64,000 nucleotides of DNA from Planctomycetota bacterium. Lineage in GTDB: Bacteria; Planctomycetota; Phycisphaerae; Phycisphaerales; SM1A02. The notes below the pieces were generated by a model. It was not told where the DNA came from. It did no database searches and saw only the letters and a program-made list of their open reading frames with translations. Positions 1 through 64,000 of the stretch are shown one piece after another (the first letter of the stretch is position 1; every line of letters starts with the position of its first letter). The DNA is taken from assembly GCA_022574595.1 (NCBI GenBank), contig JACZRS010000001.1, forward strand, positions 434,001 to 498,000. Direction: 5' to 3'. Both the position numbers and the translations under genes were made by a program.

Positions 1-2
1 AG

Positions 3-557
3 GGGATGGGATTGTTAGTGATCGGTGGGATTGGAAGCTTTGCTTTGCTGACCGCGCTAAACAACGAACTGGAGGCACGTCGGGGGGATGCCGCAGATAG
101 CTCGGCAACTCTGTCCTACATGATCGCTAGCGGCATCGGACTCCACAACCTGGCGGAGGGGCTGGCCATCGGAGCTGCCTATGCACTGGGCGAGATCACC
201 CTGGGCTCGATGCTGGTGCTGGGCTTCATGTTGCACAACATCACCGAAGGACTAGCGGTCGTGGCACCGCTCGCCAAGTCCGGGGCAGCGCTGCGCCGCT
301 TGGTTTGTCTGGGCGCCATAGCCGGCGGGCCCACCATCATCGGCGCCTGGATCGGCGGTTTCACCTATTCGCCGTTGTGGTCACTTCTGTTTCTGGCAAT
401 TGGGGCTGGGGCGATCTTCCAGGTGGCCTGGCAGATCCTGGCGCAGATGTCGCGACAGCACGAGCAGCGCTCGCCGCTGTTCGATTTCGCTAACTTTGGC
501 GGGTTAATGGCCGGTTTCCTGATAATGTACACAACCGGATTGCTGGTGGCGGTATGA
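3..557 (+). CDS. ZIP-family divalent metal transporter, 5'-truncated by window edge
   Basis: An inner-membrane permease of the ZIP (ZupT/GufA-like) family, which moves zinc, iron or other divalent cations. What is visible is the C-terminal part. The two signature metal-binding helices are present as HNLAEGLAIGAA and HNITEGLAVVAP, matching the HNxxEG motif of ZIP helices 4 and 5. Hydrophobic segments follow (residues about 95-115, 120-145 and 160-182 of the visible part). The frame is open up to the first base of the window, so the ATG at 6 is probably internal and the N-terminal helices lie outside. The stop codon overlaps an in-frame ATG of the downstream cupredoxin gene (ATGA at 554-557), suggesting one transcript devoted to metal handling. 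The metal specificity cannot be read from the sequence. Confidence 0.9.
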   Translation, partial: GMGLLVIGGIGSFALLTALNNELEARRGDAADSSATLSYMIASGIGLHNLAEGLAIGAAYALGEITLGSMLVLGFMLHNITEGLAVVAPLAKSGAALRRLVCLGAIAGGPTIIGAWIGGFTYSPLWSLLFLAIGAGAIFQVAWQILAQMSRQHEQRSPLFDFANFGGLMAGFLIMYTTGLLVAV

Positions 558-586
558 AACATATAGATTCTAGAAAGGATTGGACC

Positions 587-979
587 GTGAAACGGATTGG
601 ATTGCTCATCTCGTTAATGATCGTTGTGGTTAGCGCCACCGGCGTGGTGCTCGCCTCCATGTCCCAAGGTGTGGTGAGTCGCGAGATCACAATGGTTGCC
701 AGGAACATGGTCTTCAGTGTCCAGTCTTCTGAATCGTCGGGCGCGGCAAACCCCACGATCACCGTTAAGCGGGGGCAAAAGGTTACGATTATCTTGCGCA
801 ACGACGACGCAGGCATGCTCCACGACCTGGTCATCGAAGGGTTGGACGTTAGCCTTGAATCAGTATCCTGCGGCGAGGCCACGCGATTGACGTTCACCGC
901 ACCTAGCGAACCGGGCGAGTATGTTTATCTTTGCAGCTTCCATCCCAGAAGAATGCGCGGCGTGTTCATCGTCGAATGA
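587..979 (+). CDS. Membrane-anchored cupredoxin-domain protein
   Basis: A small blue-copper-type protein of about 130 residues. It has an N-terminal signal or anchor helix (KRIGLLISLMIVVVSATGVVLA) and a beta-sandwich domain. The ligand set of a type 1 copper site is visible: His in MLHDLVIEG, then CSFHPRRM, which supplies Cys, His and Met near the C-terminus. It therefore probably binds copper outside the cytoplasmic membrane and carries electrons or buffers copper. I prefer the GTG at 587 because AGAAAGGA lies just upstream (571-578). The in-frame ATG at 554, which overlaps the ZIP stop codon, would add 11 residues without helping the signal peptide. The tight linkage to a ZIP transporter suggests co-expression. 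It could also be a domain relative of cytochrome oxidase subunit II, but no CuA CxxxC pattern is present. Confidence 0.85.
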   Translation: MKRIGLLISLMIVVVSATGVVLASMSQGVVSREITMVARNMVFSVQSSESSGAANPTITVKRGQKVTIILRNDDAGMLHDLVIEGLDVSLESVSCGEATRLTFTAPSEPGEYVYLCSFHPRRMRGVFIVE

Positions 980-1339
980 ACGAGGCATCACTCGCACTCA
1001 TTCTTTTAGCTGCTTGGAAATATCCATGTCGCGGATCAATCGCTAGCTCAGCAATACGATTATGACTGAAGAACTCACTTCAAATGAAGGTTGGCGATAG
1101 CCACTTCATGCCGCTTGCGATAGCGTTTGGCGTAGCTTAAAGCGGATAATGTCCTTCAGATAGCTAGAACGCCATTATATTACATTCAGAACCATGCATT
1201 TGCAGAATAACCTTGGTGTAATAAGGCTGGCGCGTTAGTATGGCGGCGGTTGCTCGGGTGACACTTGGCTCCGGGGGCGGCCATAAACTTGTTGCAGGCG
1301 CTACCACTGTGCGGCCTTTTCCTTTAAGGAGGTTAAGCG
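980..1339. other. 360-base intergenic region
   Basis: No reading frame, RNA gene or clear terminator was recognised between the cupredoxin and beta-helix genes. The only clear signal is at the right end: a strong Shine-Dalgarno sequence TAAGGAGGT (1325-1333), which is the ribosome binding site of the beta-helix gene. The promoter of that gene probably lies here, but no convincing -35/-10 pair was found. Confidence 0.5.
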
Positions 1340-2764
1340 ATGTGGTTCAAATCGAGTTTCACAATCCCAGCGGTCGCTGCGATTAGTTTCTGCCTCATTG
1401 GCGGGACAGCCCCAGCCGCGGCCGACATACTACACGTCCCGGGTGACTACCCGACAATTCAGGAGGCCATCGACACCGCAGTTGATGGTGACGAGGTGGA
1501 GGTCCATCCGGGCACCTATAACGAGACCATCAACTTCCTCGGCAAGGCCATCAGGGTGTACAGCACTGACGGCCCTGACGTGACGATCATCGACGCTCAA
1601 CAAACGGGAACGGTGGTAACCTGCTTCAGTGCAGAGGGGCCGGATACAGTCCTCGACGGCTTCACCATCACCGGTGGCATTTCCGGCAACGGCGGAGGGA
1701 TGCGCAACATCAACAGCTCCCCGACGGTGATCAACTGCACGTTCAGCGGGAACTCGGCCGGCGGCGGCGGCGGGATGTACAACGTCGGCGGCAGCAGCCC
1801 AACGGTGAGCGACTGCTCGTTCAGCCAGAACACCGCCGCTGATGGCTGGGGCGGCGGGATGCTCAACACGCACGGCGCCAGCCCCATTGTCACCAACTGC
1901 ACGTTCAGCGGCAACACGGCGAACTTCGGCGGCGGGATGTTCAGCGGTGACTACAAGGGCGGCGCCTTCCCGACGGTGACCAACTGCACGTTCGTCGGGA
2001 ACAGTGCTGACGTCGGCGGCGGCGGGATGTGCAACGACTTCAGCAGCTCGACGGTAACCAACTGCACATTCACCGGCAACACTGCCGGAAGCGTCGGCGG
2101 CGGGATGTACAACTCCTACTACAGCACGACGGTAACCAACTGCACTTTCAGCGGCAACTCAGCCGGCGATGGCGGCGGGATGGCCAACGTCGACGGCAGC
2201 GACGCCACGGTCACCAACTGCATTCTCTGGGGCGACAGCCCGAACGAGTTCTCCGGCAGCGGCACATCTACTGTGGGCTACAGCAATGTCCAAGGCGGAT
2301 TTACCGGCGACGGTAACATCGACGCCGATCCGCTGTTCGTCGATCCCGGAATTGGCGACTATCGCCTCTCATCCGGTTCACCCGCCATCGACGCCGGCAA
2401 TAACTGGGGCGTGCCGATCGACGAGAACGATTACGACGACGATGGCGTTTTGTGTGAACTATTCCCCGTCGATCTGGATGGCAACCCGCGCTTCAATGCA
2501 GACGAATCCGACTTCGATCCCGGCTGCGGCGTACCCGTCGTTGTGGACATGGGCGCGTACGAGTACCAGTTCGATCCGGTTGAGCAAATCACTTTCGCAG
2601 ATATCACAGGTGATGGCGCAGTGAGTACGCTTGATCTACTTTCACTTTTCGCTGATTGGGGGGAGTGCGCAAAGGGATGTTGTCTGGCCGATCTGGATCT
2701 CGATGGGTTTGTCAACACAATCGACCTTCTCTTACTCTTCGCAAATTGGGGAGCGTGTAAATAA
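1340..2764 (+). CDS. Secreted right-handed beta-helix protein with C-terminal dockerin-like domain
   Basis: A 474-residue exported protein. Residues about 1-29 form a signal peptide ending near APAAADI. The next segment (VPGDYPTIQEAIDTAVDGDEV) is the usual entry of pectate-lyase-like or copper-binding NosD-like beta-helices. Residues about 110-300 contain seven or eight turns of a repeat of the form TVTNCTFSGNTA..GGGM, characteristic of parallel beta-helix and chlamydial Pmp-like passengers. A short beta domain follows (LDGNPRFN..., typical of choice-of-anchor architectures). The C-terminus (about 415-474) has two Ca-binding loops, DITGDGAVSTLDLL and DLDLDGFVNTIDLL, each followed by F..WG, as in type I dockerins. 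Start chosen because AAGGAGG sits eight bases upstream. It probably acts at the cell surface or outside the cell. No catalytic residues were identified, so an enzyme activity cannot be claimed. Confidence 0.88.
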   Translation: MWFKSSFTIPAVAAISFCLIGGTAPAAADILHVPGDYPTIQEAIDTAVDGDEVEVHPGTYNETINFLGKAIRVYSTDGPDVTIIDAQQTGTVVTCFSAEGPDTVLDGFTITGGISGNGGGMRNINSSPTVINCTFSGNSAGGGGGMYNVGGSSPTVSDCSFSQNTAADGWGGGMLNTHGASPIVTNCTFSGNTANFGGGMFSGDYKGGAFPTVTNCTFVGNSADVGGGGMCNDFSSSTVTNCTFTGNTAGSVGGGMYNSYYSTTVTNCTFSGNSAGDGGGMANVDGSDATVTNCILWGDSPNEFSGSGTSTVGYSNVQGGFTGDGNIDADPLFVDPGIGDYRLSSGSPAIDAGNNWGVPIDENDYDDDGVLCELFPVDLDGNPRFNADESDFDPGCGVPVVVDMGAYEYQFDPVEQITFADITGDGAVSTLDLLSLFADWGECAKGCCLADLDLDGFVNTIDLLLLFANWGACK

Positions 2765-3099
2765 ATACCCGACGCTCATGGATAGCAATCCATGGGGTTA
2801 AAGGATGTGTATGTTTAGCCGCGACCCGATAGGGGAGCGTTATCCTACTTTGTTTTTTACGAAGAGCGCGGGGCAAGCCCCGTGGCTAAATGTATTGATA
2901 TTTTGACGTTTTGACGTTTCGACGTTTCGCCGTTTCTTCAAATGCTCCCCTGTCGGGTCGCGGCTAAACGGGTTTTTCTTTTACAGCGATACTTTCTTCA
3001 AGAAACCCAACGGATTGCTATCCGTTGGCGTCGCCTTGATGCCATCAAGTTCTTTAAGCCGATGGTAGCTCTTTATGCAAAGTTATCGGAGAAGCAGCT
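2765..3099. repeat. Intergenic mosaic of dispersed hairpin repeats
   Basis: This 335-base gap is filled with short inverted repeats that recur elsewhere in the window. They include a GGATAGCAATCC element (2771-2798), a GTTTAGCCGCGACCC... arm (2813-2838) and its inverted copy (2944-2969). A GCGGGGCAAGCCCCG hairpin in reverse orientation lies at 2866-2891, a short tandem GACGTTTC repeat at 2905-2937, and a second GGATTGCTATCC element at 3003-3032. Related copies occur near 27.2, 30.2, 31.5, 33.5 and 50.8 kb. No protein-coding gene is supported here. A weak GGAG for the MscS gene lies at 3089-3092. Confidence 0.75.
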
Positions 3100-3924
3100 A
3101 TGCCTGAGTGGCTTAAGGATATTGATACCTCGACAATCCTCGCATACTTAACGCCTGCCATCGGCGCGCTGGTGTTGCTGTTTGTGGGATGGATTGTTGC
3201 AAAGTGGGTTGGATTCCTTGCTGCGCGTGCTATGCGCAAGGCCAGGGTTGAAGAAACTCTTTGCAGGTTTGTGGGTAAGGTACTCAAATCAGCTATTATA
3301 ATTTTCGTCTGCTTTTCGTGCTTATCGCTTTTCGGCATAGAAATCACAGCTTTTGCCGCGGTACTAGCCGCTACTGGCTTTGCCATAGGTATGGCATTTC
3401 AAGGTTCGCTTGGCAATATCGCAGCCGGCATCATGCTGCTGATTTTCCGGCCGTTTAAGGTTGGTGATTCGGTTTCCGTTGCAGGCAATAAAGGTAAAGT
3501 GTATGAAATTGATATTTTTGTTACTACGTTGGATACCCCTGACAACCGACGATTGATTATTCCTAACGGATCTATCTTTGGATCAACAATCGAAAACGTC
3601 TCGTACCATAAAACCCGCCGAGTCACAGTTGAGGTTGGTACGGATTATGCTGCGGACCTTGATGAGACAAGGCAAGTTCTACTTGATGCTGCGAACTCAA
3701 TAGAAAATACTTTAGCTGATCCTGGAGCATCTGTTGTTCTAAGTGAGCTAGGCGGTTCTTCTATTGAATGGTCGGTGCGCGTCTGGGTTAATGCGGAAAA
3801 CTTCTGGTCGGTTAAGGATGCGTTGACTCGAGCTATTAAGATATCACTGGATGAAGCAAAGATAGACATCCCATACCCGCAGATGAATGTGCACTTAAAT
3901 AATCCATCAGAAGTAAGCGCATAA
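3100..3924 (+). CDS. mscS: Small-conductance mechanosensitive channel (MscS family)
   Basis: A 274-residue inner-membrane channel that opens on membrane tension and releases solutes during osmotic downshock. There are three transmembrane segments (about residues 17-38, 58-80 and 83-112). The third is the Gly/Ala-rich pore helix (AAVLAATGFAIGMAFQGSL followed by GNIAAG). Immediately after comes the MscS signature FRPFKVGDSV, then the beta domain with IPNGSIFGSTIENVS and a C-terminal alpha/beta cage. Length and order match the short E. coli-type MscS. The gene stands alone: upstream is a repeat-filled gap, and downstream a hairpin terminator is shared with the convergent gene. Confidence 0.95.
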   Translation: MPEWLKDIDTSTILAYLTPAIGALVLLFVGWIVAKWVGFLAARAMRKARVEETLCRFVGKVLKSAIIIFVCFSCLSLFGIEITAFAAVLAATGFAIGMAFQGSLGNIAAGIMLLIFRPFKVGDSVSVAGNKGKVYEIDIFVTTLDTPDNRRLIIPNGSIFGSTIENVSYHKTRRVTVEVGTDYAADLDETRQVLLDAANSIENTLADPGASVVLSELGGSSIEWSVRVWVNAENFWSVKDALTRAIKISLDEAKIDIPYPQMNVHLNNPSEVSA

Positions 3925-3953
3925 AAAAGCCCACAGCATTTGCTGCGGGCTTT
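3924..3953. terminator. Bidirectional intrinsic terminator between convergent genes
   Basis: AGCCCACAGC, a short loop, then GCTGCGGGCT form a stem with one mismatch, preceded by six A and followed by TTT. Read on the minus strand it is a GC-rich hairpin followed by TTTTTT, ideal for ending the minus-strand coiled-coil gene. On the plus strand it can end mscS, whose stop codon is immediately upstream. Confidence 0.8.
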
Positions 3954-3986
3954 GGTGGGTGAGTTTATATCTTTGGAGACTGAAAC

Positions 3987-4928
3987 TTACTCGATGATGC
4001 GTGGCTGATCTAACCAGGCAATCGTGTCTGTTTCATCGAAGGAAGCTTCTGCATCTTCAACTTCCAGTTTATCCAAGTAGTTTGATGTAGGGTCAATTGT
4101 GATGCTATTTGCATCTAACTGCTGGGCAGCTTTCTTAGCGTAGTCCCAGCGGATACCGCTATTGCGAAGGGTTTCCAGTTGTGCTTGTTGCACGGTTCGC
4201 AGTTGGGCAAGCTTGCTTGTAAGCTGCTTAAGATTTCCAATCTTTCCCCAACTGTCATAGTCGCTGAGTGTAGCCTGGAGTTCTTTGGTCATTTCGATGA
4301 GTCGTTCGTTACGTTCGATTGCATCGATCTGACGATCAAGCTGCCACATCTGATCCTGGAAAGATGTGTAATCACTTTCGAGTTGGGTAAGGATCTCGAC
4401 GAGTCGACCTTTTTGTTCGATAAGAATGCTCGTCTGCTGCTGATCACTTGCGAGGCGATCCTGGTAGCTGACGCGAACACTGTTGATTCGATTACCTTCG
4501 CAGTAAGCTTGATCGACATCAAATCGTATGCCTTTGAACCTGAGATAGGTTTCGAGGTGTGGAGTTGAGTTGCTTACGTTACGAGCTTTAACTACCAAAG
4601 ATTTTAGTGCGACCAGATCTTCTGTTGTCATAGCAACGACGCGGGCGGATACTTCTGAATCACGTTCAAATTCAGCAAGTTCGTGATTTACTTCAGCGAG
4701 TTCGCCTCGGACTGTTGCGATTCGATCTGGATATTCATCAGCCATAACTTGCAGTTGATGCCTTAGTGCAGCCGGCTCATCCGTGACCTGGTCGATTACT
4801 GTTTGTGCTTTAACGCGGATTTGATGGAGTCCCGCAGCAACTTTGTGCGGTCCGATCAGCAATGTCAGGCCACCAAGTGCCAGTCCACTGATCAGGCCCA
4901 CTCTCAAGATCGTTCGTGTAATGTTCAT
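3987..4928 (-). CDS. Hypothetical envelope protein with N-terminal signal anchor and long coiled coils
   Basis: I do not recognise a named family. The 313-residue product starts with a hydrophobic segment (about residues 9-30, LRVGLISGLALGGLTLLIGP) that could be a signal peptide or anchor. Two long alpha-helical stretches rich in heptad patterns follow (about 35-110 and 160-265, for example QLESDYTSFQDQMWQLDRQ and LQATLSDYDSWGKIGNLKQ). The tail is acidic. The start is supported by AAAGGA seven to ten bases upstream. It is transcribed away from the ECF sigma/kinase pair across a 362-base divergent gap and ends at a strong terminator. A structural or sensory role at the inner membrane is possible. 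Function is unknown. Confidence 0.75.
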   Translation of the reverse strand: MNITRTILRVGLISGLALGGLTLLIGPHKVAAGLHQIRVKAQTVIDQVTDEPAALRHQLQVMADEYPDRIATVRGELAEVNHELAEFERDSEVSARVVAMTTEDLVALKSLVVKARNVSNSTPHLETYLRFKGIRFDVDQAYCEGNRINSVRVSYQDRLASDQQQTSILIEQKGRLVEILTQLESDYTSFQDQMWQLDRQIDAIERNERLIEMTKELQATLSDYDSWGKIGNLKQLTSKLAQLRTVQQAQLETLRNSGIRWDYAKKAAQQLDANSITIDPTSNYLDKLEVEDAEASFDETDTIAWLDQPRIIE

Positions 4929-5290
4929 TTGTTGGATCCTTTCAGCTTTATGCCTGACTGATTAGTCTTTTAATTCTGGGGAAAACCACTTGGTCTCCGC
5001 AAACTGATTGGGAGTCTGCTGCGGCTTCTTTCATCTAGAGGCATACCTTTTTGTCTATATTTGTTGTTTCATGTCAGAAAAATGCTTTTCTTGGCTCCTA
5101 TGGCAGGCCAAAAGGGTCAAAATAGGTCCGAAAACCCCCTAAATTAGGTTGTTATGCGTTAATGTCCCCAAACCGCATGTAATTGACATCTACCGGGGCT
5201 ACTGGGCACGTACACTAATAGGCAGAGAGTTACACGGCTGAGCCCAAGCTTTATGAAACAAATGCTGCCGCTCGCCCAACAACGGAAGTA
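4929..5290. promoter_or_regulatory. Divergent promoter region between coiled-coil gene and sigma factor
   Basis: This 362-base gap separates divergently transcribed genes, so it must hold at least two promoters. A TTGACA (5183-5188) is present, but no good -10 element lies at normal spacing, so I do not assign an exact promoter. The run AAATAGGTCCGAAAACCCCC (5120-5139) is notable but unexplained. No small gene was seen. Confidence 0.4.
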
Positions 5291-6025
5291 GTGATGAATA
5301 CGCTGACCACATCTTTTGTGAAGCGGCTTCGTGACCGAGACGAAGCAGCTTGGTTTGAGCTATGGGAGGTCTTTGGACCGGTCCTACGCGCTCAACTAAC
5401 CAAGTGGGGGCGTGGGCAGATCGGCGTAGAAACTGTACGAGACCTTACGCAAGAAACCCTGGCTGCTCTTTCTGACTCAATTCATAGATTTGACCCTTCG
5501 CGCGGAGCAAGATTCAGCACCTGGCTTTTAGCAATTGCAAAGCATGCGTTAGGTGATGAAATTGACCGCAGGATGGCCCTCAAGAGGGGTGGAGGACGTA
5601 AACCGACCGAGTTTGATGAGCGGTTTATGAGCAATTCTAATGCAATACAAGCGGATGAAGCTTATGAACAAAGCGTTTTTCGCGCCAAGGTTTACTCAGC
5701 AATTCGCAAGACCGAGGTAGAAGCGGATTTTCTCCCGTTTCAGGTTTATCGAATGCGCGTGTTTGATACTACCCCCGGAAAGGTGGTAGCTGAACAGCTA
5801 GGGGTTAGTGAGCCGACCGTGAGCAGGTATTTACAGCGAATACGCGATTTATTAAGGCGACGCCTCTCAGAGGTGATTGCCACATACAGCTTTACTTCAG
5901 ATGAAGAACAAGAGGCCAGGTTGGCGGGACTGAATGATGATGATGCCATGTTTGATGAAGCCTTGTGTGACATTTATCACAAGCAATCCCAATTAGTCTT
6001 ACAGGACGGGATAGCGGCATCATGA
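5291..6025 (+). CDS. ECF-type RNA polymerase sigma factor
   Basis: A 244-residue (243 if the ATG at 5294 is used) sigma-70 family factor. Region 2 is recognisable at about residues 10-95 (DEAAWFELWEVF, RDLTQETLAALSDSI, GARFSTWLLAIAKHALGDEI). Region 4 is at about 140-200, with a helix-turn-helix (VAEQLGVSEPTVSRYLQRI). The region between is short, as in extracytoplasmic-function sigma factors. The C-terminal 40 residues are an acidic extension beyond region 4 and may be regulatory. The gene lies 59 bases upstream of a membrane Ser/Thr kinase, an association recurrent in planctomycetes, where phosphorylation may control the sigma factor. That link is inferred from neighbourhood. GGAAG precedes the start. 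No anti-sigma factor gene is adjacent. Confidence 0.88.
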   Translation: MMNTLTTSFVKRLRDRDEAAWFELWEVFGPVLRAQLTKWGRGQIGVETVRDLTQETLAALSDSIHRFDPSRGARFSTWLLAIAKHALGDEIDRRMALKRGGGRKPTEFDERFMSNSNAIQADEAYEQSVFRAKVYSAIRKTEVEADFLPFQVYRMRVFDTTPGKVVAEQLGVSEPTVSRYLQRIRDLLRRRLSEVIATYSFTSDEEQEARLAGLNDDDAMFDEALCDIYHKQSQLVLQDGIAAS

Positions 6026-6084
6026 ATGCCTTGGAATTTTTTAACCCTCACTTATGCTGCACTGGATAGCAGGTAGGGAGAACT

Positions 6085-8481
6085 ATGATGATTGGCGGAT
6101 CAATTGCCGGATTAATTTTAATGCTGCTTGGCTTGGTTGCGGCTGGGCTTATCATTGCCTTCGTGCTTGTACCGCTGCTAAAAGGCATCGGCTGGATTAT
6201 TGGAGGAATATTCAAAGGTATTGGCTGGACTATCAGCCACATATATTCATTTATAGCAGGCATGCTCACGGATTCCGTGCGTTTCGTAGGCGCGCTTATC
6301 GCGATGGTGGTTTTGATGCCCCTATTGCTACTAAACATCGTAATAGGGCGATGGTCAGCAGCGGGTCACTTTGGGAAATCTATTAAACGAGAATGTAACG
6401 TTGCAGCAAACTGCATATATAGAGTTGGTTTGCAGCGGCCACTTCGACTTGTCTTTCTAAGCGGTCTCCTTGAAGGCGTCGAGCAACGCGTCAACGAAGC
6501 AATGATCGCAGCTCCCACATCAGACAAACCCAGTAAACGAACTGGCGTGTTCGAGGGATACACGATCGTCGGTTCGCTGCCAGGTGGTGGATCAGGAGCC
6601 AAGCTTTATATAGCTGAACCAAATCAAGCTAAAAAAACCCGTAACCCGCAAATTCCCGATCGAGTGGTGATCAAAACCTTTGCGCTGGCGGATGGATCAT
6701 CGTTGCCGCAAATAGTCCGTGAATCGCGCGCCCTAGAAGCAGCGAAACAATTAGGGCTTGTGCTTGAACATGACATGGATGAGCATCGATTCTATTACAT
6801 CATGCCTTTCCATGATGGCGATCATCTAGCAGTAGTTACAAGACAACTTCACGGTAAGACCGATGGCAAAGGCCTGAAGGATCGACAGTTCAGTGAAGTT
6901 CTGAGCTATGTAGAGAATTTGCTGCATACACTTTCTGCGTACCACCGCGGTGGATTATGGCATAAGGATATTAAGCCGGAGAACATCATCATTCACGATG
7001 GTGTTGCACATGTTGTTGATTTTGGTCTGGTAACACCGCTTCGATCTGCAATGACACTTACCACCCACGGGACAGAGTATTTCCGCGATCCGGAAATGGT
7101 GCGCATGGCTCTAAAAGGCGTAAAGGTTCACCAGGTTGATGGCGCCAAGTTCGATATCTATGCAGTTGGTGCGGTACTTTACTTTGTATTGGAAAACACA
7201 TTCCCCGCGCATGGCGGATTAAGCGCATTCCAGAAACGAAGCCCCGAAGCAATGCGCTGGGTTGTTCGCAGGGCCATGGCTGACTATAACAAGCGCTACG
7301 AGAATGTGGGTCAGATGTTGGCGGACATTCACTTTATCGCCAGCGCCAGTCATCCTTTTGCGGTTAAGCCTGCACAACTCCCGTCAATGAGAGGTGAAGA
7401 TTTAGATGCACAGGACTTCATAGCTGGTGCTGCTCAGGCAGAATATGTTGCTGCATCAGTGGGTTCACCGAGACCGCCACATGATGATAAAGAAGAGCCG
7501 GTTCAAGGTTGGGGTGTTTCTATTGACAAGCACGGTGTAAAAGTTGGAAAATTTGCGCATCCTGCAGAGCCAGCTGAAGCTGCTTCACCAGCACCCGCTG
7601 CTCCAGTTGCTCCAGCATTTACGGCAATGCGCACGGGTCGTCCCAAACTTAACGTGTTTAATTGGTGGACAGGCGCGTATAAGGTTCAAGAAGATGTAGC
7701 ACCAGTAGGTGCGCAAACTCCAGATGAACGTCCAACTTCTTTTCACGATGAAGTAAAAGCGTTCAGAGAGCAAGCAACAGCATTTCGTGCTGATACGCAA
7801 GCGCTGCGCGATCAGGTTCGTAATAGAACCATGGCTCCAAGAAAAGCTGCGCGCGAGCAGATCAAAGCTGCGCGAGCCCGGGCTAAGGAAATTCGTCGCA
7901 GAGTTTCGGGCCATCGCTATCAGGCCCGTAATAAGGATAGAAACGCTACACCAGTGGTCGGCCTTGTATTACTATTTGTAATTGTTGGCGGCGCTGCAGT
8001 TGCTTTGTTGGCTCCAGCTGGTAATAGGGGTCGGACGATCAGCATTCATGCGACATCTTCAAGACTAGGATGGGATCTACTATCTTCTCAGCAGCTTGAA
8101 GCAATTCCCGATGCATCAATTTCCATAGATGGACATGTACTACTGGTGGTAAATGATCATCCAGCTAAGACTAATCCAGTTGTGAAAAAGCGAATTGGAA
8201 AAATCATTGCTGCACATAAGTTGGCCGGCTGGGAAGTTCTAATTGATAATGAAGATGCGGAAGTTGATGTTCGACAATACCTCCCTGCAGGTGAGATCCA
8301 ACTAAATGATGAACTGCATGCTCTATTAAGAACTACCATGCTTAGCCACAAACTGGCAGGCGTGATAAGAATTACAGCTTCGTCAGGCGATGAGGCTCTA
8401 CAAGATCGCATTAACTGGGACACAATTCCTGCGTTTGATTTCAAAAAAGCTGTTCTTGAATATGAAGAGCATCGCAACTAA
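6085..8481 (+). CDS. Membrane-bound Ser/Thr protein kinase (Hanks type)
   Basis: A 798-residue kinase. The N-terminus has two or three hydrophobic segments (about residues 4-35 and 65-90). The kinase domain spans about 150-440: a glycine-rich loop (GSLPGGGSGAKLYIAE), ATP-anchoring Lys197 in VVIKTF, a catalytic loop at 293-300 (HKDIKPEN) and DFG at 312-314. The activation segment contains TEYFRDPEM. All residues needed for catalysis appear present. An Ala/Pro-rich linker (about 490-530) and a basic coiled coil (about 555-620) follow. A further transmembrane helix (about 625-648, VVGLVLLFVIVGGAAVALLA) and a C-terminal domain of 150 residues without recognised family complete it; on topology that domain may be the extracytoplasmic sensor. 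AGGTAGGGAG precedes the ATG. Probably co-transcribed with the ECF sigma gene. Confidence 0.9.
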   Translation: MMIGGSIAGLILMLLGLVAAGLIIAFVLVPLLKGIGWIIGGIFKGIGWTISHIYSFIAGMLTDSVRFVGALIAMVVLMPLLLLNIVIGRWSAAGHFGKSIKRECNVAANCIYRVGLQRPLRLVFLSGLLEGVEQRVNEAMIAAPTSDKPSKRTGVFEGYTIVGSLPGGGSGAKLYIAEPNQAKKTRNPQIPDRVVIKTFALADGSSLPQIVRESRALEAAKQLGLVLEHDMDEHRFYYIMPFHDGDHLAVVTRQLHGKTDGKGLKDRQFSEVLSYVENLLHTLSAYHRGGLWHKDIKPENIIIHDGVAHVVDFGLVTPLRSAMTLTTHGTEYFRDPEMVRMALKGVKVHQVDGAKFDIYAVGAVLYFVLENTFPAHGGLSAFQKRSPEAMRWVVRRAMADYNKRYENVGQMLADIHFIASASHPFAVKPAQLPSMRGEDLDAQDFIAGAAQAEYVAASVGSPRPPHDDKEEPVQGWGVSIDKHGVKVGKFAHPAEPAEAASPAPAAPVAPAFTAMRTGRPKLNVFNWWTGAYKVQEDVAPVGAQTPDERPTSFHDEVKAFREQATAFRADTQALRDQVRNRTMAPRKAAREQIKAARARAKEIRRRVSGHRYQARNKDRNATPVVGLVLLFVIVGGAAVALLAPAGNRGRTISIHATSSRLGWDLLSSQQLEAIPDASISIDGHVLLVVNDHPAKTNPVVKKRIGKIIAAHKLAGWEVLIDNEDAEVDVRQYLPAGEIQLNDELHALLRTTMLSHKLAGVIRITASSGDEALQDRINWDTIPAFDFKKAVLEYEEHRN

Positions 8482-8518
8482 TTAACTAGTTACATCACGG
8501 CTACTAGCCGTTAATAAT

Positions 8519-8550
8519 AAAAACCCACCGATCTTAACCGGTGGGTTTGC
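8519..8550. terminator. Intrinsic terminator between convergent genes
   Basis: AAACCCACCG, loop ATCTTAAC, then CGGTGGGTTT form a perfect ten-base-pair stem. A-rich sequence lies on the left and T-rich sequence on the right, so it can end both the kinase transcript and the convergent minus-strand gene at 8587. Confidence 0.85.
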
Positions 8551-8586
8551 TTATTATAGATTAAGAAAATTTGCCTTGTCAAGCGA

Positions 8587-9120
8587 TTAGTTGCCAACGT
8601 TATTCTTGTCGCCAGAAACTGTTGCAAGATCTTTTAGCAATGTTATGGTGCTATCTGCAACGATGTCTTCACGAAGGGATATGGGGCCAATCGTGTAACT
8701 ATCCATTTCTAACATGAAGTCATCGTTGGCATCCGAATGTTTGCCTCGTACTGCCCGCATCGCAACAACATCAGTCATCTCGAAACTAAAGGAATTCATA
8801 TCCGGATTCACAATTACCTTTGCGGTCTTAGCGCCAAACATGATCGGCCCACATTCGAGATTAAACGAAATCAATTGGCCTGTGATGGGATTGATATCCT
8901 CAGCACTTATCCACCACAATCCAATAAGCCCGCCATCAGGTTTGGATAATGCTATCTTGTGTATGTTGCGCACTACGCTTGAAACTGTGTGTTGCTTGCC
9001 TGGCCCTTTAGTAATGAATGTGATACAAATCGCAATTATTACAAACCCGCAAAGCGGCAAGAGAAATCGCTTAAACGATTTGGGATTTTGAGAGTTGTTT
9101 GGACTGTGCTGAGACGGCAT
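8587..9120 (-). CDS. Hypothetical membrane-anchored protein
   Basis: A 177-residue product with a basic N-terminus followed by one hydrophobic segment (about residues 18-38, FLLPLCGFVIIAICITFI), then a soluble domain predicted to face the periplasm. The body is beta-rich by eye and contains GGLIGLWWISAEDINPITG and a MEMDSYTIGPI stretch. I do not recognise a family. AGGAAGA lies five bases before the ATG and supports the start. It ends at the terminator shared with the kinase gene. A monocistronic unit is likely, since the next gene upstream is divergent. Confidence 0.7.
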   Translation of the reverse strand: MPSQHSPNNSQNPKSFKRFLLPLCGFVIIAICITFITKGPGKQHTVSSVVRNIHKIALSKPDGGLIGLWWISAEDINPITGQLISFNLECGPIMFGAKTAKVIVNPDMNSFSFEMTDVVAMRAVRGKHSDANDDFMLEMDSYTIGPISLREDIVADSTITLLKDLATVSGDKNNVGN

Positions 9121-9348
9121 TGCTGCTTCTTCCTAAGGTGCATAATGACGGCTATATGTATACAGCCCCACCATGGAATCGGATATTATCTACTAAGGAT
9201 AAAGCAGCATCACATGGTTCTCGGAACTTGTTATAAAACATGGCCAATTCAAAGCTACATCCAGTACACGCCAACCTGGATCAACGCTATTATCGAGCCC
9301 TAACCAAGCCTAATTGTCTCAGCATAAAACCAGCCCACCTTTGCGCCT

Positions 9349-10170
9349 ATGAGTATCGATCAACTTGCAACAAATGATATCGCTTTGCTGGCCCTGGCGT
9401 TTCTAATAGTAGCGGTGCTGTATTCATTGGTCGGCCATGGCGGAGGTTCGGGTTACCTTGCGGTTATGGCGTTATACGGAATTCTGCCAGCCGATCTGAG
9501 ACCCATCGCTTTAGCACTTAATGTTCTCGTATCGAGCATAGGTTTAGTTCGCTTTGCCAAAGTGCGAGCATTTGAGATAAAGATATTTTGGCCGTTTGTT
9601 GTTACGTCTATTCCCTGTGCGTTTATTGGCGGGTACATTGAGCTTGATCCAACAATCTACAAAATCGCTCTTGGAGTGATACTGCTCTTTAGTGCTTACC
9701 GCTTGTTTATGCACTTGCCAACACAGGGAGAGAAGACAAATTCACTGCCACTATTTGCTGCATTGGTGTGTGGCTCAGTAATTGGTTTATTATCAGGAGT
9801 CATCGGAGTAGGTGGTGGAATTTTTCTAAGCCCTATCTTACTGCTAATGGGATGGGCCACCGCAAGACAAACAGCGGGAATCTCAGCAGGATTTATTCTG
9901 GTTAATTCCTTAGCTGGCCTGGCGGGTATATTTGCCGCTTCAATCCAAGATGGAACAACTCTGCCGTTTTCAAATGTTTCAATAATTATTTTCGCAGCAG
10001 CAGTTGTGATGGGAGGCCTTGTGGGATCGAGTATTGGTAGCAAAAAGCTCGGCCACATCTCACTCCGCAGAGTATTAGCGGTTGTATTAGTCCTCGCAGC
10101 AGTGAAGATGTTTTTTCCATCAACCAGCCAATCTGCACCTGAATCTGCTAATGAAACCAGTGATTCTTAA
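9349..10170 (+). CDS. TauE/SafE-family sulfite/organosulfur exporter-like permease
   Basis: A 273-residue polytopic inner-membrane protein. It has two homologous halves of about four helices each. The family glycine motifs are visible in both: LVGHGGGSGYLAV (residues about 28-40) and LSGVIGVGGGIFLSPILLL (about 147-165). TauE/SafE members export sulfite, sulfoacetate or related anions. The substrate here is unknown. The neighbourhood (methylisocitrate lyase 55 bases downstream) suggests a possible organic-acid substrate, but that is only inference. No strong ribosome binding site precedes the ATG. Confidence 0.9.
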   Translation: MSIDQLATNDIALLALAFLIVAVLYSLVGHGGGSGYLAVMALYGILPADLRPIALALNVLVSSIGLVRFAKVRAFEIKIFWPFVVTSIPCAFIGGYIELDPTIYKIALGVILLFSAYRLFMHLPTQGEKTNSLPLFAALVCGSVIGLLSGVIGVGGGIFLSPILLLMGWATARQTAGISAGFILVNSLAGLAGIFAASIQDGTTLPFSNVSIIIFAAAVVMGGLVGSSIGSKKLGHISLRRVLAVVLVLAAVKMFFPSTSQSAPESANETSDS

Positions 10171-10225
10171 GTTTGTGCGTTGCGGCTTCGATATAGCCTA
10201 GGATAATTTGAAACAGGAAAACCTT

Positions 10226-11092
10226 ATGCCCGCCCACCCCGGAAGAATACTACATGATGCTCTTAATCGAGGCACAGTCATTGCCCCTGGTGCGTTTAAC
10301 GCGCTGGTAGCAAGGGCAGTAGCCCAAGCCGGTTTTGATGCGTGTTATATCTCTGGCGGAGCAACCGCTAATGTTGCGGGCTATCCCGATATAGGTTTGA
10401 TATCGCTCAGTGAGATGTGCAGGACCATAAAGGAAATATCACAAGCCAGCGGCTTGCCCACAATCGTCGATGCAGATACAGGCTACGGCGAAGTGGAATC
10501 CACAGCTAGAACTGTTGCCGACTACGAACGAGCAGGTGCAGCTGCACTTCACCTTGAAGATCAAGTCTTCCCCAAACGCTGCGGCCACCTTGATGGCAAA
10601 ACTCTCATTCCTGCAGAACAAATGGCTGAGAAAGTACAAGCAGCAGCACAAGCGCGCCTAAGCGAAGACTTCTTAATAATTGCACGAACCGATGCAGCAA
10701 CTGCAACAAGTCTTGATGATGCTATTGAGCGAGGCAACATGTATCGCCAAGCCGGTGCTGATATGATCTTCCCCGAAGGCTTGCAAAGCGAGGAGCAGTT
10801 TGCGGACTATGCAAAGGCTTCGCCTGGGCTTCTTCTTGCGAACATGACTGAGTTTGGAAAGACGCCACATATTCCTGCTGCTAAGTTTGGGGAGCTGGGT
10901 TATCAGCTTGTCATCTACCCATTAAGTATGATGCGTATGGCCATGAAAGCGGTCGAAGCAGGTCTTAACGAACTTAAGAACAAAGGCACATTGGAAGGCG
11001 TACTCGATCAAATGCAAACTCGAAGTGAGCTATATGAACAGTTAAAGTACACACCGGGCGAGCAGTGGGAATACCCGAATTCATCGAGGTGA
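10226..11092 (+). CDS. prpB: Methylisocitrate lyase / PEP mutase family enzyme (PrpB-like)
   Basis: A 288-residue TIM-barrel carbon-carbon lyase. PrpB splits 2-methylisocitrate into pyruvate and succinate in propionate catabolism. Visible motifs include the substrate-site SGGATANVAGYPD near residue 45, the metal-binding DADTGYG (about 85-91), LEDQVFPKRCGHLDGK (about 113-128) whose Cys is the catalytic residue, and IARTDA (about 155-160). The KRCGHLDGK signature favours a lyase over phosphonopyruvate mutase. Start: the frame extends to a TTG at 10208, but AGGAAAA sits properly before the ATG at 10226. Two bases separate its stop from the start of a zinc-ribbon membrane protein. A citrate synthase-like gene lies 3.2 kb downstream, beyond an accessory patch, and may be the methylcitrate synthase partner. 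No prpD was seen. Confidence 0.85.
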   Translation: MPAHPGRILHDALNRGTVIAPGAFNALVARAVAQAGFDACYISGGATANVAGYPDIGLISLSEMCRTIKEISQASGLPTIVDADTGYGEVESTARTVADYERAGAAALHLEDQVFPKRCGHLDGKTLIPAEQMAEKVQAAAQARLSEDFLIIARTDAATATSLDDAIERGNMYRQAGADMIFPEGLQSEEQFADYAKASPGLLLANMTEFGKTPHIPAAKFGELGYQLVIYPLSMMRMAMKAVEAGLNELKNKGTLEGVLDQMQTRSELYEQLKYTPGEQWEYPNSSR

Positions 11093-11094
11093 AG

Positions 11095-11577
11095 ATGCAA
11101 CAATCGACTCCTGATGAAATAGAGATGCTACTAGCGTTCGTACGTGATCGTGACGCCAGCTGCCCTAACTGTGGCTATAACGTAAGAGACCTGACAAAAC
11201 CCATCTGCCCGGAATGTCAGGAAGACCTTCTGCTGAAAGTGGGTTCGCGGGTATATCCCATTCGTTGGCTGCTGATAACGGTCGCCCCCGGGATATTTAC
11301 GGGTATCACTTCGGTTATTGTGGCAGTTCTATTTGCGATAGCCTTGGTTAATACGACTAATACCAATGTCTCTTTAGGATCTCTAAAGACCATACCACTA
11401 GATGCCATTGCCTTAGCTACTTTCTTCGCTCTAAGTGCAGTTGTTGCAATTGTGATCATATTCATGCATAAGCGATTCATTAGACAACCTCAACCGCGCC
11501 AAATCTTGTGGGCTATCTGGTTGTGGATGATCCACCTTTGTGCTTTCTTCATATTCCTGATTAATGTAATACCCTAA
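11095..11577 (+). CDS. Zinc-ribbon membrane protein, hypothetical
   Basis: A 160-residue protein with an N-terminal zinc ribbon (CPNCGYNVRDL..PICPECQ, about residues 24-45). Three or four hydrophobic helices follow (about 60-83, 103-125 and 137-158). This architecture of a CPxCGY ribbon plus a membrane domain recurs four more times in the window (42.6, 43.3, 46.1 and 48.2 kb). The ATG at 11095 is preferred over the upstream in-frame GTG because GAGGTG, overlapping the prpB stop codon, is a suitable ribosome binding site. Translational coupling to prpB is therefore likely. Function unknown. Confidence 0.75.
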   Translation: MQQSTPDEIEMLLAFVRDRDASCPNCGYNVRDLTKPICPECQEDLLLKVGSRVYPIRWLLITVAPGIFTGITSVIVAVLFAIALVNTTNTNVSLGSLKTIPLDAIALATFFALSAVVAIVIIFMHKRFIRQPQPRQILWAIWLWMIHLCAFFIFLINVIP

Positions 11578-11951
11578 GACTGTGTTGCTAGTACTGCAAT
11601 GCCCCTCTCCCACTTCTGTAGGGCGGATTTTATAAATTTTGGTAATTATATACTACACTCATCAGAACCGTAGCCTTTAGCACATCCTGTGCTTATTGAC
11701 AAGTTATCCACAATTTCCACAATATCTAGGTTAAGTTGCACTGACTTTGAATGTCTGGTAACATTCGGCTGCGTTTATATGGAGGATCTACCGACTTACT
11801 TAGACAAACTTCCCACCGCGCGTCGCCAAACACTCCATGTAAACGCATAGAACCAGGCGTCGGCGGTGGATTTTGCACGGGACCAAAATGAGGAAGAAAG
11901 CGAGAAAAGGATGAAGGTAAGGAATACCGAGCATACGCAATGGATGCGTTA
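11578..11951. other. Gene-poor intergenic region at start of accessory patch
   Basis: About 370 bases, AT-rich near 11630-11740, without a convincing gene. A single TTATCCACA (11704-11712) matches a DnaA box, but no cluster surrounds it. Overlapping reading frames on both strands have no recognisable family. They may be decayed sequence bordering the island that separates prpB from the citrate synthase gene. Confidence 0.45.
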
Positions 11952-12137
11952 TCAACCATTTTCGATTGTGGGGGATTGTCGGCCTCGTTTCTGACGCTTC
12001 CGGCGTTCTTCACAATCCACTTCGTCGCGCGGTGTTTTCGACAGCGCGGCCAAGGCTCGATCAAGCTCTTTGAGCGGCAACGGTTCTTCGTTGTCGTTTT
12101 TTGTTTTGCCAGTTTGTTTTTTGCTATCTGGTTTCAT
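11952..12137 (-). CDS. Small charged hypothetical protein
   Basis: A 61-residue, highly charged product. Its core (PLKELDRALAALSKTPRDEV) resembles short conserved helical segments seen in small antitoxin-like or regulatory proteins; that resemblance is a recollection, not a search result. Its tail is very basic (RRKRQKRGRQ). No Shine-Dalgarno sequence precedes the ATG. The composition looks like a real soluble protein, whereas the overlapping plus-strand frame (11940-12167) looks like its shadow. Confidence is modest. Confidence 0.4.
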   Translation of the reverse strand: MKPDSKKQTGKTKNDNEEPLPLKELDRALAALSKTPRDEVDCEERRKRQKRGRQSPTIENG

Positions 12138-12408
12138 AGGAAGGGGAGCCGAGGTTTGATAATTTAGAGGTCGTCTGGGCGGCCAGTGAAAGAAAGGGAA
12201 AAGGCCGGAGTTGTTTTGCGACTTGCTCCGACCAATGCCCTCCCAGAGACTTTCTTGCTGCTAGGTTGATTTCACAGGCTAAGCCTAGCACGTTGTCCCA
12301 AACGAGTTCTTGCCTTGGGCGTGCCTGTGCGCCCGAGGTACAGAGTCTAATCTACACTAACAGATTTGATTGTCAAATTGTTCGTGAAGATATTCACAAC
12401 CTTAATAT

Positions 12409-12413
12409 AGGAG
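12409..12413 (+). promoter_or_regulatory. Ribosome binding site deciding the GTG start of the GIY-YIG gene
   Basis: AGGAG lies eight bases upstream of the GTG at 12422. It argues against the upstream ATG at 12266, which would add 52 residues with no domain similarity. Confidence 0.6.
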
Positions 12414-12421
12414 ATATCAAA

Positions 12422-12718
12422 GTGATATCTGCAACTAAATATACGTTTACAAGTTCTAACATTGATCTAGCTCCAGCTTCAAGTGGCGTTTATGTCCTGT
12501 ATGACGGTGACACGATCACCTACTATGGTTCATCCGAGACCTCCGTTCGCGCACGTTTGAGGCGTCACCACAACGGTAACGAAGGTCAATGCACCAAATC
12601 TGCGACTCACTTCAAGTGGGAAACAACGCAGCGACCATTGGGCCGCGAAGCGGAACTTTTACATGAGTACGAGGAGACTTACGGTGCGCTGCCGCGCTGT
12701 AACGACCGCGACGTCTAA
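12422..12718 (+). CDS. Stand-alone GIY-YIG-like nuclease domain protein
   Basis: A 98-residue protein consisting essentially of one GIY-YIG fold. Strand 1 carries GVYVLYDGD and strand 2 TYYGSS, the counterparts of GIY and YIG. The catalytic Arg is probably in VRARLRRHHNG (residues about 42-52) and the metal-binding Glu in REAELLHEYEE (about 78-88). GIY-YIG domains cut DNA in mobile endonucleases, UvrC and restriction enzymes, but many short stand-alone members have unknown roles. Start: a longer frame exists from 12266, but AGGAG (12409-12413) is eight bases before the GTG at 12422, and the domain begins just after. The 3' end overlaps that of the convergent gene by four bases. Confidence 0.65.
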   Translation: MISATKYTFTSSNIDLAPASSGVYVLYDGDTITYYGSSETSVRARLRRHHNGNEGQCTKSATHFKWETTQRPLGREAELLHEYEETYGALPRCNDRDV

Positions 12719-12966
12719 TCTCCAATGTCAACAAGCCATGTTGGCCTACACGAACCGGCGACGGCTACGCCCGCGCCGGTTCTTTCCCCCATATTCCCAA
12801 AGAGTAGTTCCCGATTGCCATGCGGGAGGTTGCCAAAAATCCTCAAGCGGAAAGGCGACTCATTGTCGTTCGGAACTTTCTCAAATTGAATTGTCAATCC
12901 AGAAACAGGGTCATTGATGATCTGTTCGCGGATAGTCCATTCGCGTGCGTTAGATTTCATTGTCAT
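12715..12966 (-). CDS. Small hypothetical protein
   Basis: An 83-residue product of unknown family. The stretch IREQIINDPVSGLTIQFEKV followed by a RLRIFGNLPHGNREL stretch looks like an ordered beta-rich domain, and the C-terminus contains GSCRPTWLVDIGD. The frame can begin at a TTG at 12996; the ATG at 12966 (or 12960) is more plausible, though no good ribosome binding site precedes any of them. It converges on the GIY-YIG gene with a four-base overlap. It lies next to an IS remnant, so horizontal origin is possible. Confidence 0.5.
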   Translation of the reverse strand: MTMKSNAREWTIREQIINDPVSGLTIQFEKVPNDNESPFRLRIFGNLPHGNRELLFGNMGERTGAGVAVAGSCRPTWLVDIGD

Positions 12967-13058
12967 AGTGGAATTAGTAATCGTTTGGTCCCCCAATAGT
13001 TCAACATCATTACTTAGTTAATTTACTAGTCCGATAAGTAACAATGCTATGGCTTCTT

Positions 13059-13604
13059 CTACTTAGCAGTCAATTCTTGAAAACGGAGCCTGCGCCCTAC
13101 TACGTCTTGCATGACATAATCAAAGCGTTCGGCGTCAGTAGCTTTACGCATATTAAATCTTCGGCATTGCTCATCTAAATAGCGTTGTAGATGCTGAGGT
13201 TCGACAGCAATATAAGTACCACGCAAGCATCGCTTGAGCAGACTCCAGAAGTTCTCAAGCCCATTCGTATGAATGCGCCCATCAACGTAATGCTTAGCGT
13301 GATTCACCATGTAATGCAAATATCCGTAATATCCACAGAAGTATTCCGACCCTATATCGCTATATAGCGTTGACCCATTCTCAACATTCTTACGAACGAT
13401 AGTCTCAATACTTCCGCGCTCGACGCTAGGCACTACCTTAGCTCTGATTTCGCCTCTACGCTGTAATAGACCATGTACAATCGTTTTACGCCCTTTCTGT
13501 CCGTATCGCTTCCTTGCTCTGGATTTGCGATTACCTGACATATTGGACATCTTGCCGCCGATGAAGCTCTCATCAGTTTCAATCTCGCCGGTCGATATCA
13601 CCAC
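13059..13604 (-). pseudogene. IS1595-family (ISXO2-like) transposase, N-terminally truncated
   Basis: The 181 readable residues are the DDE catalytic domain of an IS1595-type transposase. All three acidic residues are recognisable: Asp in ETDESFIGGK (residue 11), Asp in LYSDIGSEYF and Glu in HTNGLENFWSLLKRCLRGTY, followed by LDEQCRRFNMR. Intact relatives carry roughly 100 or more further N-terminal residues with a zinc ribbon and DNA-binding part. Here the frame opens only at a GTG at 13604, exactly where homology to another gene (truncated SRPBCC) begins on the opposite strand. It is therefore a remnant, probably inactive. Terminal inverted repeats were not identified. Confidence 0.8.
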
Positions 13605-14100
13605 AGATTACCACCTCAAATCCGCCAACGGCAAGACCGTGCTTCGACTTGTGCAGACAGGCTTGGGGCCGGAAAAGGAATGGGATGGTGAATACAACGC
13701 CACTGCCGAAGATTGGCCGATGTTCCTGGCAATTCTCTTGCACTACGTCCCCAATCATGGCGGTGTGGTACGACAAGTCACCAATATTGCAGTGGCCATT
13801 GATCTTCCCGCATCTGAGACATGGTCCCGATTGTTCGCTGGTAATACACCCACGCTTGGTTCACCCTATGAACTTAAGCTCACAGACTCACTAGTAGTCC
13901 ACGGCACAACGAGGCTAATCAACCCGGGGCGACGTCTGGTCGGTACGATTCCTGATCTCAACTACGCTATATTTGTGCTTACTATTCATGACAAGGAAGA
14001 CAAGAGTAAGATTGCCATTGAATTGTTCACATACAATTTACCTGCGGATCAACTTGTTACAACCGAGCGTCAATGGACGGACGCGCTGATCAATATCTAG
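13594..14100 (+). pseudogene. SRPBCC/AHSA1-like gene, 5' part lost at the IS junction
   Basis: From about 13594 the plus strand encodes the second half of an SRPBCC (Activator-of-Hsp90-ATPase-like) domain: KTVLRLVQTGLGP, EKEWDGEYNATAEDW and MFLAILLHYV are its usual C-terminal strand and helix. A further 110 residues follow that may be a second half-domain (TERQWTDALINI at the end). The N-terminal strands are missing. The only upstream in-frame ATG (13525) lies in sequence antisense to the transposase, so the longer reading frame is chimeric. The simplest view is an IS-mediated deletion that joined two truncated genes head to head. Confidence 0.65.
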
Positions 14101-14329
14101 CAGCGTCAAGCGCAGTATTGTCCCGCACGAATGCAGGACCATATTCTCGGAATGCTGTAACAACGACAACTGAGGCGTTGTCCGCGCTGCTATTTCCGCT
14201 TCAAATCCCAACCGCGATTAACATGCTACGATAGAATAGTGATTTGCAACTGAGATGGCCACCAAAGGGCATCTATTCAATCTATTTTTGCTACTTATTT
14301 ACTCCCTACTTTATTGCGGATATCTATCG

Positions 14330-15502
14330 ATGACTACTACCGATGTAAAATCTTCGCCTAAACCACAAGACACAAGAGGTCTGGCTGGGCAGACCATCGG
14401 CGATACTTCTATCTGCCAAGTATCGCAAACCGAACTGATTTATCGCGGATATGAAATTGCGGATCTTGCAGCCAACGCAACGTTTGAAGAAGTTGCGCAT
14501 CTGCTGCTTGTGGGTCACAAACCCTCAGCCGAGGAACTGAAACAGTTTAAAGATGAGTTGACATCGATGCGGGCTGTGGATCGCGGCATATTGGAAGTAA
14601 TCGGAAAAATCGCACAATGTGAAACTGGTTCAGATGATGTCCACCCAATGAGCATTTTGCGAACTGGAATTTCTCTACTTTCTCATGTTGATCCAGACTG
14701 TGAAGATAATTCGCCGGAAGCGGAGTTGCGTAAGGCCAAGCGTTTGCTTGCACAGATTCCAACGATCATAGGCTTCGGCCAAATGAGTCGCGATGGTAAG
14801 ACGCCGGTCGAGCCTGATCCAAACCTCGATCATGCAGCGAACTTACTTTGGTGTATGACTGGTAAAAAACCCAGCGAATCGGCAGCTAAAGTCATGGATG
14901 TTTCACTGATCCTTTATGCGGAACATGATTTTAACGCATCGACATTTGCAGCCCGAGTTATCGCTTCAACTGAATCGGATATGCACGGTGCAGTGTGTGG
15001 CGGGATCGCAGCCTTAAAAGGACCATTGCATGGTGGAGCTAACGAAAAAGCCATGGAAATGCTCAAAGATATCGACGCTTATATCCAGGCAGGCAGCGGC
15101 GATGTAGATAAGTTCATGAAAGAAGCATTCGCGGAAAAACGAAAACTCATGGGGTTCGGACACCGCGTATACAAAAACGGCGATCATCGCGCGGGAATCT
15201 TAAGATCATGGGGCTTAAAGGTCGCAGAAGAACAAGGCGCAGATTCTAAAAAGTGGTTCGACATCGGCGACCGCGTTCAACAAATAATGCTAGATCAAAA
15301 GAACATTCACCCCAACGTAGATTTCCCCTGCGGCATGACTTACTACGTCATGGGAATCCCCGTTCCGCAGTACACGCCGATCTTCGTAGCCAGTCGAATC
15401 ACAGGCTGGTGCGCCCACATTATGGAACAGCACCAGGACAACCGCATTATCCGCCCACTAGCAAATTACACCGGTCCTGAGCTGAAGAAGTGGAATGGGT
15501 AA
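14330..15502 (+). CDS. Citrate synthase / 2-methylcitrate synthase
   Basis: A type I citrate-synthase fold of about 390 residues. It condenses oxaloacetate with acetyl-CoA or, in PrpC, propionyl-CoA. Catalytic residues are visible: His in GPLHGGANEKA, His in MGFGHRVYKNGDHRA and Asp in HPNVDFPCGMTYYVMGIP. The N-terminus begins with the family segment GLAGQTIGDTSICQV and IYRGYEIADLA. I start at the ATG at 14330; the frame runs back to 14255 with a hydrophobic, non-homologous stretch that would be unusual for this cytosolic enzyme. Proximity to a PrpB-like lyase (3.2 kb away) favours a methylcitrate role, but the short bacterial enzymes of both kinds look alike, so the specificity is open. Confidence 0.88.
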   Translation: MTTTDVKSSPKPQDTRGLAGQTIGDTSICQVSQTELIYRGYEIADLAANATFEEVAHLLLVGHKPSAEELKQFKDELTSMRAVDRGILEVIGKIAQCETGSDDVHPMSILRTGISLLSHVDPDCEDNSPEAELRKAKRLLAQIPTIIGFGQMSRDGKTPVEPDPNLDHAANLLWCMTGKKPSESAAKVMDVSLILYAEHDFNASTFAARVIASTESDMHGAVCGGIAALKGPLHGGANEKAMEMLKDIDAYIQAGSGDVDKFMKEAFAEKRKLMGFGHRVYKNGDHRAGILRSWGLKVAEEQGADSKKWFDIGDRVQQIMLDQKNIHPNVDFPCGMTYYVMGIPVPQYTPIFVASRITGWCAHIMEQHQDNRIIRPLANYTGPELKKWNG

Positions 15503-15506
15503 GTGC

Positions 15507-15692
15507 TTAGCGTCTTGCCTGTCGCGATTGAGAAGAAAACTTCTCTTTCAATCCGCTGAGGAATTCATCAACCAAACCGGTTCCGCCCCGCTCATTCTTA
15601 GCCCTGTCACCCCTACGACGTTCATACTCATTGGGTCGGTACTTCTTGAGGAATTCATCATTACTCGAAATGTTGTTTTTACTTTTTGTCAT
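15507..15692 (-). CDS. Small basic hypothetical protein coupled to the Ntn-hydrolase gene
   Basis: A 61-residue charged protein (MTKSKNNISSNDEFLKKYR..., then RRRGDRAKNERGG, and an amphipathic LVDEFLSGLKEKF). It has no recognised family. Its ATG lies inside the last codons of the upstream gene: the frames overlap by 14 bases (15679-15692), with GGAAGACC just before the ATG. Translation is therefore probably coupled, and the product may work with the proteasome-like protein. The DEFL..L.. helix near each end could be a docking or recognition segment, which is speculative. Confidence 0.6.
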   Translation of the reverse strand: MTKSKNNISSNDEFLKKYRPNEYERRRGDRAKNERGGTGLVDEFLSGLKEKFSSQSRQARR

Positions 15693-17004
15693 GAGGTCTT
15701 CCATAGTAGGTAGCAAAGAAGTGTTGGTTCAACTCTGGTTTAAAATAGTGTTTTCTCTTTATCCAAATTAACCCATCACCCTTGGAAATAACAGCAACAT
15801 CAATCGGGCCAGCGACAGTCTCACTATCCAGAGAGACTCTGCGCCTTAATGAGGTCAAGTTCACAAACGCTTCAGCCATATCGGCCAATTCATCCTTGGG
15901 CTGTGCTAGAACCATATTGATTATTGGATCAGTGTGGTGTCTGCGCCGATACTGCTGCAAATTTTTGACATATTTCTTAAACTGAGCTTGCATTCTCTTC
16001 TGAGCAATCTGCTCAACTCTTTTTCGCTCCTTTACAGAAAGGCCGTTTACCTCATTAAGTATGAACAAAGGTAATTCACTCAGAATTGTTGCAAAATCAC
16101 TTTCAATAGCCATTTGATATGAGGGATCTACACCTTCAAGAAAGTTGCGTACAACTTCTTGCTGCGCGAATGGTACAATCGCAGCCTCAGTATCTTTGCC
16201 TATATCACACTTGGTATTCAGACTTGCGTGAAGAACTCCTGCTACACGACCATTTACATCAAAAGCGCGAAGCCTGGGGTACATATCCTTTTTCCCAAAG
16301 CCACACAATACGACGCCGCTATTCTTTGAATGCGACATTTGCTGTACACTTCTCAGCAGTATCCAAGCACCTAAGCGGTTAAGTTGTTGTTTTGCTTTTG
16401 GCGTGAGTGGTATCTTTTCAAAAACCTCAGTTTGGCATTTTGAAATAATGCTCTTAATACGTTGCTTCAATTTTTGCGCAGCATTTTTTTCAATTCCAAT
16501 CACATCTTGAGCACTCTTCCACAGCTTATAATGTTGATCAATTACGCCATCTACCAACTTCGCAATCTCTGTTTTTGTTAAAGATGCTTTCTTGTGATTA
16601 CGAAATTGCTTCGCAACTTCTTCAATTTCTTTAGCGACAAGATCATAATAGCTTTTGATGTAATTTATAGCATGAGAATCTTCTTCCTTCTTGGAAGCCA
16701 GCATCTTCGTACTGCGGAGATACTCAAGAAATCCTTCCGCATAATCAGGCAAGGCATCAAAGCTTTTTTGCCCTAATGTAGCACGATAATCCTTGATAAC
16801 TGTTTCCCATGGCATTTCCATAAAAGACGCAGTTCCGTATACCATAATCCCTACGGGATGGTGTTTAGACAAAGCGAATACTTTGTTTGCAGAGGTAAAG
16901 ATTTTCTCCCTTTTTCTACCTTCCGATTCAAATGAAATAGTCACAGCACTGTCGGCAGCCATTGCCACGGCTTGTCTGTTCAAGATTGCTACTTCGGCAG
17001 TCAT
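15679..17004 (-). CDS. Predicted proteasome-like Ntn-hydrolase family protein
   Basis: A 441-residue cytosolic protein without signal peptide. Its N-terminus, MTAEVAILNRQAVAMAADSA, reads like a proteasome beta subunit. If the initiator Met is removed, Thr is residue 1 and Asp falls at position 17, as in the catalytic Thr1/Asp17 pair. Then ANKVFALSKHHPVGIMVYGT resembles the beta-subunit NK(V/I)...G segment that contains Lys33, here shifted to Lys40 by an insertion. The rest is much longer than a 200-250 residue beta subunit: a helical, Lys-rich middle (about 95-210) and a C-terminal part ending in a WIKRKHYFKPE segment. I infer a self-standing Ntn-hydrolase (amidase or peptidase) or a degenerate relative. 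No Shine-Dalgarno is seen. The downstream 61-residue gene overlaps by 14 bases. Confidence 0.6.
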   Translation of the reverse strand: MTAEVAILNRQAVAMAADSAVTISFESEGRKREKIFTSANKVFALSKHHPVGIMVYGTASFMEMPWETVIKDYRATLGQKSFDALPDYAEGFLEYLRSTKMLASKKEEDSHAINYIKSYYDLVAKEIEEVAKQFRNHKKASLTKTEIAKLVDGVIDQHYKLWKSAQDVIGIEKNAAQKLKQRIKSIISKCQTEVFEKIPLTPKAKQQLNRLGAWILLRSVQQMSHSKNSGVVLCGFGKKDMYPRLRAFDVNGRVAGVLHASLNTKCDIGKDTEAAIVPFAQQEVVRNFLEGVDPSYQMAIESDFATILSELPLFILNEVNGLSVKERKRVEQIAQKRMQAQFKKYVKNLQQYRRRHHTDPIINMVLAQPKDELADMAEAFVNLTSLRRRVSLDSETVAGPIDVAVISKGDGLIWIKRKHYFKPELNQHFFATYYGRPHDKK

Positions 17005-17154
17005 TGGTCGGGCATCATACCATGTGACAAGGAAACGTGAAGGCTACCCAAGGCAAACAACAGGAAAGTAATAAGGCTTATCTCTGTTCCATCAGTGTGG
17101 ATTATATCCATCCGTTTGCGGTCTGAATAACCCTAAGCCATAATCATCGAAACA

Positions 17155-17868
17155 ATGACTCATTTGCCAAAACCTAAAAAGAGTCCCTTGCAGCGATGGT
17201 TCTATCTTGCTCTTAGCTTGTGGATGGGCCTCATTGTTGTTGTCGGATTCTGGCCTACCTACTTCGGCCCGCTTCTAGCCGGGACATTAGATCTAAAACT
17301 CATTGTCAAGATTCATGCTAACGTTTACTTGGTGAGGATAGTGATCTTAATTGCACAAACCTTGCTTGTATTAAACCGGCGTCTGAACTGGCATAGGAAG
17401 TTGGGGTGGTTCGCGGTTGGATACGCTGCTCTGATGATCGCGGTGGTGATTACAGCTCTAGCTATTAGATTTTCTAACCTTCATGCAGCAGGAGAAATTC
17501 GCGAGGCACATCGTTCACTGATCATCTCATCTGTCGATTTATTATTGTTTGGCGGTTTTCTAATTGCTGCGATTGGATATCGCAAAAAGTCTCAGATTCA
17601 TAAACGCCTGATCATTCTCGCTACGGTTGTCCTGATGGGGCCAGCGGCTGGTCGTATGACCTTTTTGACATTTACCCCGCTAATCCTATTGGTACTGTAT
17701 TCACCGATTCTTTTAGGTATGGCATTCGATTTCGCTACCCGTCGCAAAATTCATGCGGTTTACATAATCGGCCTTATCCTCCATTTTGTTTCCATGCTGC
17801 GCCTGCCCTTGCAGGATTCGGATGCCTGGTTCAACTTCTCCAAGTGGGTATATGGGCTGTTTAACTGA
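17155..17868 (+). CDS. Hypothetical polytopic membrane protein
   Basis: A 237-residue inner-membrane protein with about seven hydrophobic helices (roughly residues 15-35, 50-72, 82-103, 120-140, 148-166, 170-190 and 198-216). His and Arg residues recur at helix ends (KIHANVYLVR, NWHRKLGW, REAHRSL, QIHKRL). That pattern resembles haem- or quinone-binding membrane proteins of the DUF2306-like type, but I cannot name the family with confidence. It stands alone, divergent from the Ntn-hydrolase-like gene, and 77 bases before a metallo-hydrolase gene on the same strand. Confidence 0.7.
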   Translation: MTHLPKPKKSPLQRWFYLALSLWMGLIVVVGFWPTYFGPLLAGTLDLKLIVKIHANVYLVRIVILIAQTLLVLNRRLNWHRKLGWFAVGYAALMIAVVITALAIRFSNLHAAGEIREAHRSLIISSVDLLLFGGFLIAAIGYRKKSQIHKRLIILATVVLMGPAAGRMTFLTFTPLILLVLYSPILLGMAFDFATRRKIHAVYIIGLILHFVSMLRLPLQDSDAWFNFSKWVYGLFN

Positions 17869-17945
17869 CAACCGCGCCAGCTGCACAATTTGAGGAATTG
17901 GAACGAGCGAGCGACCAGCGTCTAGAATGAACGATTGTAGGAGTA

Positions 17946-18899
17946 ATGATGTTTAAAAAGCAGAATTTAGTAATAATTGGATTGGTTGGGTTGGTCATTT
18001 TTTGCGTTAACGCGAAGCCGCAAGCGGTTGGGGATGAGCCGTTTGTAGTTGTATTGGGTATTGCTCAAGATGCGGGATATCCGCAGATTGGGTGCGAAAA
18101 AGACTGTTGCAAGGATGTTTGGGGGGATACATCAAAGCGCCGTTACGTTTCTTGTTTAGCGATCGTTGATCCGATTTCATCACAAAGGTGGATCATTGAC
18201 GCAACACCTGATTTTAAGCATCAGCTGCGTTTGCTTGATGAAATTGCTCCAACCGGTGATACGCCCGGGCTTGATGGGATTCTCTTAACACACGGGCATA
18301 TTGGGCACTACACCGGTTTAATGCAATTGGGACATGAAGCTATGGGGGCCAAGGATGTGCCTGTTTATGTGATGCCGCGCATGCGCGAGTATTTATCAAC
18401 TAACGGGCCATGGGATCAGCTTGTGCGATATCGGAATATCAAGCTGCGCGCAATCGAAGCCGACCAACCTATCAAGCTAAATGAGCGTATTACCGTTACG
18501 CCCATTCTTGTTCCACACCGCGAGGAATATACTGAAGTTGTAGGTTTTAGAATCGATGGGCCGAGCAAGTCTATTCTATTTATTCCTGACATCGACAAGT
18601 GGGAGCGTTGGGATCGTTCGATCGAGAAACTAATCCGCGAAGTAGATATCGCATTTCTTGATGGAACTTTTTACGATGGTGATGAACTACCCAATCGTAA
18701 CATGGCTGACATTCCCCACCCATTCATATCTGAGAGCATGAAACGCTTTGAGCTGTTACCCGCAAAGGAAAAGGCCAAGATCCGCTTCATTCACTTTAAT
18801 CACACCAACCCTGTGCTGCACGAAAATAGCCATGCACAAAAGGTAATCAAATCTGCGGGCTTTGGCGTTGCCAAGCAACTAAAACGCACGCAATTCTAA
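17946..18899 (+). CDS. Exported metallo-beta-lactamase-fold hydrolase, PqqB-like
   Basis: A 317-residue protein with an N-terminal signal-like helix (LVIIGLVGLVIFCVNAKPQA), then an MBL-fold domain related to PqqB. Residues 116-121 read HGHIGH in THGHIGHYTGL. The usual HxHxDH has Gly where Asp is expected, a variation I associate with the PqqB-like branch. Other metal-site candidates are PHREEY, PDIDKW, LDGTFYDGDE and HFNHTNP. Cys residues in GCEKDCCKD near residue 45 may bind an extra metal. The reaction is unknown, and no other pqq gene is nearby. AGGAG (17940-17944) lies before the start. It converges closely on the esterase gene (3-base gap). Confidence 0.8.
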   Translation: MMFKKQNLVIIGLVGLVIFCVNAKPQAVGDEPFVVVLGIAQDAGYPQIGCEKDCCKDVWGDTSKRRYVSCLAIVDPISSQRWIIDATPDFKHQLRLLDEIAPTGDTPGLDGILLTHGHIGHYTGLMQLGHEAMGAKDVPVYVMPRMREYLSTNGPWDQLVRYRNIKLRAIEADQPIKLNERITVTPILVPHREEYTEVVGFRIDGPSKSILFIPDIDKWERWDRSIEKLIREVDIAFLDGTFYDGDELPNRNMADIPHPFISESMKRFELLPAKEKAKIRFIHFNHTNPVLHENSHAQKVIKSAGFGVAKQLKRTQF

Positions 18900-18902
18900 G
18901 CT

Positions 18903-20084
18903 TTACGCATCATCTCCTCTGCCAATACTTACTCGTTTGTAATTTCTTTGATAAATCGGCGTGTTGGGATCGTTGATCTTCTGCCCTTGTTTTACAGCCT
19001 TTTCATAATTATGCAAGGCTGAGTTAATTTTTCCATCTGTCTCATAGGCTTCACCGAGACTGTCATACACGTTTGCAGATTCTGAATGCATTTCTATGTT
19101 AAACTTAAAGATCTCAATTGCTTTATAAGTATCGCCACTCTGCAAGAAACGATATCCAAGCTGATTGATGGATCTCTCGGCGGGCGTGATCTGGAACTTG
19201 TATTTTTTTGTCATAGCCGCGAAATGTTTCTTGATCGCTTCTACATCGCCGCTTGCAAGTACTTCGGTTGGTTGCCAATCGCTGAATAAAGTTTTTAGTC
19301 CGTGATAGGTGCTGCGCAGCACGGTTGAACCGTGATCTTCATCAGGCAATATTTGACTATCCCATTGAAGTGTTTGAGGAGATTTGGATTTTAAAAGGTC
19401 AATAAACGAATCGAAGCTACTTTGCATCCGCCCACCTTCATCAGCCATAGTCACGTACAAGAACCCGCTATACTCCGGATTCTCATCAAGGAACTTTGAC
19501 ATCTGCTTAACCGCTTCCCCATCTGCCCACTGCAATCTTGGACTAATTGCTATGTAAGCGTCAAATGAATCAGGCTGCGTTGCCATGGCGTGAACTGCAA
19601 ACAGGCCGCCGAGCGAATGGCCGATCAACACGCGATAAGGCTCCGTGCGGTAATTCTTATCAATAAATGGAATCAATTCCGTATTGATAAACTCCAGGAA
19701 ATTGTCCGCACCGCCACTATTGCGTAATCGGCGATCCGCGCCTGGCGAGGGAGTAAAGTCGCGAGTACGATTTGTATTTGCTAGACCCACAATAATCGCC
19801 TGTGGCATGCGGTTGGATCGGGCTAAAACATCCTTGGTACCCGTTGTGTGATTCAAATGAGCAGGCCCATCGAGTAGATAAATGACCGGAAACTTCTGCT
19901 GTGTGAATTCATAACCGGGCGGCAAAGTTACGAGAATCGCTCGATCTTCATTTAGAACATCAGAGTAAATAATAAACTGCTCGCCAACGATTATGGGGGC
20001 TGTTCGCTGGGCGGCTGCGTTACTTACTAATATGTGAAGGACTAAGGCTGTGGCTAAGATATGTTTGGGGATTTGCTTTAACAC
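18903..20084 (-). CDS. Secreted alpha/beta-hydrolase esterase with C-terminal TPR segment
   Basis: A 393-residue exported hydrolase of the esterase D/Fes type (COG2819-like). A signal peptide covers residues 1-25 (KHILATALVLHILVSNAAAQ). The hydrolase core carries PVIYLLDG, an oxyanion-side segment and the nucleophile elbow GHSLGGLFA; the catalytic His is probably in EDHGSTV. The last 90 residues contain a TPR-like pair of helices (SANVYDSLGEAYETDGKINS then ALHNYEKAV). Start: AGGAG at 20094-20098 stands nine bases before the GTG at 20084. The longer frame to 20114 would place ten extra residues in front of the signal peptide. The substrate is unknown. Confidence 0.85.
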   Translation of the reverse strand: MLKQIPKHILATALVLHILVSNAAAQRTAPIIVGEQFIIYSDVLNEDRAILVTLPPGYEFTQQKFPVIYLLDGPAHLNHTTGTKDVLARSNRMPQAIIVGLANTNRTRDFTPSPGADRRLRNSGGADNFLEFINTELIPFIDKNYRTEPYRVLIGHSLGGLFAVHAMATQPDSFDAYIAISPRLQWADGEAVKQMSKFLDENPEYSGFLYVTMADEGGRMQSSFDSFIDLLKSKSPQTLQWDSQILPDEDHGSTVLRSTYHGLKTLFSDWQPTEVLASGDVEAIKKHFAAMTKKYKFQITPAERSINQLGYRFLQSGDTYKAIEIFKFNIEMHSESANVYDSLGEAYETDGKINSALHNYEKAVKQGQKINDPNTPIYQRNYKRVSIGRGDDA

Positions 20085-20093
20085 AATAATTAT

Positions 20094-20098
20094 CTCCT
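20094..20098 (-). promoter_or_regulatory. Ribosome binding site deciding the GTG start of the esterase gene
   Basis: AGGAG on the minus strand is nine bases upstream of the GTG at 20084 and fixes the start just before a clean signal peptide. Confidence 0.65.
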
Positions 20099-20165
20099 GA
20101 GCTTGAACTGGCAAAAAACATCCATCTATTTTGAAGTGTCAGGGTCGCTCGATCAAGACCGATGT

Positions 20166-20194
20166 TTGACATACATTATCCGAGTATAGTTTAT
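20166..20194 (+). promoter_or_regulatory. Possible sigma-70 type promoter
   Basis: A perfect TTGACA (20166-20171) is followed, after 17 bases, by the weak -10 candidate GTTTAT. It lies about 30 bases before the start of the LolA-like gene in a divergent gap. The -10 match is poor, so this is tentative. Confidence 0.3.
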
Positions 20195-20222
20195 TATTTC
20201 TGTCAAGAATAACCATTGGAGA

Positions 20223-21137
20223 ATGGAAATGATTCCCAAATCGCAGATTCCAGGAAGGCAAGCAGGGTTTGTAGTGGTGTTGTTAACCTTGGTAAGCGTT
20301 TCTACGTGCTTCGCTCAAGCTAACAATCCAGAGAAAAGAACGCAGCCTCCTGCAACACAGCCGACATCTCGACCGGCCAAAGTGGAAGCGAATCCGCCCG
20401 CAAAGGGATTTAATTCACAGGAGTCGGATCCAGCTGCTGTCGCTCTTGCAGATTTAACCATGAAAGCTATGGGGGGGAGAAAAGCCTGGGATGAAACTCG
20501 ATACATCACATGGAATTTCTTTGGATCAAGCAAACATGTGTGGGACAAACACACAGGCGAAGTACGTATCGAGTGGACCGACCGCGAATCGGGAGCCCAG
20601 CTTCTCGTACTGATGAACATCAACACAGTCAAAGGCAGAGCGTGGCGAGCTGGTAATGAAATAACCGAATCCAAAGCCCTGGCCGAGATGCTTAAGCAAG
20701 GTAAAAGTAAGTGGATAAACGATGGCTATTGGTTGTTCATGCCTTACAAACTAAAAGATACAGGCGTAACACTTAAAATGGCCGAGAGGGATAAGTCCAA
20801 TTCTGACTCCACAACAGCAGTTGTAGAGTTGACCTTCGAGAATGTTGGCAATACGCCACAAAATAAATATCACGTTTACATAGGTCTCAAAAATCACCTT
20901 GTTAAAAAGTGGGAGTACTTTGCAAATGCAGATGATGATGAGCCACGCTTTGCGATCCCTTGGAATAATTGGAAGCGCTACGGCCGAATTATGCTATCAG
21001 GCGATCGTGGGGAACGTAACGGTAAGTCCAGAGAAATCTCTGAGATTGCTGTATTTGATGAATTGCCTGAATCAATCTTTACAAGTCCTGAGCCTGTAAA
21101 TTGGGATGCGGTCACGCCGGCGGAATCAAATCCATAA
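20223..21137 (+). CDS. Exported hypothetical protein, possibly LolA-like fold
   Basis: A 304-residue protein with a signal peptide (about residues 10-33, GFVVVLLTLVSVSTCFAQA), a Pro/Thr-rich linker (PPATQPTSRPAKVEANPP) and a domain starting near residue 75. That domain opens with LADLTMKAMGGRKAWDETRY, then repeated beta strands with many aromatics (WNFFGSSKHVW, VRIEWTDRESG, WINDGYWLFMPYKL). The pattern of an early Gly-Gly-Lys/Trp helix and a curved sheet resembles LolA/LolB-like or outer-membrane lipoprotein-sorting domains, an inference. AATGGAGAATGG precedes the start. Probably periplasmic. Confidence 0.65.
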   Translation: MEMIPKSQIPGRQAGFVVVLLTLVSVSTCFAQANNPEKRTQPPATQPTSRPAKVEANPPAKGFNSQESDPAAVALADLTMKAMGGRKAWDETRYITWNFFGSSKHVWDKHTGEVRIEWTDRESGAQLLVLMNINTVKGRAWRAGNEITESKALAEMLKQGKSKWINDGYWLFMPYKLKDTGVTLKMAERDKSNSDSTTAVVELTFENVGNTPQNKYHVYIGLKNHLVKKWEYFANADDDEPRFAIPWNNWKRYGRIMLSGDRGERNGKSREISEIAVFDELPESIFTSPEPVNWDAVTPAESNP

Positions 21138-21162
21138 TCGCTTTGTATATCTGTTTAATGAT

Positions 21163-21636
21163 TCAGGTCTTAATCAGATTCTGAATGTATCGCTTCTTCC
21201 GCGGCAAGGGTATTAATTCGAGAATAACTGTTGCCGCCGAACTCGTGAATATGGTTTGCCACTCACGACCACAAGGCTTTTGAAGCTCAGTCTTGATAAG
21301 TGAACCCCAAAGCAGGTGCTCGACGATCCGGTATTCGCCCGACAATAAGCCGAACAAAGCATCGATGAATTTATCGAAGGGGCCCTTTTCACCAACTGGA
21401 AAATAGCAAGCCCAAAGGGTCTCTGCGCAGAGGTGGAGTTCATCACGATTCTGGAGATTGATACCTATATCGAAATCGACTCCTGGCTGCCGCTTGATAT
21501 CAGCCGTTGTGTGCATACCAAAATAGTACTCGTCGATTTCGTCTTCGTCGATCACGATATGAACCTCTGGAAATTTCTTGCGTATCAAGTCGATCGCAAA
21601 AGTGAACCTTTCAATCTCGATGCTACGATCGTCCAT
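21163..21636 (-). CDS. Hypothetical cytosolic protein
   Basis: A 157-residue acidic protein with no signal or membrane segment. It has a mixed alpha/beta look (EVHIVIDEDEIDEYYFGMH, GVDFDIGINLQN, LFGLLSGEYRIVEHL) and a basic tail. I do not recognise a family. Start chosen at the ATG at 21636, which has GAAAGG upstream; the frame extends to a TTG at 21654. It is divergent from the 3-hydroxyacyl-CoA dehydrogenase gene, 103 bases away. Confidence 0.6.
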   Translation of the reverse strand: MDDRSIEIERFTFAIDLIRKKFPEVHIVIDEDEIDEYYFGMHTTADIKRQPGVDFDIGINLQNRDELHLCAETLWACYFPVGEKGPFDKFIDALFGLLSGEYRIVEHLLWGSLIKTELQKPCGREWQTIFTSSAATVILELIPLPRKKRYIQNLIKT

Positions 21637-21739
21637 GTCCAAAAGACCTTTCAATCTGTGGATGATTCCTCAGTTTCCGCAAATCGCTTCAGCCATTGTA
21701 CCATACCCGGTCCAAATAACCTCAAGAAAGGCGTGATCG

Positions 21740-22603
21740 ATGAGCGAAGTAAAAAGTATTGCTGTAATCGGTGCTGGAACTATGGGATGCGGGATCGCGC
21801 TTACCGCTGCGACCAACAGCATCAAAGCATATCAAATCGATGTAGATAAAGACCAACTTGATCACGCCAAAACCTATCACGAAAAAACTTTGGCGAGAAA
21901 CGTACAAAAAGAACGCATGACACAAGAGCAGGCAGATCAGGCGGCTGGTCTAATCAGCTATCACCAGGATATGGATGATGCGAAGGATGCAGACTGGGCG
22001 ATCGAAGCAGCAACGGAAAATGTTGAACTGAAAAAGAAAATCTTTCAGCAAATGGTTGAAACCTTTGGCAGTAATGTTGTTCTAGCAACTAATACATCAT
22101 CAATCTCAATTACAGAAATAGCGTCCGCAATCGGTGAAAACGCGCCGCGCGTCATCGGCATGCACTTTTTCAACCCCGTACCTGTAATGAAACTTGTAGA
22201 AGTAATAAATGGTTTAGCGACTAGCGAGCAAACATCGCAGCGCACAATCGAGCTAGCTAAGCGCATGGGGAAAACTCCTGTGCCGGCTAACGATCGCGCA
22301 GGTTTTGTTTCCAATCGTGTGTTGATGCCCATGATCAACGAAGCGTTTTATGCGTGGATGGAAGGCGTGGCGGAGCCTGAGCATATAGATGAGATTATGA
22401 AGCTCGGCTGCAACTTCCCTATGGGACCATTGCGCCTCGCAGATTTTATAGGGCTGGATGTTTGCCACGACATTATGATGGTGCTCTACAATGAGCTAGG
22501 CAATCAAAAATACTTCCCCTGTCCGATGCTTAGGCAATTAGTAACCGCAGGTCGTTTAGGCAACAAGACCAGGATTGGTGTGTTTGATTACAGCACAAGC
22601 TAG
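21740..22603 (+). CDS. 3-hydroxyacyl-CoA (3-hydroxybutyryl-CoA) dehydrogenase
   Basis: A 287-residue NAD-dependent dehydrogenase that oxidises (or, reversed, forms) 3-hydroxyacyl-CoA. The N-terminal Rossmann motif IAVIGAGTMGCGIA is intact. The family signature HFFNPVPVMKLVEVI (residues about 140-154) contains the catalytic His, and Asn follows in GFVSNRVLMP. The C-terminal dimerisation domain has the usual GCNFPMGPLRLADFIGLD. Length is that of stand-alone Hbd/PaaH/MmgB enzymes, without a fused hydratase. It may act in butyrate-type fatty acid oxidation or in polyhydroxybutyrate-linked metabolism. Confidence 0.93.
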   Translation: MSEVKSIAVIGAGTMGCGIALTAATNSIKAYQIDVDKDQLDHAKTYHEKTLARNVQKERMTQEQADQAAGLISYHQDMDDAKDADWAIEAATENVELKKKIFQQMVETFGSNVVLATNTSSISITEIASAIGENAPRVIGMHFFNPVPVMKLVEVINGLATSEQTSQRTIELAKRMGKTPVPANDRAGFVSNRVLMPMINEAFYAWMEGVAEPEHIDEIMKLGCNFPMGPLRLADFIGLDVCHDIMMVLYNELGNQKYFPCPMLRQLVTAGRLGNKTRIGVFDYSTS

Positions 22604-22845
22604 CTTTGTGGTCCCAGAGCCGGTCGATCCGATCGTGATGATCTTCAGACAAATCGTTCCGTCTCAAATTATTCTTTGCCGGGCGCAAATTACAGCCAGA
22701 TTGGCTTAATCATCTAAAATAGCAGCAAAAACTAAGCAATGAAGCTAAGCGTGCTCAGCATAGATGTTTACTGTCCCGATAGCTTGTTGAGGGATACTAT
22801 TGAAGAGCGCTATCGGTGCATGCGCACAGACTTGGCACTACTAAA

Positions 22846-25326
22846 ATGAATCAACTCACAGCCACAAGAGGCGTTATGCCTACAGTTCCAGCCAACCGCG
22901 GTCCAATCACTTTATTACTCGATCTTTTTTCGAGCGTATGGACCGGCATCTGCTTATTAATTGTGCTGTTCATCTATTCCTCCATAGGCTCAGCAGGCCT
23001 TTGGCTGCCCGCCAGCTTTAACATCTTCGATTTCCCCGGCGGTTGGCTTCAACTGCATATCCGCCAATACCGCGGATTTGAGATGACGGAATTTGAGTGG
23101 TTCAACTGGTGGCCTTTCACTACTCTCATAGCCCTTATCTGCACCAACATGGTTGTCGTGACATTACGAAGGATCCCATTTAAGCCGATCAACTACGGCG
23201 TGTGGATGATCCATACGGGCAATATCGTTTTAGCACTGGGAAGTGTCTGGTATTTTTCAGCAAAAATTGAAGGTCAAGCGACGGTCCTGCGCCGAGCGAT
23301 TGTCATTAATGTACCTGGCTCTGAGCCTGTCCGCATGCCTGCCATTCCCGGCAATATCAAGACCATAGAAATTGATGATCGTAGCATTACGTTTCAGATA
23401 AGAAGTATCAATCCCCAGTGGCCGATCCTTTCCGGCGCTGATGCGGGCAAGAAAGCCTATGCGGTAAATGTTGCGGTCCAGGATGGGCAGGATATTTTCG
23501 TTCGCCAACTCTTGGCGGGCTACCCTCAATATACCGAAGACATCATTCGAACGGACGATCCCAACCAACCCATGGCCAGAGCCATAAAAGTGCTCGGCAA
23601 AAAGCTGGTCAACGAAGATATCGAAATTACATTTGAATACGAACCTCAGAAGTATTTTGATCTTGAAAGTACCTGGGCCATCTACTTGCGCGAAGAAGGT
23701 GAACCAGAATGGACGCAGCGGCCAATCGAAGACATGCCTCGCTATAACGATTATTTTTCTGATCGAGCAGATGTGTGGCTACCACGTGAGATGGCTTCGG
23801 CGCGACCACATACACTGGATCTACCTGTTCCTAGTATTGATGGGGATTTGTTCAGCGATATAAACATTCGCATTACAAGCTATCTGCGCTACGCACAAAT
23901 GCAGCAAAGGCGTGTGCCAGGCGGAGATCGCATTGATCCCGAAGTGTTCATCAGAATTGATGCGCCCGATGGACGAATGGTTGAACATCAACTTGTCGCG
24001 TTTGACCCATCACTAAACCAAGTCGAAGGCGGGCTACTACATTTTCGTTGGATAACTTCGCAGCAGCAGCTCGAAGAGATGGCTGCGATAAGTTTTCCAA
24101 AGCTGGAAATTAATGTAGTAGATTCAGATGTTTCGTTAATTGAGGAGATTAAGACTACTTCAACGCGCAATCCTGCACTCGAGTTTACGCAGATCCAAGG
24201 AACAGATTACTCTTACCGTGTACAATTTATACAGAACAACATGCCAATCAAAGGGCATGGCATGGTTTCCATGGTCAGTATTGAGATTCGCAAAAGTGAT
24301 ATAACTTTTAAGCGATGGGTATTTGATAATCCATCCTTGAATCGTGATATGCCAAGCGAAGCTGATCCCATAATTGGGCACGACCAAGAGATGGCTTTAG
24401 ATGAGAACATCAACATTAAATATGTGCAGGGCAATGCCCCCCCTTCTCTAACATTAATAGCAGGCCCGAATGAAAACGATCTACAGCTTATGCTTTCGCC
24501 GCCGGGCGAAAAGCCACGCTTTGAGCAGGTTGAAGTTGGAAAGCCTGTGCAGATAGGATTGGGCGCAACTCTAAGTGTTCTTCGTTATTCTGCTCGGACG
24601 ACGTTTGAGGTTAAGCCAGCCATTATCCCACAATCGCAGCGTCAACGAGATGTTCGTGAGCGATTATCAATGGTGCGTGCGGAAATAACCTATAAGGGTG
24701 CAACGCAATCGCTGTGGCTCCCGTTTCATGTACACGTTTTTGATAGCGAAGATGAAATATTGCTGCGCTACAATTTCAAGCCGACAATAGTGCATTTATC
24801 CGATGGTCGGCATTTCGAGTTCATATTCGGTAGAGAACGCATGGAACTGACAGCCCCAGTTGTTCTTGACGATTTTGTTATGGAAACTCATGTGGGCGGA
24901 TATACCGGCCAGACTACTACGGTACTGAACTGGACCAGTATGATTCGTTTCCTGGAGGATGACAGTAATTGGGGTAAAACCATTCCAGTTAGCGTCAATT
25001 CCCCCCAGGCCTACGATGGTTTTTCATATTTCCAGGCTGCTTGGGATCCGCCTGAACCGCAATCGGGTTATGGCGGGATGAACTACACCGTGCTAGGCGT
25101 TGGGAATCGACACGGTGTAAACGTAATGCTCTTTGGCACTTGTCTTTCCGTTATTGGCATGATTTATGCGTTTTATATTAAACCCATGATAAAACGTAGA
25201 AGGCAGAAAGCTGTTTACGCACAGGTAATTGCAGAAAAAATATCAGATGAAGTTGTACTAAACTCTCAAACAGTTGATATGCAGGAAGAACCTGTGATAA
25301 TTATGGGGAGCAACAGTCATGACTAA
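22846..25326 (+). CDS. resB: ResB-like cytochrome c biogenesis protein
   Basis: An 826-residue membrane protein of System II cytochrome c maturation, which with CcsA brings haem to apocytochromes outside the membrane. Transmembrane helices are visible at about residues 22-46 (SSVWTGICLLIVLFIYSSIG), 88-106, 116-140 (NYGVWMIHTGNIVLALGSVW) and near the C-terminus (about 765-785, VMLFGTCLSVIGMIYAFYI). A very large periplasmic region of about 600 residues lies between them, as in ResB. The start was placed at the ATG at 22846; a GTG at 22816 is in frame but adds a polar stretch. The gene overlaps ccsA by eight bases, so the two are co-translated. Confidence 0.85.
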   Translation: MNQLTATRGVMPTVPANRGPITLLLDLFSSVWTGICLLIVLFIYSSIGSAGLWLPASFNIFDFPGGWLQLHIRQYRGFEMTEFEWFNWWPFTTLIALICTNMVVVTLRRIPFKPINYGVWMIHTGNIVLALGSVWYFSAKIEGQATVLRRAIVINVPGSEPVRMPAIPGNIKTIEIDDRSITFQIRSINPQWPILSGADAGKKAYAVNVAVQDGQDIFVRQLLAGYPQYTEDIIRTDDPNQPMARAIKVLGKKLVNEDIEITFEYEPQKYFDLESTWAIYLREEGEPEWTQRPIEDMPRYNDYFSDRADVWLPREMASARPHTLDLPVPSIDGDLFSDINIRITSYLRYAQMQQRRVPGGDRIDPEVFIRIDAPDGRMVEHQLVAFDPSLNQVEGGLLHFRWITSQQQLEEMAAISFPKLEINVVDSDVSLIEEIKTTSTRNPALEFTQIQGTDYSYRVQFIQNNMPIKGHGMVSMVSIEIRKSDITFKRWVFDNPSLNRDMPSEADPIIGHDQEMALDENINIKYVQGNAPPSLTLIAGPNENDLQLMLSPPGEKPRFEQVEVGKPVQIGLGATLSVLRYSARTTFEVKPAIIPQSQRQRDVRERLSMVRAEITYKGATQSLWLPFHVHVFDSEDEILLRYNFKPTIVHLSDGRHFEFIFGRERMELTAPVVLDDFVMETHVGGYTGQTTTVLNWTSMIRFLEDDSNWGKTIPVSVNSPQAYDGFSYFQAAWDPPEPQSGYGGMNYTVLGVGNRHGVNVMLFGTCLSVIGMIYAFYIKPMIKRRRQKAVYAQVIAEKISDEVVLNSQTVDMQEEPVIIMGSNSHD

Positions 25327-27091
25327 GCGAATGTTATTTGTATGTACCTCAGCGACTATGCTATTTATTACGCTAATAGGATGGATCGTTGCGAGTAGTG
25401 CAGCAAGCAAAGCCGCGCCGCCACAACGATCGGAATTTGCACAACAAGTCGATCTGACGCCACTTAAGAGTGTCGCTGTTTACGATCAAGGTATGCTTAA
25501 GAGCTTCGATTCCTTTGCAAGTTCAATGATGCAGCTTATATCAGGTCCACACGCAATCAACGGCCACACCGATGCCTTTGCATACCTGGACATAATGCTC
25601 CGCCCCCAAGTGTATGAAGATGTGGATGCGATTTACGTAAAGAACAAGCCCATGCGTGGCGAGATAGCAGATGCGCTTGGTAGATCGCTTGATGAAACCC
25701 TACCAACCGGCCAACTGACAGATAACCAAAAAGAGATACGCACATCGATCGAGCATCGCTTACAACGGCTTACGAAGACTGGCTTAGTCTCATCACGAAT
25801 GTTGTTTGATACCAAAGTGCAGAGTTTGCTTGATGAGAAAGCTAGAGATCTGATGCGAACAGCAAATGCGGTTCAGCAAATTCGAATCGGTCTCTTCGTT
25901 ATGCAGGCACAAGAGCTAGCAGGCAATCTGCGTATTATTCCGCCACCGGGAACTGGCACTGATATACCTTGGCTAACTGTAGATAGTTTTCTTGCAACAC
26001 ATGCACATGAGGCTTCAGACCAAGGCGAAAAACTACATACGCAAATGCAAGAAGCATGGATGAATTTAAGCCAAAATTGGCAAGGCCAGGATGTAGCTGC
26101 AACAAATGAAGCGGTAGCTCAGCTTGCATCTCTCCTGCCTCAAATTAATCCTGGTTTATATCCGCAGCAGGAAAAACTCTCTTGGGAAAGTTGGTATTTC
26201 TCTGCTAAGAACATGACCTGGGTATGGATGATCTATCTTCTAGCAATCGTATTTTTACTTATGGGTGTTGCCTACAAGTGGAATACTTCTAGATGGATAG
26301 GATTCAGCGTATTTGCCTTGGCCTTCGCTTTTCAAACTGCAGCTATCGCACTTCGTTGGTACGTTTCAGGGCGTTGGCCTAACTCAAATATGTTTGAAGC
26401 GGTAACAACTTCCGCATGGTTCGGCGGATGCGTCGCTGTAATACTAGAAATCATAGCACGAAGATCAGCAATGCGCGGTTTATTCTCGCTAAGCAGCGCT
26501 GTTGGCTCAATGGTAGCTTTGATGTGTGCCCACTTTATGCCTGTGCAGCTTAACCCCAACATATCAAACATGATGCCCGTCTTGCACGATGTATGGCTAT
26601 ACATTCATACAAACGTCATCATCTTCAGCTATCTTCTCATAACTATGGCTGCGGTTATTGCCTTCCTATACCTAATATACCGTTTAGGTGGCGGTAAACC
26701 TGACTATGTGCGCGTTGGTGGGGCCGGCTCAATGATTATCAAATCGCCAAATGGTGATTCTTACCTTGCAGATGCTAAATCTTCTGCGGGGCAAATTTTG
26801 GACGGCGCAACCATGGTATTGATGGAGTTAGCTTTCATATTGCTATGGACTGGGCTGGTTATGGGCGCCATCTGGGCCGATCATTCCTGGGGTCGGCCAT
26901 GGGGCTGGGATCCCAAAGAAGTCTTTGCGCTTAATACCTTCATCATACTGGCGCTACTAGTTCATGTTCGAATGAAGGTAAAAGACAAGGGACTTTGGAC
27001 AGCTCTGCTTGCAATTACCGGCTGCGCTGTAATGCTCTTTAACTGGATCGCAATAAACTTCCTCATAGTCGGCTTACATTCGTATGCATGA
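25319..27091 (+). CDS. ccsA: CcsA/ResC-like cytochrome c biogenesis protein with large N-terminal extension
   Basis: A 590-residue haem-handling membrane protein. The C-terminal half (about residues 300-590) has at least seven helices and the tryptophan-rich WWD motif WADHSWGRPWGWDPKE, with His residues in nearby loops (LHDVWLYIHTN, ALLVHVRMK) that could ligate haem. The N-terminal half is unusual. After a signal-anchor (about 5-27), roughly 260 soluble residues (about 35-295) precede the first CcsA helix, including LTPLKSVAVYDQGMLKSFDS. Ordinary CcsA proteins are about half this length and lack that domain. It overlaps resB by eight bases. Together they form a two-gene System II unit. Confidence 0.88.
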   Translation: MTKRMLFVCTSATMLFITLIGWIVASSAASKAAPPQRSEFAQQVDLTPLKSVAVYDQGMLKSFDSFASSMMQLISGPHAINGHTDAFAYLDIMLRPQVYEDVDAIYVKNKPMRGEIADALGRSLDETLPTGQLTDNQKEIRTSIEHRLQRLTKTGLVSSRMLFDTKVQSLLDEKARDLMRTANAVQQIRIGLFVMQAQELAGNLRIIPPPGTGTDIPWLTVDSFLATHAHEASDQGEKLHTQMQEAWMNLSQNWQGQDVAATNEAVAQLASLLPQINPGLYPQQEKLSWESWYFSAKNMTWVWMIYLLAIVFLLMGVAYKWNTSRWIGFSVFALAFAFQTAAIALRWYVSGRWPNSNMFEAVTTSAWFGGCVAVILEIIARRSAMRGLFSLSSAVGSMVALMCAHFMPVQLNPNISNMMPVLHDVWLYIHTNVIIFSYLLITMAAVIAFLYLIYRLGGGKPDYVRVGGAGSMIIKSPNGDSYLADAKSSAGQILDGATMVLMELAFILLWTGLVMGAIWADHSWGRPWGWDPKEVFALNTFIILALLVHVRMKVKDKGLWTALLAITGCAVMLFNWIAINFLIVGLHSYA

Positions 27092-27097
27092 GGAAAG

Positions 27098-27282
27098 CGG
27101 TCAGCGGTCAGTGATCAGCTATCAGCTATCAGTTTTTCTTATCCCCTCTCCCCCTGGGAGAGGGCTAGGGTGAGGGTCTTCTCTTATCTTCTTCTTGTCT
27201 TCTTCTCTTCCCCTGATTCCCGACTCCTGATTTCTGACTCCTTTTCCACCACGCAGCGGGTCAAGCCCGCCGGCTAAACGGG
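27098..27282. repeat. Cluster of dispersed repeats downstream of ccsA
   Basis: Four elements lie in a row. The first is a GGTCAG/ATCAGCT-type short tandem (27098-27132). Then comes a palindromic CCTCTCCC...GGGAGAGG element followed by CTAGGGTGAGGGTC (27141-27178), then a pyrimidine-rich CCTGATTCC/ACTCCTGA tract (27207-27243). The last is a reverse-oriented member of the GTTTAGCC hairpin family (27249-27282). Each type recurs in other intergenic gaps. The rest of the 225-base gap to thpR holds no gene. Confidence 0.75.
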
Positions 27283-27316
27283 TCCTTACCCGATACCACG
27301 ACGCCTTCTTCACCCC

Positions 27317-27886
27317 ATGTCTCGCCCTCAAAAAAATTTGCGTTTATTCATAGCAGCCTATCCACCTCTTGAAATTACAAAAAAACTTTCAAGCGCGCTT
27401 AACAATTTACAATTACCCGAATATCGAGCTGTTATAGCTGTGCAGGTGCATTTGACAATTCAGTTCATTGGCGATGTGCCAACGAAAAAACTCGATGAAA
27501 CAATCGAATCTGTAGAGCGAGCAGCTTCAGGGCTTAGAGCATTTGATCTTAATGTTAAGGGATTGATCACTCTTCCAGTTAGAGGCCCAACTAGACTTAT
27601 CGCAGCCGAGACTGATTGTCCTTCAACGCTGAAGGAATTACATCGGCGTTTAGTTACGCGACTTGCTCGATCACCTCGCCAGAAAACATCAGACCGATTT
27701 CTGCCTCACCTGACTCTGTGCCGGTTTAGAAATCCCGACAAAGATGTCAGCATGAATAGCCCGCTTGATGTACCGGCCTTTGCAGTTGAGCAAATAGCCT
27801 TGATGCGTAGTACCCTAAGTAATGAAGGTGCTAAGCATCATGAGATTGCAGCCATTAAACTGTTGCGCAATAAATCAGATGCATAG
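27317..27886 (+). CDS. thpR: RNA 2',3'-cyclic phosphodiesterase (2H family)
   Basis: A 189-residue 2H phosphoesterase, formerly called 2'-5' RNA ligase. It opens 2',3'-cyclic phosphates on RNA ends. The two catalytic HxT motifs are visible as HLTIQF (about residues 50-55) and HLTLCRF (about 134-140). The N-terminus LRLFIAAYPP is typical of the family. Cytosolic. It is followed after 30 bases by a 2-hydroxyacid dehydrogenase gene. Confidence 0.9.
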   Translation: MSRPQKNLRLFIAAYPPLEITKKLSSALNNLQLPEYRAVIAVQVHLTIQFIGDVPTKKLDETIESVERAASGLRAFDLNVKGLITLPVRGPTRLIAAETDCPSTLKELHRRLVTRLARSPRQKTSDRFLPHLTLCRFRNPDKDVSMNSPLDVPAFAVEQIALMRSTLSNEGAKHHEIAAIKLLRNKSDA

Positions 27887-27916
27887 TGTACAGTAGAGTT
27901 TACAGCGGAGGTTATT

Positions 27917-28867
27917 TTGGCAGATCAGCACATAGTTGTGCAAAGCGAACATCTTTCCCGGCCAGCTTCTAAGTGGCTGGCGGATCGTTGCAAGTTGGTG
28001 GTGTGTTCTCATGATGCTCCAGAGTTTTTCGATTCAATATCCAATGCAGTTGGGCTTGTAGTTCGTACCTACACCATCGTTGATCAAAAGCTTTTAGATG
28101 CTGCGCCAAATTTAAAAGTCATAGGCCGAGCTGGTGCGGGTCTTGATAATATTGACCTGGCTGCTTGTCGCAATCGCAATATCCAAGTTGTCTACACACC
28201 CGATGCAAATACACAGGCTGTGGTGGAATACGTAATTACGCTTCTAAGTAATGCGCTTCGGCCAAGGGCAATTCTTTCATCTTCAATTGATATCAATGAT
28301 TGGAAATATCTGCGCGCACAAACCTGCGCAAAGCGTCAACTTAGCGATCTAACTCTAGGAATTCTCGGTTTAGGGAGAATTGGCAAACGACTCGCAGAAG
28401 TTGCAACAGCGATTGGCTGTACGGTTATCTATAACGATCTAATAGATATTCCAAGCGATCAGCGCTTCAGCGCTGATCCCGTTTCGTTAGAGCAGCTTTT
28501 TAATGATGCAGATGTAGTAAGCATTCACATTGATGGGCGAGCAAGCAATGATAAGTTTGTAAGCTCAGCTTTGATTAAACGAATGAAAGCGGATGTGGTT
28601 TTCATAAATACCAGCCGTGGCTTTGTTATTGATACTCTAACCTTGGCAAAGTTTCTTCGGGATCATCCACAAGCGTTAGCTTTGATTGATGTTCACGAAC
28701 CTGAACCGTTTGGTTCGGATTATCCGCTTTTAGGTTTATCCAACGCCAAGCTATATCCACATCTCGCCAGCCGCACCCAAGCAGCCATGGAAAATATGAG
28801 CTGGGTGGTGAATGATGTTGTAAAGGTGTTGGAGGGATCGCATCCACAATTTCCTGCACCGCTATGA
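27917..28867 (+). CDS. D-isomer-specific 2-hydroxyacid dehydrogenase (SerA-like)
   Basis: A 316-residue NAD-dependent dehydrogenase resembling 3-phosphoglycerate dehydrogenase. The catalytic N-terminal half contains LKVIGRAGAGLDNIDL. The NAD-binding motif is LGILGLGRIGKRLAE (about residues 150-164). The catalytic Arg is in INTSRGFVID, the Glu in DVHEPEP and the His in YPHLASRTQ. It lacks the C-terminal ACT domain of long SerA proteins. A TTG start is used: GCGGAGG at 27905-27911 is well placed, and no ATG is available nearby. The substrate (3-phosphoglycerate, glyoxylate or another) cannot be fixed. The enolase gene follows 59 bases later, so glycolytic or serine metabolism is plausible. Confidence 0.85.
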   Translation: MADQHIVVQSEHLSRPASKWLADRCKLVVCSHDAPEFFDSISNAVGLVVRTYTIVDQKLLDAAPNLKVIGRAGAGLDNIDLAACRNRNIQVVYTPDANTQAVVEYVITLLSNALRPRAILSSSIDINDWKYLRAQTCAKRQLSDLTLGILGLGRIGKRLAEVATAIGCTVIYNDLIDIPSDQRFSADPVSLEQLFNDADVVSIHIDGRASNDKFVSSALIKRMKADVVFINTSRGFVIDTLTLAKFLRDHPQALALIDVHEPEPFGSDYPLLGLSNAKLYPHLASRTQAAMENMSWVVNDVVKVLEGSHPQFPAPL

Positions 28868-28881
28868 TAGCTGCAAAGTAA

Positions 28882-30228
<1,347 letters not shown>

Positions 30229-30232
30229 ATAA

Positions 30233-30263
30233 CCGTTTAGCCGTAGGGCTTGACCCTACGTGG
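30233..30263. repeat. GTTTAGCC hairpin repeat after eno
   Basis: CGTAGGG, loop CTTGA, CCCTACG (30242-30260) form a perfect seven-pair stem preceded by CCGTTTAGC and followed by TGG. Near-identical copies are at 31513-31543 and 33517-33545. It might act as a terminator but lacks a T-tract. Confidence 0.8.
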
Positions 30264-30355
30264 GATGTGGAAGTATATACATCGCACTTGGCACTTAAAA
30301 AGAGAAAACTCTTGCATTACTAGGTGCTAGCTGTAAAATGAAGATCGACTTTATT

Positions 30356-30361
30356 GAGGAG
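30356..30361 (+). promoter_or_regulatory. Ribosome binding site of the dockerin esterase gene
   Basis: GAGGAG six bases before the ATG at 30368 selects this start over the in-frame ATG at 30338 and leaves a clean signal peptide. Confidence 0.65.
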
Positions 30362-30367
30362 AAAGCA

Positions 30368-31432
30368 ATGGATATAAATGCAAGGATCAGCAGCAGCAGC
30401 TTTATTGTGTACGCGCTTCTAATATGGTTGTTTTGTCCGCTGCAAGCTGCTGTTGCGGGTGATATATTTATTGATCTAGGACGCGGACCGATACAAGTTT
30501 ATGTGCCTTCTTCCTATGATCCGGAAGTATCTACACCAATGGTTATGTTGCTTCATGGTTATGGCTCTTCAGGTCAGGAACAGGAAGACTATGTGCAGTT
30601 CGCACCGATCGCAGATGAACTCGGAATCATCTATCTGCACCCAGATGGTTTGACAGATCTGTTAGGCAACCGATATTGGAACGCTACTGATGCCTGCTGC
30701 GATGCATTTAACGCTAACCCTGATGATTCGGGGTATTTGCGAGCATTGATCGAAGAAGTACGCGCGCAACTTAATGTTGATGATCGACGGGTATATGTCG
30801 GCGGTGCTTCCAACGGCGGGTTCATGACATACAGAATGGCGTGCGATCACAGCGACATTATCGCAGCGGTGGTGAATATCGTAGGTGCAACCTATCTTGA
30901 CCCAGCGGACTGTACGCCTGCAGAACCAGTACACATATTGCATATTCACGGCACAGCTGATGAAACCATATTCTATGGCGGCGGCTGTCTGATTAGCTGC
31001 TACCCCGGGGCTGTTCAATCCGTTGAAACATGGGCTGCGTACGATGGATGCGATATCGTCGGAGACGATTCAGCAAAGCCTATTGATATAGATGCAGGTA
31101 TCCCAGGTAACGAAACGTTGATTACAACGTACAACACAAATTGCCAACCAGGCGGGTCTGTAGAACTCTGGACAGTTGTTGGTGGCTCGCACAACCTCAA
31201 TATAGTTGATGATTTTGCCTATATAGTTGCTACGTATTTACTCGCTCACCCCAAACCCAGTCAAGTAGTAGGCGATTTGGATGGCGATGGCGTAGTGAGC
31301 ACGACCGATTTGCTCATCTTGTTTTCCTTGTGGGGGCTATGCGACAATTGCAATGACTGCCCTGCCGACCTGGATGACGACTGCACTGTAGGAGTATCTG
31401 ATCTGCTGACTCTATTCGCCAACTGGGGATAA
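30368..31432 (+). CDS. Secreted PHB-depolymerase/feruloyl-esterase-like hydrolase with dockerin domain
   Basis: A 354-residue exported esterase of the LpqC/PHB depolymerase group (COG3509-like). Signal peptide at about residues 12-35. The hydrolase begins at PIQVYVPSSYDPE. VMLLHGYGSSGQEQED is the oxyanion strand and GGASNGGFMTYRMACDHSD holds the nucleophile Ser. The catalytic Asp is probably in HIHGTADETIFYGGG and the His in VGGSHNLN. Cys pairs (DACCDAFN, CTPAE, CLISC) suggest disulfides. The last 60 residues are a dockerin-like domain with two Ca loops (DLDGDGVVSTTDLL and DLDDDCTVGVSDLL). GAGGAG (30356-30361) fixes the start. It probably degrades a polyester or esterified polysaccharide outside the cell. 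Confidence 0.88.
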   Translation: MDINARISSSSFIVYALLIWLFCPLQAAVAGDIFIDLGRGPIQVYVPSSYDPEVSTPMVMLLHGYGSSGQEQEDYVQFAPIADELGIIYLHPDGLTDLLGNRYWNATDACCDAFNANPDDSGYLRALIEEVRAQLNVDDRRVYVGGASNGGFMTYRMACDHSDIIAAVVNIVGATYLDPADCTPAEPVHILHIHGTADETIFYGGGCLISCYPGAVQSVETWAAYDGCDIVGDDSAKPIDIDAGIPGNETLITTYNTNCQPGGSVELWTVVGGSHNLNIVDDFAYIVATYLLAHPKPSQVVGDLDGDGVVSTTDLLILFSLWGLCDNCNDCPADLDDDCTVGVSDLLTLFANWG

Positions 31433-31441
31433 ATATTACAC

Positions 31442-31543
31442 CGACGCCAACGGATAGCAATCCGTGGGGTTTCTTGAATATGGCATCAAGGCTCATGGCA
31501 TCGAGTAAAGACCCGTTTAGCCCTAGGGCTTGACCCTACGTGG
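31442..31543. repeat. Two dispersed repeats between esterase and AsmA-like genes
   Basis: A CGGATAGCAATCCG element (31442-31472) is followed by a partial GGCATCAAGGCTCATGGCAT repeat and then a GTTTAGCC...TAGGGCTTGACCCTA hairpin (31513-31543). The first is a reverse-complement relative of the element at 3003-3032. Both copies have a GGCATCAAG-type word beside them. Confidence 0.75.
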
Positions 31544-31629
31544 TTGTGGCAGTTGCGTCCATTTTAGCTGCAGCTCACTCTATATGATACAATGCACATC
31601 CATTGAATATCTATAGAGAGAACTAACCA

Positions 31630-33477
31630 ATGATTACAAGAAAAATCAGCAAACTAATTCGCGGCAACACCACGCCCATGCAAATCATGCTTGCAACAAT
31701 CCTCGGCTCAATGCTCGGATTTATACCAAGCTTCGCGCAAGGTGCAGGATTGGTTGTGCTGCTCGTAATATTATTAGTAATCTTAAACGCAAATCTATTC
31801 GTAGCAACAATGACAGGCTTAGCTGCAAAAGCGATTTCACTAGCATTATTACCCGTGACGTTTCTTGTAGGTCGAGCCCTACTTGATGGGCCAACACAAC
31901 CGCTATTTAAAGCAATGATAAACGCACCGGTGCTAGCGTTATTCGGCTTAGAGTATTACGTAACCACAGGCGGAATAGTGATGGGCGCACTTGTCGGCAT
32001 AGTAGCAGGCATCCTGCTCAAGCGAAGCCTCAGCGGTTTCCGCAAACAAATGGCCAAGCTCGAAGAGGGTTCGCCGAAGTTTACGCAAATCACTAGTACC
32101 TGGTGGGCTAAGCTTTTGATATTCGTTTTTATTGGTAAAGGACATGGCAAACAAACCTATCAGGAGTTGCTTGATCGCAAAGCTGGTAATCCTATCCGCC
32201 CGGTAGGAGTAGTTGTTGCGGTAATGCTGATTGCGTTATGTGTCGTAGCATTGCAGTTCGCGCGCGGACCGATCTTTATGAATATGCTGCGAAGTTCGCT
32301 TGAACGTGCCAACGGCGCAACCGTGGATATGCAGGATGCCAAGCTTGATATTGCTGAGGGGAAGTTAGAGATAACCGGCTTTGCCATGGCTGACCCCAAT
32401 AACCTTCAAACTGATCTGCTGCGTGCAACTAGAATTGAAGCGGATATCAGTGGCGCAGATTTACTGAGAAAACGCATCGCGATTGATCGCCTGGTAATGG
32501 TTGATGCATCGCATGGTGAAAAGCGTGCAACGCCGGGCAACATCGTTGGTAAAGCCCCTACGCCTCCTGATTCCGATGTAGATGAGGGTGATGAAACTTC
32601 CGGGGGGCTTGAAGACTACATTCAAAAAGCTCAGCAGTGGAAGCAGCGACTAGCACAAATTCGTAAGTGGCTAGAAAAAATGTCTGGCCCGGGCGATGCT
32701 GATGATGAAACGCAAGATGAAACACTTAAAGAAAGACTAGCGAGACAAATAGCTGAACAAGGTTATTCACGCGTGCAAGCGGATCATCTAATAGATGGCA
32801 GCCCAACGTTCAGCATTTACGAACTGATCGCAAAAGGAGTCACTACCCCAAGATTGGAAAATGAAACGCTGGAAATCCTTGGCACAAATTTATCAACCCA
32901 TCCACACCTATTAGATAAAGCTCCAACACTAACAATTAAATCAAGCAGCAAGACTATCGAAGTAGATATAAAGCTGCCCGGCGGAGAGGTTGTTAAAGGC
33001 ACGCTATTAGTTTCATTATCAAATCTATCCGCAGATAAAATCGCACAAGAACTAATTTTCGCAGGTACGCCTTTGATGAAAGGCGGAACCATTGATGTAC
33101 TAGCAAAAGGTTCCTGGTCGCGAGGTGCTGGCGGAACTATTGACTTGCCTCTCACCACAACCATAAGGAACACCAAGCTTTCAATCGCTGGCCGCGGTGA
33201 AGTGGATATCAAGGAATTAATAATACCTATCGCGGTAAGTGGAACGCTTGATAATCCACGTATAACAATTGAAGAAAAAGCTTTAACAGATGCGTTAGTA
33301 AAAGCGGGCGCATCAAAGCTTACTGCTGAGCTAAAAGGAAAACTCGATGATAAGTTAAAGGATTCAGGCATCAAACTGCCGGGAGATTTAGGTAAAGACC
33401 TCGAAGGAGCAGGGGACGCATTCAAAAAAGGCCTGGGCGGATTGTTCGGCGGCGGCAAGAAAGATAAAGATGATTAA
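31630..33477 (+). CDS. Membrane protein with TIGR03546/DUF2062-like N-terminus and AsmA-like C-terminal region
   Basis: A 615-residue envelope protein. The N-terminal 150 residues have three or four helices and a segment TPMQIMLATILGSMLGFIPS that resembles the TIGR03546/DUF2062 family. Another transmembrane helix (about 195-215) precedes a soluble part. That part (about 225-290, then 400-560) has the repeated beta pattern of AsmA/TIGR03545-type proteins: VDMQDAKLDIAEGKLEITGF and TKISGADLLRK-like strands, plus late LKGKLDDKLKDSGIKLPGDL helices. In other bacteria I recall these two families as neighbouring genes. Here they appear fused; the family names come from memory. An acidic coiled-coil linker (about 325-380) joins the halves. 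Possibly involved in lipid transport or outer-membrane biogenesis. Confidence 0.6.
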   Translation: MITRKISKLIRGNTTPMQIMLATILGSMLGFIPSFAQGAGLVVLLVILLVILNANLFVATMTGLAAKAISLALLPVTFLVGRALLDGPTQPLFKAMINAPVLALFGLEYYVTTGGIVMGALVGIVAGILLKRSLSGFRKQMAKLEEGSPKFTQITSTWWAKLLIFVFIGKGHGKQTYQELLDRKAGNPIRPVGVVVAVMLIALCVVALQFARGPIFMNMLRSSLERANGATVDMQDAKLDIAEGKLEITGFAMADPNNLQTDLLRATRIEADISGADLLRKRIAIDRLVMVDASHGEKRATPGNIVGKAPTPPDSDVDEGDETSGGLEDYIQKAQQWKQRLAQIRKWLEKMSGPGDADDETQDETLKERLARQIAEQGYSRVQADHLIDGSPTFSIYELIAKGVTTPRLENETLEILGTNLSTHPHLLDKAPTLTIKSSSKTIEVDIKLPGGEVVKGTLLVSLSNLSADKIAQELIFAGTPLMKGGTIDVLAKGSWSRGAGGTIDLPLTTTIRNTKLSIAGRGEVDIKELIIPIAVSGTLDNPRITIEEKALTDALVKAGASKLTAELKGKLDDKLKDSGIKLPGDLGKDLEGAGDAFKKGLGGLFGGGKKDKDD

Positions 33478-33516
33478 AGATAGGCATTAAGGCATCGTGG
33501 CATCGTGGGAAGACTC

Positions 33517-33713
33517 GTTTAGCCGTAGGGCTTGACCCTACGTGGAGGTGGAAGAAGGTTTCAGGAGTCAGGAATCAGGGGTCAGGGGAAGAAAATTAAG
33601 AAAACGTCGAAACGTCGAAATATTTAGCCGCGGGGCTTGCCCCGCGATCTTTGAGGAAAGAGAAAAAAGATAAGACCCTCACCCCTAGCCCCTCTCCCAA
33701 GGGGAGAGGGGGA
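33517..33713. repeat. Cluster of dispersed repeats between AsmA-like and OppB genes
   Basis: It contains five elements: a GTTTAGCCGTAGGGCTTGACCC hairpin (33517-33545), a CAGGAGTCAGGAATCAGG tract (33560-33587), an ACGTCGAAACGTCGAAA tandem (33602-33619), a TTTAGCCGCGGGGCTTGCCCC hairpin (33622-33647) and a CCCTCTCCC/GGGGAGAGGG palindrome (33674-33713). This is the densest such cluster in the window, lying between the 3' ends of convergent genes. No gene is present in the 262-base gap. Confidence 0.8.
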
Positions 33714-33739
33714 CATGAAGAAGACAAGAATAAGAATTT

Positions 33740-34693
33740 TTATGCTAATTTTATTCGGGGGTCTACCCAGCGGTAGAGTACATCCACGATTAAGTTAAAC
33801 ATGATCAGCATGGTTGAGTAAACCAGCACAACTCCCATGATGAGAGTTAGGTCCTTGCTTAGAACTGCGTGCACGAAATGGGTTCCTATTCCGGGCACTG
33901 CGAAGACTTTTTCGACTACAAATGAACCGGTCATGGCCATGGCCGCTGCCGGGCCTAAATAACTAAGTACGGGCAGGAACGCATTTTTCAGTGCATGTCT
34001 TAGCACTACTGCGCGCTGGGAAACACCTTTAGCGCGGGCTGTGCGCACATAATCTGAGCCAAGCTCTTCGATCATTCCAAAACGTGTTAAGCGCGCAATA
34101 TAAGCAGCAAAAGGAAGCGCTAGTGTAATTGCCGGGAGAATTATGTGCGAAATTGACCCCCAACCACCAATCGGAACGAGTTTCAGCCACACGCCAAAAA
34201 CTACTAGTAATGCAGTACCAATCACAAATGAAGGGAGGCTGATTCCAATTAGTGCAACAAGTAGAGTAAGAAAGTCCTTTGCAGACCCTGGTTTTACCCC
34301 ACCAATTACTCCTGCTGTGATTCCAATGGCGCAGGCAAGCAAAATCGCAATCAAACCAAGAGCAATTGAAACCGGCAGGCCTGCTGCGAGAATTTCGTTT
34401 ACCGTCCAATCCTGATGCGTCAAGCTAGGCCCGAGATCAAAAGGCCGATCGTTATTTCCCATCACCCAACTTACCCCACTGGCTTTACCCAGGTAATCCC
34501 AATAAAAGTTCCAGGGATTATCCAGCTTATATTGTTCGAGCATCGCCTGCATGATCTCAGGCGGGGGGCGTCGCCCTTCAGGATTTTCTAATGGATTACC
34601 AGGAATCAACCAAGCTAAACAAAACGTGATGGTATATACCACAAATATAATGAGAGGCAATTGAATCAGTCTGCGAACGATCAATCCTATCAT
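33740..34693 (-). CDS. oppB: Peptide/nickel-type ABC transporter permease (OppB/DppB-like)
   Basis: A 317-residue inner-membrane permease. It begins with the family N-terminus IVRRLIQLPLIIFVVYTITF and LIPGNPL, has about six helices, and carries the EAA-type loop that contacts the ATPase (DYVRTARAKGVSQRAVVLRH, about residues 205-225). The C-terminal signature SFVVEKVFAVPGIG is intact. It overlaps the upstream substrate-binding-protein gene by four bases (ATGA). The genes for the second permease (OppC) and ATPases (OppD/F) are not downstream, where a repeat cluster and a convergent gene lie. They must be elsewhere or absent. Confidence 0.93.
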   Translation of the reverse strand: MIGLIVRRLIQLPLIIFVVYTITFCLAWLIPGNPLENPEGRRPPPEIMQAMLEQYKLDNPWNFYWDYLGKASGVSWVMGNNDRPFDLGPSLTHQDWTVNEILAAGLPVSIALGLIAILLACAIGITAGVIGGVKPGSAKDFLTLLVALIGISLPSFVIGTALLVVFGVWLKLVPIGGWGSISHIILPAITLALPFAAYIARLTRFGMIEELGSDYVRTARAKGVSQRAVVLRHALKNAFLPVLSYLGPAAAMAMTGSFVVEKVFAVPGIGTHFVHAVLSKDLTLIMGVVLVYSTMLIMFNLIVDVLYRWVDPRIKLA

Positions 34694-36648
34694 CGCTCAT
34701 TCACTTTCATTTGCCAAAGGTATTGAACTAAGCGCGGGTGTGGACTTAGGCCGGTCAGTTTGCCCGGTTCGTACATATATGATTGCACAAGCTGACAAAT
34801 CACCAGCATTGGCACTTCTTCCTGGAAAAGGAAGCGTTCACATTCTGCGAGTATGTTCATGCGTTTGGCTGGATCGGTTTCGTTAGCAGCTTGTGCGAGT
34901 AAATCATCAACATATTTGTTTGAATAACCTCTATCGTTATTACCATCTCCGGTTTTAAACAGGTCGAGGAAAGTAGTGGGGTCGCCATAGTCACCATACC
35001 AGCGACCTCTGCCGATCATAAAGTTGCCTTTAATCAGATCGTCTTTAAAGAACTTGGAATCCTTTCCTCGAAGCTCGATACGTACACCGAGTGCGCGCTG
35101 CCACATATCGCGCAGGGCTATTGACATATTTTTATAGCGAACGGTATTACTGCTATATAGCAGGTCGATAATGGGAAAATTTTCACCTTGTGCGTTTTCT
35201 ACAAGTCCATCACCATCGCGATCTTCCCAGCCAGCGTTTTTGAATTCTTCTCTGGCACGATCCAAATCATAAGGCAGGCCTTGCGGACTAACATAGCCAG
35301 GAATAGAGCCAATTGGCACTAACGTGGTTGTAACAGGTTCATTTAAGCGTGTTACATTTTCAACAATCGATTGTTTATCAACGCTCAAGACAAATGCCCG
35401 GCGAATGCGCGCATCTGCAAAGGGATTATCTCGTCCATCCGCAAGTTTGGCTCGGCAATTAAAACTATAAAAGTCCGTGCCAAAGGTTGGGAAAGATTGG
35501 ATATTTCTGCGCTGACCTGGCTCTGGCTTTGGCAACTCAGCAATCGCTTCATCCAAACTCATCCCCAGATCCATTTTGGCTTTTAATTCATCCGCGTATT
35601 GCTTCTCAAACGCAAGCCGCTCAGCAAGCATGTCCGGTTCATATTCTGCGCCGACATCAGTTAACCAATCAATGCGCCCCGACTCAAACGCGAGAATAGC
35701 TGTATTGATATCCTCAATGGAAGTTACCGCCACCGAATCGTTTTGAATCATCTCCTGGCTGTGGTAATACGGGTTGCGTTCGATACGAAAGATTCTCTTA
35801 TAGCGCCAATCCGTAAGTAGATAAGGGCCATTGCTTACTAATTCAGCGGGCTTGGTCCAACCGTGCTTTTGCTCAATCCGAGCGGTATCGGGATTAAGTT
35901 TGACAAAACGCCTCTGCTCAAAGGGTGGAGGCGTTAGGTTTATCCAGCCTTGTTCGGTTATTTTCTTCTGCACAGAATTATCGACGACCCAACCTTCGAC
36001 GCAAGGTCGATATACCGGATAGTAAATACCAAAGGCAGCGAGGTCTAAGAAATACGAGGTAGGCCTGGCCAATTTGACTCGAAGAGTATGCTCATCAACA
36101 GCTTCTAAACCCGTTACCTCATCAAAGCGTGATTCGGTTTCGCGCCACAGCTTTGCAGCAGCAGTAGCTCTTTGGGCAGAAGTCAGATTGTCTTTGTTTG
36201 CTGTGAATTCCTTTAGCTTTTGCACACGCCAATTGAAAAATTCTTCCGCTCCTTCGATGACGAAGAACATAGTTGTGTAATCAGCTGCGCTATCGGGAAG
36301 GAGCGCACGCCTCCAAGCGTAGATAAAATCGTGTGCGGTAAGCGGATCGCCATTAGACCATTTGGCATCGGGCCTGATTTTAAATGTGTACGTAAGTTTG
36401 TCCTGGCTAAGCGTCCAAGTTGCTGCTGCGGGTTCTATGGTAAAATCGTAGTTGTTCCAGCGTACGAGGCCTTCGTAAATCGCATAGGCCATGCGTATAT
36501 CTTGAGTCCAACTCATTCGCTGGGGGTCGAGTGTAAATATCTCAGTTGCGCTAACGAAAACAATATCCGCCTTTGTTGGTTCATCATCAAGATAAACCAC
36601 GGTAAGCAGAACAACAAAGATCAACACAAACGGTGCGAGCAGTTTCAT
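34690..36648 (-). CDS. oppA: Oligopeptide ABC transporter substrate-binding protein (family 5)
   Basis: A 652-residue extracytoplasmic binding protein of SBP family 5, longer than typical OppA (about 540). The N-terminal hydrophobic helix (MKLLAPFVLIFVVLLTVVYL) acts as signal or anchor; there is no Cys for lipid attachment. Family landmarks include TLDPQRMSWTQDIRMAYAIY, the YEGLVRWN stretch, PDAKWSNGDPLTAHDFIYAWRR and, near the C-terminus, RYKNMSIALRDMWQRALGVR. The extra length includes an inserted helical stretch around residues 320-385 (ERLAFEKQYADELKAKMD). The start is placed at the ATG at 36648; a GTG at 36657 is also in frame. It overlaps oppB by four bases. Confidence 0.9.
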   Translation of the reverse strand: MKLLAPFVLIFVVLLTVVYLDDEPTKADIVFVSATEIFTLDPQRMSWTQDIRMAYAIYEGLVRWNNYDFTIEPAAATWTLSQDKLTYTFKIRPDAKWSNGDPLTAHDFIYAWRRALLPDSAADYTTMFFVIEGAEEFFNWRVQKLKEFTANKDNLTSAQRATAAAKLWRETESRFDEVTGLEAVDEHTLRVKLARPTSYFLDLAAFGIYYPVYRPCVEGWVVDNSVQKKITEQGWINLTPPPFEQRRFVKLNPDTARIEQKHGWTKPAELVSNGPYLLTDWRYKRIFRIERNPYYHSQEMIQNDSVAVTSIEDINTAILAFESGRIDWLTDVGAEYEPDMLAERLAFEKQYADELKAKMDLGMSLDEAIAELPKPEPGQRRNIQSFPTFGTDFYSFNCRAKLADGRDNPFADARIRRAFVLSVDKQSIVENVTRLNEPVTTTLVPIGSIPGYVSPQGLPYDLDRAREEFKNAGWEDRDGDGLVENAQGENFPIIDLLYSSNTVRYKNMSIALRDMWQRALGVRIELRGKDSKFFKDDLIKGNFMIGRGRWYGDYGDPTTFLDLFKTGDGNNDRGYSNKYVDDLLAQAANETDPAKRMNILAECERFLFQEEVPMLVICQLVQSYMYEPGKLTGLSPHPRLVQYLWQMKVNER

Positions 36649-36736
36649 AGCCGGCACTAGTGTATCGGCGTACTAGAATTCTGAGGAATTTCTTTGCCAA
36701 TTTAGGCAATGCTTGGCGAGATGTTAATATCGTTTA

Positions 36737-37774
36737 TCACCTGCCGTAGGGTGGTTGATTAACGATATCGTGCCAAATCTTGTGTTGAGCTTCAAATCGC
36801 GGTTTATCGTTATCTGTCCAAGCATCTGCAATCTGAGTTTGAGGCGGTTCCTTTGAACCAATTTCTCGAGCAATGGTTCTTAAGAATGCTTCGGCAACTT
36901 CATTGGCGCCCTTATAGTTGCTGGTAAATTGACGCTTGGCCTCGGCATCAAGCTGTATTTTATCCCAATGAGCAAGAGAAACTTTAAACACCTTGCAAAG
37001 TGAAGGAGCAATGCTTACGCCGAATGTTCTTTGTTGATTTTGCGGAAGAATTAGATATTGATCTCTTAGTGAAACCAATGCAGGGTAAATAGCTCCCATG
37101 AGTTCACTGGGATTGTCTTTTCCAGCAATATCTTCTAGCTTTGTTGATACTGCATCTAGTAGCACTTCACGAGCAATTGTGCTATTGACAATGGAAATAG
37201 CACTAAACTGACTATGAAGAATCATTGACTGCGTTTCAGTCTTGCACGCCATCCCCAGTTGTCTAAGCATAGGATTGAGTTGATTGGCACTGAGATTTTG
37301 TTGCTTGTAAGCCACAACAAAGGCTTTAACCGCCCATAGCCTTTTTGCAAATGATTCTTCATCATCAATATTGATGTGATCCTTAATTAGATTAAGAGCA
37401 TCATTGGTGCCGAGGAAACCGACCACTTGAAGAGCGTTTACCGCAGCATATGGGCTATCACCATCAATAACGGGCTTTAGATGCGGAACAAGCAATTTTC
37501 CGTATTTCAAGCGGAAATGTGGAGAAATCGAAGGAGCCCTCAGTGGCCCTAGTAACTGTCTCTTGGCATTTTCTACCAGGTCGATATCCCCAGAGGACAG
37601 ATTATTACAGTAAAATTTGGCATAATCCTCGATTTGACCTTGCTGAGCTTGGTTTAGCGAGTTTGAGTTTACCAGGCCATTGATAGATCTGGGATCGCCA
37701 AATGCATCAGAAATACCTATCGCTAGGAGGATAGCAAAGCACGAAACAAGATTTTGGTGCCAATTCTTCATCAT
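36737..37774 (-). CDS. Exported hypothetical protein with helical repeats
   Basis: A 345-residue protein with a signal peptide (MKNWHQNLVSCFAILLAIGISDAFG). The rest is almost wholly alpha-helical, with repeating helix pairs such as LLVPHLKPVIDGDSPYAAVN and LWAVKAFVVAYKQQN, suggesting a HEAT-like or other solenoid fold. No named family is recognised. The ATG-ATG at 37774 was chosen because the signal peptide starts there; the frame continues to 37834 without sense. It is divergent from the TPR gene, and an oppA start lies 89 bases downstream on the same strand, so it may be the first gene of the opp transcript. Confidence 0.7.
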   Translation of the reverse strand: MMKNWHQNLVSCFAILLAIGISDAFGDPRSINGLVNSNSLNQAQQGQIEDYAKFYCNNLSSGDIDLVENAKRQLLGPLRAPSISPHFRLKYGKLLVPHLKPVIDGDSPYAAVNALQVVGFLGTNDALNLIKDHINIDDEESFAKRLWAVKAFVVAYKQQNLSANQLNPMLRQLGMACKTETQSMILHSQFSAISIVNSTIAREVLLDAVSTKLEDIAGKDNPSELMGAIYPALVSLRDQYLILPQNQQRTFGVSIAPSLCKVFKVSLAHWDKIQLDAEAKRQFTSNYKGANEVAEAFLRTIAREIGSKEPPQTQIADAWTDNDKPRFEAQHKIWHDIVNQPPYGR

Positions 37775-38085
37775 TTCTGTGGCCAAGCGAAATGGGTATT
37801 CTGAAGCCCACAACCCATCCGTCCTGGCAAACAATCGACCCTATCAGCAGTCCTCATCAGTGTCAACGATCTACTCAAGAGAGCATAGCAGCGCGTCGAT
37901 CCAGCTATCGGCCAACCCGACGGTTTGCTGAGGTAGAATTCGTAGCCTACATTCATAGCCCAGCTCGTACCTCTAGTCGTGCCAAATGTGCCCAGATCGA
38001 GGCACTGCCTAACATACGGCCAGCTAGGAGGCGAGGTTCCGGACGGTTGAGGCCGTCAGCACCGGGGGTTAAGACAGGGAGTGCC
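37775..38085. promoter_or_regulatory. Divergent intergenic region (311 bases)
   Basis: It lies between divergent secreted-protein genes and therefore probably holds both promoters. A plus-strand frame crosses it in phase with the TPR gene, but its composition (Arg/Ser-rich, no homology) and the absence of a start signal argue that it is not coding. AGGGAG (38076-38081) is the ribosome binding site of the TPR gene. No exact promoter was assigned. Confidence 0.45.
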
Positions 38086-40497
38086 ATGCGCCTGCAGCAA
38101 TTGATTATTGGAAATTTTCTTGTACTTATTTGTACCTGCTCAAGCTGTCTGGGTGCTGATTTATCGCCTGAGCGATTACTAGCCAGCCAATACCTAAGGG
38201 CTGCTATGAGCTTTGTCGAGGTGGAAATTTTTACCGTTGATGGCTTGGCCGGAGCAACACATCTTACTAATCAGGCGGCTGCATTGGACCCTGATAACGC
38301 AGAGATTTGGCGGACTCTGGTTGAGTTACTAGATCTGGGGGATCGACCAGAGGACGATGAGCTGCGCAATACAGCCTTGGAAAATATTGCCCGAATCGAT
38401 CCCCAGGACGATGCAATAAGATTTCGCCTAATCAACCAGACAATAGCGCAAAAACAGACAGCAACAGAACGCATAGAAGCCTATGAAAATTTACTTGCCC
38501 CAGCTAAAAGAGACCAGTTGGGAAATGCCATCGCTTCAAGGTTGGCGTTTGATCTTGCACTGCTTTACTCGCGGACGGGCGATGTACAGGCATATTCTTC
38601 ATGGCTGGCAGAAGCTGTTGTACTAGACAAGTCAAACAGAATAGCAGCAGCAGAGGCTGCGGGCTTTTTCCGTATGAACGCTCCCAATCCATACGACGAA
38701 GCGGAATTGCTGGTAAACCTAATGCTGACTGATCCAACAGATGTTATTGCCAAAGCTGCATTGGCGCAATTATTACTAGATGAAGGCGCATACCAAGCTG
38801 CGGATCGAATCTACCAGATAACCTCTCAGATCCATTCTGTCCTGGGAAGTATCGCACCAAACGGATTAGTAGCAGATCAAGCTGTCGCTCAATGGGGACG
38901 TGGGCATGTACAACCTGCGCTTCAAACAATCGGTAGTAGGCAGATGCTGGCGGATACTATTTTTCGCCATGCTGCGGCGCGAGCGAATCCTGAATTAACA
39001 AGAATTGAGTTAGGTAGCTTGCGTTCTCCAATTGCGCCTACATTGGCCACAATCCGTGCAGCAATACACAATCGACTGCAAGATGAAGAAGCCCATTCTT
39101 CATTGCTCGATATTAATGAGTCATTTGCTGCTATGCATAAAGCCCTTAATGCACAGGAAAATGCATCGGACCAGACAAGAGCGGGCCTTTATCTGCAACA
39201 GGCTTGGGTTATGTTATGGCTGGCAAACGATGTCGAAGCTGTTGGGCCGCTACTTGATGCTGCGAAAGAAAGACTGGGGCCTGATGGGATAAGCCAAACA
39301 GCACAAACCAGGTTTGATGGATGGATCGCTTTGCGCCAAGGCAAAGATGAGCTTGCAGTTGAATTGCTAAGCTCGGTATCTGAGGATGATGTTGCAGCAA
39401 AGCTTGGCCTGGCAATGATCCACCTAAAGCAAGGCGATACTAAAAATTGCGCGCGAGAATTACTCAGCGTGGTGCGTACCCAACCAGGGAGCTTGATTGG
39501 TGTTTGGGCTGCTGATTTATTGGCAGAGATCATCGGAAGAAGACTAACTCGAGACGAACTTCAAACGCAGGCAAGCCGTCTTGAAGAACTAGTAGCTTCA
39601 ATACCAGCAGTGTATGATAAGTTTACTATTGAGCCTAAGCTCGCGGTTAGCATGCGATTAGAACCTACAAAGAATGCCTTTGGTCCCTACGAGCCGATCA
39701 TTGTAAATTTAGTGATTACTAATCACTCGCCATTTCCCATGGCAATTAGTAGTGGTGGCCCGATTCAGCCACGTGTGATCTTATTGCCCACCATACTAAT
39801 CACTCGCGAGCTTAGATTAGATCAAATGCCACCTCTTATTGTCGATATTGATCGACGTCTAAGGTTAGAGCCACATAAACCCGTCACTATACCAATCGAT
39901 CTTCGCCGAAGTTCCATTAACGAAGTAATTAACGGAGCCTACGCCTTGCGCGGGGCTAGCATTAAGCTTAGAGCAGTACTTAACTTTTGGATGCCGAATA
40001 AAGGTGTAATTCGCCCAAGTATTCTTGGTTCTGAATCTGAATCATCAACAATACGGATTGATGGCGTGCGAGTGAATGTGCCCTGGATAAAGGCAGCGAT
40101 TGCTTCAGCACTAAATCCTGATCAACCAAGCGATCTAGCAATCATGGGCTTGCTCAGCTCGATACTTTCAGACCTTCCCCAGAATATTCCCGCAGAGCAA
40201 AGGCAGCAACTGCTTGCTGAAGCTGCTGAAGCTTTAATTACGGGATACTTAAAGCTCGACCCCACCTCACAAGCGTGGCTTTTAACCATTATCCCTACAG
40301 TCGAAGCTCTGCAATCAATAGTAAGAATGGCCCAAAAGAGCACGAACAAACACATACAAATCTCGTACCTCCTATATCACGTCGAAAACGAAAATGATCC
40401 CATGATCGAAGCAGCGCTGAGCAGCGAACATGAGGATGTTCGGATTGTCGCTAAACTGCTTAAAAATATCATGCACAAACTCACAGATAACAAATAG
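38086..40497 (+). CDS. Large exported TPR-like repeat protein
   Basis: An 803-residue protein with a signal peptide (about residues 1-25, LIIGNFLVLICTCSSCLG, where the last Cys could be a lipobox residue). Residues about 30-480 consist of helical repeats resembling TPRs (TNQAAALDPDNAEIWRTLVE, ARIDPQDDAIRFRLINQT and DLALLYSRTGDVQAYSSWL). Residues about 520-660 are beta-rich (PKLAVSMRLEPTKNAFGPYE followed by PIIVNLVITNHSPFPMAI), recalling an Ig-like or NEW3-type domain. A helical C-terminus follows. The start is fixed by AGGGAG five bases upstream and by the signal peptide. The stop is nine bases before the next gene, so the two form an operon. A scaffold or substrate-handling role in the periplasm is likely. 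Confidence 0.75.
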   Translation: MRLQQLIIGNFLVLICTCSSCLGADLSPERLLASQYLRAAMSFVEVEIFTVDGLAGATHLTNQAAALDPDNAEIWRTLVELLDLGDRPEDDELRNTALENIARIDPQDDAIRFRLINQTIAQKQTATERIEAYENLLAPAKRDQLGNAIASRLAFDLALLYSRTGDVQAYSSWLAEAVVLDKSNRIAAAEAAGFFRMNAPNPYDEAELLVNLMLTDPTDVIAKAALAQLLLDEGAYQAADRIYQITSQIHSVLGSIAPNGLVADQAVAQWGRGHVQPALQTIGSRQMLADTIFRHAAARANPELTRIELGSLRSPIAPTLATIRAAIHNRLQDEEAHSSLLDINESFAAMHKALNAQENASDQTRAGLYLQQAWVMLWLANDVEAVGPLLDAAKERLGPDGISQTAQTRFDGWIALRQGKDELAVELLSSVSEDDVAAKLGLAMIHLKQGDTKNCARELLSVVRTQPGSLIGVWAADLLAEIIGRRLTRDELQTQASRLEELVASIPAVYDKFTIEPKLAVSMRLEPTKNAFGPYEPIIVNLVITNHSPFPMAISSGGPIQPRVILLPTILITRELRLDQMPPLIVDIDRRLRLEPHKPVTIPIDLRRSSINEVINGAYALRGASIKLRAVLNFWMPNKGVIRPSILGSESESSTIRIDGVRVNVPWIKAAIASALNPDQPSDLAIMGLLSSILSDLPQNIPAEQRQQLLAEAAEALITGYLKLDPTSQAWLLTIIPTVEALQSIVRMAQKSTNKHIQISYLLYHVENENDPMIEAALSSEHEDVRIVAKLLKNIMHKLTDNK

Positions 40498-40506
40498 TAA
40501 TCGGAC

Positions 40507-41427
40507 ATGATGTCCGCAAATAACACATTGAAACCAGACGCCAACGATTTAACTGGCAGAGACAATCAAAGTCCTGCTAAGCGATTTTTAAAACCTGTCG
40601 GATTAGTAATAGGAACGGCGCTGTTGGTTGCTGCGATTGTATTTGTAGCTGGCAAGGAAGATGTCTTTAGTAACGCACTAAGCGCAATCACAAGACCGTC
40701 TTTACCAATTCTATTGCTGCTGATCTTCTGCGTTTTAGCGAATATCGTGCTTAGCGGGTTAATGTTCAGCGTTCTGATCTCACGCTATGGCAAAGTAGGC
40801 TTGTGGCAAATGCAGGCCCTTATCGCAGCGGCGACTCTGCTTAATTTCTTGCCTTTGCGCCCTGGTCTGCTTGGCAGATTGGCCTACCACAAAGCAAATA
40901 ACAACATACCCGTTCGTCATACCGTTTTAACAATTGTCCAGGCTATTGGTATTAGTTTAGGTGTTGGTATATATCTAATGCTGGCACTTTTACTTTGCAC
41001 AAAGACTAATCTACCACTTTGGGTTGGGCTTGCGGGTCCACTACCGTTTTTTATTGTTGCGAGTTTGACCAATCGCTTTAGAATCTGGGCGCTTGCAGGA
41101 TTTATTCGATATGTTGAAGTTTTTGTGTGGGCAGCCAGATATTACGCAGCCTTCGCATTGATTGGCTATTCTATTAACATTGAAGAAGCCTTGGCTTTTG
41201 CATGTATAAGCATGATCGCAACACTCGTGCCTTTCTTTTCCAATGGTCTAGGCATTCGCGAGTGGGCCATCGGACTCGCAGCACCTCTGCTAACCGCGTA
41301 TCAACTCGAGCATGGCCTAACCGCTGAACTCGTAAATAGAACAGGCGAGATAGCAGTCGTATTAATTGCAGGCTTCATGGGAATCGCCTGGTTAATGCAC
41401 CTACAAAAGAAAAAGGCTGGCTCATAG
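40507..41427 (+). CDS. Polytopic membrane protein, flippase-like (LPG-synthase TM / UPF0104 type)
   Basis: A 306-residue inner-membrane protein with about eight helices and a polar N-terminal tail of 30 residues. Two conserved loops typical of the lysylphosphatidylglycerol-synthase transmembrane superfamily are visible: LNFLPLRPGLLGRLAYH (about residues 118-134) and VPFFSNGLGIREWAIGL (about 238-254). Members flip or modify lipids and lipid-linked sugars. The exact substrate is unknown. It is nine bases downstream of the TPR gene. Its 3' end overlaps that of pyrE by six bases in convergent orientation. Confidence 0.8.
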   Translation: MMSANNTLKPDANDLTGRDNQSPAKRFLKPVGLVIGTALLVAAIVFVAGKEDVFSNALSAITRPSLPILLLLIFCVLANIVLSGLMFSVLISRYGKVGLWQMQALIAAATLLNFLPLRPGLLGRLAYHKANNNIPVRHTVLTIVQAIGISLGVGIYLMLALLLCTKTNLPLWVGLAGPLPFFIVASLTNRFRIWALAGFIRYVEVFVWAARYYAAFALIGYSINIEEALAFACISMIATLVPFFSNGLGIREWAIGLAAPLLTAYQLEHGLTAELVNRTGEIAVVLIAGFMGIAWLMHLQKKKAGS

Positions 41428-41952
41428 CTCAATCCCCAAATCCCCAACTGTAAATAGCCCGTGAAAGGCAAAGCCCGCAGACTCGATGTTTTCTCGTGCG
41501 CCTTCCTGGCGATCTATGACGGTGATGATCTTTACTACCACAGCCCCTAATTCGCTGATAATTTTCGCTGCTTCGACCGCTTGGCCGCCGGTTGTTGCTA
41601 CATCTTCAACAATTACGATTTTGTCGCCAGAATCGATTTTACCTTCAAGCTGCTTGGCTGTGCCGTAATCTTTCCTGGCGTTTCGTACAAATACACAGGG
41701 CAAACCCGAAGCCATCGACGCAGCACTAACTAAAGGTATTCCCCCAAGCTCTGCACCGGCTAATCTTGTCGTGCCTTCTGGAACAGCTTCCGCGAGCATC
41801 TTTCCAAGCTCTGCTAAAATCTCCGGCTGCGTAGTAAACAAGTACTTATCAATGTAATAACTACTCTTGCGGCCGCTACGTAAGGTAAAATCCCCATGCA
41901 GCAGGGCAACTTCAGCAATTCTCTTAGCAACTTCTTGGCGTGTCATCGTCAT
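41422..41952 (-). CDS. pyrE: Orotate phosphoribosyltransferase
   Basis: A 176-residue cytosolic enzyme that joins orotate to PRPP in pyrimidine synthesis. It has the short N-terminal hood (FTLRSGRKSSYYIDKYLF), AGAELGGIPLVSAAS and the catalytic loop region RNARKDYGTAKQLEGK, with Lys residues that contact PRPP. The PRPP-binding motif is KIVIVEDVATTGGQAVEA. The start was put at the ATG at 41952; the frame continues to 41988 with non-homologous residues. It converges on the flippase-like gene. Confidence 0.93.
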   Translation of the reverse strand: MTMTRQEVAKRIAEVALLHGDFTLRSGRKSSYYIDKYLFTTQPEILAELGKMLAEAVPEGTTRLAGAELGGIPLVSAASMASGLPCVFVRNARKDYGTAKQLEGKIDSGDKIVIVEDVATTGGQAVEAAKIISELGAVVVKIITVIDRQEGARENIESAGFAFHGLFTVGDLGIEL

Positions 41953-42038
41953 ACAAGCCAATCGTAGCGAGTTGCAAGGTATTGACAATTTCTCCGCTAA
42001 AAGTAGCTACAAACAACCAAGATAAGGTAGAATAAGCT

Positions 42039-42491
42039 GTGAAAACCATGACCGATGAAGCTAAATTAAAAACAATAGAAGATATCTACCGAGAGTCGCG
42101 GCAAGAGTTCTTGGAAGTGCCAGAGATCACAGCTGAGCAATTACAGCTACGCCTAGCAAAGGATGATCTAGTCCTGGTAGATGTGCGCCAAGCGCATGAG
42201 CGCGAAGTTTCGATGTTGCCCGGTGCGATCTCTTCACAAGAGTTCGAACAAAACCGCTCTGTTTACCAAGGCAAAACAGTTGTTACATACTGCAAGGTCG
42301 GCCATCGTAGCGGACTTTATGCCAAGACACTCTGTGCAGATGGGTGTGATGTTCTTAATCTAAAAGGTGCGATCCTCTCGTGGACTCACGTTGGCGGAGA
42401 ACTCATCGACGCAAGCGGCCCAACTAAACGAGTGCACATAAATAACCCCAAGGCAAATCTCGTGGCCGAGGGCTATGAACCAGTTTGGTGA
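42039..42491 (+). CDS. Rhodanese-like domain protein
   Basis: A 150-residue protein with a single rhodanese fold. The catalytic Cys85 is in the loop YCKVGHRSG, consistent with persulfide chemistry. Preceding strands DLVLVDVRQAHEREVSMLPG are typical of the family. The N-terminus adds about 30 helical residues and the C-terminus 35 residues ending in NPKANLVAEGYEPVW. The GTG at 42039 has AAGGTAG upstream; an ATG at 42048 is an alternative. Sulfur transfer or cyanide/thiol detoxification is likely, but the partner is unknown. Confidence 0.85.
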   Translation: MKTMTDEAKLKTIEDIYRESRQEFLEVPEITAEQLQLRLAKDDLVLVDVRQAHEREVSMLPGAISSQEFEQNRSVYQGKTVVTYCKVGHRSGLYAKTLCADGCDVLNLKGAILSWTHVGGELIDASGPTKRVHINNPKANLVAEGYEPVW

Positions 42492-42575
42492 GAGCGTTTA
42501 GCGGGCGGCCTCTCGCCTCAGCGAGTCGCCTATGGAGACCGGACGCTATGCTTCTCCGTTTCTCTGTGGTGAATC

Positions 42576-43313
42576 TTAACTCGTCAGTACGCCACATTCG
42601 GGACATCGTTCACCGAATTGATTGCCGCGCAGATCGTAACCGCATTCTGCGCATAACCCCATGTCTTCACGCTGCTGCTTCTTGGAAAATTGGCCTGTAG
42701 ATAAGAATATGTAAGCAAAGCGCGTTATCCACACGCTTATCCAAGAAACAACCACAAGGATAATAGTCCAGATAATTACATTAGCTGCCCATGTTGCTAT
42801 ATTATTAATTGCTGGGCTATTCGTTGAATCCCATATTCCCACTTCATTATTGTAACCCGCGTTTATTAAGGCTCTTGAAATAGCCATCCGCTGCGGCGAA
42901 TCAATCTCTAATTCCGTTGTGCGCGATCCCTGGCCAAGCGCAAATACATCCATATTCAGCAGCGGCTTTAATCCAGAAACAGAAGTCACAAATGGCCAGC
43001 CATGCCTGGTCATATCAATTCTAAAATCAAAGTTTGCGCGAAAAGCTGCACTGTTTGCGATATCGACATCGACTTCTTCGCCGCTAAGAGTTGCGAAAAC
43101 TAAACCTGAATCATCTTCAAAGACTTTGCCACTGACAAGTACAGGTGGCTGATCGCGCAGCACCAATTGATCCATCACCCAGGTCATGGGCAAAGACAAA
43201 AAAACCGAAGTGGCCAGGCCGATATCAATAGCTTTGGTCCACACAGTTCGCTTTCGCGTAGCCGAGTAGTATCTGATCAATCGATTGTGTTTGAGCGCCC
43301 AAGTGAACATCAT
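42576..43313 (-). CDS. Membrane protein with C-terminal zinc ribbon (paralogue 1)
   Basis: A 245-residue protein. It has a hydrophobic segment near the N-terminus (about residues 28-50), a soluble beta-rich middle with SGKVFEDDSGLVF and GWPFVTSVSG, and a second transmembrane segment (about 180-205, VIIWTIILVVVSWISVW). The C-terminal zinc ribbon is LCAECGYDLRG..GERCPECG. It is a paralogue of the upstream product with the same order of parts, overlapping it by four bases (ATGA). The pair probably forms a complex or duplicate function. Role unknown. Confidence 0.75.
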   Translation of the reverse strand: MMFTWALKHNRLIRYYSATRKRTVWTKAIDIGLATSVFLSLPMTWVMDQLVLRDQPPVLVSGKVFEDDSGLVFATLSGEEVDVDIANSAAFRANFDFRIDMTRHGWPFVTSVSGLKPLLNMDVFALGQGSRTTELEIDSPQRMAISRALINAGYNNEVGIWDSTNSPAINNIATWAANVIIWTIILVVVSWISVWITRFAYIFLSTGQFSKKQQREDMGLCAECGYDLRGNQFGERCPECGVLTS

Positions 43314-44065
43314 TCACAGGATACCTTCGCAGCATCAACTTTGTTAGTTTCATTATCCGCAATAGGATTTTTCTTAGCTTCAATAATAGCTATTTCAGAG
43401 GGTTTCTTGCCGCATTCCGGACAAAGCTGGTCTTTGTCCAGAGCGCGAATGTCATAGCCACAGCGCGGACAAAGCCCATGTGAAGCACGGTTTTGTTGAA
43501 CAAGTTCTTTAGGTATGTGTGTTGCTTTATAAGTGCCGCGCGCAATGGTAAGTGTTACTGTGATTCCTAAATAAGATAGAATCCACCACACAGCTACATT
43601 ACCCATCCAACCGAGAAATCGAGGACCGTTCGGCGGGAAGACACCTGTAATCGCATTGATTGCGCGCTGATCATCTGAAGCGAGTATTGTTTGCTCGAAT
43701 GATACATATTCGCTGCTGCGACCCCAAGTTGATTGTAACCGGTTGTGCGGAATGTGTATGCTCCACAGTTCTTCTGGCATCAACACTGTGTCGCCCCGAT
43801 GAAATGTAGTAGTGAAAGGCCATCCGCTCGATTCGGTAACAACGCTCAATTGAACAATTCCAGACATGTAACCAGGAGAAGGTGATGTTGGTAAGCGAAC
43901 GTATGACTCGTTTCCATGTCCATCAGTTTGAAGTCGTCCACTAAAAACAGGGATCGATTGACTAGTAAAGCATACTACATCTGCTATCCAGGTAGCTGGC
44001 CACGCAAGTACAAATGTTACAGCCAAAGAGATCTTGCGCCTTTTTGTAAATAAAGCAGTAAGCAT
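43310..44065 (-). CDS. Membrane protein with C-terminal zinc ribbon (paralogue 2)
   Basis: A 251-residue paralogue of the downstream product. N-terminal hydrophobic helix (about residues 10-30, LAVTFVLAWPATWIADVV), beta-rich middle (SGRLQTDGHGNESYVRL; SGWPFTTTFHRGDTVLMP), a second transmembrane helix (about 175-198) and a zinc ribbon (LCPRCGYDIRALDKDQLCPECG). The shared GWPF.T motif and order of domains show the duplication. The four-base overlap with the next gene implies coupled translation. Function unknown. Confidence 0.75.
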   Translation of the reverse strand: MLTALFTKRRKISLAVTFVLAWPATWIADVVCFTSQSIPVFSGRLQTDGHGNESYVRLPTSPSPGYMSGIVQLSVVTESSGWPFTTTFHRGDTVLMPEELWSIHIPHNRLQSTWGRSSEYVSFEQTILASDDQRAINAITGVFPPNGPRFLGWMGNVAVWWILSYLGITVTLTIARGTYKATHIPKELVQQNRASHGLCPRCGYDIRALDKDQLCPECGKKPSEIAIIEAKKNPIADNETNKVDAAKVSCE

Positions 44066-44127
44066 ACGTTGATTATAGAAGTGTATTAGGGGTTAGCCCA
44101 GACGGCAACAAATTTAGATCGCTTAAT

Positions 44128-44886
44128 TTACTGCTTATTTGCCCAGAATTTATCGAGCATCTCAGCAGCTTCTTGGCTTTGGGCTATCTCAGCCGAGCCA
44201 TCGCGTGGGCCATCAAATAGATCATCATCATCCGAGCCGTCCAGTTCGTTCAGCCATTTTTTTGTCACTTGTAGCGCTTGTGGGCTTTGCTTGGCTAAGG
44301 TTTCACAAATCTCGTTTGCTTTAGCTAGAACTTCATCATCTGTTTCAACTAAGTGATGAACCAATCCGAGGTGATGTGCAGTTTTTCCATCAATCAGTTC
44401 GCCTCCCATTAGCAGGGAGCGCGTAGCTCCGGGGCCGATTGCTTGCTGGAGTGTTGCGATATTTACTGCGGGTGATACTCCGAGTTTGTGAACTGGGTAG
44501 CCGAATTTTGTGTTTGTCGAGGCTACTACAATATCGCAAGCTGAGACAGCTGCGCATCCGCCTGCGATCGCAGCTTTATGCACCGCAGCTACGACCGGGC
44601 ATTGTAGTCTTCTTAGGGATCTAATAAGTGTGCTCAACCTGATTATAAATTGTTCGAGAACGGAAAGGTCGTCTTTAGCAGCTGCAAGATCAAACCCGGA
44701 GCAAAACGCTTTACCATTTCCACAAATAAGCAGCACATTGGTGTTGTTGCGTTTAGAAACTTCTTTAAGAGCTTCATCAAGCCCATCAAACATAGTAATG
44801 CTCAAAGCATTTCGCCGCTCCGGATCGTTTAGCATGATCTTTGCTATATTTTTATCGAAGCTAAGTTCAATGAGATTATTTTGCAT
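44128..44886 (-). CDS. Enoyl-CoA hydratase/isomerase (crotonase) superfamily protein lacking both hydratase glutamates
   Basis: A 252-residue crotonase fold. The oxyanion-hole strand (KAFCSGFDLAA) and the second hole region (KAAIAGGCAAVSACD) are recognisable. In true hydratases the segment reads GGGCELA, with a catalytic Glu, and the next motif reads FGQPEILLG, with the second Glu. Here they read AGGCAAVS and FGYPVHKLG, so both glutamates are replaced by Ala and Val. The protein probably catalyses a different crotonase reaction (isomerase, hydrolase or C-C lyase) or has lost activity. It lies upstream of the zinc-ribbon pair on the same strand. Start: MQNNLIELSF follows a normal length and no strong ribosome binding site is visible. 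Confidence 0.85.
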   Translation of the reverse strand: MQNNLIELSFDKNIAKIMLNDPERRNALSITMFDGLDEALKEVSKRNNTNVLLICGNGKAFCSGFDLAAAKDDLSVLEQFIIRLSTLIRSLRRLQCPVVAAVHKAAIAGGCAAVSACDIVVASTNTKFGYPVHKLGVSPAVNIATLQQAIGPGATRSLLMGGELIDGKTAHHLGLVHHLVETDDEVLAKANEICETLAKQSPQALQVTKKWLNELDGSDDDDLFDGPRDGSAEIAQSQEAAEMLDKFWANKQ

Positions 44887-44915
44887 TTTTTTACTGCTGC
44901 GTAATCAATAAAAGC

Positions 44916-45887
44916 CTAAAATTCCAGCACAATTGCGCCATAAACGGAAAGATCACTATGCTCGATTCCTTCATCGACCTGCGATTGATATTCGTGAAGC
45001 AGACCAAGTTTTAGGCTCAGGCCATCAAGTGTATCAAGATCAAAGATCCATTCTGCTTTTGAGACTATACGAAATTCGCCTTTCTCATCGAAGTTAGGGT
45101 AATAGGTGCTGTCGCCCGCAAGTCTTTGACGAGGCGAAATTTGCCAAGTTAAATTTGTTCCCAAAATACCTTCAGGTTGGATGCGCTCGTTTTCTGATCC
45201 AAACTCACGCAAGAAGCCCAGGCCTGCTTTTATGCCAAGGTCAAAAACATCAATTACATTACCCGATTCATCTAACTTGTTGGAATCGATTAAGTGATAG
45301 CCAATGCCCGCTCCTCCAGTTACACGTGAATCCCATGATTGAAATTCATCTGCATCGTATCTTCCCTGGGCAAAGTAGTTGAAGCGTGAATCAGGCAGCG
45401 GCCACTGTGCTAACAATCCTGCGGTTAGTTTGTTTTCCGAGCGGTCACCCCGACTTGATCTAATTGAGTATCGACTATCAATTGAGTATTTATCATATCC
45501 TCTATCTAAAATGCTGGTTAATGCAAATGTAGCGTTTGCATCTTCCGTGTTGCCCGAAGCTCCGCTGAATCCTAATTCTATCTTAGAGCGCCAGCGCGGT
45601 TTGGGTTTTTCTTCTTGCTTTGGCAGTAGGGGAGTATGCTTTGGTTTGGCTTCTATCTTTGGTTCTGATTTCTTATCCAACTTTTCCAAATGGGAATCTC
45701 TTAATACCTCCTGCACCATCTCTGCAGGAATCTCAAGCCTCCCCAGAATCGGATGATCCACGATGACTAGCTGTGCAGTATGTTCAACAACTTGGCATTG
45801 CAACTTCTCACCACTGGAAAGCACCACCTCGTCCGCCAAGGCAAATTGTACCGGCAGCAATATCAACAAGACAATAAATCTTCGCAC
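44916..45887 (-). CDS. DUF481 outer-membrane beta-barrel protein
   Basis: A 323-residue exported protein. A signal peptide (residues 1-18, RRFIVLLILLPVQFALA) leads into a small SH3-like segment (DEVVLSSGEKLQCQVVEHTA) and a Lys/Pro-rich linker. The barrel domain from about residue 100 begins KIELGFSGASGNTEDANATF, as in DUF481/YdiY-like proteins. Alternating strands continue to a C-terminal aromatic (YGAIVLEF), the hallmark of an outer-membrane barrel. It may serve as a pore or sensor of unknown substrate. Confidence 0.85.
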   Translation of the reverse strand: MRRFIVLLILLPVQFALADEVVLSSGEKLQCQVVEHTAQLVIVDHPILGRLEIPAEMVQEVLRDSHLEKLDKKSEPKIEAKPKHTPLLPKQEEKPKPRWRSKIELGFSGASGNTEDANATFALTSILDRGYDKYSIDSRYSIRSSRGDRSENKLTAGLLAQWPLPDSRFNYFAQGRYDADEFQSWDSRVTGGAGIGYHLIDSNKLDESGNVIDVFDLGIKAGLGFLREFGSENERIQPEGILGTNLTWQISPRQRLAGDSTYYPNFDEKGEFRIVSKAEWIFDLDTLDGLSLKLGLLHEYQSQVDEGIEHSDLSVYGAIVLEF

Positions 45888-46112
45888 AGCCTAACCTCGA
45901 TTCGTACTAACTAGAGCCAACTATCCTCTTGTTGACGGATGCAGCTGTAATCCGATCCAAGCTTCCGCCAAGAAGGTACGATATACAAGGCTAGGCACGA
46001 ATTTGCCCCGCGGCGGGCCAAGCACAAGCCTTTGCCACTTATTTTGTCCCCACTAGCAAAACCAGTAGCATAAAGCTACAACTCTGTGTCTGATAATTGT
46101 CGGTGAGTACTT

Positions 46113-47000
46113 ATGCCAGACCAAGATAGCGAGAAAAATGACTCATATTCCGTCGAAGATCATGCCCAAGGTGATCCAAACGACCAATCGCCCGCGCAGA
46201 ATTCTCCCAAGGTTGAGCCGGGCGATGATGTCGAGCCTATAGACCTTGAAGACTCATCAACTGAAAATGCCCAACAAGACTCGTCAACCTCTAGTGAGCC
46301 AGAGTCAAAGGATAAAGCAAAATCCCACGTAAAGGGACTCGATGTTTGCCCTAACTGCGGATCAACAATGCGCGAAAGCGACACGCTGGTTTGTATGCGC
46401 TGTGGTTTTGATCTTAAATCGCTACAAGTTCTTAAAACCACAACAGGCGAGGTAACAATAGAAGAACTCGATGAAGAAGATGAAGATGTAGTTCGACATC
46501 CTTTGTGCCTTCCAGGTCGAGGTGATCTTAGGCTTCCATTAATAGTTTTAACAGCAAGCGCGATATTGATAACAATTGGATATTTAATTGGTGCGGATGG
46601 CTTGTTTTCTCTAGCAACCGATGAAGGCGTGAGCATAAAGCCGGACGCTGCCCAACGCTTCGCCGCTTGGGGCTTTTACCTGGCTCTATTGGTGCTTGGT
46701 ACTGGATGCGGACTTGTGGGCTTGTTTACAGTATCCAAACTCAACGAAGTACCATTCGGGGACGTGAAGTTAGCATCAGCAAGAATTGCTGCAATCACCG
46801 CCACCATGTGGTTAATGAAATTTCTTAGCTTAGGTAACGGCTTTATTGAAAATATTACAGAGTGGATTTTACAAGGCGGTATCTTCGTTGGCCTATCCAT
46901 GCTGCTATTTAAGCTTATACCGCGCGATGCAGCCATAGCTGGACTTGCTTCGTTAATAGTCGCATTCATTTTCTGGGTAATCGCAACCGTACTAACTTAA
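46113..47000 (+). CDS. Zinc-ribbon membrane protein with acidic N-terminus
   Basis: A 295-residue protein. The first 75 residues are a disordered acidic stretch rich in Asp, Glu, Ser and Gln. A zinc ribbon follows (VCPNCGSTMRESDTLVCMRCGFD, two CxxC pairs at about 77-100). The rest is a membrane domain of about five helices (approximately 140-160, 187-212, 225-243, 250-265 and 275-294). It is the fourth zinc-ribbon membrane protein in the window. Function unknown. Confidence 0.75.
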   Translation: MPDQDSEKNDSYSVEDHAQGDPNDQSPAQNSPKVEPGDDVEPIDLEDSSTENAQQDSSTSSEPESKDKAKSHVKGLDVCPNCGSTMRESDTLVCMRCGFDLKSLQVLKTTTGEVTIEELDEEDEDVVRHPLCLPGRGDLRLPLIVLTASAILITIGYLIGADGLFSLATDEGVSIKPDAAQRFAAWGFYLALLVLGTGCGLVGLFTVSKLNEVPFGDVKLASARIAAITATMWLMKFLSLGNGFIENITEWILQGGIFVGLSMLLFKLIPRDAAIAGLASLIVAFIFWVIATVLT

Positions 47001-47070
47001 TTAACAACTAAAGCAGGCATCAACAAACGTGATTTTGATACGCGTAATAAAAATTTGTTAATGCTATTTA

Positions 47071-47499
47071 TTACTTGCGCACATCCAGAACTTTGACGTA
47101 GATCAAAAGATTAGTGTTGGCAGGAATGGCGCCATCGCCGTAACCTTGTCGACCCCAATGAAGACGAGGCGGGCAATTAATAGTACGAGAACCACCTACG
47201 CGCATTCCGATCACAGTGTCGTTAAGTCCCTGAATAACCGTTGATCGCTCGGAATTCACAAAAAACTTCATCTCGTCATCATTGAGAATTTCCTTGCCGT
47301 CAGGCAAAGTTACTCGATATTCAATCGTGGCTAAATCACCATCTGCGACCATGGGACCGTACCCTTTGGTTTCTTTAATAACCCTAACCGGCGTAGGTTC
47401 TATAACAACGTCAATCTCGCGCCCGCAGCCTACTATTGCTGAGGCTAAAAGTGCAGCAACCAAAGCTGGAAATAAGCTGATAAAGGCGCAGCGTCTCAT
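47071..47499 (-). CDS. FKBP-type peptidyl-prolyl isomerase lipoprotein
   Basis: A 142-residue lipoprotein. The signal peptide ends in a lipobox (LLASAIVGC, Cys at about 25). The body is an FKBP fold: GPMVADGDLATIEYRVTLPD, VIQGLNDTVIGMRVGG (the active-site flap region) and GDGAIPANTNLLIYVKVLDV, the typical last strand. It should speed folding of proline-containing envelope proteins, though some FKBP active-site aromatics may be altered. Thirty-seven bases separate it from the upstream acyltransferase gene on the same strand. Confidence 0.85.
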   Translation of the reverse strand: MRRCAFISLFPALVAALLASAIVGCGREIDVVIEPTPVRVIKETKGYGPMVADGDLATIEYRVTLPDGKEILNDDEMKFFVNSERSTVIQGLNDTVIGMRVGGSRTINCPPRLHWGRQGYGDGAIPANTNLLIYVKVLDVRK

Positions 47500-47536
47500 A
47501 CCTATTTCTTCGACTTTTTGAACGCTCGCCTTTGGG

Positions 47537-48184
47537 CTAAGTGCAGGGCAATTGAACTATCTGAGCGGGAGCGCCCACTGCGGTAACGCAATCCGCGATG
47601 TTATTTACCGCCACAGCACCTGCTCCAATGATCGCCTCATATCCAATAGTAATGCCAGGCAAAACCGCTGCGTTGATCCCTATCAAACTCCCGCGCCCAA
47701 CCTTAACCGATCCGCCTAAAACTGCACCCGGCGCAATGTGACAAAAAGCATCTAACACACAATCATGTTCAACAACAGCTGCACTATTAATAATCACGCC
47801 ACGCTCAACCACCGTTCCCGTATTCACAACCGCGCCCGGCCCAATGAATACGCCTTCTTTGATTGTTGCTGTTTTAGATACGATTGCTGATGGATGAATG
47901 ATGGGCTGGGCAACCATTTCGCCAACTAAGTCCAGCCATTTTTCCCTTAGCTTTGCACTGCCAATAGCCGCGTGAACTCTAATGTCGCCTGCTAAGGAGT
48001 TTATTACATTTCTTAAATCACTAATACCCCCAAGATGGGATGCGTTATTTAACTTATTGTCTTCATTGACAGTATTATCATCAAGATAGCCTTCAAGCGA
48101 CCAGCCTGAATTTGTGGCTGCTTCTGCTACCACTGCTGCGTGCCCACCTCCACCAAGTATCAACAGCCGCTTGCTACCGGTCAT
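47537..48184 (-). CDS. NeuD/PglD-family sugar O-acyltransferase
   Basis: A 215-residue acetyltransferase. It has an N-terminal nucleotide-sugar-binding Rossmann motif (LLILGGGGHAAVVAEAA) and a C-terminal left-handed beta-helix of hexapeptide repeats (about residues 105-210: IVSKTATIKEGVFIGPGAVV, SVKVGRGSLIGINAAVLPG). The His in VVEHDCVLDA is the likely catalytic base. Relatives acetylate sialic acid or UDP-sugars of surface glycans. It overlaps the upstream membrane-protein gene by four bases. No other sugar-pathway gene is nearby, so the substrate is unknown. Confidence 0.88.
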   Translation of the reverse strand: MTGSKRLLILGGGGHAAVVAEAATNSGWSLEGYLDDNTVNEDNKLNNASHLGGISDLRNVINSLAGDIRVHAAIGSAKLREKWLDLVGEMVAQPIIHPSAIVSKTATIKEGVFIGPGAVVNTGTVVERGVIINSAAVVEHDCVLDAFCHIAPGAVLGGSVKVGRGSLIGINAAVLPGITIGYEAIIGAGAVAVNNIADCVTAVGAPAQIVQLPCT

Positions 48185-48741
48185 GCGATTTGTCGTCCTT
48201 GAGATGATGCCCTTCGTGGAGTTCGCTGAGTATTTACTTGCAAAGGTGCAGAGCGAATTTGTGGGGGGGTTTGCTCTGGCTCTCTTGCTGGTTGGGTATG
48301 TTTATCCGCAATCGATCGATCCCAACGACGGTGATAACGTGCAATAGGCATTCCCAAATATCTGGACCTGCATCTGTGGCAGATTAACCTTTGTTTGGAA
48401 AACAATAATATTGCAAGATCAGCTACCAAAACCAAAACCATCACACCAAGAATCGGTGGAGTTGCGAAACCTAATGCACCAACTACCGCACCGGCAAACG
48501 CTAGTACAACAATTACACCAGTAACCTGAGGAAACGCCTTAGCCCGAAATAAATCATCACAACCACAGGCAATGCATCTACGTAAGCAACCAGCATCATC
48601 CAGAGCTGTTTCCCAATCCAAAAAAACTTCACTTTGCCCATTTTCTGAGCCAACAATGCTGGCACGGGTCGGCCTAAGTGCTGGATCGACCTCGATTCTG
48701 CCTATTCTCTTACGGGATTCGTCGCACAATTCAATACGCAT
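48181..48741 (-). CDS. Zinc-ribbon membrane protein, hypothetical
   Basis: A 186-residue protein. An N-terminal soluble part (about 1-50) is followed by a zinc-binding motif split around a membrane segment: CIACGCDDLFRAK before and CHRCRSRYLG after two hydrophobic helices (about 70-118). The C-terminal 45 residues are Arg/Pro/Gln-rich and probably disordered. It is divergent from tmk and translationally coupled to the acyltransferase gene by ATGA. It may help anchor or regulate that enzyme, which is inference. Confidence 0.7.
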   Translation of the reverse strand: MRIELCDESRKRIGRIEVDPALRPTRASIVGSENGQSEVFLDWETALDDAGCLRRCIACGCDDLFRAKAFPQVTGVIVVLAFAGAVVGALGFATPPILGVMVLVLVADLAILLFSKQRLICHRCRSRYLGMPIARYHRRWDRSIADKHTQPAREPEQTPPQIRSAPLQVNTQRTPRRASSQGRQIA

Positions 48742-48857
48742 TACACTCTAATTATACCCGCTGTGGCAGAAGAGCAAAACGCCTTACTTATTCGTATCAT
48801 GATGCTGCCTTGTCAATCTTGTTAATCTGGAAAAATATCACCCCAAAAGTACCATAT

Positions 48858-49538
48858 ATGAGCAATTGGATAAACAATTTGGCGGGCAAGTTTGTCGTTT
48901 TCGATGGGCCTGATGGGTCGGGAAAGTCCACTCAATTCGCGCGGTTTAGTTCATATTGCACTGAGCAAAATCTCGCTCTCTGTGAGGTCCGTGAACCAGG
49001 ATCAACTAATATCGGAGAGCAAATTCGATCCGTACTGCTTGATCCTGCCAATACTGATATGACTCTCCGCAGTGAAATGCTGCTATATATGGCCAGCCGC
49101 GCCCAACTTGTAGAACAGATAATCAGACCAGCGCTAGAGCGCAACGAACTTGTATTAGCCGATCGGTTCGTTTCCTCTACGTTAGCTTATCAAGGAACAG
49201 CGGGGGGGCTTGACCATGATGAGATTCTATCTGCAGCTAAGGTTGCGATTGGTAACACTTGCCCTGATCTGACTGTTGTTTTTGATGTTGACGAAAAGAC
49301 CGCAGCAACTCGATTGGCGGGCAAGTCAAAGCATTCCAAACATGACCACCCAATGCAGCCAACACTATTTTCCGATCGGGTTGAACTTCGTGGTAGTGTT
49401 TATCAGAAGCGAGTACGCCAAGGATATCTCGATCAAGCAAAGGATCAGCCCAGCAAATACATTGTTCTTGACGCAACAGAAGATCCCGATGCGGTTTTTA
49501 ATGACCTGATAAATCAACTCAAACAGCACTTTGGCTAA
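48858..49538 (+). CDS. tmk: Thymidylate kinase
   Basis: A 226-residue nucleoside monophosphate kinase that makes dTDP from dTMP. Visible motifs are the P-loop FDGPDGSGKSTQ (about residues 17-28), the EPGST dTMP-binding motif after EVR, the DRF switch in LVLADRFVSSTLAYQG, and a LID-like Arg/Lys-poor segment AGKSKHSKH. A longer frame runs back to 48678 but is non-homologous and lies over the divergent gene start. The ATG at 48858 has no strong ribosome binding site but matches the family N-terminus. Confidence 0.93.
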   Translation: MSNWINNLAGKFVVFDGPDGSGKSTQFARFSSYCTEQNLALCEVREPGSTNIGEQIRSVLLDPANTDMTLRSEMLLYMASRAQLVEQIIRPALERNELVLADRFVSSTLAYQGTAGGLDHDEILSAAKVAIGNTCPDLTVVFDVDEKTAATRLAGKSKHSKHDHPMQPTLFSDRVELRGSVYQKRVRQGYLDQAKDQPSKYIVLDATEDPDAVFNDLINQLKQHFG

Positions 49539-49804
49539 CGCATAGCTAAATAGCTCTATATAATAGATAGAAATGACAAGCCCTATATTAACTGCGTTTA
49601 ATACTTCATAGTTAGCAAGTCCTATAATCGTTAGAGTTTTATCCCCAATTACCTATTCGATCAATAATCCGCACACATCAGACATAGGTCAGGAATTGGT
49701 TATTTAGGATACCACTAGCTGCTCCAACGCCTGCGAATCGTAAGCTTTAGTTATCGAACAAGGAGTATCTTTTTCGTTCTTAGGGATATTGCAGGAAGAG
49801 CATT

Positions 49805-50251
49805 TTGATAAATCAAGCCCAACCAGCAACAACTCTTAATAACTCCACCTGGCTCAAAGGTGTGGTGCAGGAGCTTCGCGCGCACGAAGCTCGAAATGTC
49901 TCAGATCGTTCAAGCTATCGCAATCAAATGAATGTGCCCGTGGCTCTATGCTCAAGAAGTGAAAGCGGCAGAATCGTTCACATATGTCAAGCCTGGGCTC
50001 AGGATCTATCTGAACAGGAAATAGGATTACTTACACTAAATAAATTCATTGTTAACGAGCAGATTTATGTGAATTTTCAGCCTGCAATCGGTAAGCCACG
50101 CCACATTATTGTAAAAATCACATCGTGTAGAAAACTCTTCGGCCAACTATTCCGCCTTAGCGGCCAATTCATATTGGACGATGAGCAATCCGAGATTGAT
50201 CCACCTCCAACGCCTCTGATCCCATCGCCCCCTGGGTTAGGGCTAGGGTGA
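49805..50251 (+). CDS. PilZ-like domain protein with repeat-derived C-terminus
   Basis: A 148-residue protein whose core (about 30-125) resembles a PilZ domain: NVPVALCSRSESGRIVHICQ, then AWAQDLSEQEIGLLT (compare the DLSxxGIG motif), and later strands IIVKITSCRKLFGQLFRLSG. The first arginine motif (RxxxR) is not clearly present, so c-di-GMP binding is uncertain. The start is a TTG preceded by AGGAAG. Strikingly, the last residues (PTPLIPSPPGLGLG) and the stop codon are encoded by a copy of the dispersed CCCTGGG/AGGGTGAGGG repeat (50225-50256), suggesting the repeat landed in or extended the gene. Confidence 0.65.
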   Translation: MINQAQPATTLNNSTWLKGVVQELRAHEARNVSDRSSYRNQMNVPVALCSRSESGRIVHICQAWAQDLSEQEIGLLTLNKFIVNEQIYVNFQPAIGKPRHIIVKITSCRKLFGQLFRLSGQFILDDEQSEIDPPPTPLIPSPPGLGLG

Positions 50252-50256
50252 GGGTC
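50225..50256. repeat. Dispersed CCTGGG...AGGGTGAGGGTC repeat ending the PilZ-like gene
   Basis: A partial member of the family seen at 27141-27178, 33674-33713 and 50885-50927. It contains GGGCTAGGGTGAGGGTC, identical to the corresponding part of the 27.1 kb copy, and lies across a stop codon. Confidence 0.75.
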
Positions 50257-50303
50257 TTGTCTTATTCTTTCCCCCTCTCTTTTTTTCCGCTACCATCTCA
50301 ACT

Positions 50304-50795
50304 ATGGTGAATCCATCCGAGCTAATAAATCAAAAACGACACGAAGGTAAAACCGTTGGCATAATAGGTAGTGCATTTACATTCCTAGCTACAGGCGAAC
50401 AAACCGGCGGAAAATACGCGCTCATAGAAGCGTTCATCCCCGCAGGTGTCGGGCCGCCCCTGCATCATCACGATAACGAAGATGAAACCTTCTACATCCT
50501 GGATGGTGCAATCACAGTTACCGTTGATGATCAAGAAATTCACGCTCAACGCGGAGATTTTGTGCAGTTGCCAAAAGGCTCGGTTCACACATTTCGCAAT
50601 GTCCGGCAGCAGCCTGTACGAATGTTAATACTCCTAACGCCAGCCGGCCTGGATAAGTTCTTCGATAAGTACGGCCTACCTATGGAACACAAATCCGACC
50701 CACCACCACTCGCAACTAAAGAGCACATAAACGACATCCTAACCAACGCACCAACCTACGGCGTACATTTCCACCTACCTGAAAATTCCGATTAG
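50304..50795 (+). CDS. Cupin-domain protein
   Basis: A 163-residue single-domain cupin. Motif 1 is present as PPLHHHDNEDETFYILDG, with the His and Glu metal ligands, and motif 2 as GDFVQLPKGSVHTFRN, with the last His. Relatives include quercetin-dioxygenase-like and small-molecule-binding cupins. The reaction is unknown. Cytosolic, without signal peptide, and apparently monocistronic between two repeat-containing gaps. Confidence 0.88.
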   Translation: MVNPSELINQKRHEGKTVGIIGSAFTFLATGEQTGGKYALIEAFIPAGVGPPLHHHDNEDETFYILDGAITVTVDDQEIHAQRGDFVQLPKGSVHTFRNVRQQPVRMLILLTPAGLDKFFDKYGLPMEHKSDPPPLATKEHINDILTNAPTYGVHFHLPENSD

Positions 50796-50836
50796 CTTGA
50801 ATTCCCATCTTCTAACATCCATTACCTTGATATAAG

Positions 50837-50966
50837 AACCCCATGGATTGCTATCCATGGGCGTCTGGGGCGAGCTTCCTTTCTTATCCCCCTCTCCTTC
50901 CGGGAGAGGGGCTAGGGGTGAGGGTCTTTTCTTCTCTTCCCTAACTCCTGACTCCTGATCCCTTTT
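50837..50966. repeat. Three dispersed repeats between cupin and FG-GAP genes
   Basis: An ATGGATTGCTATCCAT element (50837-50866), a CCCTCTCCTTCCGGGAGAGG palindrome followed by GGGTGAGGGTC (50885-50927) and a CTCCTGACTCCTGAT tract (50943-50966). The order resembles the clusters near 27 and 33.6 kb. They lie between convergent genes. Confidence 0.8.
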
Positions 50967-50969
50967 CCT

Positions 50970-52439
50970 CTACCCCCAATTGCTAAACAGCATTAGTAAA
51001 TCAACAGTACTGACCTGACAATCATCATCAAGATCCGCAGGACAATCGTTACAATCGCTGCATGGCCCCCATTGTGCAAATAGTAAGAGCAAATCTACAG
51101 TATTGACAACGCCATCACCATCAAGGTCGCCGGGGACTTGTGGGCTAGAGATTCCGGCCACTACAAAGAACCTGCCGGTGGGTGGCCCGTTGAATCCACC
51201 GCCTGTGGCGCCGAGGAGGAAGTCCATGGCTCCATCGTTGTTGAGATCTCCGACTAAACGAACCTCAATGCCTAATCGGCCCGATGGAACCGTGTAGGTC
51301 ATCGATCGAACGATTGAGCCATCAGCACCGGAAAAGATAAAAGCTCGGCCGCCTTCCGTGACTGCATGGTCGCTACCCCAGGCGCCGCCGAGAATGTCTG
51401 GCACACCGTCGCCCGTAATGTCGTCGATCATTTCATTGGCAGCCAAATTGGTCTCTTCGCCGGGTGGAGCTATTGCATAGATCAAACTGCCATTGACACC
51501 AGAGAATACATAGATTATTCCCAGGAACATGTCTCCGATGGTGAAGTCAGGCACGCCGTCACCATTGACGTCCTTGCCACCGCCGATTCGGTCACCTATG
51601 AGACTGTATCCCATCCCAACATTCGGAACTATGTATTGCATGACGGCAGATTTGCCGTTAAACGAATACACGCGTGCTTCACCTTCAAAGAACGAATCAG
51701 GGCATCGGTTGCCTACAACAAGCTCGTCGCGATTGTCCGGTGGGTCGGATGTATCACCGATGAACGCCATGCCAAGGCCAAACTGCTCTCCAGAGATTGG
51801 ACCATCAATGGAGGCGATCAGATTGCCATCTGCACCAGAAAACACATAGGCTCGACCAATGTTCTCCAGCCCCATGATAAGGTCGTCAACGCCGATCGAC
51901 CCTACGGCGATATCGTCGATGCCATCTCCGTCAAAATCACCCCCAGTTGCTACACTAGCACCGAAACCGTCGTTTGAGACGTCGCTTGGATTCAGCACAT
52001 GCAGAGTTGATCCGTCGCTTCCATCATAAATCCACACTCGCCCGCCAGTCGGCCCGTTGAATGGCGCTCCGGCAACGACATCGAGCACGCCGTCATTGTT
52101 CCAATCCGTAGTCTGCATGGCGAAGCCAAGGATGGCTGATGCAAGCGATTCAGTGCGGTTCCAAATCTGACTGCTATCAGACCCGGAATATGCTGTTACT
52201 CTCCCGGACGAATTGCCGTTGAAGACGGCAGAAACGGCGAAGTCGATCGTCCCATCTTCGTTGACATCTCCAAGAGGGACAGCAGTCCAACCGAAAAAGT
52301 CTGCCTGGATCGGGCTCGCCACCTCAAGCAATGTCTGGCAGTCCTTTTCAAGCCACTGGCCTTGAACACTCTCCGCACTGAAGGTTACACAAATAATCAT
52401 CGCGCATGCAAAACCACGATTAGACAGAGATCGGATCAT
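50970..52439 (-). CDS. Secreted FG-GAP (integrin-alpha-like) beta-propeller with dockerin domain
   Basis: A 489-residue exported protein. Signal peptide at residues about 1-27 (GFACAMIICVTFSAESVQG). Residues about 40-425 contain six or seven FG-GAP repeats with Ca-binding loops such as DVNEDGTIDFAV, DWNNDGVLDVVAG, DFDGDGIDDIAVG, DVNGDGVPDFTIG, DITGDGVPDILGG and DLNNDGAMDFLLG, predicting a seven-bladed propeller. The C-terminal 60 residues are a dockerin-like pair (DLDGDGVVNTVDLL and DLDDDCQVSTVDLL). GAGGA at 52447-52451 fixes the start at 52439; the longer frame to 52532 is not supported. It probably mediates adhesion or surface interaction. The dockerin tail nearly matches that of the esterase at 30.4 kb. 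Confidence 0.9.
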   Translation of the reverse strand: MIRSLSNRGFACAMIICVTFSAESVQGQWLEKDCQTLLEVASPIQADFFGWTAVPLGDVNEDGTIDFAVSAVFNGNSSGRVTAYSGSDSSQIWNRTESLASAILGFAMQTTDWNNDGVLDVVAGAPFNGPTGGRVWIYDGSDGSTLHVLNPSDVSNDGFGASVATGGDFDGDGIDDIAVGSIGVDDLIMGLENIGRAYVFSGADGNLIASIDGPISGEQFGLGMAFIGDTSDPPDNRDELVVGNRCPDSFFEGEARVYSFNGKSAVMQYIVPNVGMGYSLIGDRIGGGKDVNGDGVPDFTIGDMFLGIIYVFSGVNGSLIYAIAPPGEETNLAANEMIDDITGDGVPDILGGAWGSDHAVTEGGRAFIFSGADGSIVRSMTYTVPSGRLGIEVRLVGDLNNDGAMDFLLGATGGGFNGPPTGRFFVVAGISSPQVPGDLDGDGVVNTVDLLLLFAQWGPCSDCNDCPADLDDDCQVSTVDLLMLFSNWG

Positions 52440-52755
52440 CACATATTCCTCTACATCAAGCGAACCAAATAACCGGTTGCAGTGGGGGCAACTCACGCTC
52501 CTATCTTGTAACCACCTGGGCGTTTGAAGCACAGAATGAATCTGGCTATAAATTTATGATTGTTTGGCCAACTCGACCTGTCAGAAACTTAGAGGATTTC
52601 TGTTACTTGTCTAAACTCGTCGGGAAAAGGCATACAGGTCTTGAGTCCGCCGATCACGCGTTGCAGTTTCCGCCTCACTCGGGCTGATGAACCTGATGGA
52701 ATCGGGACGGCTTTCTGGCTCAAGACTCATACCTCAGGACTCACCCCCTCTTCCT
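52440..52755. other. 316-base intergenic region
   Basis: It contains the ribosome binding site of the FG-GAP gene (GAGGA, 52447-52451). No supported gene, hairpin terminator or dispersed repeat was found. A promoter for the FG-GAP gene probably lies here, downstream of the lipoprotein gene, as both genes are on the minus strand. Confidence 0.4.
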
Positions 52756-53307
52756 CTACCTCCCAGCAGCTCGCACTCTGCCGAGCTGCACCCAATGCAC
52801 ACCGTTCGGCCGAACCGCTTCGCGGCCATCTGCGGGTTCAAAGCGGCAAAGAAGGTTGGCGCTCAATGCAGGGATGCGATCACCGCCTGCTTCCAGCAAG
52901 CTTAATTTGGCTACATGCACAGGCCCATAAATATTCCTGCCGCGCTCAAGATCAGATGCATTCATTTCCCACTGGGCAATATAAACAAAGTCTTGCGTTG
53001 ATGGATCTTCATCGTAACGAAGAGAAAATACAAAAGTGCCATCTTCAAACATTGGCGATGTGTGGGGTAACGAAAACAAATACATATTCGCCACAATCAG
53101 GTCTGGATAACCATTGCCATCGGTATCCGTGGGTTTGCCTTCAACCATCAAGGCCATGGTATTTGCCTTGGCTGAACTTGGTACTGCCTTTGCAGGTTTG
53201 GGATCGGGAGGCATGGGTCGAGCGCTACTGTACTCAATTTTCGTGGTTCTACATCCGAAGATTAATAGTGCAGCTAATACAGGCAAACTCTGTGCTATAC
53301 GATTCAT
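52756..53307 (-). CDS. Small lipoprotein coupled to the giant secretin gene
   Basis: A 183-residue protein with a lipoprotein signal peptide (SLPVLAALLIFGC, Cys about 19). A Pro/Ala-rich linker leads to a globular part: DTDGNGYPDLIVANMYLFSL (a Ca-loop-like FG-GAP fragment), YDEDPSTQDFVYIAQWEMNA and GPVHVAKLSLLEAGGDRIPA. Its ATG overlaps the TGA of the secretin gene (53304-53307), so the two are co-translated. By position it could be a pilotin- or partner-like lipoprotein for the secretin, but it shows no recognised pilotin family. It contains no secretin N-domain. Confidence 0.7.
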   Translation of the reverse strand: MNRIAQSLPVLAALLIFGCRTTKIEYSSARPMPPDPKPAKAVPSSAKANTMALMVEGKPTDTDGNGYPDLIVANMYLFSLPHTSPMFEDGTFVFSLRYDEDPSTQDFVYIAQWEMNASDLERGRNIYGPVHVAKLSLLEAGGDRIPALSANLLCRFEPADGREAVRPNGVHWVQLGRVRAAGR

Positions 53308-56300
53308 TCTTTTTCACCCTTGGTAGTATCTATGCGTGGTACGTCGAGGCGATTGCCATACCTATCATAAAGCCCGCCCGTACCATCTATAATTCCTTGT
53401 CGGATTTGATCTTTGATTTTATCAGGTAATGACAATCGATTGATTTCATCAATAGTGACACGGTCCACGCGATCAAGTTCTGTTGGACTCATAATCACGT
53501 GTGGTGTTAGCACGATCAATAACTCAGTCTTGGTTGATTTTTCAGATGTAGAAGTAAACAACTTTCCAATAATTGGAATATCGCCTAGCAATGGCACTTT
53601 TTGTTCACGGCTTTCATAACGATCAGAAATCAATCCGCCAAGAATAATAGTTTGGCCATCGCGCACAGTAACAGTCGTATCCGCAGTTCGCCTGGTAATA
53701 ATAGGCGAAGACAGACTTTCAGTAATTTGCGTTGTGCGCGCACTTAATTCAGAAATCTCCGGCTTAATTGTCATGCGTACATATCCATCGGGATTGATCG
53801 AAGGCGTTACTTCAAGAAGGATGCCGATATCTTCAGGAACTACAGATGATTGTTGACTACCCCGATCAAAGGAGGTGCTTACGGGCAAGCGAATAGTTTC
53901 ACCAACCTGGATGAAGGCTGGCTGATTGTTAGCAGCCATCACCGAAGGGTTGGAAAGCACTTGCAATCTTCCCTGGCCACGCAATGCGCGCAGCAGCAAA
54001 TTAAAATCAGTTCCGGAAACCGCAAGGTTGGGAACACCCATACCCGAAGCAAAGGCGCTTACGAGGCTGAAGCCGCCACTGATATTTACATCACCTTCTG
54101 TTCGCGATCCGCCAAAATCAATACCCCAATCATCCGAAGTATCGAGTGTAACTTCAGCAAGCATGACTTGAATAAGAACTTGTGGGGGATCAACATCAAG
54201 CTCAGCGATCATGGCCTTGACTTGGTCCATGTATCGCGGACTTGCGCTAATAAGAACAGTATTGGATTGATCATCACCAACGATTGTTACTTCGCGTTCA
54301 AGCAGACGGGCAGCAGAACCAAGTTGATCAACACCTATTGTGCCTATGAGTTTTCTCTGTTCAGATTCAATAAATTGAGTTAGCACTCGTGCAACTTCGC
54401 CTGCAACCGCGTTTCGCAAGGGATATACGTATATTTCGCGTTCATTTGCTTCCAATGCATCCAGTTCTTTAACAACCGTGCTAACCAGATCAAGATATAT
54501 TGGCGTGCCGGATACCAGCAGGCTGTTGGTTCGCGTGTCTACGGTTATGGAAAGTTGCTTGCGATCATCGGGAACTGCGGTCAGGTCGGTGTCCGCAAGT
54601 CCGCCAAGTGTAGGTGTGCCTTGCGTCGCGTTGACTCCTGGGAGGTTTTCATCATCTGGCTGTGTATATTCGCGTGGCTTAAGAACATAAAGATTGCCTT
54701 GCTGCCTGAGATTAAAAAGGTCAGTAAGAATCTGAGCCATAGCAAGTGCATCAGCATTTTTAAGCGAGAAGATCCGAATGTTTTGATCGCCAGACGAAGA
54801 ATCATCCAAATCCCGGATCATCATCTCGATCATTCTCATAGATTCTCTGGGTGCATGAACGATGATCGTGTTAGTTCGAAGATCGGGAGTCAGCGCAATG
54901 GATTCTCGAATTGCTGCGCTGGATTCCATTTCGGTAAGTTCCTCGCCAGTTTCACCATCTTCGGTGACAATCTCTCTAAGGTACTTAAGGACCGTAGCTT
55001 GTTGGGAACCACGACGAGGCGCACGCAGACCTCGGCCTGAAAGAACGTTTTCGATCAAACTGACAGTTTCCAGCGCATTGGCAGAACTAAGGGGAATGTA
55101 TTTGATCTCAACCACGGTCGATGGGCTGGTATTATCAAGCATCGCAACAAGACTTTTAATTTCCTTTATATCTGCTGGGGGTGCGTTAACCAGCACCGCA
55201 TTAAGACGACTTTCAACTGTAAGACGAATGGTATTTTCACCTTTGGTGCGGTTAACCTCATCAACGTACAAATCCTCCAGCGTTTCGACGATATCCACAG
55301 CCCGACTCTTGGTGAGCTGGATTATCTCGACTTTCGAATCACCTTCCGCTTGGGATTCTGCTGTGATAAGAGCATTGATCAGATCACGAATTACCTGAAG
55401 ATTCTCATCGTTAGCAGCAACGATCAGACTATTGCTAGCTATGTCCGCTTCGATAGTCACGCGATCCATCGGCGTATCAGCATCGCCTAGCGATTGTTGC
55501 CGTTCGCGCATCAACTGTTCAAGTCTGGGTGCGAGTAATTCCGCACGAGCACCCTCCAATGGTAAGACATGCAAGCCAACCGCGGGATCCATTTGTGTTG
55601 CTTCGAGCTTGGCGACAAGTTCGCGTATGGCTGTCAAATCTTCGAGGTTCGCAGCAATAAGCAAACTATTGGTTCGAGCATCGGTCATAATTAGAGGCTG
55701 CTGGCTACGCTTGATCTCGGCGGGCATATCTGCGTATCTGCGCTCCATAATTTCGTTGATAGTGTCAGCAATGCGTTCTATGTTCGCTGTTGTTAACGTT
55801 ATCACATCTAGCAAACCAACCTCGGGAAGATCCGAAGTATCAAGATCAATGACTAACCTTTCAATCACCTCATACGACTCGTTACCTGCTGCGATTATCA
55901 GGCTGTTGGTTCGTGAGTCTTCTATAATCGTGGCTTTTTGCAGGTCTGCGGTTTCCGGTTCGATTTCTCTGAGTCGATCGAGCCTGGCATCCATAATTTT
56001 GTTAACTATTGTTGCGATGCGCGATGCTGAAGCATTCTTAAGCTTAATCCTACGAATTGCGCTTAGCTCAGGCGCGATCGCAGAATCTAGCGTTTCTAAT
56101 AAACGTTCCAGCACTATGAAACTGCGCGGGCTGGTGGTAACGATAAGCGTATTTGTGCGTTCATCCGGCAGTGCAATAACTTTATCTTCCTGGCGAATGG
56201 CTTTACTTTGAACTTGTTGATCGAAAAGTCGAGTAAGCGTTGTCGCCAATCGAGATGCAGAAGCATGTGCAACTGGATAGATGCGTACAGATGCACCAGG

Positions 56301-59300
56301 CGCAGCCGCTTCGATATCGAGCATCCTTATAAGCTCGCTGACAACTTCAAGATTCATGGGAGTGCCAACGAGAATCAGCGCGTTAAGCTGAGACTCAGGT
56401 CGAATCACCAACCTGGTCATGGGGGTAAACACATCCGACTCGAGAATCGCTCCGCCGTTTTCATCCATTCGCGCCACACGAATTCTTCCAATTTGTTTTT
56501 GGAGTGGTGTGGACTGTGGAAGATTACCAACGCCATCTACGAGAATAGCTTGAAGCGTTTCTGCAAGATCATTGGCATCTGCAAACCTAAGCTGAACAAT
56601 GCGTGGTTCAATCCAACCAGGAGTCACATCTGCATCGATTCGACGAGCAAGAACATCTACAAGCGCAACAGCTTCCGCTTTGCCTGCAACGATAACCGTG
56701 TTTGTGCGTTCATCAACGCTAATGGCAATTTCATCTAATAATGCCGGTCCAACTTGCCCCTCGGGAATACCTTCAAGATTTGTGCCCGGCACACGCCCGA
56801 GTTGTTTGCCTTGATCAAAAATCTCGTTAACGATGCGTGCGAACTGGTCGGCTGCGATATTTTCAAGCGGAAATAATTGCACAGTCACAGCGTCGGTAAT
56901 AGGAAGTCGATCAAACATCTTGATAATTTCAGTCATGGCATAGACGTTTTGCTCAGTAGAACTAATTACCAGCGCGTTAAGCGATGTATCAGCAATGATG
57001 CGGATGGGCTTGGTGAGATCGAGCTGTATTACGCCTGCATCGGGGCCATCTCTTCGTATAGAAAGTCTGCGCACCTGCTCCTGGACAGCTTTAGCGAGTG
57101 AGGTTTGCGTTTGCTGATCCGTTGGCGAAAGGATTTGGCGAAGAATATTCTCCACTGCCTCCGCCTCAGCATTCTTGAGCGTGACAATCCGTGTTTGAGC
57201 TTGTGCATAGTCTGGAACAATATCGATAGATTTAAGCAGCCCGACGATGGTTTGACGATCTATAGGATTGGCTACAACTATTATTGCGTTGCGTCCAACA
57301 AGCGCTGCGACTTTGATAGGTTCGGTTACTATGCGCGAAACCGAGTCATCTGGTTGACGTTGGTGGAGGCCGATGGTTTCTATTACGTTCTTTGCTTCAT
57401 CGGGGGAGATATTTTCGAGTTCAATAATAAATATCCCGTGACCTGCGGGGGGCATTAGCGCATCAAGTTGACTGACAGTTTTTTCAATTTCGGCAAATAG
57501 CGCTGCGGTGCAAGCAATGATGAGGCTGTTGCCGGGCGCATCAGCATGAATTGCTAGTGGTTGGTTGGTTTGCTGCGCTTTGGCTTGAAATGCAGCCTCT
57601 ATTGCAGACGCAACTCGAGTTGCAGGCGCATCAGTGAGTTTTAGCACATGCACAGAAAGTCCCTGACTTATACCCGCTTGTTGTAAAGCTTCCGCTAATA
57701 CTTTGATCTGAGCGAAATCTTCTTCCTTTGCTCGAACAATCACAGTGTTGGAGGTTGCGCTTCCAACGATGCTCATTGCTCTTCGGCCGCTACGGTTAGC
57801 AGTTTGCTCATAGAGTTCATTAAGGGTTGCGGCCAGCTGTAGGGGATCGCCGTTGATAACAGGGATAAGCTGAGGTGGCGGCAGTTTAGTGTAGTCTGCA
57901 ACATCAATCTGTTCGATGATCTGTTCAATCTTTCGCATGTTCTGACGACTGGCAGAAACTATTACAGAATTAGTTTGCGGTTCCGCAGCTGCGCGAACCC
58001 ATTCTTCAGATTCAACAAGTCTTGTGGGTGGTGGTTCATCTCGTCTTTGATCGTCTTCTGAACCTCGGCGCTGATTGCGTTGTGATTGTTGTCCGCGGCG
58101 ATCTCTTTCAACCTGCCCCTGAAACGCATCATTTATCGCACGCGCAACAGATCTAGCATCGGCGTACATCAGCGGCATAACACGAATCTGCAGTGATGCG
58201 TCATATTCCTCACTGTCGAGTTTGGTAAGCAGCGCCCGAACGTTTACCCATTCTTCTTCACTTGCAGAAATAACGAGGCTATTAGATGCAGGATCTGCGA
58301 CAATTTGTACATTGCGTTCGCCGGGCGTTTCCGCACCTGGAGCATTTGGGCCATAGAAAAACGCAAGTGCTTCCTGAATTTTTTCTGCTTCCGCGAATTG
58401 CAGTGGTATGAACTCTCTGATTTGCTCTGGTCCGGATGGTTGATCGAGCTTCTCTACTATTGCAAGCAGTTGTTCTATCTGATCCGGAATTGCATTGATA
58501 ATAATCCTGTTCTCAGCAGTATTCCAATCGATGCGTACTTCATCACGCCGATCACCTCCGCGCTGTCGAGTGAATTCCATGAGCGTGAGATATACGTCAA
58601 ACGCTCGCGCATGCTCTAGAGGAATGATGCGAAATTCTAATGGGCTTTGCGGTTCAATATTTTCCAGTTTTTCAATGAGCGATTCGATAACCGGAAAAGA
58701 TTCAATGGTAGCAGTCACAACCAGACTATTGGATCTTTCATCTGCAACTATTTTGGCGTTGACTTCTACTGCTTCACTATCTTCATCAATCTTAAATGTC
58801 TTACCTTTGGTTTCACCACTTGCATCCAGCTCTAAGGTTTGTTGAAGGATTCGCATGACTTCTTCTGCACGCGCACCTTCAAGTGGGTAAGTACGAATGA
58901 TAGTCTCTTCGCTAAACTCTGGCTGGTCGAGTTTATCGATCAATGCTTTTGCTTGTGCAAACTGTTGCTTGGGAGCATTTACAATCAAGCTGTTGGTACG
59001 AACATCAGCGGTAACACGAACACCCTGCCCGCCACGCTTTTCAAATTGTTGACTGATAATCCGCGCAAGTTCCTCAGCAGTCGCTTCTTGTTTAAGCGCA
59101 ATAATTTCAATGATGCGATCGCCGGAATCCGGCTGATCCAGCCGCGACAGCAAATCTTTAAGTAGCGCGTGATCATCCCTATTTGCGGAGATGATTAGCA
59201 TGTTTGCCGATTCACTTGAGGTAATGGTCGCGGTAGGGGGCGCAGCGTTGATTGCTTGGGCTCTATCCTCAAGAAATTGAGATAGAGTTCTAGCAAGATC

Positions 59301-62300
59301 GCGTGCTTGAGCGAATTCAACAGGAACAGTTTCTATTTGCTGATCTTCCGGCGCAACCTGCGAATCGATACTTGCAATAAGCTCAGCTACTTCATTTTGC
59401 TCTTTTCCCGATCCGGAGATGATAAGAATTTTACTCGCCTCATCCTTGCGCACCTTTAGCTCATGCGGGTCACTTCGCTGCCACCATCGGAACGATCTGG
59501 ATGTATCTGTAAATACATCAAGGATTACGTCTGCAACCACATCAAGATCTGCATTTTCGACTCGATAAAGTTTGACTATGCGTTTGTCACTTTCCGATGG
59601 TGGAGCGTCGAGGACTTCGATGAGGCTTTCAACTAACGCGAATTTGTCACCTTGACCTGTTACGATCAATGCGTTTAAGCGCTCGTCTGCTCGAATTGCC
59701 ACAATATCACGGTTTTTTTGGCTTTGCCCTCCACCACGTGGTGGGCCATAAAAGAACATGAACGGATTTTGATTCCACATAAGATCATTAACAAGTCTCT
59801 GTAATGTAGTTTGCACATCATTAGCTTTAGCATGTTTTAGAGGAAATACTCTAAACTCTAATTGTTGGGTCGCATCTTCTGAATCGAATTGGGCAATGAG
59901 ATGTTTGATCTCTTCGAAATCTTCATCACTTGCAGCTATGAGAACGGTGTTGCTATTGGTGTCACCAATGATTGACACACGCCTCGTTTGTGCACGTCGG
60001 CCGCGCCCTGTCGATGAAATTTTCGCTCGGTCATCGTAAAAATTCTGCAAGGCTGCTGCAATGGAACTTGCATCAGCGCGTTCAAGAGTGATGGTACGGA
60101 CCTTGTAATCGTTAGTACCTCGCCTATCGATCTCGTTTAATACTTCGTTTATCTCAGCTAAGACTTCTTCAGAAGCGCGCACGAGTAGTGATCCGGTCGC
60201 ATCATCTGCAACAATTAAAGTTTCCGCCCGTCTTTTTTGATCGGTTCCAATGACTACCTTTTCAAGAATCTCCGCTGCTTGTTGAGGCATTGCAGCTTTA
60301 AGTTCAAGGATTTGTAGTGGATAACGATCAACGCCGAAGCTTTGGTCAAGCTGCTGAAGTAATGTGTCTACTTCCGCAAGTTGCTCGGGCGCAGCAGTGA
60401 CAAGCAATGTGTTTGTGCGTTTATCAACAGCAAATTCCGGCTGAATTGCTGATGGGCCTAATTGGCCTTTCATACTTTGGAATCTTGTTAGGAAGATTTT
60501 CCGCAATGTATCTGATAACTCATCAGCTTTGGCGTTTTTAAGTGTGTAAAGCTTTAGCGTTGTTTGGGTGTTGACTCGCGTTTGATCGAGCAACTCGATA
60601 AATTGATCGACGAAACCGATCGCCTCTGCTGGTCCAATTACGATTAGCGAATTAGTGTGAGAATCAGCGGAGATGCGAACTCGGTTAGGGTCGAAGATCG
60701 CTTCAATGGTTTGGCCTTCAAGTAATAATTTGATCGCTAAATCGCGCATGCGCTGCGCTTGCTTTCCACGACCTCGGCTTGTGGAATCGGGCGCTATCAT
60801 TTGCCTCACACTCTCAGCGGCGCGCTCCGCAGTTATAGTCTTCAGCGAATAGATCTTCACAACAGTTTTATCTACTGATGCAGGTTGAGATAGTGCAGCA
60901 ATTAGATCGCCTATAACTTCAAAGTCGATGTCGTTGCATGCAATTATCAATGCGTTATTCGTAATATCCGCAATGACCGCAACGCGGCGGCGCAGGTCGC
61001 CCGGCTTCCCACCGGCGGGCGTCATGCGCCGAAGCGTTTGGTCAATTAATGTAGAGATAGATTTAGCATCCACTGCTTGTGGCAGGCCAACATAATGAAT
61101 CGAGCTGGGTGCAGCTGGCAGTTGTGATTCAAGCTGTTCAACTAGAGCAATGATTCGCTCGATAGCACGTGGTGAGCCGACAATGATGAGACTATTAGTC
61201 TCAGGATCGACAGCTATAGTTACATCGGCTAAATCTTCAATAGCAGCGCGGCCAGCTTGTTGCGGCAAATCCTCGTTAGTTACATCCTGCACGGCGAAGA
61301 CTTGCGCTGCGATGGTCGGCCACAACGACATCGGCAGCGCAGAACTAGGGCCCGGCTGGGGCTGCGGCTCCTTTCGCAGACTTCTCCGCTTTAGCAATTC
61401 CTCTAGACTTATAACTTGTACTTTGCTTGATCCACGACGACCAAGCATACGTTGCAGCGTTTGAGCCATTTCCGATGCACTGGCTTTACTGGGATCGATT
61501 GCGATAAGTTGCATTTGGCGTGCGGTTGCGAGAGTTGCATTATCGATTTGTTTAACTACACGCTCAATCGTTTCAAATTGTTCATTGGTTGCGCGCACAA
61601 GCAAGCTATTGCTTGCAGTATCAACGCGAATTGTAGGTGGAGCATCGAGTTGGTCCTGCTCTTGAAATATAGCCTGGAGATTAGTAGCAAGCTCCGCAGG
61701 ATCTGCATTTTCTATTACAAGAACGCGAACAGATCTTTTTAACGCGCTATCGAGACCGGCTGGGTCTATATCTAATTGCGCAACCATTTGTTCTGCAACG
61801 TCAAGCGAAGTCGGTGGGCCTGAGATTACTACTGCGTTAAGCCGCGTATCTGCTGCTACTCTAACTCGGGGTTCGCCGCCTTGTTGTAGCTGTGCTTGGT
61901 ATAGCTGCGGAAGCATCCAATTTGGGAGTCGGTTGACGTCAATGTCACTCTCAGGCGCAAGCATTTGCTGAACGATGGGCGCAATAGTTTCAGCACGAGC
62001 GTGTTTAAGAAAAACTGTTCTTACTTGAGGCTGATCGAGCGAAACGCCTGAATCTAATGATGCGATGATCGATTCAACAAGAGTTAATTGATCTGGGTTC
62101 GCGGTTACTATTATTGAATTGCTCGATGGTTCTGCGGTAATGGTTGCGGGTTGTGTGCCTGGTTCATTAAGCGACTTAGCTGCAAGTGCGCTTTGCACCG
62201 CGGCTGCAACATCTGCGGCTTGTGCTTTAGTTAAATTAAAAATACGCACATCAACTGTACCGCTATTTGAACGTGGCTGATCCAGTTCAGCAATAAATTG

Positions 62301-64000
62301 TCTTGCCATTGGCAAGAGCTCAGTTGGCGCACTGATTAGCAAGCGATTTGCAATTGCATCAGCTGTAACAGTTGGTTGAGCGATTGAAATACCTGCTCTA
62401 GCAATCGCTTGTAACTGCTGTGGCCAACGACTGCGATCTCGGAGTATGGGGCTAAGCGCTTGTGCAACAACTGATGCTTGTGTGTGAGCAAGCGTTATTA
62501 CCTGCAAATCAATTTGCGGGGGCTTTAGTGCATTGCGATCCCATTCCGCTAATAGTGTCAAAGCGTCAGCAACTTCCTCATCCGTTCCTGCTACAACCAC
62601 AGCACCACTTTTAGGATCAGTGATAAGTTTTAATGTGTTGCGTCTGCCCATAGCGCGGCCGGTATCTACTACCTGTCTAACAATCTGCGCCAAAGCAATA
62701 GGATCCGCATCAGTCGGGGTGTAAGTTTCAACTATTCGCTTGGCGGATTCATCTGGTTGATCGAGTTGAGTAATAAGCGTTTCCGCAAGTGCCACAGTTC
62801 GCTGTGGACCTGAGACAATCAGGCTGTTGGTTCGTTCATCCGCTTCAACGCGTACCTTTGGGGTCAGATCTATCTGCCCTCGACTTCGGCGAATCCGCTC
62901 GAGCAGGATGCGCGGATCGGTCTCTTGTTGATCGGTCAGCAAGCGTTCTACAACAGGAGCTATCTGTATAGCCTCTGCGTATTTTAATTTGAATGTTCGC
63001 GCATCTATTGCATCCATCGAAGGCCGAGCATCAAGTGGCTCGATAAGCAGTTCAACTTCAGCCAAATCAGCTTCGAGACCAACAAGGATCAGAGCGTTTG
63101 CTCCGGGCGCGGTTAAGATTTTTACATCGATGGGATCGCCTGTTGCTTTGGAAATCAGGCTGCGTATAGCTTGTGATAGAGCTTGACTAACTTCACGCGC
63201 GTCTGCGAAGGTTAGAGGTTTGATGCGCACGATGGGATCGCCAAGCAATGCTGTACCGCTATCGAGCTGTCTTATAGTTTCTTCCGCAACGGGCATGAGT
63301 GCTTCTGGTGCGGAGATGATAAGGGTATTGGTCTTGCGATCGGCTGTAACATTTAATAGTGATTCGATATTGCTACCAGCTTCGGGTACGTCTTCGGCAA
63401 TACGGGCCATGAGTATTTCGCGCAGCATTGGAGCAAGAGTATCCGCACGTGCATTTTGAAGTTTGAAGAACTTAAGCGAAGTCGCTGGCCCAGCGCGACG
63501 AATATCAAGATCCTTCAGCAGTTTTTCAACGGTTGGGAAAATATCAGATGGGCCTGACACGATTAAGGTTTTACTAACTGGTTCTGTGCTGATATTGATA
63601 GGCACACGTCGATCGCTGCCAATCGAACCTAACTGTGCGGATTTTGCCAAGTCGCGTAAAGTTTTAGCCAGGCCGTTTAAGTCCGCAAAGATGACCTGGT
63701 AGGTTCTAACCTCGATCTCCTCAACGATCTTTTGGCGATCAAGTTGTTCAACGAGCTTCTCAAACCCAGCCATGCGCTGACTTGGAGCGTCAACTATTAG
63801 AGAGTTGGTTTGCGGATCAGCGCGCACAACGACTTCACGCGGTTGTTGTAGGTCAGGGCGTGGCCGACCCCTTGAATCACGAGGCATGGGCGGCTGGGGA
63901 TACATCTCATCAATCGTCTTTGCGAGTTCTTCCGCCCGCGCAACCTTAAGTGGGAAAATCTGAATTTCGCGCCCTTCAGTATCCATGCGATCCGCGTTAT
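53304..64000 (-). CDS. Giant secretin with about 38 tandem N-type domains, 5' end beyond window
   Basis: At least 3,560 residues are encoded, and the frame is still open at the window edge. I count about 38 consecutive modules averaging 86 residues. Each has an N-terminal strand ending in a V(I/F).L...A segment, a helix, a Gly/Ser-rich or acidic insert of varying length, the signature (A)D.RTNSLIV.A, and a helix closing in LD. This is the NolW-like secretin N1 fold. From about residue 3262 a normal secretin pore domain follows: PPQVLIQVMLAEVTLD, LQVLSNPSVMAANNQPAFIQ, VRDGQTIILGGLISD, VPLLGDIPIIGKLF and TELLIVLTPHVI. Known secretins have two to four such N domains. It should form an outer-membrane ring with an extraordinarily long periplasmic vestibule, or serve another role. 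Overlaps the lipoprotein gene by four bases. Confidence 0.9.
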   Translation of the reverse strand, partial: NADRMDTEGREIQIFPLKVARAEELAKTIDEMYPQPPMPRDSRGRPRPDLQQPREVVVRADPQTNSLIVDAPSQRMAGFEKLVEQLDRQKIVEEIEVRTYQVIFADLNGLAKTLRDLAKSAQLGSIGSDRRVPINISTEPVSKTLIVSGPSDIFPTVEKLLKDLDIRRAGPATSLKFFKLQNARADTLAPMLREILMARIAEDVPEAGSNIESLLNVTADRKTNTLIISAPEALMPVAEETIRQLDSGTALLGDPIVRIKPLTFADAREVSQALSQAIRSLISKATGDPIDVKILTAPGANALILVGLEADLAEVELLIEPLDARPSMDAIDARTFKLKYAEAIQIAPVVERLLTDQQETDPRILLERIRRSRGQIDLTPKVRVEADERTNSLIVSGPQRTVALAETLITQLDQPDESAKRIVETYTPTDADPIALAQIVRQVVDTGRAMGRRNTLKLITDPKSGAVVVAGTDEEVADALTLLAEWDRNALKPPQIDLQVITLAHTQASVVAQALSPILRDRSRWPQQLQAIARAGISIAQPTVTADAIANRLLISAPTELLPMARQFIAELDQPRSNSGTVDVRIFNLTKAQAADVAAAVQSALAAKSLNEPGTQPATITAEPSSNSIIVTANPDQLTLVESIIASLDSGVSLDQPQVRTVFLKHARAETIAPIVQQMLAPESDIDVNRLPNWMLPQLYQAQLQQGGEPRVRVAADTRLNAVVISGPPTSLDVAEQMVAQLDIDPAGLDSALKRSVRVLVIENADPAELATNLQAIFQEQDQLDAPPTIRVDTASNSLLVRATNEQFETIERVVKQIDNATLATARQMQLIAIDPSKASASEMAQTLQRMLGRRGSSKVQVISLEELLKRRSLRKEPQPQPGPSSALPMSLWPTIAAQVFAVQDVTNEDLPQQAGRAAIEDLADVTIAVDPETNSLIIVGSPRAIERIIALVEQLESQLPAAPSSIHYVGLPQAVDAKSISTLIDQTLRRMTPAGGKPGDLRRRVAVIADITNNALIIACNDIDFEVIGDLIAALSQPASVDKTVVKIYSLKTITAERAAESVRQMIAPDSTSRGRGKQAQRMRDLAIKLLLEGQTIEAIFDPNRVRISADSHTNSLIVIGPAEAIGFVDQFIELLDQTRVNTQTTLKLYTLKNAKADELSDTLRKIFLTRFQSMKGQLGPSAIQPEFAVDKRTNTLLVTAAPEQLAEVDTLLQQLDQSFGVDRYPLQILELKAAMPQQAAEILEKVVIGTDQKRRAETLIVADDATGSLLVRASEEVLAEINEVLNEIDRRGTNDYKVRTITLERADASSIAAALQNFYDDRAKISSTGRGRRAQTRRVSIIGDTNSNTVLIAASDEDFEEIKHLIAQFDSEDATQQLEFRVFPLKHAKANDVQTTLQRLVNDLMWNQNPFMFFYGPPRGGGQSQKNRDIVAIRADERLNALIVTGQGDKFALVESLIEVLDAPPSESDKRIVKLYRVENADLDVVADVILDVFTDTSRSFRWWQRSDPHELKVRKDEASKILIISGSGKEQNEVAELIASIDSQVAPEDQQIETVPVEFAQARDLARTLSQFLEDRAQAINAAPPTATITSSESANMLIISANRDDHALLKDLLSRLDQPDSGDRIIEIIALKQEATAEELARIISQQFEKRGGQGVRVTADVRTNSLIVNAPKQQFAQAKALIDKLDQPEFSEETIIRTYPLEGARAEEVMRILQQTLELDASGETKGKTFKIDEDSEAVEVNAKIVADERSNSLVVTATIESFPVIESLIEKLENIEPQSPLEFRIIPLEHARAFDVYLTLMEFTRQRGGDRRDEVRIDWNTAENRIIINAIPDQIEQLLAIVEKLDQPSGPEQIREFIPLQFAEAEKIQEALAFFYGPNAPGAETPGERNVQIVADPASNSLVISASEEEWVNVRALLTKLDSEEYDASLQIRVMPLMYADARSVARAINDAFQGQVERDRRGQQSQRNQRRGSEDDQRRDEPPPTRLVESEEWVRAAAEPQTNSVIVSASRQNMRKIEQIIEQIDVADYTKLPPPQLIPVINGDPLQLAATLNELYEQTANRSGRRAMSIVGSATSNTVIVRAKEEDFAQIKVLAEALQQAGISQGLSVHVLKLTDAPATRVASAIEAAFQAKAQQTNQPLAIHADAPGNSLIIACTAALFAEIEKTVSQLDALMPPAGHGIFIIELENISPDEAKNVIETIGLHQRQPDDSVSRIVTEPIKVAALVGRNAIIVVANPIDRQTIVGLLKSIDIVPDYAQAQTRIVTLKNAEAEAVENILRQILSPTDQQTQTSLAKAVQEQVRRLSIRRDGPDAGVIQLDLTKPIRIIADTSLNALVISSTEQNVYAMTEIIKMFDRLPITDAVTVQLFPLENIAADQFARIVNEIFDQGKQLGRVPGTNLEGIPEGQVGPALLDEIAISVDERTNTVIVAGKAEAVALVDVLARRIDADVTPGWIEPRIVQLRFADANDLAETLQAILVDGVGNLPQSTPLQKQIGRIRVARMDENGGAILESDVFTPMTRLVIRPESQLNALILVGTPMNLEVVSELIRMLDIEAAAPGASVRIYPVAHASASRLATTLTRLFDQQVQSKAIRQEDKVIALPDERTNTLIVTTSPRSFIVLERLLETLDSAIAPELSAIRRIKLKNASASRIATIVNKIMDARLDRLREIEPETADLQKATIIEDSRTNSLIIAAGNESYEVIERLVIDLDTSDLPEVGLLDVITLTTANIERIADTINEIMERRYADMPAEIKRSQQPLIMTDARTNSLLIAANLEDLTAIRELVAKLEATQMDPAVGLHVLPLEGARAELLAPRLEQLMRERQQSLGDADTPMDRVTIEADIASNSLIVAANDENLQVIRDLINALITAESQAEGDSKVEIIQLTKSRAVDIVETLEDLYVDEVNRTKGENTIRLTVESRLNAVLVNAPPADIKEIKSLVAMLDNTSPSTVVEIKYIPLSSANALETVSLIENVLSGRGLRAPRRGSQQATVLKYLREIVTEDGETGEELTEMESSAAIRESIALTPDLRTNTIIVHAPRESMRMIEMMIRDLDDSSSGDQNIRIFSLKNADALAMAQILTDLFNLRQQGNLYVLKPREYTQPDDENLPGVNATQGTPTLGGLADTDLTAVPDDRKQLSITVDTRTNSLLVSGTPIYLDLVSTVVKELDALEANEREIYVYPLRNAVAGEVARVLTQFIESEQRKLIGTIGVDQLGSAARLLEREVTIVGDDQSNTVLISASPRYMDQVKAMIAELDVDPPQVLIQVMLAEVTLDTSDDWGIDFGGSRTEGDVNISGGFSLVSAFASGMGVPNLAVSGTDFNLLLRALRGQGRLQVLSNPSVMAANNQPAFIQVGETIRLPVSTSFDRGSQQSSVVPEDIGILLEVTPSINPDGYVRMTIKPEISELSARTTQITESLSSPIITRRTADTTVTVRDGQTIILGGLISDRYESREQKVPLLGDIPIIGKLFTSTSEKSTKTELLIVLTPHVIMSPTELDRVDRVTIDEINRLSLPDKIKDQIRQGIIDGTGGLYDRYGNRLDVPRIDTTKGEKE
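54206..63986 (-). repeat. Protein-level tandem array of about 38 secretin N-type domains
   Basis: The modules are homologous in protein sequence but not near-identical in DNA, so the array is old and not a recent slippage product. The most constant word is TNSLIV or TNTLIV, preceded by a DxR/DxE dipeptide. Most modules are 70-90 residues. A few (for example around 61.0-61.5 kb, 58.0 kb and 54.6-55.0 kb) carry inserts of 20-60 residues rich in Gly, Arg, Gln or Pro between strand 2 and the TNS motif. The count is by eye and could be off by one or two. Confidence 0.85.

Follow-up and report, generated by a model that had tools for sequence, protein, structure and literature searches.

At one end of the window (the whole stretch of 64,000 nucleotides that was analysed, G000:C23:434001-498000), the minus strand encodes part of a giant secretin, the GspD of a type II secretion system (T2SS) operon. 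The complete protein of 5,075 aa consists, in this order, of a signal peptide, an N0 domain, 56 N1-type modules and one secretin pore. By family it is a GspD secretin, with a size and ring number far outside the known range; known secretins have a handful of N rings, and the six rings of Thermus PilQ have already been called unusual. We favor, with a probability of about 0.58, the reading that it forms the channel of a stacked-ring T2SS, with 56 N1-type rings in place of about three, and would span a deep periplasm.

The minus-strand frame is open from 53304 to 63998 and up to the window edge (in-window part of the gene, 53304..64000). The first-pass annotation had described it as a continuous frame of more than 10.6 kb, which is borne out by the open frame here and by its intact counterparts in many independent genomes. 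In the source assembly (4.09 Mb, 31 contigs), which was searched both by family and by region, the upstream sequence that the annotation had recommended obtaining carries the frame 4.5 kb further to an ATG at window-equivalent position 68531, preceded by a GGAG site, with gsp genes adjoining. The full gene, as delimited by open frame and start, occupies window-equivalent positions 53304-68531 on the minus strand (G000:C23:487304-502531; L008:805-16032). The first ~30 residues were judged by eye to be a signal peptide, and the mature protein comes to a calculated 554 kDa with a pI of 4.8. On the full frame, the signal peptide, N0 and modules 1-18 lie past the window edge. Within the window, all on the minus strand, are modules 19-56 (54180..63983; residues 1517-4784), the pore (53493..54179; residues 4785-5013) and, from the translation, a C-terminal tail of about 62 aa with the stop codon (53304..53492). 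The tail differs among species, with 65% identity to the protein of a relative (G036) versus 82% for the pore.

Judged by Pfam, by sequence profiles against the PDB and by predicted folds, the modules are secretin N domains. Scanned with Pfam in four pieces cut at arbitrary places, the protein gave 12, 15, 14 and 6 stretches of PF03958 (Secretin_N), 47 altogether, and a single PF00263 (Secretin). Our own module profile, trained on the giant GspD and 20 relatives, resolves 56 modules over residues 154-4784 with a median spacing of 80 aa, and finds no modules in 20 shuffles of the array. The largest gap in the array left uncovered by this profile is 6 aa; the modules stand back-to-back, almost free of linkers. 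The remaining comparison makes no use of that profile: modules 49-52, aligned from 17 genomes and searched against the PDB, match the N1-N2 region of solved GspD (E 2e-14). In an AlphaFold model of the same four modules (mean pLDDT 77), every module folds as strand-helix-strand-strand-helix, and the 20 top-ranking Foldseek hits of the model all belong to N domains of T2SS secretins; with a pTM of 0.60, the orientation between modules is too uncertain for use. The first-pass picture of tens of N domains followed by one C-terminal pore agrees with these matches, and the HMM searches that it proposed did not turn up modules unrelated to N domains. Its count of about 38 is right for the window, where our profile places exactly 38 of the 56 module starts (residue 1512 onward), but the window had cut the array, and the whole protein has 56 modules plus N0.

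The mature N-terminus is a GspD-type N0, an identification that is settled by Pfam matches in the homologues together with the predicted fold. PF21305 (N0) is found at the N-terminus in 13 of 20 homologues, with a best value of 3.1e-6; in the source organism's own protein Pfam gives no PF21305 match, and a sequence profile of N0 against the PDB gave none either. The model of N0 with two modules (mean pLDDT 85) finds as its best match PulD in the K. pneumoniae T2SS complex (E 3e-13) and also matches the GspC-GspD complex 3oss. At the other end, PF00263 (53493-53987) scores 175 bits on the C-terminal piece, versus a cut-off of 27.5, and the closest solved structure to the pore is again PulD (6hcg, E 2.6e-60). 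The GspD model TIGR02517 gives the C-terminal 1,399 aa 500 bits (cut-off 351), a score that the repeats inflate. On the C-terminal 615 aa it reaches 300 bits, below the cut-off because N0 lies outside that piece, and stays more than 100 bits ahead of the PilQ and YscC models. A PilQ of type IV pili was considered and rejected: Pfam scans across the whole protein gave no AMIN match, and the gene sits among T2SS pseudopilins, not in a pilMNOPQ operon.

The operon reads gspF-G-H-I-J-K-L-M-D-lipoprotein on one strand, with F through the M-like gene upstream of gspD and most of it outside the window; the order is kept in relatives wherever the fetched stretch extends far enough. GspG scores above its NCBIfam cut-off, the products of gspH, gspI, gspJ and gspK are pseudopilin-like, and a PilM/GspL-like protein (519 aa) and a GspM-like protein (319 aa, its gene ending 45 bases ahead of gspD) follow. 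The operon itself lacks a GspE; elsewhere the source genome encodes at least nine full-length PF00437 ATPases. The GspC HR domain, PF11356, has no match in the source genome, and no recognizable GspC was found. The first-pass annotation had suspected an undescribed secretion or envelope-spanning structure; the protein is indeed far beyond known secretins, but it is no orphan, being the GspD of a recognizable T2SS operon.

Two of the neighboring proteins may be accessory to the system. After a proline-rich linker, the GspM-like protein ends in a conserved domain of ~75 residues (L008:16078-16350, minus strand) with the pattern W..TG....G.E.WL.N..TGE...L.VG. The domain has no clear family match, the GspC HR domain included, and one of its homologues weakly matches T2SSB; it may supply the GspC-type contact with N0 that is otherwise missing. 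Downstream, a lipoprotein-like gene (52756..53307, minus strand; 183 aa, with a lipobox-like LIFGC) overlaps the gspD stop by 4 bases; of 20 loci from relatives, 16 have a homologue next to the giant gene. Its product matched none of the family models searched and is a candidate accessory factor, for which a pilotin-like role is a guess.

Among characterized systems the closest are GspD, PulD and XcpQ (PDB 6hcg, 5wq7, 5wln), which share the part order, the best pore and N0 matches and the operon partners. Solved proteins of this type have N0 and three N1-type domains in about 650 aa (20 nm in PulD), versus N0 and 56 in 5,075 aa here; three is the usual number in solved GspD and no criterion of the GspD family model. 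The PilQ of Thermus thermophilus likewise has extra N rings, which have been tied to a wide periplasm (PMC5745081, PMC4463427), but it serves type IV pili and has 757 aa and six rings in all, whereas the giant GspD has ten times as many and belongs to a T2SS operon. In the open-access literature searched we found no description of giant or many-module planctomycete secretins, and the papers there on planctomycetal giant genes do not mention secretins.

A tree built on 98 pore domains places all secretins with at least six modules in one group (support 99/99), all of them from PVC bacteria. It includes mid-sized secretins with 7-14 N modules from Pirellulales, Thermoguttaceae and other Phycisphaerae (about 1,080-2,270 aa where the frame is complete), which look like shorter forms of the same expansion. 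The one short row inside the group (L037) is probably truncated by the contig end near which it lies. Secretins with 3-5 modules, from Sedimentisphaerales and others, fall outside; those of Sedimentisphaerales and Anaerohalosphaeraceae (about 690-940 aa) are near relatives by pore and come from the same class of bacteria. Since the secretins with at least six modules share one group in the pore tree, the module steps of 3, 7-14 and 24-63 look like the outcome of a single expansion.

Proteins from different families of the order share orthologous modules at corresponding positions. Module 19 of the source protein is 76% alike to module 15 in a genome of another family (G046), versus 63% for its best paralogue and ~30% for most paralogues. 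Array length varies by blocks: modules 5-8 are duplicated to 9-12 in G000 and G036, modules 13-15 resemble 18-20, and in G030 and G043 a long block, ending near module 26, is missing. Clear colinearity between the two deep lineages is limited to the ~14 modules at the C-terminus. A recent repeat expansion was considered and rejected, as paralogous modules are only ~30% alike, orthologous positions are colinear, and only blocks of a few modules are recognizable duplications. In the comparison with G036, synonymous sites are saturated, and the non-synonymous difference amounts to 0.12-0.19 across the array and to 0.13 in the pore. By this contrast in substitutions, purifying selection acts along the entire array, which is about as conserved as the pore.

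The homologue search suggested by the first-pass annotation shows how widely such proteins occur and how their module numbers compare. A pore of the giant type is present in 125 of 251 genomes of the order Phycisphaerales that are at least 90% complete. Among the matches listed in the order, 111 of 127 frames have at least 2,000 aa (median 4,382, maximum 5,088), and about 110 genomes carry giant frames of 2,000-5,088 aa. The giant secretin is absent from many genomes of 2.0-2.9 Mb of the same family. A scan of named genomes found the giant type in Phycisphaerales, in Phycisphaerae metagenome assemblies and in several assemblies labelled Verrucomicrobia; among 38 genomes around one of the last, 18 have the pore type, which in 16 cases belongs to a frame of 2,464-4,311 aa. 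The largest frame seen, in a Planctomycetota assembly, has 6,169 aa and 63 modules. In the rest of the phylum, most of the nearest secretins have 450-1,500 aa.

How long such a channel might be can be estimated from known ones. The secretin pore with its cap takes up ~10 nm. PulD measures 20 nm with its four N rings (PMC6882859), and the six rings of Thermus PilQ belong to a channel of ~35 nm in a periplasm of ~70 nm (PMC4463427, PMC5745081). Taken together, these dimensions give about 2.5-3 nm per ring and would put N0 plus 56 rings at roughly 150-180 nm; a 15-mer would weigh a calculated 8.3 MDa or so. The first-pass annotation had estimated close to 100 nm; because the window had cut the module count, a full stack would be nearer 150 nm.

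In the stacked-ring reading, the C-terminal pore would be set in the outer membrane and N0 would lie at the far end, beside the inner-membrane platform encoded by the same operon, by analogy with PulD, where the pore is in the outer membrane and N0 points towards the platform (PMC6882859). As no GspC or HR domain is recognizable, it is from PulD that we infer the contact between N0 and platform. The 56 modules in between would stack as successive rings into a tube of ~150 nm, through which a pseudopilus would push folded proteins, and the length of the tube would let the T2SS work across a deep planctomycete periplasm. The platform proteins of the operon are ordinary in size, so GspD must supply any extra reach. 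Tomography from another planctomycete class indicates that the periplasm can be much enlarged in planctomycetes (PMC5394234), and the link to a deep periplasm that the first-pass annotation had raised was well judged as a possibility; a match between tube length and periplasm depth would follow from it. Ordered ring-on-ring contacts would suit both the linker-poor array and the position-by-position orthology. The wider proposal, to which we give even odds, is of an undescribed long-span class of T2SS that arose once in PVC bacteria for a deep periplasm, with 30-60 different rings in an order fixed over family-level divergence and a continuous tube of 100-180 nm that would be longer than any secretin channel known so far.

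The four other secretins of the source genome are ordinary in length (749-977 aa), so a deep periplasm cannot be needed everywhere and the long channel must be meant for certain sites or a certain task. One of the four, of 749 aa, belongs to a second gspD-gspE-gspF-like cluster on a 5.8 kb contig (L012, G000:C16), and a separate cluster, from pilM-like to secretin, lies on contig C10.

The array need not form rings throughout, and the fold-back, cleavage, filament or tether that the first-pass annotation had listed may apply instead. In the most credible of the alternatives, which we nevertheless consider well short of probable, only the last few modules would ring with the pore, like those of an ordinary GspD, and the other ~50 would form a chain of beads in each subunit that loosely ties the outer-membrane channel to N0 at the inner membrane and follows changes in the depth of the periplasm. 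The N-domain rings of known secretins can flex (PMC5745081), the AlphaFold geometry between modules is predicted without confidence, and clear colinearity between the two deep lineages is confined to the C-terminal modules; such a chain would, however, hardly need the constant 80-residue pitch with linkers nearly absent, or the identity and order of each module kept across families, which a simple spacer could do without. Position-specific conservation is also found in modular proteins that form no rings. The ordinary size of the genome's other secretins, by which distance alone may not explain the length, and the retention of its own sequence by every module would also suit a tube that stores or sorts folded substrates and may bend or lie along the envelope. 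We regard such a chamber as unlikely, as N0 and the usual platform genes are kept, the ordinary platform proteins lead us to expect both ends to be anchored, and comparison of dockerin-like tails with the giant gene across genomes gave no link to a substrate.

Cleavage of the array by proteases into separately acting pieces, leaving a normal-sized GspD in the outer membrane, is compatible with the sequence, where processing leaves no visible sign. We think it quite improbable: with no gap above 6 aa the array offers no module-free spacer as a cleavage region, and N0, which GspD needs, stands at the far N-terminus, so that cutting would part it from the pore. Mis-assembly or fusion of several normal genes might be suspected from the 31 contigs of the source assembly and from a two-contig genome (L174, G051:C1) in which the giant gene appears as three overlapping frames with 26, 19 and 13 modules, probably frameshift errors of long-read sequencing. 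We give this next to no credence. Independent sequencing does not split the gene, as the intact giant frame recurs in many genomes (the 111 listed matches noted above), several of them single-contig (G009, G031, G046, G566). Each protein has one pore and one N0, and its modules are too dissimilar (~30% alike) for repeats to have confused an assembler.

On the stacked-ring reading, 56 N1 modules under purifying selection in many genomes would mean that ring number can scale more than tenfold. The disputed depth of the planctomycete periplasm becomes testable through the giant GspD, because the length of a protein fixed in both membranes should correspond to the distance between them. The 3, 7-14 and 24-63 modules of related secretins also offer a natural series in which the scaling of a secretion channel and of its pseudopilus can be studied.

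Elsewhere in the window, FG-GAP and other secreted-looking proteins (50970-52532, minus strand; 1340-2764, plus strand) end in a dockerin-like double repeat with the pattern GDLDGDG..N..DLLLLFAQWG. The tail has at least 134 matches in the source genome; nearly all relatives of the family have tens of matches, and G009 has none. It was considered as a substrate tag of the giant T2SS and rejected, because its presence does not track the giant secretin: G009, G039 and G043 have the giant without tails, and G001, G005 and G017 have tails without the giant.

Finally, three assemblies titled Cyanobacteria bacterium CYA and Akkermansia muciniphila (L094, L096, L103) hold giant secretins. These group with Phycisphaerales or with the Verrucomicrobiota-labelled lineage, and the organism labels of the three assemblies look unreliable.
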